A stretch of 64,000 nucleotides of DNA. Origin: Lutjanus erythropterus (lineage: Eukaryota > Chordata > Actinopteri > Lutjaniformes > Lutjanidae). Positions within the stretch are counted from its first letter, which is position 1; each line of letters starts with the position of its first letter. The position numbers and the translations under genes were made by a program. Of this stretch, positions 1 through 64,000 are shown one piece after another. A model generated the notes under the pieces. The model was not told the origin of the DNA and did not search any database. It saw nothing but the letters and a program-made list of their open reading frames with translations. The stretch spans positions 27,604,263-27,668,262 of the forward strand of contig CM034613.1 of NCBI GenBank assembly GCA_020091685.1, given 5' to 3'.

Positions 1-430
1 TCACAGGACGACCGACTGTGTGAACAGTTTGACTTTTACTGCAGGAAACAAGTTGAATCAGTACTTCTACTTTTACCAGAGTCTTTTTATTCAAATATCT
101 GTACTTCTACTCGCAGCCAGACAGGAAAGACGCTCTGTGGTGTGTTGGGACTTTACATCATGATCAGGACACACACTTTGACTTCTTCTGACAAATAATG
201 AAGAAAGACATTCATGAAAGAGTTTATTTCTTCAGCTCCTCAGAGTTTTACTGGAGTAAATATTCTTCTTCAGCGAAGCTAAAAAGAGACTTTGAGAGAC
301 AGTTTGTTGTCCTGAGTTCTAAAGGATCAGAAACGATGTTCTGTTGACTTGTGGCAGTTACGAACTGAACTTTCTCACAGCTGATTGGCTGAAATAGAGA
401 CATTTGTCTTTTTTTTTTTTTTGTGTCCAG

Positions 431-883
431 CTCGTTTGTCCCTGTCCAGCCCTGAGCTCCTGTCAGAGCTGAAAGACTCGAGGACACGCACCCTCCGACG
501 CGTCCCAGCACGTAACGGACTGACCACAGTCTTCTGTGGACGAGGAAGAGGAGGAGGAGGAAGAGGCCAGGTGAGCACACAGACATGAAACACACAACAA
601 ACGTCCATAAATTCATAAATCCAATCAGAAATAAAAAACCCAGAGTCATCATGTTGACTTCTGTATGAAAATACATACCTGTAGATTTAACGAACTCTTA
701 AAATGATGAAGTCACATGTTCATATCAGCATCGATCAAATTAGCAACAACATTTCTGACTTCCTCCATTTTCACTCAAAAGTCAAATTTCCTTCAGGACA
801 AAGACAAACCCACCACAGAGAGGACAGTCTGAACAAACGTCCTTCTTCTCTTTCAGGCCTCTGGCCCCGCCCCCTCCACATAA
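431..883 (+). CDS. 3' end of an unidentified gene (two exons)
   Basis: Two exons can be drawn. The first, 431-570, follows a long T tract ending in CAG and stops at a good donor (CCAG then gtgagc). The second, 857-883, follows ctctttcag and ends in TAA. Read through, the C-terminus contains SSPELLSELKDSRTRTLRRV, then NGLTTVF, a Gly/Arg-rich run and a short tail ending PAPST. The segment LLSELK...LRRV resembles a WH2-type actin-binding motif (LLxxI...LRxV), but I do not recognise the protein. The phases agree: the first exon begins with two bases of a split codon and ends in phase 0. Upstream exons lie outside the window. The 5' end is unknown, and the whole call rests on splice-site fit and a peptide that does not look random. 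Confidence 0.45.
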
Positions 884-3756
884 TCAGCCAATCAGAAGAC
901 TCTACACTGAATTCATCAGCAGCGCCTGAACCTGCGCTGAACTCTGCTGACTCTGCAAGACTCTGCTGCTCTACAACTAATTATGCTTTTATGATCATTT
1001 TCTACATCGTTCCAAATGAAAATCCATGATTTTTTGCTGGAGTGTAAAATGAGAGCTGAGCTAACTTTAGCCAAAACTCTGTTAGCTTCCACACATGCTA
1101 ACCTTTTCTTTGCAAGTAAGCTAACAGCTTGATTCCACCAGGCACTGCTGCGTCGTGTCACGACTGTGTCACGTCAGCTGGAGCTGATCCATCATGAGTC
1201 CAACAGCGGCACCTCGATGTGTCCCAGACACGTCTCTCAGATGTCGCTTCGATCGGCACAGAACAGATCCAGCAGGCAGGAAGTCAGACACAGAATCAGA
1301 CCAGTTTTCAAAAAGTACAAGTGATCACAAAGACAGAATAGAACAGAAACAGTGAAGGGCACCACAGAAGTAGACCAGAAGAAGAAGTAAACTAAAGCTG
1401 GAGTGTAAATCTTCCTAAAACTAACAGATCATGAGACAAAGACAGACAGAAAAGACACAGTTTAAATATCTAACCTGCATATCCATCATCGAAGGGAAAG
1501 ACGACCACAACAAAATCTGAGCAAGTAAATATAAGCAGCTCCACTGCTGAAATGCATTCTGGGACATGCAGCTGTGTGGAGGACGAATCAAAATGGTGGC
1601 ACAGACCCGCCGCGCCCTGTGGAATCAACTGGTAACTACAGTACAAAGAAAGCTGGTCAGCGAGTCACACGTCAAACACGACGTTTAATCTTTTCCTTAC
1701 AGTGGTGAACTTGTAGTTTTTTGTTTTGAAAGACTAAAATAAAACTCAAAACTCAAACTGTGTAATGACGTCACATGATGCACTGCGGCCCAGAGTGACT
1801 TTCTCCCATAAGTCCACACTGTGAAAGAAGAGACTCACTTCACGATCAGGATTTGTTTCATCTGATCTCAGTAACAGGAGTTCTTCTAAAACTTCAGTTT
1901 ATTTCCTGTGTTGAACACTGTGGGACATTATGTGTTTGTCTCTCTCGCTACAAAAAGATAGAAATTAAGTTAAATTATTATTAAGTATCAACACAACATA
2001 TATTGGATTCATTAAAGTTTATTAATTCACTGAAAGTCTGAGCTGCTCATTGATTGTCAAATGATCTCATCACTTGATCATTAATTTACACATCAGAGCG
2101 TCTCTCAGGTCTGTCGAGGATGAGGACAAGTGACCCTTCCTAAGCCCCGCCCCTTGCTGCTCCGTCCTCCATTAACAAATGAGAAAGCTTGGTACCTCAG
2201 TCAGCTTTGTCCTTTCCTGCTTCCTGTCCTTTGATCTGCTCTGTTCTTGATTAGTGAACAGATGTTGTCGGTTAGCTAACAGAAGCTAACTTTAAGATGT
2301 GAACCTTTATGTTACTTTTAAAGGAAAAGGAGAAAGTTTGTTGAACTGTTTTTGAAGCACAGAGCAGAAAGGGGCGGGGCTTCAGAAGGGCCAATTGCAA
2401 AGGCACAACAAATACTAAAATACTTTGTTTTTTTTTAAATGAAAACACTGAAATGAAAATCAAATTCAACCTCAAATTCAAAATGTTTAATGAATTATAT
2501 CATCAGTGATTCCTATCAGAATTTATAGATGACAGTTTTTATAAAGTCAGCTCAAGACATAAGAGAGTTTCTCAGAGATCAGAACAAATCGGGACTTTGG
2601 TCAGAGTTGTACAAAGATACAATCCATTTTTATTTAGTCAATGATATGATGGTTACAAGATGCAGAAAAGGTAGAATACAACAAAGCAACAATGAACAAA
2701 AAAAGTCCTGTTTCCATTCTTTGTCCTGTTTTATACAGATGGAGCCTCCAGAAACTCACAGATCATTGGATAAGTCTGGCAGCCTCTGTAAGCAGGTTCA
2801 AGTCAAAGATCAATAACAGCAGTAATGGTTTCAATTCACTTTTTCTTCTTCAGGAAACAAGATGAGTGTCAGTGTTATTCAGTCTTAGTGTGATACAGGT
2901 GCTCACATCATCAGCTGATCGCAGCAGAGAAGGAGCGGACGAATACAGATTTAGAATCTTTGGTCAATCATGTTGCATTAAGTGTGTGAACTACACTGCA
3001 GACTGGAGTTTGTGTTACAGTGACAAAGGACAGATCTACAACATATTCACCTGTCGTCTCCCTCTTCATCTATTTGTAGTTCTCATTATGGTGCATTCAA
3101 TTTGAACTGGAGAGTCAGAATTTTGATTTGTCAGTTGAAAATTTAAACAGCATGTTGGTGGTCAACTTTGCTTTCTTCTGTAGCGTAAAATATCATCAAA
3201 TTGCTGTAAATTGCTGTTAATAACTGAAGACATGAGTAATTCTGGCCATTCAAGATTCATGTTTCAATACAAAATCATGAATATGGTGTAAGAAGTCGTT
3301 ATGTAATCCGCAGTAGCCCTGATAGGATCAGATTCTATCTAAAATAATTAAAAAAATGGACATTAGCTTGTTTGCTTGCTTTTGGGGACTGTAGGCTTAG
3401 TTCAAATTTCTAAATTATGAAAATGGAGTCATTCAGTTTTATCCCTGTGAACTGAACTTTGAGCTAGCTCTTTTTAAGTATGAACTTGCACAACACTGTG
3501 TGGGTCGAAATGATGTCAAGATGGCAGCACACATATCTTGCAGAGCATGAATGTTGATTTCACTTCATCTAATAGCAAATTGTATCGCCTTGCAGCCCAG
3601 TGTGATGCTGGAATACATGAAAACTTTGGGCAGAAAAAAACTAGATTACTTGAATAAAAAGACAGTTCATTGAGAAATATTCAACTGTTTCAACTACTGA
3701 AAATAATACTTGATTTTTTCTGTATAAAGTATGGCATGCGGGGCTCGCCAGAATGC
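884..3756. other. Stretch with no recognisable gene
   Basis: I see no convincing exon here. Open frames are short and have no familiar domain. There are fragments of the fish repeat with words like 'tacttctacttttac' (also at 1-130). The stretch 2529-3110 has some open frame but no motif I recognise. Confidence 0.4.
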
Positions 3757-4710
3757 TTAGAGGGTAAAGTTGCTGTTATCTCTCCGACAACTATCCGAGC
3801 ATTGAGAGAAGGCAGGAAGAAACAGTAACTGTTGGGTTTTTAAAATTTTCAATTCAGTGTGAATGCTTTTGTGATCTTTGAGTTCACTAGCCTGAGAAAA
3901 ATTTTTCCCACATTGATCACAATAGTATGGCTTCTCTTCAGTGTGGCTGCTCTGATGGTTTTTCAGATCATCTTGACTGGTAAAAACATCCTCACATTGG
4001 TAACACCTGTGCATTTTCTGTCTAGTGTGAGTACGTAGGTGAGCCTTCACAGAACTTCGAGTGGCGAAAGCTTTCCCACATTGTTCACAGCTGTGTGGTT
4101 TCTCTCCAGTATGAGTGTGCTGATGACTTTTTAGGTATTTTTTATTGTTGAAAACTTTCTTACATTGGTCACAGCTGAATGGTTTCTCTCCAGTGTGAAT
4201 AAGTTGGTGGCTATGTAGTCCATTTGATGTAGTGAAAGTTTTCCCACATTGATCACACCAGTATGGTCTCACTCCAGTATGAGTACGTAGGTGGCTATTT
4301 AGGGAACTTTTAGCTATGAACACTTTCCCACACTGTTGACAGCTGAATGGTTTCTCTCCAGTGTGAGTGCGACGATGGATTTTCAGATAAGCTCGATTGG
4401 AGAAAACTCGCTCGCACAAGTCACAACCGTAAGGTTTCTCTCCAGTGTGAATACGTTGGTGGATTACGAAACAAGACAACTGTGTGAATGCTGTGTCACA
4501 TTGGTCACAGTTGTAAGGTTTCTCTCCAGTGTGAATGCGTTGATGGACTTTAAGGATACTAGATGTAGTAAACGCTTTTCCACATTGGTCACAGCTGTAT
4601 GGTTTCTCCCCAGTGTGGATGCGTTGATGGACTTTGAGGGAATTTGATGTTGAGAAAGCTTTCCCGCATTGGTCACAGCTGTGTGGTTCCTCTTTGCTTC
4701 CTCGACATTT
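3757..4710 (-). CDS. C2H2 zinc finger protein, last exon with ten fingers
   Basis: This is a DNA-binding protein, probably a nuclear transcription regulator. One open frame of 318 codons on the minus strand holds ten tandem C2H2 fingers of the form CxxC-x12-HxxxH joined by TGEKPY/F-type linkers. The first reads HSCDQCGKAF and the last YYCDQCGKNF. The linkers between fingers 5-6 (TGVRPY) and 8-9 (TRQKMH) are degenerate. The frame is open from the acceptor at 4710/4711 (pyrimidine tract then TATAG) to TAA at 3757-3759, so the first ATG in frame (4479) is not the real start and would cut off about three fingers. After the last finger is a short tail ending NSNFTL. No KRAB, SCAN or BTB part is visible; the 5' exons are uncertain (see 5255-5600). 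Teleost genomes carry many such genes and the exact member cannot be named. Confidence 0.85.
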   Translation of the reverse strand, partial: KCRGSKEEPHSCDQCGKAFSTSNSLKVHQRIHTGEKPYSCDQCGKAFTTSSILKVHQRIHTGEKPYNCDQCDTAFTQLSCFVIHQRIHTGEKPYGCDLCERVFSNRAYLKIHRRTHTGEKPFSCQQCGKVFIAKSSLNSHLRTHTGVRPYWCDQCGKTFTTSNGLHSHQLIHTGEKPFSCDQCKKVFNNKKYLKSHQHTHTGEKPHSCEQCGKAFATRSSVKAHLRTHTRQKMHRCYQCEDVFTSQDDLKNHQSSHTEEKPYYCDQCGKNFSQASELKDHKSIHTELKILKTQQLLFLPAFSQCSDSCRRDNSNFTL

Positions 4711-5254
4711 CTATAGCAACAGACAGACACACACAGAGAGAGAAAGATATCATGAAAGGATGTTTGTGAAAGTGTCATTGTGAAATGTCTTTCATTCTAT
4801 GGTGGGCCCACTTATCATTCTTTAATAAGGCACTGCATTGACTGTGGAAACAAATTTCTTTCTATAAGGCCAGTAAAGATTTGTCTGCCCATTTTCACAA
4901 TGATTCAATTGTTTAGTTAAAATAAAGTGAGAAAATTGTGAAAAGTACCCCACACATTATCCTAAAGCCCAAAGAAAACAACCCAATTCAAAAGACATTT
5001 GGTTCACTACTGTAGGAATTACAGAAATGTAGAAAAACACCATGAATGACAAGTTGGAACATGATCATTTTTCAAGGGACTTATTATTAGTCTAGTTTCT
5101 GATTATTTCTCATTAATTTTCTGTTTCTCTTGATCCAACAGTGTATTACTACACTGGTAATAAAATAATGAAGTTACAACTTAATCATACATATAACAGT
5201 GCTGCTGATGTGTCGAGCTCTCCTCCGTAACAAAGACGGTCACATGTCTGAAAC

Positions 5255-5600
5255 TTATGTGAGATTTTGTCCACTTGTTTTCAGCAGAAACAGGAACCAT
5301 GTGAACACAAACCCTGCAGCAGCTTCACTTTCCTTTTTCAAGATGTGATCTCTAACAAAAGAGTAAATGGAGTCTAGAGACTCATCACTGTGTCCTTCAT
5401 CGTGAACACTGACCTTAACATTGGTGGTATCAGAGGATGACCCTTTTGTTTGTCTTCTGTGGTCCAAGTTCTGGTTCTCCATTGTCCAGCAGGTCTCAGC
5501 TGTGTTGTCCTGGACTGACTCTGGATTCTGTCCTCACAGATCTTCGCACTGAGATACAGGAGTACACCTGGATCTACTGAAGCCTTGGTGTGTCTCACAG
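5255..5600 (-). other. Candidate 5' exon of the zinc finger gene
   Basis: A minus-strand frame begins with ATG at 5482 and reads MENQNLDHRRQTKGSSSDTT, then a stretch rich in D, S and H. A usable donor (TTAAG then GTCAGT) lies soon after, which would splice towards the finger exon at 4710. Polar, disordered N-terminal exons of this kind are usual in fish zinc finger genes. The link to the finger exon is inferred from strand and distance only. No conserved domain is present, so this may equally be 5' UTR. Confidence 0.3.
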
Positions 5601-7171
5601 GTTCTTAAAAGCTCGTTGAGATGATGTGAGCTAAGCCACGCCCCTTAGTTACTGTTGCTAGGGTCATTGTGAAACAATGGCTCTTGATTTCAGGCAGAAG
5701 ATAAAGGTATAAGTCATGAAAATACCACCCTGAAACTTTTTGTGCATCATGTTTGGATTCTTTTTTTTTTATAGCTTCATGCGTTTTAATTTTAATGATG
5801 AATTCACCAGAACAAATACTAAAGAATTTGTCGTAGAGTTGAAGAACTTCTGTGTCCTTCACACTCACTGTGCAGACTCTGGGTGTCTGGACTCACAGAT
5901 ATCTTGAGCCTTGGATGAAGTCCTAACACCTTTTGTGACATTGACATGTTGCTTATGTAATGTAACAGTGTTTCTGTATGATACTGAGTGTTTTTGTTAT
6001 TAACTGTCACTGTGTGCACACACTGTGCCAATATAGTCTCTGCTGACGTGTGTTCTATAAAACTCACATATTGATGTAAGAACAACTGAGGCTCGTCAAG
6101 TTTCTTCTGGTCATCAGTGTGAAGACTGACCAGAAGTTTTTTTTTCATCACATAATCAACGTTTCACAAAATGTATAAAGTTTCTCCCACTTTAACAACT
6201 CATACAACTGCCAGAGTCTTTGTACAGATGTTGGGAGCTTCCTGTCTGCACAGAGGGGTTTGATGATGAAACTTATCTTGGCAGGTAAGAGACCAACCAC
6301 TTCATTAACATCACAGTGAACCTTTGTGTTCAGTCTTAAAGGGCCATCAGTGTTGTTCAGGTCTCACAGCCCCCACAAGCTTGTCTTCATCTTGATTCAC
6401 TGTACTTGTGTTTCTTTTGACAAAACACTCGTTGTGTGTCTGTACAGGTTGGGTCTCTATTCAAATGTGTATCAGCTGCTTGAAAAGGTGACACGTCCAG
6501 ATTTTCACTCTTCTGCAGGTGATCAGCATGAATAGGAGGCAACGAGCTGAAAAGGTGAGAATCAGTTGGCTCTTCATCAAAGGGTCATGAAAAGATCATG
6601 CTGGACTTTTTGTGCGTCATGTTTTACACAAAAGAAAAAATAACAGTGTGTCACAATTTTATTGTTGAATTTACACCAAGGCATGGATAATTCAAAATTC
6701 ATTCAAATTCATAAATTTCCCACTAACTGAGGGATCTGCAACCTCGACTCTCCACAGGAGGAATGAAACATCCATCTGGAGCTGCAACTGTTGAATTATC
6801 AGAAACGTTTCTTCTTTGGATTTGGGATCTACAGGACCTCATCTGACACCCGCTGTGAAGCTGCTGTCCTGCTGCGATGGGTGGGTTTACTATCTTACAC
6901 TGGTACCTTGTCATTTCTGCCACGTCTGCAAGATCGCAAATGAACTTGTACCTGTACCTGATCTTTGCAGTCAATGGCAGGAGGTCTGAAAATGAAGGTA
7001 AACTGAAGGCGTGGCCCGACGCATTCGCCATCTTGTGTTCCACGCATTGGAGTTAAAACAACTTGTGTTTTAGATCAGCTAAAACCTGGTTGAAGCACGA
7101 AGTCTGTGGTGCAGACAGTCTGCCTGCACAAGATATCACCAGACATGTTTGGCTGAAGCACACACACACAC

Positions 7172-7239
<68 letters not shown>

Positions 7240-9208
7240 CTTCACAATCACAATCACACCTTCATTTATTTTCAGTCTTTTTCCCAAACAGGAGTGTGGC
7301 TCAGTAAAATGTCCTTTGAACATATTTTCTATCAGAAATAAAATGTAAATGTTGAAGTTAAAAGTGTGCCTGTGTGTGTGTGTGTGTGTGTGTGTCATGC
7401 TTGGTTGAGGTGCACACACGTCTCCACAATCACAAAACACCTTTCATTAATGTTAAACATCGTGTGTGTTTCTGAAATTAATACAAATCAGGAATTATTA
7501 TTATAATTATAAATCCTAATAAATCTTTTCAGACCTGCAAAATGTGCAAAGGACCTGATCACAGCTGTCAGATCGTCTTTAACAGATCAGTCAGCTGGAG
7601 TGTTTGTGTCTGTGTGTTTATTGGATTCATAAAAACAAAGATTAAAGTATTCTGATCTAAAACACACAAAATGAACCAGATATTATATCTGAGCATGAGT
7701 CTGGACCGACCCGAGGAGAAAAAGATCTGTGTGCTTCTGTCAGAGCAAAGGTGGATTTGGTCACACTTTAAATAAATTAAATCCATTGTGCCTCGTGCTT
7801 TACATTAGTGTAAGATAAGAAGAGAGTCAAGATTAGTCATCAGAAACATTTCAACAAAATGAGCTTCAGACGCAGGTTATGACCCACATTTTAGTAAACT
7901 AAATATCAGAACTTTATTTTTTCATTTGGTGTTTACACATTTTTACACTTGAAAAAATTAAGAAAGTCTGTAGGTCTACAACAATGAGAAGTGAAAAGTA
8001 AAATGTAAAAAAATAACCGTTATTCATTTCCACATAAATGTTTGTCAAAGGCACAAAATGCAACAGAGAGGAGCAAAAGAGCAACAAGCTGCTGACTCCA
8101 ACTCTAACAACAACCAAACTAAGCAATTTATTTTTCGGGAGTCGGAGACGTTCTTCTCATCAAAGTCTTCAACAGTTTGTTCACAACCATCTGCTGCTTA
8201 TCTTGACAAGAGTCAAGAGTTTAATGTTCATTAACACTTCGTTAACATCACAGTGAACCTTTGTGATTTAATGAGACATCAGTGTTTTGATCTGAGAGCT
8301 CTCAGTGTCTCCACAAGCTTTTCTTTATCTTGATCCACTGGACTTCTGTTTCTTTTCTCTTTGTCCACGTCGGTTCTCAAATGATATTCACTGCTACAGG
8401 AAACAACAATCTAAGCAAAAGGTTGTGGGATGAACTAAACTAATTCTTTAAATCCTCTAATTCTCTTCAGAAACACTGATAGTTCATACAAACAAAAGAA
8501 CAGACCGTACCTGATACGTCTGTAGTTTTAGATGGTTTCTCCACATACAGTGTGATATACAATCACAACCCACAGATTTCTTTCTGCTCCAGACTTTACT
8601 TTGGGTTTGTTTGTTTAAAATTACGAACAAGACATGAAGAATATTTCTATTAAATGAAATGTAATAGTTTCAAATGATGAGTCAAAGATGAGAATATTGG
8701 AAATTATTGAACCCAAGACTCAGTTTTGCTGCTCAGCTAATCATGAGTTTGTTAAACTTGCATCTTAACTCTGATAAGATTCAAGTTAAACAAAAACTAA
8801 CAGTCGCATTTACTGACAAAACCAAAAGCAAACAGCTGTTAAATGGTGGGATTAAGACTTTCACAAGAACAAAGGTTTGTCTTCAGAAGTTCTGTAGTCT
8901 CTGTTTCTTCATGACCACTTCCTGCTGATGATTCACTGTATAAAACCACAACATCTAAACAAAAAGTCATTCACTACATTTAGCTGTCAATCCGAACAAA
9001 ATTTCTAATAATAACTACAAAATATATATGCTTACACAACCAGAACCCGGCAAACAGGATTTCATTCTTGATGCCGGGGAACAAATCTTGTTTTTAACCG
9101 ACTCTGAACACAAAGTTTAAGTTCTGCCCCGTCTGTGGATCCTTCAAACAAACCACTGTCTTGATCACAGCTCTACTTTTCTTTGTTGTGTTTTCTTTGT
9201 TGGTACCT
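5601..9208. other. Non-coding stretch with partly duplicated segments
   Basis: No supported gene. Two segments resemble each other: about 6295-6430 and about 8234-8370 share the order 'aacatcacagtgaacctttgtg', 'catcagtgtt', 'ccacaagctt', 'cttgat..cactg' and 'tgtttctttt'. Words near 5735 (ctttttgtgcatcatgttt) recur near 6607. This suggests the zinc finger locus was once tandemly duplicated and the extra copies decayed, in keeping with the finger relic at 9209-9340. Confidence 0.45.
7159..7238. repeat. (CA)n microsatellite
   Basis: About 80 bases of CA with one interruption (cttacac). A shorter (TG)n tract is at about 7365-7394. The long reading frames of alternating V/C or H/T across them are artefacts. 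Confidence 0.95.
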
Positions 9209-9340
9209 TCACAGATGACTTGAAGAAGTGAAAACTTTCCCACACTGGTCACAAATATATGGTTTCTCTCCAGTGTGACTACATTTATGGATTTTTATGT
9301 AACCTGATCCAGTGAAAACTTTCGCACGCTGGTCACAGCT
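9209..9340 (-). pseudogene. Relic of a C2H2 zinc finger exon
   Basis: Read on the minus strand this holds one and a half fingers: SCDQRAKVFTGSGYIKIHK, then SHTGEKPYICDQCGKVFTSS, then a stop. The second zinc-binding cysteine of the first finger is replaced by Arg (CDQR for CDQC), and its terminal HxxxH is altered to HKCSH. The second finger stops at TGA (9209-9211) before its histidines are complete. On its upstream side the fragment ends where a GATAA-tailed repeat begins (9354), so the insertion may have helped break it. It resembles the fingers at 3757-4710 and is probably a dead duplicate of that locus. Confidence 0.75.
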
Positions 9341-9353
9341 AAAATAATAAGTT

Positions 9354-9590
9354 AAGATAAGATAAGATAAGATAAGATAAGATAAGATAAGATAAGATAT
9401 TCCTTTATTAGTCCCACAGTGGGGAAATTTTCAGTGTTACAGCAGCAAAGTGTATAGCAAAAATAGTAAAATCAACAGCAAAAAGAGACAATAAATAGCA
9501 GCAAGCAATATAAACAGGGAAATATAACTGGGAAAAAAAGTTAAAAGTTAAAAAAAGTTAAAAAAAAAGTTGTGTTCAAATATAGACTCA
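9354..9590. mobile_element. Dispersed fish retroelement tail with (GATAA)n
   Basis: About nine GATAA units (9354-9399) run directly into 'ttcctttattagtcccacag' and 'tggggaaattt', a segment commonly found at the end of dispersed repeats in fish. The family is not named with certainty. The pentanucleotide is the likely terminal microsatellite of the inserted copy, which abuts the finger relic. Confidence 0.6.
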
Positions 9591-9985
9591 CCTATATATT
9601 TTTATTTTATTGTGTCTTAAAGTTTCCATAAAGTCAAAATCCATACTGTATGTCTTCTGCTATATATGATTTAAATGAAAGTATTTGGCCAACAATTATT
9701 TTAAAATCTGAGTTTGTTATTTCCTGGAAAATGAAAACTGTTTTTTACTGTTTTGGTCAGTAAAAGCTCTTTTTCACTTAATTTACTATTTTCTGAAATG
9801 TCTTAAAACACACACACACAAAATAATAAATGTTCAGAGTCTCCAAATGCACAACAAAATATAAAAACATATATATTCAAACTAGATGTTCATCTATTTT
9901 TAGTTTGTGTGAAGAGAAAGACTTTGGTGAAGCAGTGATATATAAAACAGATTTCTCACACTCAACTGCAGTCCATTATTCATGT

Positions 9986-9987
<2 letters not shown>

Positions 9988-10028
<41 letters not shown>

Positions 10029-10997
10029 CGTGTGACGTCAATGCTGATTGGTCGAAGCAGTTTGGAGTGAAGCCGCCTGTTGCCGGGTGACGACCAGCAG
10101 GCGTGTGAGAAGTTTTACTGCAGCAGTGAGGAGATGTTTCTGCTCTCATCAGAACGTGGATCAATCCTTTGATGCACCGTCTGTTTGATCAAAACCTATA
10201 AAACTTCATATAAAATACATTTGTGAGACGTCTGTAAAGATTCGCCTCCTCAGTGGGAACCAACGGGCCAAAAACAGGAAGTCAGACGGTACAGAGAGAC
10301 GCACTCACATGCTGACAGTCACGATTAATCACATTGATCTCTGGTGTTATAATCACACTTTTACTTCATCCTGTTTGCTCCACATGACCCAGAGTGCACT
10401 GGGGCACAGCCTCTGATGTCATAACGAGACGCTTGTTGACTTCAACCCGACGTTTACCTGCAAGAGCAGGAAGTGGAGCTACACCTCAGATAACTACCAA
10501 AATAAGAGCAGAGAATCAGGCTGTAATGTGCTCACATAAACAAACAGCTGTCTGTCAACTGATCCTAAAGACTACAGTACCCATGAGCCTCAGCAGCCAC
10601 TGCTCTGGAAACACTTATATCCAGAGTTGTATTATAACCAGAACAAAACACTGAACACAGCTGCTGAACAATCCAAGATCCTCAACATCCTCAACATCCT
10701 AAACCCTGTAGACGAATCAGATTTTACCGTTCAGTGTCCATGAAACTCTGTGATCCTCCATGACTTTGTTTCACCACTGAAACTCACGTTCTAACATCTT
10801 TCTTCATGGAACTGTTCTCGTTTAGGATGTGTGTGTGTGTGTGTGTGTGTGTGTGGGGGGGGGCCAAGAATGCTGGTGTCAATGAATGTGCGTCAACAAC
10901 ACACACACACACACACACACACAGAAGGATAATAACCTGTGTTTTTGTGATCAGCGACCTCATTCTCTCTAATGAGGTGATTGATGAGCTATTCTTC

Positions 10998-11046
<49 letters not shown>

Positions 11047-11127
11047 ATATGCGTGGTTGATGACGTCAGAGGCTGAATGGGGGGCGAGGAACCGTCTGAC
11101 TGGGACAAAGACGACAGGGGGTCATTA

Positions 11128-11177
<50 letters not shown>

Positions 11178-11305
11178 TCCTTCAGACGATGTGAACCTTT
11201 GTAGCCCCACCCTGTTCCACAGGAAATAGTTGGTAACGATGATCTGGTCGCTGCGGTGACAGTTTACGAGGGGGTGGGATGACCGAGGTCAGGGGTCATG
11301 AAGGT

Positions 11306-11353
<48 letters not shown>

Positions 11354-11358
11354 GAGAG
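9988..11358. repeat. Cluster of dinucleotide microsatellites
   Basis: (CA)n at about 9988-10025, (TG)n at 10829-10853 ending in a G run, (CA)n at 10899-10922, (TG)n at about 11001-11042, (CA)n at about 11131-11173 and (GA)n at 11309-11358. No gene is seen between them. Alternation of TG and CA orientation could allow hairpins between neighbouring tracts. Confidence 0.9.
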
Positions 11359-12435
11359 GCTTCCTGTTGGTGTCAGATTACAGAAACACCTGAAGCTTCA
11401 AACTGAAGCTGTAAAATATTTCCCTGATCTTCAGAAGATAATTCATAAAACATATTCACAGCAGTTTCTGTCAGAATACAGCACATGGGCCTAACGGTTA
11501 CCATGGTTACACTCAGCAGTCTTTAATTTTCCCAGACAACAGTCAGTTAGTCAGTTTGGTTTAGCTAACAGATTTAGTTAGCTTGTGTTAGCTAGCTTCT
11601 TGAAAACTGAAGAGAGGCAAAAAGAAGAGAACGTTCTCCTCAAAGAACACAGAAAGAACAAGAACATCATCCAAAGTAAATTTAACTCTGCAGGAGACGC
11701 GGTGAGACAATGTGACTGTGACAGCAAGAACAAAAACGAATAATATTAATTATTATTAACGATATATGAGACAGAGATGTGTCCACGTTGGCTAACGAGC
11801 TAACGAGTTTCTGATGCTAACATGAAACACGTCGTGATGTGCAGTGTTTTCTCCGTCCTGAACGATGTGTCTCAGTGTCTCATGTTCCACACATTATTCA
11901 GATTGAAGGAACCATCATGGTTCTCTGAAAACTCACCACAGATGAGAATAATGAAGGAGTTCAGTGCAGATACTTAAAGATTTAAAGGTTTTTCTTTAAA
12001 TCACCTGAAAGAAATCTGACGACTGTGATGATCAGAAACCACAGACTGAAAACATCCTGAATAAATAAATCACAGAAATACTTCAGACAACTTAAAATAT
12101 CAAGACAACACACTGCAACATCTTTCAGTTTGGATCACAACTCAAACTCTTTAAGTTTTGAGACAAACTTTAAAAACTGTGCTGACCAATAATCTTTGGT
12201 TGAGATCATTTGGTTTTCTTGTTTAGATAAACCAAATGATGAGAGCAGTGATGATGATGATGATGATGATGATGACAGCAGCCTTCATCAGGTTAGAAAA
12301 CATGATCATTATTTATTTAGCAGCTGCTCTTCAGTTTTAAATCAGTTTTCTGTTTTATTTTAGTGTCAGTTTGAGAAAACAAACCAACCCAAACTCAGAG
12401 GACGACATTAAATCAACGAACACAGGAGGACAACA
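11359..12435. other. Intergenic stretch
   Basis: No coding signal recognised. A short (GAT)n tract lies at about 12254-12274. 'ttagctaac'-type words recur near 11560-11600. Confidence 0.4.
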
Positions 12436-12733
12436 TCTTCATCATCTTCATCACCTTCATCATCTACATCATCTTCATCTACAACATCTTCATCATCTAC
12501 ATCATCTTCATCATCTACATCATCTACATCACCTTCATCATCTTCATCACCTTCATCATCTACATCATCTTCATCTACAACATCTTCATCATCTACATCA
12601 TCTACATCACCTTCATCATCTACATCATCTTCATCATCTTCATCATCTTCATCATCGTCATCATCTACATCATCTTCATCATCTTCATCACCTTCATCAT
12701 CTTCATCATCTTCATCACCTTCATCATCTACAC
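12436..12733. repeat. CATCTT/CATCTA trinucleotide-based array
   Basis: About 300 bases of TCA/TCT/ACA triplets with higher-order units such as 'catcatcttcat' and 'catctacatcat'. It keeps one frame open as repeated Leu-His-His, but this has no splice context and is not a real protein. A weaker relative is at about 15780-15930 inside the natriuretic peptide intron. Confidence 0.9.
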
Positions 12734-13079
12734 CAGTGAACTGATGGCAGCATCAGAACAGGCTGCAGCGCCGTGCGTCACGTCAGCAGACACAGAGGTC
12801 ACATGATCGTCTGGAGAAGAAACAGCATCATCTTCATCCTGAACGTACAGAAACCTGAACCTGAACATCAGCAGGACTGTAACAAAAAAAAACACGACCT
12901 GAGAGACGAGAGACGAACATCGAGACACCGACTCAAATCCAGCTCAGGACATCAGACCGTGAACCAGCAGGAGAGCGAGCTGCACTTTTTCTGTACGGAG
13001 ACACCAGAGACAAACATTAAAGACACACTCTGAAAACAAGGCTGATGAAAGAAAAACATCTTGCAATTTTCTGCAGAGA

Positions 13080-13460
13080 AATGCAAAAAATCAGAGCTGT
13101 AAATCAGGAAGTAACTAAGTACAAATACTCTGTTTCTGTTTCTCAGGTATCTGTACTTTATTTTCTTTTTTTCAGACTCTTTAGTTTTGATGCATCTGAG
13201 GAGAATAATTCATTATTTTATTTTCATCATTTCACGAAGCCTTCAAACATCAAGACGGAATAAAATATTTCTTCTTCTTTCACACACTGATGTAAGGATG
13301 AGAAAAAGACAAAAACAAAATGTCCTTCTGTCTGATGACTTTTTATTTGATACTTTTTACATTTCAGAGCCTGAACTTTAACACTTTTACTGCAGTAAAC
13401 AAGTTGAACCAGTACTTCTACTTTTACTTGAGTATCAGTACTTGTACTGCAGTACAAACA
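13080..13460. mobile_element. Remnant of a dispersed 'acttttactt' type repeat
   Basis: Contains 'agtacttctacttttacttg' and 'gagtatcagtacttgtac', words typical of a repeat family also seen at 1-130, 40298-40480, 43312-44165 and 44284-44520. Ends are not sharp enough to define the element. Confidence 0.4.
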
Positions 13461-13785
13461 GAGAGGACGTCTGTCTCCTCTGACAGGAGTGTTTGTCTCC
13501 TCAGATCTCTCGTTCCGTCTCAGGACTTTTTAACCCTTCAGGGATTAAAAAGTGATTTTTTATCTGTGAATAAACTTTTTCTCAGGTGATTGTTTTTTCA
13601 TTAACCTTCACGTCTGATTGGTTGATATTTTTGTCTCTTTTTTCCTTCATGTTTCAGTGTTTTCACACACACTCTTCTATCTTTGTCTCGTCCTTTCACC
13701 GCGTGTGTGTGTGTGTGTGTGTGTGTGTGAGACCCGTCGTCGGGGGTAACAGCAGTAAGAATGTGTGACATCACAGCTCTGAGTC

Positions 13786-14033
13786 GTATTTAAGTGTGCG
13801 TCTGTCGTCTGTGTGTAGATCACCGACCCGTCCTGACCCTGAGACAGGACAGACACCAGAACCTGAACTCAAGAAAACATGAGAACGTTTTAGTCTTTTA
13901 CGACGTCGTCTCAGACCAATAATCAATTTTGATTGATTTTTAAATTACTGATCGACGACCAGCAGAATCTTCTTGTTGGAACTTTTGTTAAATTTGGATT
14001 TTAGTTGGAATATTTCTCTTCATCCTTCTGTGT
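13786..14033 (+). promoter_or_regulatory. Candidate promoter and 5' UTR exon of the natriuretic peptide gene
   Basis: A TATA-like TATTTAAG (from about 13787) is followed by G/C-richer sequence. A good donor (GTCA then gtaagt) lies at about 14033/14034. The coding start at 15636 is immediately preceded by a pyrimidine tract ending 'cttcaaacaaag', a possible acceptor at 15635/15636. A spliced 5' UTR is therefore possible. The alternative is the TATA box at 15476. Confidence 0.3.
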
Positions 14034-15475
14034 CAGTAAGTTCTGCTGCTTTCATATTTCATATATTTGTAATATTTATTAACTGATTAAAGTTGTGGTT
14101 CAGGGCGAGAAAGTTTTTGAATTAGTGATTTAATCCAATCAAATCTAATAAAACTGATTAAATAAAATGTAATCAAATCAAAGTTATGTTTATTTATCAT
14201 CTGTGATGCAGTGAAGGTTCATGTTCTGAAAGTTAAAGTGTGTTTTTATTATAAACTGAGGGGCGGGACCCTCTGAAGGGCCACCAGATAAATCTGAGGG
14301 GTCTTTTAGGACGATGGAGAAGAAAAACTTCTGATCCTCAGGTTTTAAACTTTTCTAGAGTTTCTCTCAGAACATGACAGACTCTGATTTTATACAGGAA
14401 GTCAGTGGACAGAAATATAATGGGTGATTTTTAAAAAAAATGCTGATAAAGACAGTGAACAGAGACACACAGGGGCGGAGCCAGCTGCTGCAGCTGTGTG
14501 AAGTGAACATATTAAAGTCATCAGATCAGATGAGACAGATGTTTGCAGCTGCAGATGAAACCAGTGAACAGAGTGAAGGAGGAAAGTTACAACAACAAAA
14601 CACTGGACTTCATTCACAAACACACAAATCTGTGATTCTTCAATGTTTTCTTACCTGAATTTGTTTGTATTCTGTAAACATGAACTCTGACTGAAACTCT
14701 GTGTCCTGCTCTGATAATCTGACTGAACTTAATCAATCAATCAATCAATCAATATGATGAATTGGACTTTTCACACTTCAGCCTCATAATTAAATCTGCT
14801 CTCACTGATCAGATTTATTTTTATGTTGTATTCTAGAAGAAAGTGAAAGTTTATCTTAAAGTATTTAACATGAATCATATTTAGTTTGTGTGTTTCTGTG
14901 AGATATTTATGAGTCAGTGTTTTACTGACAGCAGCTTTTATGATGAAACATCCTGAAGGACAAACGGTTGAATTTCTGTTCAGTGTTTCGGCTGAAAAAA
15001 TATTAAAACCTGCTGTCAGTGTCAGTAAATATTGTGATTATATCAACTGTTCTCATTTTAATAAAGATTCATTATTATTAGAATAATAAACATTAAGCTT
15101 AGCTTCATCAGGACTGAGGACGTGTCCACCTCCATCTACTGTAGTGGATCGTCTCCTTCTCCTGTCTCATGAGGACAAACATGAAGACATTAATATGTCT
15201 CTTCTTTCACTTCCATCAACTAAACTACTTCACACTGTGTTAGCTTCAGCGCTACGCTAACAGCAACAAACACACCAACACACACAAACACACACCAACA
15301 CACACCAACACACACAAACACACTGACACACACAAACACACATCAACACACACCGACACAGACGAGGAGCTGCAGATTATTTGCTGAGTTGACTTCACCT
15401 TGTAGACGTTGTTTTCTCACCTGATGATGAAGAGTTAACTGATATGTTTTATTCTTTATTTTGTTTTCTTGTTTC
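14034..15475. other. Non-coding stretch before the natriuretic peptide gene
   Basis: No gene recognised. Holds (AATC)n at about 14731-14752 and an 'aacacacac'-type minisatellite at about 15263-15357 with units such as 'caacacacac' and 'aaacacacac'. Confidence 0.5.
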
Positions 15476-15483
15476 TATAAAAG
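15476..15483 (+). promoter_or_regulatory. TATA box candidate
   Basis: TATAAAAG, 160 bases before the ATG at 15636. If used, transcription would begin near 15505 and the transcript would contain an earlier in-frame ATG at 15570 (gccATGg, a good Kozak context). Confidence 0.35.
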
Positions 15484-15635
15484 ATTCTTTTCTCCTCCGA
15501 CCAGCAGGAGGAGCTGCAGTCTGACAGCAGCACCATCCAGCCAATCACAATACAGGATAATCTGTTGCCATGGTGATGTGTTGTTTATTGACTCTAATTT
15601 TCTGTTTATTTGTTTTTTTCCCCCTTCAAACAAAG

Positions 15636-16528
15636 ATGGCTGCTTCATCTTCCTCCTCGTCTTTCGTTCCGCTCCTCCTCCTCTTCCTCACCGTCGCCGT
15701 GGAGTCGAGACCTTCACCTCGCCGTGATGATGCACAGGTTGATGGAGACCATCGCCATTTGTTTTTTCTTCACCATTTTCATCATCTTCATCATCATCTT
15801 CATCAGCACCTTCTTCACCTCCAGCCTCCTCCTGATCTGCCTCAGTTCTCATCATCATCTTCATCTTTTCTCCTCATCTTCATCCTCCCTCCATTACTGT
15901 CATAGTCTTCATCATCTTCATGAAATCAGGTTAAAAAGTGAACGTTATCGTTGTCAGGAACATGAATCCTGAAATGTTCAGTCCTCCAGAGTTTTATGTC
16001 AGAAATATAAAGTTTATGTTGTTTCTGAACTTTAATGTTTGACACAGACGAGTATTTTGTTGATAAATGATCAGAAACTGAAACTTTTCTTTGTAAATAA
16101 CAATAAAATGATGGATTATTTAAATTATCAGACAAATAAATGATCAGTTTTACATCTGAAACCTTCTGTCCCTGCAGGTCTTACACTCTCTGTTCGGCTC
16201 CCGTCTCTCCTCTCTCATCTTGGCTCCTCCCACATCTGGTGACATCACAGAGGGCTCAGCTGGACGCCCCAACCCTTCCTCCTCCTCCTCTTCCTCCTCC
16301 TCCTCCTCCTCCTCCTCCTCGTCTCTCTCCGGGGGATTGGCTGCAAGCCGTGGTGCTGCTGCGAGGGGATTGGCCAGCAGGCAGGAGGCGGTCCCACGGT
16401 TCTTCCTCGACTTCCTCCAGCGTCAGTCCAAGATGAGGAGGCGGAGCCGCAAGTCGATGGTGGGAGGAAGAGGATGCTTCGGGATGAAGATGGACCGCAT
16501 CGGCTCCATCAGCGGGCTGGGCTGTTAG
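15636..16528 (+). CDS. nppc: C-type natriuretic peptide precursor (CNP family)
   Basis: Secreted peptide hormone that acts through guanylyl-cyclase natriuretic receptors. Coding exon 1 is 15636-15737 (34 codons, donor CAG then gttgat) and exon 2 is 16178-16528 (acceptor cctgcag), giving 150 residues. Residues 1-24 form a signal peptide with a Leu-rich core (VPLLLLFLTVAVES). Exon 2 holds a long run of Ser encoded by TCC repeats, a conserved-looking RFFLDFLQRQSKMRRRSRK segment with a basic processing site, and the mature peptide ending CFGMKMDRIGSISGLGC at a stop codon. The 17-residue Cys ring and absence of a tail after the second Cys define CNP rather than ANP or BNP. A two-coding-exon structure fits the family. 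Which of the teleost CNP paralogues (1 to 4) this is cannot be decided here. An in-frame ATG at 15570 could extend the N-terminus by 22 residues if there is no 5' splice. Confidence 0.92.
16276..16323 (+). repeat. (TCC)n coding microsatellite
   Basis: About 16 near-perfect TCC triplets inside exon 2 of the natriuretic peptide gene, read as poly-Ser in the prosegment. Length is likely variable between individuals. Confidence 0.9.
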
Positions 16529-16759
16529 AGATGCAGCAGACGTTACCGTGGTGACACCGTCCTTCAGACTATGATGACAGACTTTTTGGAACGTTGTGAT
16601 GTCACAGCAGGTGACCCCGAACTGACCCTGCATGACCTCTGACCTCCGTCAGTCAGAGACTCCATGTTGGAACGTTACAGGTGTTAGAATGATGTAGACA
16701 CAGGTAGACATGTCCTACTGATGACCTCTGACCCCCGGCTACAACACAGCCAGCAGACC

Positions 16760-16762
<3 letters not shown>

Positions 16763-16821
<59 letters not shown>

Positions 16822-16843
16822 ACGACCATGTCTTAAACATGCA

Positions 16844-16898
<55 letters not shown>
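16763..16898. repeat. Two long (GT)n tracts in the natriuretic peptide 3' UTR
   Basis: (GT)n at 16763-16818 and 16849-16898 separated by about 30 unique bases. Both lie between the stop codon (16528) and the poly(A) signal at 16901, so the mRNA should carry two (UG)n runs. Confidence 0.9.
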
Positions 16899-16900
<2 letters not shown>

Positions 16901-16906
16901 AATAAA
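16901..16906 (+). terminator. Poly(A) signal of the natriuretic peptide gene
   Basis: AATAAA directly after the second (GT)n tract, about 370 bases past the stop codon, with a T/GT-rich stretch ('cttgtctcttgttgctttatt') downstream. The best candidate in the region. Confidence 0.55.
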
Positions 16907-16929
16907 ATCAGAGAGAAACTCAACTTGTC

Positions 16930-18139
16930 TCTTGTTGCTTTATTTTCTCATGAATCCACATTTTTCATATTAAAACTGAAAGAACAGAGTTGGACAGACG
17001 TCCACAGGCTCCGTACATGAGAACAGGAAATAAAAAGACACTAAAGTAAAAGTAAAAAGTCGTCCTCTGGAGGACATTTCTACTGACTGTCTCTGTGCAA
17101 AGACAACTGAACCTCAGCTTCTCTCCCCCAGAGTCTCCGTCTCTGTCTGTCTTACATTCGTACATATTTTATCGTTGTTTTTGTCTTGTTATGTCTTCTA
17201 CATTATTTTCATCTATATTCCTTGTGTTGTTTTTTTCATATTGTTATTTCTTGGGTGTTCGTGCAAATGTGATTTTTTTATTTGACTTTTATTTGCAAGA
17301 TACAAATAAATATATGCATAAATAAGATAAAATATGATGCAGAAGTCCAATAAACCGTTCGTGGAGCCTGATCAGAGCACTGTCACTGCAGAGGCACACA
17401 AACTTTTTACAAACTGAAAGTTAAACTTTATTATTTATCAACCAGGCTCCTATATTTCCATGTTTGTGTGTCACATTCACACTGTGGTTATTTTCCTCAA
17501 ACATCACACTCAGGGCAGGAAGTTGTTGTGTTCAAGGTGAACAAACTTAGAGAATCTGACAAACTGTGATTCATCAGAAACTGAAAAGACGGACAGTGGA
17601 AATCTGGAGGGACAAAATGAAAATACTTAAAATGATTATTTTACATGTTGTAATGTGTATTCATATTTTTATACACGTACTATCAATGTACCAGCGACTA
17701 CAAATGAAAATTAGCCTGTATGGCTAAATCAGACACATTTACTTGACTGAACTTCAGTGATCATGTTAATTAATGTGCATTGATCCTTCTTAAATAAAAT
17801 AAACAGAAACATTAATGTTTCTCCACATTGATTTATTATTTTATTTGTTTCTCACTATGTTTTCACATTTTTAATCTACTCATTTATTATTGTGTGATTG
17901 ATTGCTCTTATATTTTCACATTATTCTTTTACAGATGTGTTATTTTTAGCTCTCCTATGACTCCACACATCTGGTCACTGTAGTTATTAATCCAAATGTT
18001 TTTCCCAAAAAAATTCAACCTTTTTTTTTTACTTTTAACAGAAGTTTGAAAATAGTCGTAAAAAACTGATGCTTTTCGACAGTTATATTATATTTTGGTT
18101 GAATTTGAGCGTTATATCCGTGGTAGCATTATTCTCATT
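16930..18139. other. Intergenic stretch between the CNP and SERP genes
   Basis: AT-rich, no gene recognised on either strand. Confidence 0.5.
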
Positions 18140-18405
18140 AAGCTAGCTGTTCTTCCCGCCACTAGAGGACAGTAGGGAGACATTTTGAATCTGTCCCCTG
18201 TCACGTGACCAGGTCACTCGCTTCAGCGTTAGCTCGTTGGGCTAGCAGCTAGCTCACAGTTAGCATTTCATTCCAACAACACGGAAACAGAGACTCTCCT
18301 CCAGCGGGACGTTTTGCCTGGTACCGTCTCCTCCTCCTCCTCCCGGTGTCTCCCGGCTCTCCGTCCTCCCGGTACAGACACAGACCCGCCCGTTAGAGCT
18401 GAAAC
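18140..18405 (+). promoter_or_regulatory. Promoter and 5' UTR of the SERP-type gene
   Basis: CpG-richer than its surroundings, directly before the ATG at 18406. It contains a perfect palindromic E-box GTCACGTGAC at 18200-18209 (the sequence bound by USF and TFEB/MITF factors), about 200 bases before the start codon, and 'gttagc' repeats. There is no TATA box near the start. Confidence 0.5.
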
Positions 18406-20084
<1,679 letters not shown>

Positions 20085-20104
20085 TAAAGGAGAAATCTGT
20101 AATA

Positions 20105-20232
20105 TATTTACTAGGGATGCACGATATATCGGCATTAATATTGGTATCAACCAATGTTTGTCATTTTTTAACATATCGGCATCCGTCCGATGAGTAAATC
20201 TGGGCCGATATTATCAACCAGTGTTTATATCT
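20105..20232. mobile_element. Fragment of a dispersed 'atatcgg' repeat
   Basis: Contains 'agggatgcacgatatatcgg', 'acatatcggcatccgtccg' and 'gggccgatatt', words of a repeat family common in fish introns. It lies in SERP intron 2, just before the ATGT satellite. Confidence 0.5.
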
Positions 20233-20834
20233 GCATGTATGTATGTATGTATGTATGGTCATATGTATGTATGGTCATATGTATGTATGTATGTATGTAT
20301 GTATGGTTGTATGTATGTATGGTCGTATGTATGTATGTATGTTCAAATGTATGTATGGTCATGTATATGTATGTTCATATGTATGTATGCATGATCATAT
20401 GTATGGTCATATGTATGTATGTATGTATGTATGTTCATATGTATGTATGTATGTATGTATGGTCGTATGTATGTATGGTCATATGTATGTATGTATGTAT
20501 GTTCATATGTATGTATGTATGGTCGTATGTATGTATGTATGTTCATATGTATGTATGTATGGTCATATGTATGCATGGTCATATGTATGTATGCATGGTC
20601 ATATGTATGTATGTATGGTCATATGTATGTATGTATGGTCATGTATGTATGCATGGTCATATGTATGTATGTATGGTCATATGTATGTATGTATGGTCAT
20701 ATGTATGCATGGTCATATGTATGTATGCATGGTCATATGTATGTATGCATGGTCATATGTATGTATGTATGGTCATATGTATGTATGTATGTATGGTCAT
20801 ATGTATGTATGTATGGTCGTGCGTATGTATGTTC

Positions 20835-20865
<31 letters not shown>

Positions 20866-21821
20866 TGTTCATATGTATGTATGTATGTATGGTCATATGT
20901 ATGTATGGTCATATGTATGTATGTATGGTCGTATGTATGTATGGTCGTATGTATGTATGTATGTTCATATGTATGTATGTATGTTCATATGTATGTATGG
21001 TCATATGTATGTATGTTCATATGTATTTATGGTCATATATATGTATGTTCATATATATGTATGCATGATCATATGTATGGTCATATGTATGTGTGTGTGT
21101 ATGTATGTTCATATGTATGCATGTATGTATGTATGTATGGTCGTATGTATGTATGTTCATATGTATGGATGTATGGTCATGTATGCATGGTCATATGTAT
21201 GTATGTATGTATGTATGTTCATATGTATGTATGTATGGTCGTATGTATGTATGTATGTTCATATGTATGTATGTATGGTCATATGTATGCATGGTCATAT
21301 GTATGTATGCATGGTCATATGTATGTATGTATGGTCGTATGTATGTATGTTCATATGTATGTATGTTCATATGTATGTATGCATGGTCATATGTATGTAT
21401 GTATATTCATATGTATGTATGGTCATATGTATGTATGTTCATATGTATGTATGTATGTATGTTCATATGTATGTATGCATGGTCATATGTATGTATGTAT
21501 ATTCATATGTATGTTTGGTCATATGTATGTATGTATGGTCGTACGTATGTATGTTCATATGTATGTATGTATGTATGTTCATATGTATGTATGTATGTAT
21601 GTATGGTCATATGTATGTATGTATGGTCATATGTATGTATGTATGGTCATATGTATGTATGTATGGTCATATGTATGTATGTATGTATGGTCATATGTAT
21701 GTATGTATGTATGTTCATCTGTATGTATGGTCATATGTATGTATGTATGTATGTAAGTTCATATGTATGTATGGTCATATGTATGTATGTATGTATGTTC
21801 ATATGTATGTATGTATGGTCG
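20233..21821. repeat. (ATGT)n satellite with GGTCAT/GTTCAT interruptions
   Basis: About 1.6 kb of TATG units in runs of two to six, broken by 'gtcat', 'ttcat', 'gtcgt' or 'gcatg', often forming CATATG. No stop codon occurs in any plus-strand frame, so all three frames stay open as repeats of M, Y, V, C and H; these are not proteins. The array runs into the assembly gap, so its true length is unknown. It lies in the last intron of the SERP-type gene. Confidence 0.95.
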
Positions 21822-22321
21822 NNNNNNNNNNNNNNNNNNNNNNNNNNNNNNNNNNNNNNNNNNNNNNNNNNNNNNNNNNNNNNNNNNNNNNNNNNNNNNN
21901 NNNNNNNNNNNNNNNNNNNNNNNNNNNNNNNNNNNNNNNNNNNNNNNNNNNNNNNNNNNNNNNNNNNNNNNNNNNNNNNNNNNNNNNNNNNNNNNNNNNN
22001 NNNNNNNNNNNNNNNNNNNNNNNNNNNNNNNNNNNNNNNNNNNNNNNNNNNNNNNNNNNNNNNNNNNNNNNNNNNNNNNNNNNNNNNNNNNNNNNNNNNN
22101 NNNNNNNNNNNNNNNNNNNNNNNNNNNNNNNNNNNNNNNNNNNNNNNNNNNNNNNNNNNNNNNNNNNNNNNNNNNNNNNNNNNNNNNNNNNNNNNNNNNN
22201 NNNNNNNNNNNNNNNNNNNNNNNNNNNNNNNNNNNNNNNNNNNNNNNNNNNNNNNNNNNNNNNNNNNNNNNNNNNNNNNNNNNNNNNNNNNNNNNNNNNN
22301 NNNNNNNNNNNNNNNNNNNNN
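21822..22321. other. Assembly gap (500 N)
   Basis: Exactly 500 N, a placeholder length. It hides the end of the ATGT satellite, probably the last SERP exon, and the continuation of the left NLR-type gene. Confidence 0.99.
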
Positions 22322-22432
22322 ATGAACAGCAGTCACAAATGGTTTCATCAGTATCAGTCTCTTTATGAGTCTTTGATCAGCTAACCTTAATACGCAAAAT
22401 ACTTTGTATATTTTCAAAATAAATCAAATTAC

Positions 22433-23989
22433 CTTTGTGTTGTTTTAGTACCAGAAGTCCCTGGCTCAAACATGGATGAATCACTCTTCATGGAAACAAC
22501 ACTGGGTGCTGTGGACTCAGACGACAACTCTCTCCGCATTCTGTAGGGGAATCAACAAATGACACATTAATCCTGACAGATGTGTATCAGATAATGGTGA
22601 TTTCATAATTTCTTGAGTTCAAATGTAAGATAGTGTTCAAACTGATCAACTTAATTGTTTTTTGTAAATATGCATCGGCTACATGTTTCAAAAAAGGTGG
22701 GAGAAGAGCAACAAAAGTCTGGGAAAGTTGTGAAAAACACCTGTTTAGAATTATTTAATTGATAACAGGTGACTGTATCATGATTTTGTATTAAATACTA
22801 TGAAGCACAGAATACGACATATTGAGCAAGAATGAGAAGGAGTTTCACTTTAAAACTTCAACAATTAGTGTCTCAGTTCACAAACACTGACTGAGTGTTA
22901 AAGAAAAGATGATGGATCACAGAAGGAAACATGAACCTGTCACAACAAAAGTAAAGTTCATCAATTTGAACATTACATTACATTTTACAAAGCGTCCCAA
23001 CTATTTTGGAATTGCGGTTGTATATATGTAAACAACTGTACATATTGTTTGACCTACACTGACCAACACTGTGCCTTGATTGAATCTATTAATGACTAAT
23101 CATTGACATCCTTATGTACAATGAATGTGATGTTTAGTGAGTAAACTAAAAAATCTAGACTTCACTATAGATGTGATCAGACACAGACTCAGTCTAGAAC
23201 TGACCTTATTATGACTTTAGATGCAAGATACTTTGTATATTTTCCAAATACATTAAATTAAATTACCTTTTTGACCCTCTTTTAAAATTCAGTGGCTCAT
23301 ACATGGATCTATCACTCTTAAGGACAACATCTGGTGCAGTGGACTTAGACGACTCCTCAGTCAGCTTTCTGTAGGGGGATCAACAGCTGACATATTAGTC
23401 CTGCCAGATGTGTCTCAGTTAACATGTAAAAATTTAATGACCATAATTCTTATTATAATTACAGTAATCAAAACATTAGCATATGGTCAACAAGGGAAAA
23501 AGTACAGTATATTTCTAAGTAATCTAAATTGCAATTGCAATTCAATTATACAGAATAAAAAGATAAATGTATCATTTTCAATATGCTGTTAGGTGCGAGA
23601 TGTTTTGTATAACTTACAGAACACATTAAATCAAATTACCTTTTTGACTCTCTTTTAAAATTCAGTGGCTCGTACTTGGATCTATCACTCCTCAAAGAAA
23701 CACCAGGGGGCGCTGTGGACTCTGCTTCACTGAAAATCATTCAAATCAAAGTACAAATAACAGACTATTATTCTACACACAGAATGATGCTGGTTCAAAG
23801 CTAATGCATTACAAAATGCAATGATCCCACAATTGCAGGCCCTTTACTGAATGTAATATACAGGCCTACTGTGCTAAAAAAAATAAAAAAAATACAGAAA
23901 CAAAACCATTACCTGATTGGCAGGTCTGTCCAGGAGCTAATTGGCTCCTCAGACACCAACAGCTTCTGCTGCTTCTTTTCTGCTGCCAT
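22433..23989 (-). CDS. N-terminal exons of a fish NLR (NLRC3-like) gene, left copy, partial
   Basis: Four exons on the minus strand: 23913-23989 (ATG at 23989; MAAEKKQQKLLVSEEPISSW, then TDLPI), 23640-23729, 23267-23368 and 22433-22540, of 77, 90, 102 and 108 bases, with introns always splitting an Arg codon in phase 2. Exons 2 to 4 are repeats of one peptide unit: acidic start, S(M/L)(K/R)SDxSxxxP, then a basic end (SLRSDRSKYEPLNFKRESK; LKSDRSMYEPLNFKRGSK; SMKSDSSMFEPGTSGTKTTQ). Such one-exon peptide repeats are known from the N-termini of the large teleost NLR family, ahead of FISNA and NACHT domains. The rest should lie towards lower coordinates in the gap at 21822-22321. No break is seen in the four exons. 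The NLR assignment rests on the peptide repeat only. Confidence 0.7.
22680..23030. mobile_element. Non-autonomous DNA transposon in intron 3 of the left NLR copy
   Basis: Ends with 'gcgtcccaactattttggaa' and 'ttgcggttgta', the end signature of a repeat common in fish, with 'acattttacaaagcg' before it. The matching intron of the right copy (45503-45653) is only 151 bases and lacks it, so it inserted after the inverted duplication or was lost from the right arm. Confidence 0.6.
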
Positions 23990-25374
23990 GTTTACGACTG
24001 CAACTGAAACACAAGTTCAGACGTCAAAAAACTTTTCAAAACATTTATAAAGTAAATTTATAAATTTTTTATTCAGTTTATTTGACCATTTCCAGCTGTT
24101 TATCATTAATTCTGGTTTATTTTAGGCACATGCATAAATCAACCTAATTTACATATTACATTCATTTGGCTTTTACTAAAAGTGACTGACTATATATGCA
24201 TTCAAACAACTTGACAGCAAGAACTAAACATCATATAAGACTGGTAGCGTTTCCCTTTTAAACAGATTACTAAAAGTGTGTTCAGTGCTGCAGTTCATTG
24301 TCCCCTATAATGTGATCACTCATTTACATTTGTGCGTCATCAACGGTTTGTCCACAGCTAATCTCTCGTACTAACAGATTAATCATCCTATTTCTTTTTT
24401 TGTGTACATTCATGACTGTGAGCCGAAGGACCTCTGTGAGTCACACTTTTGGAAAAACCTTGAAATCCCCCTTTTTTTTATGGCTCCCTGTCAGCAAAAG
24501 CTGTGGCCACAGGCATCAGGAGCACCTTGAGGGAATTTCCTCTTGGACAGGGCATCCTTTTAGACTACAAGCCATGTGAAGCAACTTACCTTTAGAAAAA
24601 AATGATTTTGAAATTTGAACATTTCTTTTTTTCTTCTTTTTTAATAACAAGAAACAAACAGGCTGTTAAAACACAACATGTAAATGAATCACTATATGTA
24701 TATTACCTGTGTATATATACACATATATAAAACAAATAAGAAAATGAAAGTAGCATTGCAGATATATTTAAATCGAAGTATCAGGAAAACCATTTCTAGT
24801 GTCATAATCTAGAAGCTTATTACTGATTTTAATAGAAACATATTGACGTTAATAGAGAATTTTCTTCCGTAAGTGAATATTTCCGGGAGTGATGTGCCAA
24901 ACTTCTACAGCAGAGAACAAACACACGTTTCTCAGCCACGTGAGCGGAAATCTTCTCATGTTTACAAACATTTAGATAATCATGATCACTGTCCTCTTTT
25001 ATGTCTCTTATTTATTCTAACATTCACCGCTACTGAACTAAAGGCAAAGGTTTGTCGTCGACTGGCTTCTTTCTGATTATTCATCTCAGTTTTTGTGGCT
25101 GCAGCTGAAGTGAATGTAGTTTTCACTTTATTGCGCACTTCAAAATGTCCCCTCCCCCAACACACACACAAAACACGCACTATCGGGAAACAACGCACCA
25201 ATCAGCTTCGGACACCTCACACAGGTGACACACAGAAACACAAACATCTACTCACTTTAAGTCAAAGATCTTTGTCTCCTTGTTGGTTTTTAAGCCTAAA
25301 ATTGTCTCCGGACGTTTAACGAACACTGTTTTCATGCAGACGCCATCATCATAAAATCCCCTTCCCGTTTTTTA

Positions 25375-25385
25375 CTTTCGGTTTC
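25375..25385 (-). promoter_or_regulatory. Interferon-stimulated response element (ISRE), left copy
   Basis: On the minus strand GAAACCGAAAG, an exact GAAANNGAAA core, about 1.4 kb before the NLR start codon. The same 11 bases stand at the matching place in the right arm (42571-42581), though surrounding sequence has diverged, which argues for function. Confidence 0.6.
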
Positions 25386-26911
25386 AAGCTTCACTCCTCC
25401 CTCTGAGGACACACACTGAGACATGTTCACCACAGAGTGACTCTTAAAGTGTGATTTTATTCTGTCACACCTGCACACTTGTAGTTCAAACTGTCATTTT
25501 AACATCTGTTGACTCTTATTTTAGCTCTTCAGTGTCATCTAGTGGAACATAAAGTTTAAACAACACGGTCAGAGGGACTGTAAAAAAAAACTACGCACTT
25601 TTTTTTCTCCCAGGATGACGAAGGTACGACCTGCCCTACTCTGCCTGTCATTGACTCATGCTGGTATTGTCACGTCCCATGTCTACACACCTACCCAATC
25701 AAACGACGCAAACCGAGAACTTAAGCCAATCAGAGTACAGATGCTCAAAAATAAACATGTGACATTTACGGAACTTAAAGCAGCAAAAACAAGGTTCAGT
25801 GTTGATGTTTTCTGGACAAGTGGGTCAAAAATCTGCAGTTATCAAACAACAAGAGAGACTTAAAAATAAAGAAAAATGTCCATCACAACTTCTCAAAGTT
25901 CAAGGTGAAGTTTTTAAATGTCTAATTTTGTCCAAAACTCAAAGATGTTCACTTTCATATGATAATAAATGGAGAGAAGTGGGAAATCCCCATATTTGAG
26001 AGGCTGAAAATAGCATTTTTGCATTAAGAATTACTTTAGCCACAAATAATCCATCATTAATCAAAAGAGTTTAAAAGTTCAATTCTTTTTTTTTTTTCTT
26101 CTACTGTCGGACAAGACTTTTATTGCCAACAAGATTATAAAGAGCTTGATAGGATATAGCACATATAAATTAATTATTAATGCTGAATATATGTATAAAA
26201 CCTAATATTGCTATGATAAAATAAAATAAATATAAATAAGTAAAATTATTAAATATTAAATATTAAATGTAGGAAAAGATGGGAAAATGTACAGGGGTCT
26301 TTTTTGCCCGACATGGCAGCCTTAAATATACTGACAAAAATGAATGACAGGAGTCCAAATAATGAGTTGGAGCCACAGAGTAAAAATTAAATAGGTTGTG
26401 ATGATATTTAATATATACGATCTGTGGTTGAAAGTGTCTACTAGATCATAAGTAGGACTGAGTATTTATTGAAGTAACCTGGTACCAAAACTTCTCCAGT
26501 CAAATGACACCTGCATTCAATCCTTTTTTGCACCCAGATATAAAAAAGTGACCTGGTTTTGCGTGCAGCCAATCAACAAAAGAGCTGGTACTGCAATATT
26601 TAAACAATACTCAGCCCCAGTTTTGAGTGATAATTGAAAGGGATTATGTTTATATGAGTCCATAAATTGTTTGTTTGGAAAATATATCATTATTATGTCT
26701 TCAGATTGAACTGTGAGGTGATGTAGGTCTGTGATTCTGCAGGTCTGTGGATAAATGGTGACACCCAGTGGAATAAAATACACATAACAGCAGACCATCA
26801 GCTGCATGCACTTCAAGTTAGTCAAAGAATTTGTGGATAAATTCGAGTTTTTTGGGCATAGATTGAAATGCATTCTCTCCAAGATAAATTATGAAACTAT
26901 AAATGAGCACT

Positions 26912-27108
26912 TAAAGGGACATTTCACCCAAAAATGAAAATTCAGCCATTTCATGTTTTTATTCTGTTATTTTTCCACTGTTTGTGCGATTCTGCAGCTC
27001 TGTTTTCCTGTGAAACTCCAGCAGTGTTGTGTGGACTAAAAAGCTAAACCCGAGCTTCAGTTGGTACAAGGGTGAGTAGATAATGACTGAATTTTCAGTG
27101 AACAGATT
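26912..27108. mobile_element. Short inverted-repeat element (MITE-like)
   Basis: Begins 'aagggacatttcacccaaaa' with 'atgaaaattcagcc' and ends 'gggtgagtagataatgactg' with 'aattttca', so its ends are roughly inverted copies of each other (caccc...gaaaattc and gaattttc...gggtg). This end sequence is very common in fish genomes. Confidence 0.55.
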
Positions 27109-30100
27109 AATTAATTGTTTATTCAGATTCAGTCTCCTGAATCAGTCATAATATATGCAGAACAGCTGCTCTATTAGATAATAAAATATAAAAGAAGTCC
27201 TCCTCTGTGGACCTAAAGGTTTATTTCTCACAAATTTTGTTCACAAATGTGTTAAAATCTGTCAGTGAGTCTTGGACTGGTCACAATTAAAGGACAGTCT
27301 AAAACGGTGATGTCCAATGTGTGGGTTGCGGCCTCTTGTTGGGCCTTTAAAGTACAACAGGTGGGCAGTGAGAGGTCAAAACATCTCTAAGTTTCAATTT
27401 TGTGATTTTGAAATTATCATCAAATATTTTTAATTCATGTTAAGGAAGTAATCAGAACATTTCGGGCATTTGGGTGATGTTCTATAAATATTCTTATATT
27501 TATTATCTGACCTAATTTAACAGGTGTTACACCACATTTGGTGCCCTGTCACATTAACACTCCAGTGTATCTTACATCATGTCACCAGTATGACCAGTCC
27601 AGGAGTCTGCAGCTCTTTGGCTCCTCTCCAGTGACTCCCTGTGGCTTTGACAAAAGATTATATGGAAATAACATTTTTTTTTATTTTCAACCATTTAATT
27701 TTCCTTAATGTTGTTGTAGGCCTAAAGTGATTCTTACATTCTCCAAATTAACTAAAATTTGCATCATACTCTTCACCTCTGCAGATTTTCCCTCCAGGTT
27801 TTGCCAGAGGCAAAGTCTCTGAGCCTCCCTCATTGATGCCAAAACCAAAAAAAAGAAAAGTTTTTTCTTAAAATGGCTCTTCTGAGAGTAAAGGTTGCTG
27901 AAGGCTGTTGAAGCTTCAGTAGAACCTCAACACCTCAGGAGGAACCTTTTGGATCTGTTATTTCTAAGAGTGTACTTCTACTCAGACATCACACTTTTTA
28001 CTCCGCTGCATTTATCTGACGTCTTCAGTTAGTTTACGAGTGAAGATTTTTACACACAAAACATATGAAGAGTTTATAAAAGATGACGTCTTGCTGTAAA
28101 TTAAATTAACCGACAGTTTATTCAATCTTTTGTTGAGATAATTTTATATAAAATCAAATCTTTTTGGTTTTAGAAACCACCCAAAAGAACATAATTTTAA
28201 AAAATGTTTAGAGCCTGATTTGTCTTTATTTGGATGCTTGAAAATTAAATTAAAACATTATTTGTTGTTAAAACCTTTTTCAAACTTGAGTTGGGCTCGA
28301 AACTCAAATTTCTTCAGTTAAGTTGCCTTGAAATTTTAAGTTTGCTCAGCAGTGCGTCAGTTTTATCAATTACTTGAATTTAACTGTAATCAAAGAGGAC
28401 ATGTAACACATTAAAGTTCTGATAAGTTTGTTGGCTCAAAAAGAAAAGACAACTGATTGTCTCATTTTGTTTGAGTATTGCTCACCTGTTTGGGTTTACA
28501 CTGTGTTTATATTTTTACACCTTTCAGTCACGTGTTCAGTGCTGGATTTCCTTTGACAAATTCGTATTTATATCAGTGTGCTGATTGGCTGATGTGCTCT
28601 GTCTTCACACATTACACTGTCGTCATGTTTCATCCAAAAGTGTATTAAATTATTGAATCCAGTGTAATTACTGTCACTGGATCATATGAGAATATAACAT
28701 AAACATAATGCAACAACACGCACATGACATCAGGGATGGAAAAAGTGTTCAGTGTTCAAAACAAAAATTGAAAACAAAATAAAAAACTAAACAATTGTTG
28801 CTGTTTTCTCTCTACAAAGTCAACTTTTCATGAGAGAGTAGAGAATTTATTTAAATGAAGAAGTATCAGAATTTCTCAACACATAAAGAAACGCTTATCT
28901 CCATATCTGGAGATACACGGAACAGGAAGTGTATGAAAAATTGTAATGAGTAAATGAAAAGTAACTAGTAACTAAAGCTGTCAGACAACTGTAGTGGAGT
29001 ATAAAGTACAATATTTCCTCTGAGATGTGGAAGTAGAACGTTTCATAAAGTGGATGTTCCTCTTTCTAACACCAGTTCTGCAAAGAGAGTAACTTTACCA
29101 ACATATTTACTCCTGCATATTTCTTTAACTCGACGTCTTTGTTAAGTTTATACTGTGAGTTCATCTGAGCTGGAGTCAAATTCCCTGCATGTGTCGACAC
29201 ACGTGGACAATAAAGTTCATTTTTAAAAGTGATCTGACCTTTTTTTTTCTGTTGTGACAAACACACAGAAACCAATCAGAGACCTTCCTGTATTACATTT
29301 ATACTAAATAAATACTTAAAAGAAACATCAGCTTAACTTACACATAAATAACTACTTACATGTTTGTCAAGAGCCTTTTATTCCTCCCATGTGGCTCTTT
29401 TTTAATGACAGAAAGTTTCTGAGGTCCTCTCTTTTCAGAGATGTCAGATGGGGGGAGGGGCTTTTAACAAGGAAGTCAAATGAGACCTCAGTTGACCTTC
29501 CTGTTGTGGAGCCCAAAAACGACGGTTAATTACCCAGTTCAAAAACTGTTAGGTTAGATCTGTGGGGATTTCCAGGTCAGCTCATGGTGATTATAAGTTT
29601 TAAAAAGCTGCAGAATGAATCAGTCAGCAGAAACAAACTCTAATCATCTTTATTTGACTGGATCACATGAGGTTTGAACATCATACAAAAGAGAGAAAGT
29701 GTATTATTGCAGCTTTTTTACAGCTTGCACACTAAAATGGAAAGGAACACACAGTGAAACCTGAAACACAAGAAACGAAACTTCAGCCCAGATCTACAGA
29801 TCTGTCAGCACATTCTCAGCCTCAAACGTTTTTTTTCAACTCACCAATCTCTCTTCTCTACATTAGACACAGGAATCTAATATCATGTCACTTCTTTTCC
29901 CTTTCAAAGGGAAATCATCATTCAAAAAATTGTAAAAAAAAAATTAGTGGCTCTGAGTCTTCCTTTTATTTGGTGTGAGATTTGAGAGAGAGAAGAGAAC
30001 ATATTGATCATAAAATCTAAAATTATCTTACAATAGTACACTGAAAAAAATGTGGCCTGTAATTATTACCTCAGTTATTTGTTTAGAAAATATCATTTAA

Positions 30101-30429
30101 ATGCTTTTCTTTTGAAATGTCACCTTTTGTTTTATATGTTACTTGGTGTTTGTAGTTATTTATCCTCATTTCCATCTGATCATTTATACAAAGTAATATT
30201 AACTAAGTTTTTACTGACGCCACAACCTGACTAAAGAAAGTAAAAATTGTATTTTGCTTGCAGTTACCCAGCAGAATTTAGCTCCTGACAGCATTTAATC
30301 TTCTGAAAATAAAACAAAATAAATGAAAATATTCCAATTCAAATAAACACATTAATAAATAACAAAAACCAATAATAAACGGAATGTGAGTTAAAATGCC
30401 CTTACATTAAGATAATTTAATTTATAGGG

Positions 30430-30760
30430 TAAAAACCCGGTTGTGTCTCTCCTCTGAATCACGTGACTAAGATTCTTCCTCGTGACGTGGGCGCGTAAAC
30501 ACGGGAAACAGGAGGACAAACACGGACAGCTGCTGCACCCTCAGGCCGTCGGGTCCGTGTCCGGATTGATGATCAGTCCGGGATCGATCAGGGTGGTGAT
30601 CAGCAGCTGATCGGAGGCGGATCCATCAGTAAACAGCTGGTCGTTGCGGTGTTTGGCTGTCGGGCGGAGGAGAGATGCGTTGCCTGGTAACAGAATCAGG
30701 ACTGAGGAGGAAAACAGGCCAACCGTCACTCTGAGTGAACATCTTCAGCTTCAACGGTCC
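30430..30760 (+). promoter_or_regulatory. Likely CpG-rich promoter of tmem184c
   Basis: A GC- and CpG-rich island in AT-rich surroundings. It holds TCACGTGA (30459-30466, E-box), TGACGTGG (30483-30490, the core bound by XBP1/ATF6-type factors) and the inverted repeat GTTGCC-T-GGTAAC (30679-30691, RFX X-box form). The first coding exon of tmem184c begins after an acceptor at 31511/31512 (cttcctccag), so a 5' UTR exon is expected in this island. Its donor is not pinned down. Confidence 0.5.
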
Positions 30761-31529
30761 AAATATCTTCTGTCGTTCATTCATTATTTCACCACATTTA
30801 ACTGTTCTGTTTCCTCAATGAGATGCTTTCTTTGTCTAGTCGATAAATTGTTCACGTTTGGTGTTTTTGCCAGTTATTATCGAAAAATACACCAATAATT
30901 CAACAATACTGCTGCATAAGTAGAGTAGGGTATCATTACAATGACCTCATTGTATGTTATGCTAATATATGTTGATATTAAATATTTTATGGCATTTTTG
31001 AACGTCCATGACGTTGCAATATTACACAGTATAGGATATAGTTTTTTATTTTTAATTTCAGACTCAATAAAGTACGTTTCTAAATAAATGAATAATTCTT
31101 TAAAAAATGTTTTAATAAATGTTCACTACTTAAAAATATTTTTAAAGGCTCTATATTTAAATATTATTATAATCCAGCACAAAGTTTCATTAATATTAAA
31201 TAATATTACCAACCTCACAAAGTCTTCTTCCTAGAAATATTCAGTTAGTTAGTTTAACACTTCTAAAATTCCCCCAAAGTACCTCAAAATGTGGGATTTT
31301 AGTTTTTAGTTAGTTTATTTTAATCTTAACTGTGAACCAGAAAGGACTGAACCAAACAAAGTCTGACAAAATGAAACAGCACAATGAACCACATCAACCA
31401 AATCAAACGATTCAACAGTTCAGTTCAACTAAATCTAGATGGGAAAAGAAGAGAAATGTACGGTCCATTTTGCACAGTTCAGACGTATAACCTGACTTGC
31501 TCTTCCTCCAGGTGTGGCTTGTGGTTTAG

Positions 31530-36507
<4,978 letters not shown>

Positions 36508-36960
36508 CAGCTGGGTGACACCGCTGGAAGCACGCAGCCAGGGGCGTGAACTCGTTCTTTACGTCCTCTGCCCTCTTATTTGGATGAGCTTCATGGCTGT
36601 GGACAAAGAAACCCTCTGTATCAAAATCAGGCTGAAAATATAAACGCAAACTCTTGTGTTTGAAAAAAGAAGCTAACTCACTGCTGGGTTTTATCAGGAT
36701 AATGAAACAGAAGAGAACGAGTCTGCACTCTGTGACGTCAAAGCCATGTTTGTTGGGAAATGTATTTTTCAAATAATTACCCAGTTTTAAAAGTTTGAAA
36801 TCTGTATTTTGATGTCTAATGATGTCATTTTGATAAATGTATCTTAGCTGTTGGAAAAATGTTTGATGTTTTCATCAGAAGAGGAAGCAGTTTGTTGGTT
36901 TTATGCTCCCACGGTGCTGAAGTGTCCTTGAGCTAGCTTTAACTATTTGTTCTAATTCAT

Positions 36961-36966
36961 AATAAA
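36961..36966 (+). terminator. Poly(A) signal candidate of tmem184c
   Basis: AATAAA about 450 bases after the stop codon at 36507; first such hexamer downstream that I see. Confidence 0.45.
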
Positions 36967-36989
36967 TGAACATGCCATATCTAAACACC

Positions 36990-38629
36990 AGAAACTGTGC
37001 TGTCGCCATCATAAGTGTGGGTCTGTTCCTCCAGTAACTCAGGCAGAGTCTTCAGAAACAGCCCTCTGAGGACGAGGGAACCGAGGAAGACGACAGAAGA
37101 ACATGGATGTGACATCTGTGACGCCAACCGCAGACACAGAAGATGTTTGGATTCACCGCTTCCTGTCCAGAGGAGACAGATTTAGGCAGAGGTGGGCCAA
37201 ACAAACAGCAACCCCTGCATTTGAGTATGATAGACTGAGACACCTGTCAATCAAAGAAACATATCCCCGAGCAAATCTATGTGCTTTAAGTGTCGGTGTT
37301 TTTTATTTTGCTGCCGAGGCAAACACTGGTAAATATTAGGTTTATTATAGACAGTAAACCCTGGAAACAAGACTAATCCTATATTCATGTGGCGTTGGAA
37401 TAATCAGAAAAAATTGTTCCATACTGGGGAAATTCATGTGAACGCCTCTTAAATTAGGAACAATGACAAAGAAAGTTGCTGAAAGTTTAGGTACACAACT
37501 TGCTGAGCTGTTGACATCATATATGCAGAAACATGGTGGATGAAATTAACATTAAATATTTGGTTAATGGTGAGAAACTTTTTATCTATTCATTTGTTGC
37601 ATATATGCTTTTGGCTCGCATGTGATGTATTAGGTTGTACCTGTTGTTACAGTCCATGTACAGTGAGCTACGTTAGTAAGAAGAGTCATTTATTGACAAT
37701 AATCCTGATAAGTCAGGTGAACACAAGTTTTGTGGTTATAGTGAATGCACTGGTGCATCAACCATCCTCCAGACGCAACTCCTCCACCCATTGAGGAATC
37801 CATGTTGTTTCCACATTATGATGTAAAAGATCATGAACGCACACCGGAAGCTGGAAGAATGACCTCCCAGCTCGGGAGGCGGTACCGTCCGAGGAGCACG
37901 TAGATGCAGCATATTCCATATGTCAATCAAGAGAGACTTCAGAGTAAAAGGAAATAGATCATTGATGCATGCATGAGGTACTGAAGCATGAAAAGCAGTT
38001 GGCGGTTAGACGCCGTCGTGGTGAATACATATGCATATATATAAATAGTCTAGAGAGTGGTGGTGGTGAGTGGTGATGATGTGATGATGCAGAGACCTGG
38101 TTAAAGTTGTTAAAGCGTGAGAGCACAGCTGCTAGGCAACAGCAACATGGATGCCAAAACCGTCAGCGTCCAGATGCCACCAAGGCTAACAATTTAACAA
38201 GCTAACAAGCAGGATAAATCACAGTAAAGCAGGAAACACAAAGGCGTAATGAAAAAATGAGGCCATTTGGAATATCAACATTTTTCTCAGATGTATAAAA
38301 TTACAAAAAAAAAACTTGACATGACTGAAATTACAACATATTAACTTACCATCCATGGAAAAATGAAAGTCTGTGGCCTCCAGCTTTTTTAAAAACGTGA
38401 GCGAGCATGTCAGCTGTTGAACTCTAACCTTTTAGACACAGGAGGAAAAGCACAGGTGTAAAATACACAAAGAATGATGGTTTAATTCCATTTAGCTGCG
38501 TCAGTGCATACTGTCTCACTGTGACAGACATTTCAGAAACCTCTGAGAGTTTTTTACTCGATGGACGTCTGAGTACATGTGTAGAACTGATTACAGCTGA
38601 ACAGACTCATTACGTGCCATCCACTGTGT
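36990..38629. other. Non-coding stretch with repeat fragments
   Basis: No gene recognised. 'catgtggcgttggaataatc' (37388) with 'gggaaattcatgtgaacgcc' and 'cgcacaccggaagctggaag' with 'gacctcccagctcgggaggc' (37838-37882) look like dispersed element pieces. Ends were not found. Confidence 0.4.
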
Positions 38630-40217
38630 TACTACACTGGTTATTAGCATTTTTGTCCATTTGGTGACACATTAAAATTTATCAGGAGCTCCAACTGAGC
38701 AGGTGCTCAAACTGTTCTATAGTTTTCTTCAGTAACACTTTTTCTTATGCTGTTCAAACCTCATGTAGAGATGTAACGTGAGACAGAAGGGGGTTAATCG
38801 AATAAAGATGATTGTTTGTTTCTCTCAACTAATTCACTTAGAGGCTTTTTAATTTTTTAAAAATGTTTTTAAATGAACTACATGCCAAATTATCAGCATG
38901 AGCTCTGAGAGGTGCAGAGGATCAGACAGGAAGGAAGCTGCTGCAACGAACCAGTCAAACCCCAAACCAGATATATCAACGGTTTAATTGAATTTATGAA
39001 TCAAACCTGGAAATCAGGAAACAGGGAGGGAGGACGCTGTACCACAAAGACAGACAACCCCAGAGACGTGACAGAAAGAAAAAAGAAGAGAAGGGAAGAA
39101 ATTAAAGGCTTTTGACAAAGATGTAACTAATTATTTATGTTTACGAGGAGCTGATTTGAGAACTTTGAAGCATTTATTCTTTGTAAATGTAAAAGTTGGA
39201 AGTTCTCTGATTAGTTCCTGGGTGTGAAAACATGCAGGGAATTTGACTTCCGCTCACATTAACTCTTTTGAAGGAAGACACAGAGACAGACAAAGACACT
39301 GAGCTATGGAAACATATTGATATTAAATATATTGTTACATTCACGGATTTTAACTTACATAACTGATGCACAATATTTTATTTTGTGTCTTTTACAGCAG
39401 CTGCTGATGAGTCCAAACCTCAGAGACCAACGGTGAGTTGGCGAGGGATCGTCCTCTGTGCTTGACTGGGTCTGACAGCAGCATCAGTTCTGCTGTTTGC
39501 CTTCAGTCTTTGTTTGATTTGGTTTGCTAAGAGGAAAGGAAATCTTCTCTGCAGTCTTACAGATATTGACTTTAAGAGAAACAGAGCATCATGACTAATA
39601 AAACTCAGACACACTTCTGTCAGAAAGAGCATCTTAAGAGTTCATTATTACATTTCATTATTTGTTTTGTCAGAAACTTTTGACTCATCTTCTTCTTCTT
39701 TAGGGTAAATGTTCTTGAGCAGAAGTGGATTTAGTGGGTGTACTGAGGCTCACGCCCTGGATGTTTTCACAAAAGCCCTGTATCTTTTATGATTTGAAAA
39801 TGATATTGTACAAGTAATTTCTCTCAGTTTCTCTCTGACTGCACCGGCATGTCATCTCTCAGTATGAGTGTCAATGTGCAATCCTGGAACCTGAAAGTAC
39901 TGAAAGCCACTAGCGCCTTCATTCACAGAAAGTGGTGCAGCAGCAGGAACCACCAGTGAACCACAGACAGATGATATTTCATTGGTTGTTATCGTTCATC
40001 CACAGTTATGTTAAGGTGATGCTGCTCCCTCTGTCTGTCTGTCTGTGTTCTGCTTACAGACACATCCAGAGCTTCTCTTTGTGTCTGACAGAATTCAGAA
40101 TGAAATAAAACTATTTGTGACATTTTATGAGCACCAATGTGCAGCAGTGTTTATAATCTGTAGCTCAGAAAAGATAACCGCATTGTACATGTGTTTATAA
40201 GTGTGTGCAGACTTTCC

Positions 40218-40257
<40 letters not shown>
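40218..40257. repeat. (TGTC)n microsatellite
   Basis: About ten 'tgtc' units in the right arm; no counterpart seen in the left arm. Confidence 0.9.
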
Positions 40258-40297
40258 CGGACATTATATGGACATGATGTTTCTCCTCTGTGGAGAC

Positions 40298-40480
40298 CAG
40301 GAGCGTAAAACTATTCAGATCCTTTACTGAAGCAAAAGTACTAATATTAGACTGTAAAAATACTTCACTACAAGTAAAAGTCCTGCATTCACAAAACCTT
40401 ACTGAAGTAAAATTATGGAAATATTATCAGATAAATGTACTTAAAGTAAAAGTATTCATGTTGCAGTAAAATGTTCCTGT
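40298..40480. mobile_element. Dispersed fish repeat copy
   Basis: Contains 'aactattcagatcctttact', 'actacaagtaaaagtcctgc' and 'atgtacttaaagtaaaagta', hallmarks of a short repeat very common in percomorph genomes. Class (SINE or MITE) not decided. Confidence 0.55.
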
Positions 40481-42570
40481 CTGTGTTATTATGTCTGGGA
40501 CTGTTGTGGATTAAAAAGTTCAGCTCAGCCTCTGGGATGTAGAGTAGAGACATAAAGTTGAAATGGATAAAATGTTGTTATTTTATTTTTTGTATGTTAT
40601 TTTACTGTAACACTGAACGCACCACAATCAAAGAAGTTCAACTGTTTATAGAATCAGAAACTAAGAAATTGAGAATAATAATATTTTTCCATACTGTATG
40701 CAATTAAGCAAGTGAACTAATAGAATAGAAACATTATTATCATTATTATTATTATTATTATTTATTTTTTTTTTTTTAAGTGGCACTAGTAGTAGTATTT
40801 GTGATATCACAATATGTCTTAGTACTGTACCAGACTGTTACAATACCTACCATGATATTGTAGTTCATTATTTTATTTTATTATTTTTATATTATTTCAT
40901 AAAAGGACTGCTGCTGACAGCTGCTTTGTTTTTGTTTTACAGTTGTAGAAACATAATTCAAACACTGATTGTCGAAAGCTTCATGTCATTTTTCTGCACA
41001 TGCTGAGGTCATGGCTGTTACATATATTTTATTTCATTAAAGAAGGTGTTGGAGCCATAATACGGTTTTGTTTCAGATTTATATAACATGCAAACACATG
41101 CAGTTTTGTGTTTGTCTCACCTCTGAATTCTGAAGTTATGTTGTTACATGGAGTACGTGAGATAAGCTTTGGGTTACTGATTCAACTTTGTAACAAATTC
41201 AGAAACTGAATTTAAAAAAGTGAGTAAGAAATAAATTACGACATAATTCACAAAACAGAATAAAGTTAAACATTAGTGTTTTAAACATTCAAGATGCAGT
41301 AACAGCCAAAAGTATTAAGCATTTATTACAGAACAAGTAACTACAAGAAAAGTCCATTTTTTACTTTCTTTATTCAGTCTGTGTTTTGTTCTTTTTACAG
41401 CATTTCTCCAACACACTTTGTTTCATCTATTGTCCACTGACGTCCTTTTGTTGTCTGATGATTTGTTTTAACTTTAGTTTAATAAATTATTCTTGTCATG
41501 TTGCTTTGAACCAGCAGAACTTTACAAATCTCTGCTGGTTGTGTCTGGCAGTTGTGGTGGCATTGCAGAAGGTGCTTCACCACCTGTTGACTGACCTCTT
41601 CTTGTTAAACTGAGGTTTCAACCCATTGCCTCCTTTCTGTGGACACTACACTGGTTATTAGCATTTTTGTCCACTGGGTGACACTGAAGATCCATTCAAA
41701 TCAATCAGGAGCACAAACTGTTCTGTAGTTTTCTTCAGTTACACACTTTCTTTCTTATGTTCTTCAAACCTCATGTGCTGCTGTAAAGAGACACAGAGGA
41801 CGTCCAATCAAATACAGATGATTACTGTTTGTTTCTCCTGAATAATTCACTCAGTGGCTTTTTAAAAGTTAGTCACCATGAGGCTCAGAGGATCAGACAG
41901 GAAACAAGGTGCCTCTTCCCTGTTAAGTCAGCAAAGGAGAAGCGCTCACTGACACAGATTTTTAACATTTTGAGAGAAATAAACCTTTTGTGTGCACAGA
42001 AGTCCTCTTTTACCTTTTATTATCTATTACAGCAGTTATTCCACATATGTTATGACTGTATTTGGGTTTCAGAGGCTGAATCTGAATAAACAAAAAGATT
42101 AATAGCTCATTAATAGTTACAAAATTAGTTTTGCCGATTTTATCGACAAATTCTATGAATAAATTGAAGTGCATGCAGCCTTGAGGTCTGGTGTTATGTG
42201 CATTTTATTCCACTAGGTGACACCAAAGATCCACTAAAATGCTGCAGGGTCACAGTGAAACATCACTCAGAGTTTAATTTAAAGGCAAAATATGCAACAT
42301 TTTCCCAAAAAACAAAGCAAAACAATGTATGGACTCATAAACAGCCATTTTCAATCATCACTTTGGACCAGGGCTCAGTTAAAAAAATAACAATATTAGT
42401 ACCCTAAAAGTGACACTGATACAAATGGAGTTATTCATCCAATACGTTTTTTTTTTAAACTCCAACAGAGAAGATGAAGGATGTGGGAGTGGCAGAATAA
42501 AACAGACTGTGACCTGCAGTCTCACTCTGTGGTGAACATGTGTTCTGACGTGGAGGAAGGACTGGAGGCT

Positions 42571-42581
42571 GAAACCGAAAG
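42571..42581 (+). promoter_or_regulatory. Interferon-stimulated response element (ISRE), right copy
   Basis: GAAACCGAAAG, identical to the left copy at 25375-25385, about 2.3 kb before the right NLR start codon. Nearby shared words ('ctctgtggtgaacatg', 'gatggcgtctgcatgaaa') show the two regions are homologous. Confidence 0.6.
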
Positions 42582-43311
42582 TAAAAACTTAAGGGTGTTA
42601 TTTGGTGATGGCGTCTGCATGAAATCATAAAATCAGATTGTCAAACGAACAGAAAATTTTAGGCTCAGAAAGCAACAAGGAAACAAACTGTAATATTCTC
42701 ACAGAATATATGAGTAAGATGTGTTAACTGTAATGTTGGAACTTTGAGATAGTAACGAGTATCTCTATTGGTTTCTGAAAGATGCTTGATTGTGATTGGT
42801 CCAGAGCGTGACCTCTTCACATCCTGTCATGCAGGCAGAGTGTGTGTGAAGTTCCGCATGAAATTACAGCACGTCGTCGTCGGGAGTAATTTCTACATGT
42901 TGTGGAAAATAAGACACAAACATCTTTGAGTAAAAGTAAGTAGATGTTTATGTTTCTGTGTAAAGTCTCACGAGCTGATTGTCGCGTTGTTTCCTGTTAG
43001 TGCGTCTTAAAAACATTTGTAGATGTGTAGAGGATCAGACTACAGAAAGTGCTGCGTTGTGGGCTTTATTATATAATGATAAAACTATCATGGATACTAT
43101 ATGTACTATATACTATATGTGTGTTTACTTTTGCTGCAGTTTCCTGTCTGTGATCAAGTTTTTTGGGATATCCTGGTTATATTTTTGCACATGTAAATGT
43201 CTCATCCTGGTTTCAGAAGCTCCATTGTGACTTCCTGACCAAAAATGACGCATTTCTTCTTATTATTTTTTCATTATCTGGATTGTATTCTAGTTTTATA
43301 TGTGTGTAAAT

Positions 43312-44165
43312 CAGTGGTGGACAGTAACGAAGTACATTTACTTGAGTACTGTACTTAAGTACATTTTTTGAGTATCTTTATTTTACTTGAGTATTTGTTG
43401 TTTTGGAAACTTCTGACTTTCACTCCACTTCATTTCTAGGAAGGTTGTCGTTACTCGTTACTTTTTGACTAAACACAGCTTTGAAGTCAACTGCTGCTGT
43501 TTTTTCTTTTCTAAAATGAAGTTGGTCACATGATGTGTTCCTCACTGAAGGAAACCAATCACAGTACCCGCTCTCAACTGAGACTGATGTAAAAGTGAAA
43601 ATACATCACCCAGGCGCTCTGTAACAAGAACAAGCAAACTCTCCCTCTTTCATTCAGACAAAACTTGGTAATGTAGACGGCAGGAGAAAGACAAAATTAA
43701 ATCTCAAGATGTAATTGTAATTAGAAAAAGAGAAATAATTCCAGGTAGGCTTTTAATGTTGGATTGTTTTTATCGGGGTGAAAAATACCACATAATTAAA
43801 TGTAGACAATAGCTGTCTTTTTTGTTTTTGATTGCATTTCTATGCTGAAGTTTTTATTTCTATAGGCTTTGTGTAGCAGAATGGTTCTACAGGAAGTCAG
43901 TGCTTCATCAGATGGTTTCAGAGAGTTACACGGTTCTGTAAATGCACTGTGAGAAACATACAATATAACAATGTATTGATATTAGATAATGTACTTTGAA
44001 CTTTGTACTTTTGAATACTAACGTATTTTTAAAAACAAGTACTCTAGTACTTTAACTCAAGTAAAAAAATGACTGAGCAACTTTTACTTGTAGTTGAATA
44101 ATATTTGACCAGGAGTATCTATACTTTGACTCAAGTACTGGGGTTGAGTACTTTGTCCACCACTG
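43312..44165. mobile_element. Non-autonomous DNA transposon with terminal inverted repeats
   Basis: Starts CAGTGGTGGACAGTAACGAA and ends in the inverse, 'agtactttgtccaccactg'. The inner ends are rich in 'acttgagtact' in both orientations. No transposase frame is present over its 854 bases. hAT-like by its ends, but a clear 8-base target duplication was not seen ('gtgtaaat' against 'gtaataat'). It is absent from the left arm, so it inserted after the duplication or was lost there. Confidence 0.65.
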
Positions 44166-44283
44166 GTAATAATAATAATAAAATTAATAATAATGTCCTG
44201 AATCCTGAATGCCATCAAAAACAGGATAGTTGTGCACATGTAAACACATTCATAGTTTAGGAGCTGTTGCACATTGAAATATA

Positions 44284-44520
44284 CAGTGATGGAAAGTAAG
44301 TACATTTACTCAAGTACTATACTTTCCATATATTTCCATTTTCTGCTACTTTATACTTCTGTTCCACTATGTTTTAGAGGGAAATATTGTATGTTTTACT
44401 CCACAAATTAATATTTTACATAACACCATACCTTTTACTACAGGAAATATACTACTATACTATACTATAACTTTTAAAACTTTTAATGTAAACACTTCTA
44501 AGTACCTGTACTATCACACT
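44284..44520. mobile_element. Related short element
   Basis: Begins 'cagtgatggaaagtaagtac' and 'atttactcaagtac', similar to the inner ends of the 43312 element. A similar degenerate copy in the other orientation is at about 28900-29040. Confidence 0.45.
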
Positions 44521-44845
44521 AAACACTCTTTTAGTCTTTTGTTGAAAAGGGAAACTGCCAGTCTTGTATGGTCTGTCACCATGTCACCTGCTTTGAATAC
44601 ATACTGGAACTTTGAACAAAAGTCTAATTATTGTAATGTTTAAATAAATAAATAATAAATAATAATACATAAATAATCAACCTATTATTTATGTGTACCT
44701 AAAATTGGCCAGAATTAACAATAAACAGCTGGAAAATGGTCAAATAAACTGAATAAAAACTGATAACATGCTGAAATATGTCATATATAAATATATTGAA
44801 AAGTTTTTGGACTTCTGAACTTGTGTTTCAGCTGCAGCCGTTAAC

Positions 44846-45761
44846 ATGGCAGCAGAGAAGAAGAAGCAGAAGCTGTTGGTGTCTGAGGAGCCAATCAGCT
44901 CCTGGACAGACCTGCCAATCAGGTAATTTTTTTTTTCTCATTGAAAGTCCTACAGTTGTGGTATTTCTGCTGTATGTGGTGCATTAGCTTTAAACCAGCA
45001 TCATTCTGTGTAGAATAACAGTCTGTTATTTATACTTCAATTTTAACAACTTTCAGTGAAGCAGAGTCCACAGTGCCCCCTGGTGTTTCTATGAGGAGTG
45101 ATGGATCCATGTATCAGCCACTGAATTTTAAAAGAGGGTCAAAAAGGTAATTTGACTTAATGTGTTATGTAAAAAACATTACAACACATTAAAAATGACA
45201 AATTTCCCTGTTTACTCTGTATAAATGAACACTACACTGCAAATTAGGTGAATTATAAATATAGTAGACTTTTTTCTGTTGACCATATGCTAATGTTTTA
45301 ATTGCTGTAATTACAATAAGAATTATGGTCATTTAATTTTTACACGTTAACTGAGACACATCTGGCAGGACTGATATGTTATTTGTTGATCCCCCTACAG
45401 AGAGCTGACTGAGGAGTCGTCTGAGTCCACTGCGGCAGATGTTGACTTCAAGAGTGATAGATCCATGTATCAGCCATTGAATTTTAAAAGAGGGTCAAAA
45501 AGGTAATTTAATTTAATGTATTTGGTAGGGGTGTAGCAACATATCAAATGTTGAGATATTGCAGTGAATAATTATGATATTGAAATTATGATATTGTCAT
45601 TATCTGATACACATCTGTCAGGATTAATGTGTCATTTGTTGATTCCCCTACAGAATGCGGAGAGAGTTGTCGTCTGAGTCCACAGCATCCAGTGTTGTTT
45701 CTATGAAGAGTGATTCATCCATGTTTGAGCCAGGGACTTCTGGTACTAAAACAACACAAAG
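44846..45761 (+). CDS. N-terminal exons of a fish NLR (NLRC3-like) gene, right copy, partial
   Basis: Mirror copy of the gene at 22433-23989, with exons 44846-44922 (MAAEKKKQKLLVSEEPISSW, then TDLPI), 45057-45146, 45401-45502 and 45654-45761. Sizes (77, 90, 102, 108) and the phase-2 Arg split at each junction are identical to the left copy. Peptide repeats read SMRSDGSMYQPLNFKRGSK, FKSDRSMYQPLNFKRGSK and SMKSDSSMFEPGTSGTKTTQ. No stop or frameshift is present, and differences from the left copy are mostly single residues, so both may be live. The next exons should follow to the right, but the 500 N gap begins 87 bases after exon 4, and after the gap (46349 on) I see no NACHT or LRR coding sequence. 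Confidence 0.7.
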
Positions 45762-45848
45762 GTAATTTAATTCATTTTGAAAATATACAAAGTATTTTGC
45801 GTATTAAGGTTAGTTGATCAAAGATTCATAAAGAGACTGATACTGATG

Positions 45849-46348
45849 NNNNNNNNNNNNNNNNNNNNNNNNNNNNNNNNNNNNNNNNNNNNNNNNNNNN
45901 NNNNNNNNNNNNNNNNNNNNNNNNNNNNNNNNNNNNNNNNNNNNNNNNNNNNNNNNNNNNNNNNNNNNNNNNNNNNNNNNNNNNNNNNNNNNNNNNNNNN
46001 NNNNNNNNNNNNNNNNNNNNNNNNNNNNNNNNNNNNNNNNNNNNNNNNNNNNNNNNNNNNNNNNNNNNNNNNNNNNNNNNNNNNNNNNNNNNNNNNNNNN
46101 NNNNNNNNNNNNNNNNNNNNNNNNNNNNNNNNNNNNNNNNNNNNNNNNNNNNNNNNNNNNNNNNNNNNNNNNNNNNNNNNNNNNNNNNNNNNNNNNNNNN
46201 NNNNNNNNNNNNNNNNNNNNNNNNNNNNNNNNNNNNNNNNNNNNNNNNNNNNNNNNNNNNNNNNNNNNNNNNNNNNNNNNNNNNNNNNNNNNNNNNNNNN
46301 NNNNNNNNNNNNNNNNNNNNNNNNNNNNNNNNNNNNNNNNNNNNNNNN
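45849..46348. other. Assembly gap (500 N)
   Basis: Second placeholder gap; begins at nearly the same point of the duplicated unit as the first gap ends. Confidence 0.99.
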
Positions 46349-49300
46349 TTTAATTACAGAGTTTTATTGATGGACAGGTATAGCTTTAGCTTTGTGCTTA
46401 AGTAGCTCACCTTAACTGCTAACTGGTGTCAGTGGGCAACAGAACTGAGTTCAGCAGCCTCCCAGTGAACACAGACAGTCACTGGGATCAACACAGCCTC
46501 CGAGACAAGGAATACAGGCCTGTGTCTTTTGGAGAGTTTCCTGATGGAACGATAGCTTTACTTGTTGCTAAATTAACTTTGCCAACTGCTAGCTGATGTT
46601 AGCTTGGTTAGAAATGACTCAGCCCTGGGTGCCAGGAGTCTGTCCTTGACTCAGCTGTGAAAACAGCGACCTTTATCGAGGCCCGACTGATGCATTCTCG
46701 TCTATTTCCTGTGCTCTGTAGCTGACAATAAAAGATAAGCTTATTTAGGAATAAACACGTCTCCTGTGTGAACTGTAAGCCTTACTGTATTTTAATGTTG
46801 GTCATAATGGTGGTACTCGAAGAGCTCAGTATTTTCTCAGGTGGTAAACCATGTAAAAAGTTTGAGAACGACTGATTTACTGTATTCAGTGTTGTTTGTG
46901 TTACATTTTCCATCCTGGTTTGTCTCACGGTATGTGCCTGCACTAACTGATGTCCTGGAAAGTGAAATTGCCGAATACTATTTCTGTGAAAATGAAACCA
47001 AAGATACGGCCTGAAGTAGCAGACACAAAGGAGGGAGGTAGAAGCATCATGCATGTACACGCGTTCATGCCCACGCCCACACACGCACACACAGAGTGCA
47101 ATCTTCTGAAAGTGAGCCGACCTGTCCTGTACTTGATCAGACAGAAGAGCTGATGAAAGGAGTAAATTTGGATGTAAGCCAGGTTGTTTTGTCAGAGCAT
47201 TTGATCCAGGAAAAAACTCAGTATATAAAGTAAAAGCACACACACACACACAAAATTAAAATTATTGGTATTTATTTCAGTAGCATGGTGCCATATCATT
47301 GCAGAAAAGTGATGATTTTATTGACATTTATTGGAAAAAGTCAGCTCCACGATGACCTCGCTAGACTCCAAAAAGTATGAATTTACCTTATTCAGACAGT
47401 GATTTAATGAACCAAGATTATTCCCGTCAACTGAAAGATATTTTTACTGTAGAGTTACTATTTCTAACAGAATCTTTTGCTTTCCAGTTTCTGATTTTTC
47501 AGTATTCACCAGTTAAAGGGGAGGTGGTGATTGGCTTCAGACAGTTTATAAACCTTAGTTTAGCTTAAAATAAAGAGAGCAAGAGAGAAGAAAAGTTCAA
47601 AATGTGGATGTGGAAATACATTTAATGATTAATTATATGCCAGTATTAAATAATTGTGATGCTTTGTAGGCACAGCAATTACACTGACAATGAATATTGG
47701 GTTATAAAATAAAACATCTTCTTTTAAACCACGCCCACTGCTGGTCTTCTATCCAAATACAGATACAGATGATGACGTCTCTGTGCACTGCTACTAATCC
47801 TGCACATGTAATGATAATGTATGGATGGAAAACTGAACCAGTGTCTTTCTTTTTCACTTTTTCACAGTGCTCATTCACACTGTGCTAAACTGTGAACTGG
47901 TGATTCAGATGACTCCTCATCTTGATTTAGTCTGTGGTTTGGTTCTGGGTAGGCAGTGGAAAGAGGAGCACTGAAACTGAACCAAAATAGTAAAGCTGCA
48001 GCCAATAAAACCAAAACAAGGAGCTGAAAGATGATGCTGCACAGATCTGAGAGGGACTGAACAGTCATTTGATGATTTACTGCGGCTTCATCAGGTTGAG
48101 TGATGCCATACACATTTGACACTTCAACATATGAATATTGATTGTTGCAGCTGTAAGATCCCAGTGTTCTTTGTTAAGGTCATTAAAGGAAATATCATGT
48201 ATTTTACCAATAAGAAAGAACAAAATGAACTTTCCGATTTTGCCAGTACCATAATCTTTATGATCACTGAATGATAAAACAGAACTTTCAATCATGCTTT
48301 TACATTTATTTTAAGACTCAATTGATTTAAGTTACAGAATATTTTGAGAGTAACACCTAATAGAAGCACACAAACCTGTTACACCCTCAGTAGCCCCAGA
48401 TAAGATTTATACTTATAACAACATAAATAATGTTGTACAGCACAAAGAGTATTTCAGATCTTCCCACTGACAGGAATGTAATTGTCCACACTACAAATAA
48501 ATCTACCTGTAAGAGAATGAAAAGCCATGAATACAGGTAATAGAAGAACAAAGACACAAAAAACTGAAACAAATACTTCTGGACTAAAAAGTTGGTTCTT
48601 ATCAGTTTGTTACGTCCATTCTAATGTTCAGTCTTTCCCTGTCACCAAGTATCATTTGAGTGGAAGATGAAACGTTAAATAATAGCAGTCACTTAATAAA
48701 GCATAAAAAGTGGAGTAAAAAAGCAGTTACGTGCCATGGTATGAGGGGTGTAACAATAAATAAATTTAACCAGGTGAAAAAGGAATAAGGGAAAACTGAG
48801 GCAAAAGTATAAACAAAGTTTTTTTTTATGTAACCACTGGCCATGTCTGACTGCACTCTCCCAGCTTTTAACAACCAGGCCCCGATTGTAGAGTGACTGC
48901 ACCTGCTGCCAATCGCTGCAGCTTGCAAGGGGGAGGAGGGGCAGAACCTGGGCAGAGGAGAGCTCAGCAACACACGCACACACTGTGGCATTTAACGCCC
49001 CCTCCCATAAGATCAAACCACATAGTTTGAACATCACAACACAAGTGCCACAACCAACGCTAAACAGAGAATATCAAGGCAAGAGGGTTGCCACACTCAC
49101 TGAATAATTAACTGTAGCATCAAGGCCAGACACAACCATACCTGCTAAGCTATGCTAATGCGCAAGCCCAATGGCAACCACTTAGTATAAAGCACAAATG
49201 GCACATGGTAAGTTTGGCACTCCGTCACATACTTAGAACAGAAACAAGACTAGCTGCACAATAACAAACTTCCCCAGATCCTGCCTAACCAAAACTTTAC

Positions 49301-49907
49301 CTACCTATCTTCTGGAGTTTGCCGGGCTCGAGGCGACTTATAGGCTGAACTTCAGTGGCCGAAACCCTGAATAGCCTGCCCCCGTCGGAGAATTGCATCC
49401 CCGCCCAGGATTAGCTCCGAAAATAAAAAAGGCAAAATAACAAAAGAGTGCCTGATGGAAAAGCACAAGGCAGCTTAGCAAGACACTCACCTGACTAACT
49501 GGGGAAGCTGTACACACCGAATCCACGAGGGCTAGACAATGGATGGACACCCAAGTACTAACACTTATCATGACATGAAAACTGAGACAACCTCAACACA
49601 AAGAAAACTTGTTTACACAATGTAACAGTTTCCCAATCCTTTTTCACATCCCAGACAAGCCTCCAAAAGTTATGACCCCCAAGTTCAGGCTAGGGGAGGA
49701 GGGGTGTAACAAAGCCTAAAATTTACTACAATAAAAACAACAGTGGCAGTAATAGAATGCCAGTTGTACAAAAAAATATAATCAAAAATAGATGTAATCA
49801 TCAATTATTTGACTTTAATTTTAATTTTAATTCTTTAATATTTTGTTTTTTCTCTGACTGCTTAGACTGTAAAGTCATATTCGTCATCTATAATCCGTTT
49901 TTTTTTT
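46349..49907. other. Mostly non-coding stretch
   Basis: No gene with a known domain. 48745-49715 is bounded by two direct copies of GGGGTGTAAC and may be an old inserted element, with GC-rich sequence at 48870-49010. Hydrophobic frames at 47871-48572 are listed separately. Confidence 0.4.
47871..48572 (-). other. Hydrophobic minus-strand frames, possible membrane-protein exons
   Basis: One frame (47871-48122) has the segment CSIIFQLLVLVLLAAALLFW followed by an acidic tail (NQDEESSESP) and a stop, as in the end of a single-pass membrane protein. A second, after an acceptor-like 'ttctcttacag' at about 48510, reads VDLFVVWTITFLSVGRSEIL then FVLYNIIYVVISINLIW. The two are not joined by a clear splice model. 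They may be remnants or parts of an unrecognised gene. Confidence 0.25.
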
Positions 49908-52900
49908 TTATTCAACCTCACAGGGTTGAGACTCCTGAACTGGGACACCGAGGTGTTCCTCAGGGTTTATGGACAGCATTGTAAAGTTGGCGGTGATGTC
50001 TTCTTTTTGAAACATTTTCTTCAACGGCGTCTCTGAATTCCACCCTTTGGTCTTGGCGAACTTGTAAACACATCCAAAGAGATCAGGAAATAATGCCATC
50101 ACATCAACTTTGTCTGCATCCTCGACGCTGTAAAGGAATTACAAAGTAATAAACAACCAGATGACAATCATTTAACAGTCACATAGATTGTGACTGACAC
50201 AATAATACTGAGTGCACTCAAACGAGCATTTAAGATAAGGTCTGTAACAGACATAACTTGCTCAATTTCTGGCAGTTGGCTCTGTAAGCTGATTATTAAA
50301 TTCATCTTGATGAGATGCATTAAAAAGTCCCTCCAGGAAGCTGCGATGTTGCGATCACAAAAATTCAAGCAAATTCAACCAGTCACCATGAATTCTGCAC
50401 AGCCTTGCAATTTTGTCCACACTGAAACTTTTTTATATATTTTTTATTTTGTCACAGGTACTGAAAAGAACAACAACAGAGTGTTTGCCATTGTCATTGA
50501 CATTTATCAATGCTCAGTGCACATCTTCATCTACAAATAAAACATATTCTGTTTTTGTACTTGTGAGCCTTTTTGGTGAGGTTACTTAGAACACTCAGAA
50601 TAGAGTGTGATTTTGTTCTTCCTGGAACAAGTTTGGGTTGTATATGAAAAATCGCAACTTTCCCTTGCAATTTTGACTTCTTCCAGCAATTTTATTAGCA
50701 AACAAAAGCCTAAAAACATCACAATTTTTTTAGAAAAGCTGTCATGAAATCAGGCATTTTAGACCGCAACAATCCCCAAAACAGCCCACACAATCTTGGA
50801 TGGACTGATTAAAATGTATAAAAAAAATATTTTTTGGATATAGGTGCATATGTATCAGCAAGCTGGAGACCGTGATTGAGAAAAATCTATAGTCTGAACA
50901 TTACTTAAGTGTCTTAATGATGCACATTTCTGTCTTGTAACAAGACTGAACCACACAACACTCTTAAATAATGAGTTAAAAGTGGATAACTACTGTTTCA
51001 GGTTTTATAAATTATGAAGAACTGTATCACTCACTAGTGCTCATGTAGGTTTCGTATGCAGCGCAGTAATCCCAGCACGTTGTCAGGGTAGGCTTTTTTT
51101 TTACCATCCATCTTCTGGATCACCTCTGGTGGAAACTGCAACAAACAACAAAAACAATTATTACTGTAGTTGTTAGTTGTCTAATGTTATTAATGAGTTG
51201 GGACACTGTGTAAAAATGTATATTAAAACAGAATAAAATGATTTGCAAATCCTTTTTGACATATATTCCATTGGGTACTGAACAAAGGTAAGATATTTAA
51301 TGTTCAAACTGAAACTTCTTTATACACTCATTCTGACTTTGATGTCTGCAACAGGTTACAAAAACACTGTGATGGGGGCAAAGTAAGACTGAGAAGCAGC
51401 ACAGTGGTAAACATGTCCAAATATTTTTTGGAATGTTTTGAAGACATCAGAATTAAAATGAGTGTACACTTACAAAAAGCAGTCATGTTCAGTCTGAACA
51501 TTAACTATCTTGTATTTGAACACAATTTAAGCAAATATAGCTTGAAAAGGATTTGTAAATGATTGAATTCTCTTTTTATTTACATTTTACACAGCACGCC
51601 AACTTTTTTCAGAATTGGTGTTTGTATTGTTACTGTGACCTTTTTTTTCCACTGTTTGAAGGATCCATCCACGGCAAATTTTTCCAATGAACGAATCAGC
51701 TCCGGATCCGGATCCCGACACTTTGCCACCTCGTCCCTGTTGCCAATCTTTGTCAAGTAATAAACTTTCCTGAAAAAAAGTTTAATTTGGGATATATGAA
51801 CTGCAGAATAAACAGAATGGTATCACATCAGATGTACGACTGGAACATTTTTTGTCTGTTTAAACACTTACTAAAGTCAAAATCTAAAAAAAAAAAAAGT
51901 CTGAAAAAAATCACCATCATACCTCATTTGGCTGGTTTCAGTTGTTTTGCCAAGTATTTTGGTGTAGTTTAATCAAACAATGAGCAAAAAAGAAAATGTG
52001 CATATAGTACAAAATACAGAAATATATTAAATATCATATTTGACCAATCTGATCACAATTTGAGACACTTGATATCGACCATTTAGAGAATGGCTGTGTC
52101 CATTGTTGTTGCATTTAGAAGAAAATTTGTGAAGAAACAGATGTTAATTGATTTTTGTTATTTATAAAAAATATAGCATGATGGATTTCTGAACTGACCA
52201 TAGGCTGCAATGAGATGAACTTTAGTCACAATTCAGCAGATGTGGTGAAGAAATTTCAGCTCTGTAGGACGTATGGCTAGTGTCATTTATTAGTTAGTTA
52301 TTAATTAATTAGTGTCCTTTTTCTGCCTGAGTAGTGGGTGGAATTTGCAACCCACCAGGCGATTTTGGTGAGTTTTAGTTTCACAGCTGTTGCTGCACAA
52401 ACACTTTTAGGTGATAAAAATAAGAAAAAAAGAACACAGCCTTGGAACATAGGATGTTGTGTGGTTCACACCAAACAGCATGTCTAGATAACAATCCAAA
52501 CCACCTATTATTGTTTTTTTCTTCTCAAGGGGCCTTTTACAAACTCTATTTTCAATAGGGTCTTCACTTTTCACTCAGTTCTCAACAAGCAATGACATTT
52601 GGCACAGACATTAATGTACCAAAACCATGATTTGTACTTACCCTAAGTTGTATCCTCACACCATCAAATTTCAGTTTGTCTAGCACCTTTATAACTAACT
52701 GTAAAACTAGTGACATTCCCATCACCCTCAGCTGCAACTGCTTAGTGCCAATGAGCAAAAGACCTAGAATAGAGGATGAAGCTATAATAGCAGGCTTCAA
52801 CCTGCCTATAAATGTGACTACTCAGAAGAGCTGGTGTTTCTTACTTACCTGTCATTGGTCCAGAAGAAAGGATGACTCAAGCATTCTTTCACTGTAGGTC

Positions 52901-55087
52901 TGTTTCTTGGTTCTTTATTGATCATGCACTCAATGAGATCCTTTGCCACCACATCTTGAACATGGTCCAAACTGTATATACCGTCCTCAAAATGGTGTCC
53001 TCCAGAGATGATATAATAAATCAGCATCCCTGCCGCCTTAAGAATAGAAGAACAGTTTTGCTATTGAGGAAGGATTTCTCAGTCATCAATAAAGTTTATG
53101 TAGCAGTGAAACTGACCTGTATTTCAGAAGCTGTGATGTATTGTATGTCAGCCTGTTCTTTGAATAATCGTCTACTTATGCCAAAATCAGCTAATCTTGC
53201 CCTCCCCTTGATATCTGCAGGAAACAATAGGGAGAGAACCTCAGGGAACAAAATACAGCAATTATAAATTTAAATATTGTTGCATATTCAATATATTTTT
53301 TAAATTATCTCACCGATCAAAACATTCTGTGGTTTCAGATCCTGGTGGAGAATGGGTGGACTTTGGCAGTGAAGCACCTTCAAACTCTTGAGAACCTGTT
53401 TGACAAGTTTCTTAATCACCCCCTGGGGATTAATAAAGTATTTCTGATTCTGGTTGTGATTCTGAATAATTTTTATATATTCTTCCAGGTTGTATTCACA
53501 AAGCTGAAGACCAAGATATCCAAAGTTCTCATCCTCTGCAAAGTCAACATATCGTACGATAGATGGATGATCAAGCTCTGGAAGTCGTAGAAATCCTTCC
53601 TCATTCTTCAGTACTTTATTGTTGCTTTTACTTATTCTCTTAATAGCAACTTCAGTGCCATCATCTCTCAGCCCCAAGAAGACTTTGGTACCGTCACTTC
53701 CTTTTGCGATCTGGAATTCTGCATTATTGACATAAATCATGCTACGAATTTTGGTAACTTTACTTTCATCAGTGCTATGAAGCTTCTCTAATTTTTCTCT
53801 CCACCTGTTGCTGATTGGCCATCTGCATGGTGTTGATGATATGTTGCTGTTCAAGTCTGACGGCTTAAAATTTGAAGTTGACCCCACAGGAGCTGCTGTT
53901 AGATCAGCTGCAGCAGTGAAAACTTCATCATTTGGGTCTTCTTGCTTTTCTGAATTTTCTGTGTTTTTCTTGGATGCACTGAACTGAAGTGAAGGCACTA
54001 AAGTTATCCCCACTGATGTAAAGATGTCAGCTGCGTGTTCAAATGACAGCAAGTTTCTAAATATGCCGTATGTGAAGACTCTTGCATTAGTAGAGTATTC
54101 TTTTGCCACAAAAGGTGCAATTGTCTTGCATAAGTTGTTGGGATCCCAGCCATTTGTTCCTTTGGTTTTCTGTGTTATCACATACAGTACTTGCAGAATA
54201 ATTTCTGTATCAGGTCTGTTTTTTAAACAAAGCTGTTCCAGTTGGTGGATCATGGCACATGCTTGCTCATTTGGTATCTCTTCTACAGTACACATAATTG
54301 TATATAAATTACAAATGACCTGATCCTCATATTTCTTGGAAATGTTTGAAAGGCGACTGACTGCACCTGCAATGTATGTATTCATATTATCAGTGTCCTT
54401 CAGCCATTTGATACTTCCCTGGTGGTATTTTTCTGAACATGTCCCACTTGCATTAAAAAGTATTTCAATCATGGCCAGATGCTGAGGATAGACCTGTAGC
54501 ATGTAACTGTCAAACACATCTTGGATGGATGGATTTAGTGGATTCATTTTCACTGCAGTTTCCATTTCCAGGAAATGTCTGTTTTTGGAGCATAATTCAT
54601 CTCCTTTGGATGCGAATTTATTAATCATCTGAGATATTTTTTCAGTGTCATTATGATCAAGATCAGTGACAGCACGTGTCAAAGTTATCACTGCACCAGC
54701 AGAATTGAGGACTTTGAAAACATCATCTCTGTCATTGATGGCAGCAGTTTGCACTGGTGTGAATGGTTGTAGATTCCATCCATTTGGATTAGCTTTGGCT
54801 TCAAGCAGTTTCTCCACAAAAAGAGTTGGTGCTTTGGATAGTGACACATAATGCAAAGGTCTACGGCCTTTTTGAGAAGTAATATTTGGTTCAACACTCT
54901 GCTGCAAAAGGTAAGTACAAATATCCTCGTTGTAAGTAACAACAGCAGCAGTCAGTGGGGTTATATAGTCATCCAGGTCTCTGAATAGGTAAACAGAATT
55001 GATATAATTATCGGTTAGTAATTTTTGGAGCGTCTTGAGGTTGAAGGTTGGAAGGAATGTCATTTGTAGCTGTGTGAAGAAATCCAT
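49908..55087 (-). CDS. RNase L-like protein: ankyrin, helical, altered kinase and KEN ribonuclease domains
   Basis: Six coding exons join in frame to 836 residues: 53314-55087, 53117-53214, 52849-53036, 51640-51769, 51035-51135 and 49908-50127. Residues about 40-135 hold two to three ankyrin-like repeats ([27 protein letters not shown]); 190-365 is an all-helical region I do not recognise; 450-690 is an IRE1/RNase L-type kinase (VAIK lysine 483, HQDLKPQN 581-588, DFG 602-604); 691-836 is a KEN domain with IRNLHEH (758-764), matching the R-N-x3-H nuclease motif of RNase L. One giant exon followed by short ones fits RNASEL structure. Oddities: HRD is HQD, about 22 residues of the activation segment are missing compared with the neighbour, the HPFGD loop is cut to HFEDG, and the linker near 370 is short. 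All losses are in frame. A non-coding first exon probably ends at 57370 (donor gtaagt), splicing to 55105. Confidence 0.88.
51190..51630. mobile_element. DNA transposon remnant in intron 4 of the left RNase L-like gene
   Basis: Starts 'gagttgggacactgtgtaaa' and ends 'cgccaacttttttcagaatt' with 'ggtgtttgta', with inverted ends (ttgggac against gccaactt). It includes 'gatttgcaaatcctt' and 'gatgggggcaaagtaagact'. The same element at the same intron position is in the neighbour gene (60320-60900). Confidence 0.7.
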
Positions 55088-57932
55088 TCCTTTACTTCAG
55101 AGTGACTGTGAAAGAAAAAAAAAAGGTAGCATTACCACATTTGGTGCCATTTTAAACTCTAGACAAACAGCCAAAAGCTGAAATGCCCATTTATTTTCTC
55201 TCAAGCAATTTTCCTCAGTGCTTTTAGATATTCACACCAAACTCAATTTACCAACACTGTATTCAGGTGTCTACAGAGGGTGGACTATTGTAAATATGTG
55301 GGCAGGGAATTCAACTTTTATAGAGCTGTGAAATGTCTATAAATAAATTCTGGTTGTAAAAGGATATCATCAAGTGTTTGCTGCCTGGCACACCCATGTT
55401 TGAAAAAACACCACAAACATGCCCTTTTGTTTGCAGCTCGAGTAGATGAAACATGGTATAAGTGCCTTCATGGGTGGCTGTTCAATGTAGAAAATCTGTT
55501 TCAGTGCCCTGTAGGCTGCCCTACATGTTAGAAACTAAGTTGCACTCTATGTGCCTCTAAATGGTGAATAGTTCCCTGTGTTTTTATTACAGACAGTAGT
55601 AGTTATTTTACTTTGTAGCTACTACACCAGGCAAATTTTCCAGGCAAAATTTCAGTGAATGGTATCTTAGCCACTTAAAAAGACAAAGGAAGAGATTTTT
55701 CACTTAATATTTTATTCATTATCGTAGAAACATTACAGCTTTTGTCCACACTGTAGTAGCTTTAAGTCAGTAAGCATAATGACTTTATTTTGGAATTAAT
55801 GTCCAAACATTATTTCTTTTGATTTATTCATGGATAAACTACATTAAGTTCAGTTACAAAATTCTCTTTAAACATTAATCATTAGCAGCATCCTTGCTAC
55901 ACTGACAGAGTGTCTAAGTCATGTCCCTTCCAGTGTGTCCGATGGGAACAAAATTCAGAGAAAATATGAGAATATGGCGAGAGACAAATTCTGTCTGGAT
56001 TCTGTTTGAACTGTGCCACAAATTACATGTTATTTGACATTTTTAACATAATGCTACAAGTCAAGAAAGTCTCTGTTGTAGTTTAAGTTGGTGTGAACAT
56101 CTGTTCTCTGGCCCAGTATACGTCATGACCAACAATCTTGCTGCCCATTTTTTTAAATTCACTGTGCAGCAGAGACAGCCTCACAACATGGTGGTATGAT
56201 ACTGTCTGCTGGAGTAGAGTTGTTTGTCAAGTTATGCACAGTTTTCCAGGAAATGACAGCACAGAGATCAGAATGCAAATTTCACCAGAAGGGAGGAAGC
56301 AAGCTTAATAAGCCCAGATGTGAGCATGTGGTAAACCAGCGACTGTGCCTCTGTGTAGTTACAATAGCAATGAGTTCCTATGATCAAGAAGGACACAACT
56401 TGTGTTATAAAGCCACAGATTAAAAGTTCAGAGTGGTTGGGGGCAGGTAAAGTGTAATTTCAGGCAATAACAGGGCCCTCCTCACACTATAAAAAAAGGT
56501 TCATTCACAGAGTTATGTTACTTAATGTAGTAGATGGTTAACTTTCAGCAGAGACACTTGAATTAAGAATATACAAAGAATTATTAAAATATCCTCTTCT
56601 ACAAGGAAGGCAGCAGACAGACAAAACGTTCCTCGTCCCTCCCAGGCATGAACTTCCTGGTTGGACCAAAATGTGAAAAAACATTTTCGATATCTAAAAT
56701 CCTTATAACACTACAGTTCTTATCCAGAGACTCTTGAACACATGAAAACATATTAAGACATTGATCAGCACTGATGGGATCAAATCTTAAACAGATAAAG
56801 TTTAAAACATAGACACACCCTGCCCGCTTCCACAAACATCTAGCACCACTTCCTTATCATACTGTGGCCACATTCTTCCTTTAATATAATAAAAAATAAT
56901 TAGTGTTAATTTTAAACTTATTTGGACGAATGCTTGCGTTCATCCTGCTCCGACTTCGACTCCGACTAAGTTTGCTGCAGGCTAGAAACTACAGCTCAAC
57001 TTTGTTCAGTCAAACTTTGGTAACACTTTAGATTACAAACCACTAATATTGACTTGAGAATTTGCAGTATGTTTGTCTTATTTTAGTGTGAAAAAATCAT
57101 GTCAATAAAATAAGCTTAGAGCTCAGTCGTCTCTCTCTGTCTGTCTCTCCACTCTCTTTCTCAATTCTTCCATTTACGATACATTAGATTTCCTGTGCTG
57201 AGCATGTTTGGACTGGTTGAACTTTTATTATGGATAGCCTACAGTCTATAATGAAAATTCAAATAACACCATAATGTAATATAGGGTAGATGTTACAACA
57301 GGTAAAGCCAGAGAGACAAGACTAACTCGATAAAACAGATCTGGAGTCAAAGTATAGTCTTGTACTTACCAAAAAGAGGCTGTTGTCACAGCTCAACAGT
57401 CAGTGGAGGCGAACAAATCAGGAAAACATTGAAATGGTAGATGAAGAGTCAAAAAAAATAAAACAACGACTGGTATTTAGACACCAAGGTGCTGAGGCGA
57501 ACTAACACACAGTGTCAGTGTGACGCAGTAAGACACGATTCTCTAATGGGGGGAGGATGACAAGACAAGGTGAGGCCAGTGTGGGCAGGGCAGACAATCA
57601 AAAGTGGGATGAAACAGGAAGGAGATCTGAAATGAGAAATGTGAGTTAGTCAAACAGGAAACATGAACATGACTGAATGAAACGACAAAATCACAACCTA
57701 GGAAACTTGACAAAATGTGTCAGTACTGTGTCAAAAAGACTACAAACTGCATATCGTCATATTCATAAAAAATCATGGATGTTCAATGGGTCCCATGCCT
57801 GGACATTTACATGTATGTTATCTTTGTTTTTTGGGTGGGGATGGGGTCACACAGAATTTAAAATACATAAAGAAATATTAATGACAAAAATAGTGAAGAG
57901 AAACACCAAAAAAAAACTTGACCTCCACCCAA

Positions 57933-57935
<3 letters not shown>

Positions 57936-57968
<33 letters not shown>

Positions 57969-58010
57969 TTATTATTATTATTATTATTGTTATTATTATC
58001 ATTATTACTT
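57936..58010. repeat. (TTC)n joined to (ATT)n
   Basis: About 33 bases of CTT/TTC directly followed by ATT units with interruptions. The TTC part is a purine/pyrimidine mirror sequence able to form triplex DNA. Confidence 0.9.
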
Positions 58011-58898
58011 GAGATGATGACATGTTCAGGGCTGACTCGAGCCTTTTTGGTGCCCCAGTCAAGATTAGTTTTTTCTGTACTGGGCTCTTTTCTCCCTCCT
58101 CTCTATTTTCGTCTTTGCACACCTGAAAGCTGGACCATTTCATTGCTAAATAAATGTGAAAATAATGTAGTGAGGAAATGAAGGAGAGGGTCTCCGTCTC
58201 CCTGTGGACACTTGTGGGGAGTACACTGGCATGTAGCTACTCTATTATTCTATTGTATGTTCCCATTTTGTACTAGTAGTAAATGAAGATGTTTCAATAT
58301 GTATTACCTTCACTTTGCTTGCACTCTGCATTTCAAAGTGTAAAATACTTCATACAAATTCTAGTTGTAATCATTATAGTGGGACACTTCACTTCTTACA
58401 GTAACTGACAGGACACGATTGTTTCTATGTATAACAGGTTAAACCACATAAACAAAGATTTGGTCTCAGGTTTATAAACAGATTAATTGTTACTATGATC
58501 GAGGAGAACTGATGAGGAAGGTGCAGCTCAGGTTTGAGTTGGAACAAATAGTGTATACAATGACTATTCAGTTTTTTAATAAAGTAAAAACATTTAAAGA
58601 GCAGTTCATCTTGTCAGTTCATCAGACTTGATCTTTGACTTCCATAACCCAAACAAAAACACGATAAAACTCATCTTATGATTGTACTTTTACATGTTTA
58701 TTTTGATACTCTTACATAATATAGTTAAAAAGTAACATTTTATGATTAAAACAAAATCATACTGAAGAGCTTGTATTTTGTAAGGCTGGCATATTCCATT
58801 ATATTTTTATATGTTTTTATGCTATATAATATCAGAACTTCTGAGAGACCATGACATCAGATAATAATTGACAGTCAAAAACAGTTTAAGAAACTAAA

Positions 58899-59442
58899 TT
58901 AACTCAAAACACTACCTGTCCCAGCTCTGGTATTTGTCAAAGAAATCCACATATAATTCAACATGTCAGAGGTCATTATATCTGTTCCCTGACTTTCTTC
59001 CCACCACGTTTCAACAACACAGAAAAACATAGGAATAAAAAATGTAAAACTGTATGATGATAAAAGTAAATAATAATAATAGTAACTACAGTGGTACAAC
59101 AAAATCATCAGTAAAAACAATCTATCAAAAATAGCAATAGTCATTATCATGTCTTGTTAATTTCTGAGTCTTTTGGGTGGTTCAACTCTAAAAATGCATA
59201 ATGTTGTTCTTATCACCTGACTTGTGTGTAATCTTTAAATCGTAAATCAGATAAATGTAGTAAAATAAAAGTAGAATAGTTCCATAATATATAATATAAA
59301 ATACAAATACTAAAGTGAAGACAATATTCCTTAAATTGTACAACAGAACATCACCATATAATCCCAGCCTTTGTAAAATAGTTATTATATACAACATACT
59401 GTTTGCAACACCTGACAGACTTATTGGAAAACATTTAGACAT
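58899..59442 (-). other. Hydrophobic minus-strand frames downstream of the right RNase L-like gene
   Basis: 59188-59442 begins MSKCFPISLSGVANSMLYII and continues with a strongly hydrophobic, Tyr-rich segment (FTLVFVFYIIYYGTILLLFY); 58899-59150 has LLSSYSFTFFIPMFFCVV and then a polar tail. The composition could be a chance result of AT-rich sequence. No family is recognised and no splice model was found. Confidence 0.2.
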
Positions 59443-59502
59443 GTCACAGTGCTAAAAAAGTCCCTGCCTGCTTATAAGACTCTAAAGTCATCTTTGAAGT
59501 CT

Positions 59503-62500
59503 TTAGTCCTTTTTTAATTCAACCTCACTGGGTTGAGACTCCTGAACTGGGACACCAAAGTCTTCCTCAGGGTTTATGGACAACATTGTAAAGTTGGCGG
59601 TGATGTCTTCTTCTCTTTGAAACATTTCCTTCAAGGGCGTCTCTGAATTCCACCCTTGGGTCCTGGCGAACTTGTAAACACATCCGAAGAGGTCAGGAAA
59701 TAATGCCATCACATCAACTTGGGCTGCATCTTTGGCACTGCAAAGTAATCAAATAAGTAAACATTTAACAGTTACATAGTTTGTGATTGACACAATAATA
59801 CTGAGTGCATTCACAGGATCATTGAAGATAAAGTCTGTATCAGAGATAATTTGCTCAGTTTCTAGTGGTTGGCTCTATTAGCCGATCTTGACATTCATTT
59901 TGACTATGAACACTGAGATGCATTGAGAGGTCTAGAACAAGCTACTAAACTGACTTTGTTTTGTAAAAATACTTGTAGGATGTTTGTGCATATGTATCAG
60001 CAAGCTGTGGAGGTGTCTGAGAAAAATCTATAGTCTGAACATTACTCTTAGGATTCATACGTCTTAAAGATGAACTTTTCAGTCTTGTGAAAAGACTGAA
60101 CCACACAACATAAGTGAAAGTGAATAATTACTGTTTCAGGGTGTATAAACTATGAAGAATTGTATCACTCACTAGTGCTCATGTAGGTTTCGTATGCAGC
60201 GCAGTAATCCCAGCACGTTGTCAGGGTAGGCTTTGTTTTTGGCATCCATCTTCTGGATCACCTCTGGTGGAAACTGCAACAACAAAAATAATTGTTACTG
60301 TAGTTGTAAACTGTCTAATGTTATAATTGAGTTGGGATACTGTGTAAAAATGTAAATAAAAACAGAATGCAATAATTTGCAAATCCTTGACATATATTCA
60401 ATTAAATACTGAAAAAGGTAAGATATTTCAAATTCAAACTGGTAAACTTCTTTTCTTTATACACGTCTTTTCTTTATACACTAAAAATGGGATGGGGCAA
60501 AATAAGACTGAGAAAGCTGTGGAATTCTCAAAAAACATCTGTAACATAGCAGGTGATAGTATCATGAGTGAGTATGAAAAGGCTAGGACCAAGGATGACG
60601 ACAGGTTCACAGATTGTTTTTGGAAATCATGGATCTTTTGACCTCTGAGCTAAAGAGTAAAAGTACCATTCTGATTGTTACCAGTGCAAAGTTAAAACTA
60701 CAGCATCTGTCATGGTCTGGGGAATGTGTACTCATGGCATCATGGGTAACTTGCAAATCTGTGAAGGCATCATTGGTGCTGTGAGGTACGTTCAGGTTTT
60801 GGAGCAACATATGATGTCATTCAGACGTCTTTTTCAGGGACATCCCTGCTTATTTCAGCAAGACAATTAATCCAAACTTTTTTTTTTTTTTTAGGAACTA
60901 GGGTTTGTAATTGTTGTTGTTGCACTGACCTTATTTTTCCATTGTTTGAAGGATCCATCTTTGGCACATTTTTCCATTGAACAAATCAGCTCTGGATCAG
61001 CATTTCGACAGTTTGACGCCTCTTCCCTGTTGCCAATCTTTTTCAAGTATTCAACTCTCCTGAAAAAAAAGTTTATTTAGGATATTTGAATCACTTCCAA
61101 AGCCAGTGACCATAACGTTAGCTACAATATTACGTGGGGGGTCACGGGTTAAGTTAGAAAAACCAACATTCATCTGCTGTGTAGGAATTGCTCCAGCTCT
61201 GCTGCTGCTTTCTGGAAAACCTCCAGGTTGTTACAGGATTAAGAAAACATCATTCAGGATTCTACTGATATTTGTAAAAATCCAACCTTGAACAATTTAC
61301 TCAACAGTATGTTGTGTGGTTCACTCCATATGTCTAGACATCAACAGCTTTTTCCATAAGCCCTTCACTTTTGAGGACTAGACATCAAACTCAACAAAAG
61401 CAGTGAGTCCATGCACAAATTAAGGGGCTAACATTTAACAATTAAAGGGATTGCCACCGAATTTGGTACAAATACCCATGTTGCCCAGATGATAAATCCT
61501 AATTACTTTGGTGATCCTCCGACTGTTCCTCTTGTGCCACCAACAGTCCAAGGTTTTCACTTTGAGTGTGGCTGTTTAAAATACTGTAGATATGAAGACA
61601 TTTCATCCTGAATCAAAAATGTGAACTTTTTAGAGGGACTAATCCTGTCTGGGAATCATGAATATTTGTAGGCCTACCAAATCGTATGCTGTTCCATCCA
61701 GTAAAAGTAGAAATATTTCACTTTTGATCACAGTTGTACACCAACCCAACAAGTTACAATGCCATTCATTGGATGATTAAAATAAAAAATCAATGACAGG
61801 TATTTTATTTAATCATCATATCAGTCAGTTAGGGTTTCTTCTTTACCTGTCATTGGTCCAGAAGAAAGGATGACTCAAGCATTCTTCTACTTTGGGTCTC
61901 TTCTTTGGTTCTTCATTGATCATCCACTCAGTGAGTTCCTTTGCCACCACATCCTGAACGTGGTGCAAACTGTATATCCCTTCATGAATGTTGCTCTCAC
62001 ATTTATAGGATTTGTCACCGAAGGGATGGTGTCCCCCAGAGAGGATATAGTAACAGAGCATCCCTGCCACCTTAAGAAATAACAGAACATTTTTCTAATT
62101 AAGGATGTATTTTACACCCAGTCATCAATACAGTTTGTGTGGGATAAAAACTAACCTGTATATCAGTGTTTGGTTTGTATGGTATGTCAGTTTCTTCTGC
62201 CAACGTCTCCTTGGCCATCCAGCATTTTGTTCCTGCACTGCCCGTGCGATAGGTTGTTTGGCCTTTGGGTAACCGTCTACTGATGCCGAAATCAGCTAAT
62301 CTTGCCCTCCCATTGACATCTGCAGAAAAAACAGGTAGACAAACTCAGCAAACAAATTAAGTATGATCATTATAAATTCAAATTTTGTTGCTATTTCAGT
62401 ATATTTTTTCACTTGTCTCACCGATCAAAACGTTCTGTGGTTTCAGGTCCCGGTGGAGAATGGGGGGACTTTGGCAATGAAGCACCCTCAAACTGTCAAG

Positions 62501-64000
62501 AACCTGATAGACAAGTTTCTTAATCGGCAGACCTCCATCATTATTTTTGATTAGTTCTTCCAGGGTGTATTCACAGAGTTGAAGACCAAGATATCCAAAG
62601 TTCTCATCCTCTGCAGCATCAACGTATCGTACGATAGATGGATGATCGAGTTCTGGAAGTCGTAGAATTCCTTCCTCATTCTTCAGCACTTCATAGTTAC
62701 ATTTAGACATTCTCTTAATAGCAACTTCAGTGCCATCATCTCTCAACCCCAAGAAGACTTCAGTACCATCACTACCCCTCGCTATGCGAAGTTCTGGATC
62801 ATTGACATAAATCATGCTCCCAATTCTGGTGATTTTACTTTCATCAGTGCTCAGAAGCTTCTCTAATTTTTCTTTCCACCTCTTGCTGATTGGTAACCAT
62901 TTGTGTGATGTTGATGATTTAGTGCTGTTTGAGTTGAATGGCTTAACATTTGAAGTTGATTCCACAACAGGAGATGAAGTTAGTTCAGTTGCATAAATTG
63001 GGTCTTCTTGGTTTTCTGACTTCTCAGTCTTTTTCTTCTTCTTTTTCTTCTTTTTCTTAGATCCACCTTCCAAGTTTGGTGAGCTGAGATGATTCTTCAA
63101 TCGTCTGAGCCCTTCTTTCAGCTTGTCATTCATTTTCATATTTGCAGATGTCAGTATGTCCTCAGGCACTGAAGTTATCCCCAATGATGCAAAGATTTTG
63201 GCTGCATGTTCAACTGAAAGTAAGTTTGCCAGTACACTGTATGTGAAGACTCTAATGTCAGAGGAGTGATGCTCATTTACAAAAGGAGCAACTGTTTTGC
63301 ATAGCTTCTCAATAAAGTTGGGATCCCAGCCATTTATGCCTTTTGTTTTCTGTGTTATAACGTACAGTGTTAGCAGAACAGCCTGACATATGTCAGGTCT
63401 CTCTTTTGAGCGAAGCTGGTCCAGTAGTTGGTAGATTATAGCTTGTGCTTGCTCATTTGGTATCTCTTCCATTGTGCAGAAAACTGCATTTAAACAATCA
63501 ATAGCCATTCCTACATTTATCTTAGAAATGTTTGGAAGGCGACGAGCAAGGCCTGAAATGTAGTTGTTCACATTTTCAGTCTCTTTCAACCATTTAATAC
63601 TTCTCTCTCTGTATTTTCCATGACCTAAAACAGAAAAAAGCCTTTCAATCATGGTCAGAAGGGACTGAGGATCTTCCAGCAGCATGTGACTCTCAAATGT
63701 TTTGAACACTTCTTCAGGTGATTCTGTGCACACAGCAATTTCTGCCTCCAGAAAATAACTGATTTTGGCACAAGATTCATCTCCCTCTGATGCAAGTTTA
63801 TGAATCATCTGAGATATTTTCTTGCTGTGAACAATATTTACAGGATCATTGGCAGCAGGTAACAGTGTCACCTGTGCACCAGCAGAAATGAGCAGTTTCA
63901 TGATATCAACCCTCTCATAGACGGCAGCTATTTGCAGCGGTGTAAATTGCGGTAGTCCCATGACATTAAACCCATTTGGATCAGCTTTCGCGTCAAGCAG
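59503..64000 (-). CDS. RNase L-like protein, tandem neighbour with intact kinase; 5' end outside window
   Basis: Six exons are seen: 62422 to beyond 64000, 62156-62319, 61847-62070, 60930-61059, 60173-60273 and 59503-59737, with all phases matching the gene at 49908-55087. 810 residues are visible, beginning inside the ankyrin region ([31 protein letters not shown]). Next come the helical region, a lysine-rich linker (GGSKKK... with about ten Lys), and a kinase with [22 protein letters not shown] and DFG. It also has an activation segment [13 protein letters not shown] and the SGGHHPFGD loop, so the kinase motifs are complete. The KEN domain has [12 protein letters not shown] and ends [17 protein letters not shown]. 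RNase L is the interferon-side nuclease activated by 2-5A; IRE1 is its ER-stress relative. I see no GKT-type 2-5A-binding repeats in the part present, so the activating signal is unknown. The protein should be near 900 residues. Confidence 0.88.
60320..60900. mobile_element. DNA transposon with Tc1-type transposase fragment in intron 4 of the right RNase L-like gene
   Basis: Starts 'gagttgggatactgtgtaaa' as at 51190. At about 60700-60872 the plus strand reads [19 protein letters not shown], then [14 protein letters not shown] and PCLFQQDN before a stop, matching the central DDE region of Tc1-type transposases. It is longer than the copy in the left gene, which has lost this part. Confidence 0.7.

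What the first reader, a model, noticed from the sequence alone, without database searches (positions are those of the whole stretch)
49908..64000. Tandem genes with ankyrin, helical, kinase and KEN ribonuclease domains: an expanded RNase L-like system
Two neighbouring genes share an architecture close to RNase L (ankyrin N-terminus, kinase, KEN nuclease, one giant exon then short ones) but differ from it. Only a few ankyrin repeats are visible, about 175 residues of an unrecognised helical domain are inserted, and the GKT-type 2-5A sites are not seen. The KEN nuclease motif (IRNLHEH) is kept in both. The proposal is a fish nuclease family that couples a new sensing domain to RNA cleavage. Domain calls come from motifs; the sensor role is inference.
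Basis: partly seen in the sequence, partly recalled or inferred. Interest (0 to 1): 0.78.

Follow-up and report, generated by a model that had tools for sequence, protein, structure and literature searches.

The report
Fish RNase-L-like kinase–nuclease with armadillo domain
Many bony fish carry an unnamed family of proteins built like the antiviral RNA-cutting enzyme RNase L, but with a different front end and usually an intact kinase, so they probably cut RNA in response to a signal that is not yet identified.

Summary
Two six-exon genes (window 49908-55087; 59503-64000, running on beyond) encode ankyrin, helical, kinase and KEN ribonuclease domains. A third copy adjoins them and another lies 6.6 Mb away. 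The helical part, about 250 residues, is not RNase L ankyrin and models as an armadillo-like solenoid. The family is widespread in teleosts: percomorphs, cods, salmonids, carps, catfish. Kinase+KEN trees rooted on yeast IRE1 put it beside mammalian RNase L; both alternatives are rejected. It is not plain RNase L: four ankyrin repeats, not nine; main 2-5A contacts lost; HRD and DFG kept in at least 120 of 122 members. Gene 1 is an exception: HQD and a shortened activation segment, as in mammalian RNase L. Best reading: a cytosolic, 2-5A-independent sensor ribonuclease whose kinase domains pair to switch on KEN. Domains, residues and kinship are shown; ligand, activity and immune role are inferred. 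Whether fish also keep classical RNase L could not be tested. Ten paper searches listed no description of the family.

The parts
49908..55087 (-). Gene 1: ankyrin-ARM-kinase-KEN protein, 836 aa, six coding exons
   Evidence: splicing and translation; Pfam
54683..55054 (-). Gene 1 ankyrin region (about residues 12-135)
   Evidence: Pfam Ank_2 48-135; the family profile of this part aligns with RNase L repeats 1-4
53960..54670 (-). Gene 1 armadillo-like helical domain (about residues 140-376, limits inferred from gene 2)
   Evidence: family alignment; the model was made on the gene 2 domain
52849..53734 (-). Gene 1 kinase domain over exons 1-3: HQD instead of HRD; exons 2 and 3 shorter than in gene 2 by 66 and 36 bases, in frame
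49908..51769 (-). Gene 1 KEN ribonuclease domain (exons 4-6), IRNLHEH kept
59503..64000 (-). Gene 2: same architecture, 913 aa; first 103 codons lie beyond the window (L003:309-1)
63104..63853 (-). Gene 2 armadillo-like helical domain (residues 153-402)
61847..62842 (-). Gene 2 kinase domain (exons 1-3), K532, HRD 619-621, DFG 639-641 intact
59503..61059 (-). Gene 2 KEN ribonuclease domain (exons 4-6), R830, N831, H835 kept

Best explanation
A multi-copy teleost family of cytosolic sensor ribonucleases, sister to or descended from RNase L, in which an armadillo-like solenoid stands where RNase L has ankyrin repeats 5-9. Proposed working: an unknown ligand (a peptide, protein or nucleotide) binds the ankyrin-armadillo front end and brings two molecules together; the kinase domains pair and phosphorylate each other; the KEN domains then form the composite active site that cuts single-stranded RNA. 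Gene 1 would be a paralogue with a degraded kinase that, like RNase L, would depend on ligand-driven dimerisation, or act as partner of gene 2. Shown: gene structures, domains, catalytic residues, kinship, loss of main 2-5A contacts. Inferred: ligand, dimerisation, nuclease activity, immune role.
For: Architecture in both genes and in all 53 full-length homologues of alignment A2 (54 members scanned, the other one being the helical fragment). Of 122 full-length members (of 163 listed): ATP lysine 122, HRD arginine 121, DFG aspartate 120, KEN arginine and histidine 121 each, KEN asparagine 119. Kinase+KEN trees rooted on yeast IRE1 join the family with mammalian RNase L, support 99.9/100 and 100/100; alternatives p-AU 0.012 and 0.006, 0.021 and 0.007. 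Ankyrin part aligns with RNase L repeats 1-4 (HHalign 99.3%). The full-length model ranks RNase L chains 1-19 and IRE1 next in Foldseek, with poor superposition (TM about 0.2). Helical part models as armadillo-like. No candidate membrane helix (best 19-residue hydropathy 1.34). The helical domain is the least conserved of the four folded domains in 9 of 10 comparisons with gene 2, e.g. catfish P0281: ARM 30%, ankyrin 50%, kinase 66%, KEN 49%. Copies group by lineage; eight Sarotherodon rows share one contig length.
Against: Plain sequence similarity is higher to IRE1 (29-32%) than to RNase L (25-30%), and the PDB search scores IRE1 at 173 bits against 96 for RNase L. RNase L sits on a very long branch (2.3 and 2.1 substitutions per site), so long-branch attraction could distort the placement; the unconstrained KEN-only tree nests RNase L inside the family, weakly. 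Only mammalian RNase L was sampled. Within percomorph-rich alignment A1 ankyrin and ARM are equally conserved (0.586 and 0.574), so a faster sensor is seen only over longer distances. Armadillo-like folds bind many things, so the fold names no ligand. No ISRE-type motif in the flanks scanned. No expression or activity data.
Confidence: 0.62

Rival explanations
1. They are the teleost orthologues of RNase L: the same gene, rearranged in fish, not a separate paralogue.
For: Sister to mammalian RNase L; ankyrin part in register with RNase L repeats 1-4 and KEN aligned at 98.9% probability. The giant first coding exon ending in the kinase catalytic loop plus five short exons agrees with human RNASEL as I recall it; no call tested that.
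Against: Front-end domain differs, W60 and K89 equivalents lost, HRD and DFG intact in at least 120 of 122, several copies in some species. Orthology cannot be told without classical RNase L from non-teleost fish.
Confidence: 0.4
2. IRE1 duplicates that took on ankyrin and armadillo domains, independent of RNase L, working in stress signalling.
For: Higher raw similarity to IRE1; intact kinase; databases call some members IRE1-like, ireA, irlB.
Against: No shared intron position seen with this genome's own IRE1 genes on C19 and C3, judged from tblastn ends; rooted trees reject grouping with animal IRE1 (p-AU 0.012 and 0.021); no membrane segment; KEN motif IRNLHEH resembles IRNLGEH of RNase L rather than MRNKKHH of IRE1.
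Confidence: 0.15
3. Gene 1 is a decaying pseudogene and only gene 2 works.
For: Lost HRD arginine, 66 and 36 bases missing from the kinase exons, long branch.
Against: Open over 836 codons in six exons; both losses keep frame; KEN 81% identical to gene 2; pairwise dN/dS 0.52 overall and 0.34 in the kinase (a pair average cannot assign constraint to gene 1 alone). RNase L itself works with such a kinase.
Confidence: 0.25

Closest known systems
RNase L (2-5A-dependent ribonuclease, RNASEL)
   Same: Ankyrin repeats 1-4, kinase fold, KEN nuclease with R-N-H; sister in rooted trees. Gene 1 shares HQD and the shortened activation segment.
   Different: No match to repeats 5-9; armadillo-like domain instead; W60 and K89 equivalents not kept; HRD and DFG intact in at least 120 of 122 members.
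IRE1 (ERN1/ERN2)
   Same: Intact kinase followed by KEN, 29-32% identity.
   Different: No membrane segment, ankyrin and armadillo front end, no shared intron position seen.
KEN-domain expansions in Oikopleura and monocot plants (HEPN survey, PMC3710099, passages read)
   Same: Lineage-specific KEN expansion that those authors predict to be defensive.
   Different: Those are KEN expansions apart from the kinase; its table notes kinase-KEN with ankyrin repeats in some proteins, but no word beginning with 'fish' occurs in it.

Membership tests
RNase L | Nine ankyrin repeats | tested here: not met
   Four helix pairs modelled (P0003); the region behind them does not match RNase L ankyrin (probability 0.1)
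RNase L | 2-5A contact residues (named in PMC5927464, passages) | tested here: not met
   Of 122: W60 -> I/V/M/F/L in 121, one gap; K89 -> S in 117, N/C/T in four, one gap; E131 -> T/I/V/L/C/Y in 101, the other 21 not shown; F126 kept as F in 64; R155 lies outside the shared part. Repeat 9 is not present
RNase L | Pseudokinase | tested here: not met
   HRD arginine and DFG aspartate kept in 121 and 120 of 122; pseudokinase marks only in gene 1 and P0060
RNase L | KEN domain with R, N and H | tested here: met
   121, 119 and 121 of 122; same triad in 111, 109 and 111 of 111 RNase L
RNase L | Activation by 2-5A from OAS enzymes | tested here: inconclusive
   OAS1_C (PF10421): no match in this genome, but no control genome rang either
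RNase L | Common ancestry with RNase L to the exclusion of IRE1 | tested here: met
   p-AU of alternatives 0.006-0.021 for kinase+KEN, 0.014-0.026 for each alone; only mammalian RNase L sampled, long branch
IRE1 | Luminal sensor and membrane segment | tested here: not met
   Starts with ankyrin repeats; no hydrophobic helix (hydropathy only)
IRE1 | Intact kinase plus KEN | tested here: met
   (not gene 1)
IRE1 | Splicing of XBP1-type RNA under ER stress | not testable with these tools
   needs experiment
Armadillo-repeat fold | Helical solenoid of armadillo type | tested here: inconclusive

The most novel reading that the evidence does not exclude
Teleosts run a second, 2-5A-independent RNase-L-type system: an ankyrin-armadillo sensor drives an active kinase-KEN enzyme, the sensor diversifies by tandem duplication while the nuclease exons are homogenised between copies, and in single paralogues the kinase degenerates into an RNase-L-style pseudokinase, re-enacting how RNase L may have arisen.
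Probability: 0.4. Interest if true: 0.78.

Novelty: new variant of a known kind. Interest (0 to 1): 0.6.

Why it matters
RNase L is described (PMC5927464, passages) as a pseudokinase whose dimer is built by 2-5A. A fish sister family with the kinase intact and another sensor domain would show what its ancestor could have looked like, would give fish an RNA-decay system that does not need 2-5A, and offers, in gene 1 against gene 2, a pair for testing why RNase L lost its kinase. Database rows call members 'uncharacterized', 'IRE1-like', 'ireA' or by plainly wrong names.

Tried and rejected
Helical region as ordinary RNase L ankyrin: rejected. Viral library BFVD: nothing at E<=0.001. NCBIfam on three homologues: only weak kinase and ankyrin matches far below cut-offs. 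Rfam over the window: nothing. Phage records with a gene 2 exon: no match. PF06479 over this genome found only one KEN exon each of the two IRE1 genes and not the family itself, so it cannot show absence of RNase L. The full-length model has low overall confidence (pTM 0.46; kinase C-lobe blocks at 36-71 pLDDT), so I do not use its domain packing. ISRE motif GAAANNGAAAC: four in the window against 1.06 expected, one of 100 shuffles as high, but none in the 5' flank of gene 1 (one is inside its coding exon 1) and none in L003; the short form in L003 gives one match, inside the third copy, not above chance. Human RNase L as protein query: 241 hits, 120 listed, the named ones all mammals, so fish RNase L stays unsampled. 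Papers: ten searches (two of them on other points) listed nothing on the family in this open-access library. Besides PMC3710099 and PMC5927464 I saw passages of PMC6540555, PMC6497758, PMC6723221, PMC6019448, PMC4419793 and PMC7157566: none describes a fish RNase L; PMC6497758 draws an OAS-RNASEL step in its account of teleost Mda5, on a mammalian model.

Full report
What is there. On the minus strand lie two tandem genes with the same six-exon coding layout: one giant exon, then five short ones. Gene 1 codes for 836 aa and gene 2 for 913 aa, the first 103 codons of gene 2 lying just beyond the window. Pfam finds ankyrin repeats, a protein kinase and the KEN domain (Ribonuc_2-5A) above cut-off in both. 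Over 816 aligned residues they are 67% identical. Further copies exist: exons 5-6 of a third gene at L003:6267-6178 and 5560-5360, and a locus about 6.6 Mb away on the same contig. Both are incomplete as assembled, running into stretches that read N. So this genome holds at least four copies.

Distribution. One search found 233 homologues; the 120 listed are, where named, percomorphs plus Centroberyx (grouping recalled; two rows also bear a Mustela label). One search, with the query lengthened so that short fragments fell out, found 452, and its 120 rows reach Myripristis, Gadus, Merluccius, Salmo, Oncorhynchus, Coregonus, Umbra, Osmerus, carps and their kin, a loach and a catfish, at 45-51% identity for the most distant and mostly 94% or more cover. 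Both lists are truncated, so nothing is said about eels, bonytongues, gars or other vertebrates. In the tree of the listed proteins of 840-960 aa, copies group by lineage, above all in cichlids; eight Sarotherodon rows lie on a contig of one length. Rows are clusters and may include isoforms, so they are not gene counts.

Catalytic state. Of 122 full-length members (880-965 aa; 163 listed), the ATP lysine is kept in 122, HRD histidine, arginine, aspartate in 122, 121, 122, DFG aspartate in 120, KEN arginine, asparagine, histidine in 121, 119, 121. The exceptions are P0060 (sea bass isoform; HQD, GFG), P0265 (a gene model without the KEN motif and with a broken DFG region) and two with the KEN asparagine changed (P0071, P0249). 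Gene 1 is another: HQD, and the stretch from ADF to the VAGM position is 25 residues, against 46-51 in 121 of the other 123 sequences; P0060 has 37 and P0265 15. In mammalian RNase L (111 sequences) the HRD arginine is Q in 100, and the corresponding stretch is 20-21 residues in 109. Gene 1 thus shows two marks of the RNase L pseudokinase. Because it nests in the fish family among HRD-bearing relatives, convergence is the simplest account. Whether P0060 shares gene 1's HQD by descent is open.

Kinship. Identity over kinase plus KEN is 29-32% to IRE1 and 25-30% to RNase L, while RNase L and IRE1 share 24-26%. Rooted on yeast IRE1, family plus RNase L form a clade with support 99.9/100 (2 RNase L, 14 family) and 100/100 (14 mammalian RNase L, 21 family sequences, 316 columns), the family itself at 98/73 and 96.7/96. 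Grouping the family with animal IRE1 has p-AU 0.012 and 0.021; grouping RNase L with animal IRE1 0.006 and 0.007. Kinase alone and KEN alone agree under the constrained test (p-AU 0.014-0.026), though for KEN the margin is small (p-KH 0.048, and one alternative is not excluded by c-ELW), and the unconstrained KEN tree nests RNase L within the family with weak support. RNase L's branch is very long, so I hold the placement at moderate confidence. The IRE1 genes of this genome, on C19 and C3, break their kinase into several exons, and I saw no junction shared with the family, judged from tblastn ends. The RNASEL exon layout, which I recall as similar to the family's, was not tested.

2-5A. PMC5927464 (passages) names W60 and K89 (repeat 2), residues of repeats 4 and 9, and a pocket shared between repeats 2 and 4 of one protomer and repeat 9 plus pseudokinase of the other. 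In the family W60 is I/V/M/F/L in 121 of 122, K89 is S in 117 and never K, E131 is T/I/V/L/C/Y in 101 (the rest not shown), and F126 is F in 64; nothing matches the later repeats. Binding of 2-5A in the RNase L manner is therefore unlikely. OAS1_C gave no match in this genome, but the control was silent too.

Evolution of the pair. DNA identity of genes 1 and 2 is 76, 80, 86, 84, 97 and 92% in exons 1-6 and 45-77% in the introns; dS is 0.16 in KEN against 0.37 in the kinase and 0.64 in ARM. That pattern suggests, without proving, short gene-conversion tracts at the nuclease end while the front end diverges; the introns beside exon 5 are only 63 and 75% alike, so any tract is short. dN/dS is below 1 in every domain (0.34-0.83, NG86).

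Mechanism. By established knowledge of IRE1 and RNase L, KEN nucleases act as dimers. An intact kinase in most members suggests autophosphorylation as in IRE1; the absence of a membrane segment and the ankyrin front suggest a cytosolic ligand as in RNase L. The armadillo part, least conserved of the folded domains in 9 of 10 comparisons, is the likeliest sensor. All of that is inference.

Verdict. Real, coherent and, as far as ten searches of the open-access library show, undescribed there. It is a variant of the IRE1/RNase L kind rather than a new kind.

Noticed in passing
window 53117-53214 and 52849-53036 against 62156-62319 and 61847-62070: Gene 1 is shorter than gene 2 by 66 and 36 bases, in frame, within the kinase; with HQD this copies the RNase L pseudokinase signature. 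Sea bass P0060 shows a similar, not identical, decay.
   Followed up: yes
window 51035-51135 and 60173-60273; 49908-50127 and 59503-59737: KEN exons 5 and 6 of the two genes are 97% and 92% identical against 76% in exon 1: possible gene conversion.
   Followed up: partly
L003:5360-6267, L017 and L019: A third tandem copy and a further copy 6.6 Mb away, both incomplete as assembled; the latter has a long acidic insert in its kinase.
   Followed up: partly
window 20172-21750: Simple repeat open in three + frames (MYVCMYVHMYVCM...), seen in the ORF list.
   Followed up: no
window 3757-4710: 317-residue open frame of C2H2 zinc fingers, recognised by eye.
   Followed up: no
database rows P0032, P0034, P0035, P0041, P0063, P0064, P0067, P0106: Sarotherodon galilaeus copies carry wrong names (mesothelin, ferritin heavy chain, AMP deaminase and others); P0075 and P0084 are also labelled Mustela, probably mislabelled.
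   Followed up: no
P0242-P0245, P0001, P0002: Sparus, Scortum and Acanthopagrus gene models of 1326-1979 aa, longer than one family unit: fused neighbours in the model or real fusions.
   Followed up: no
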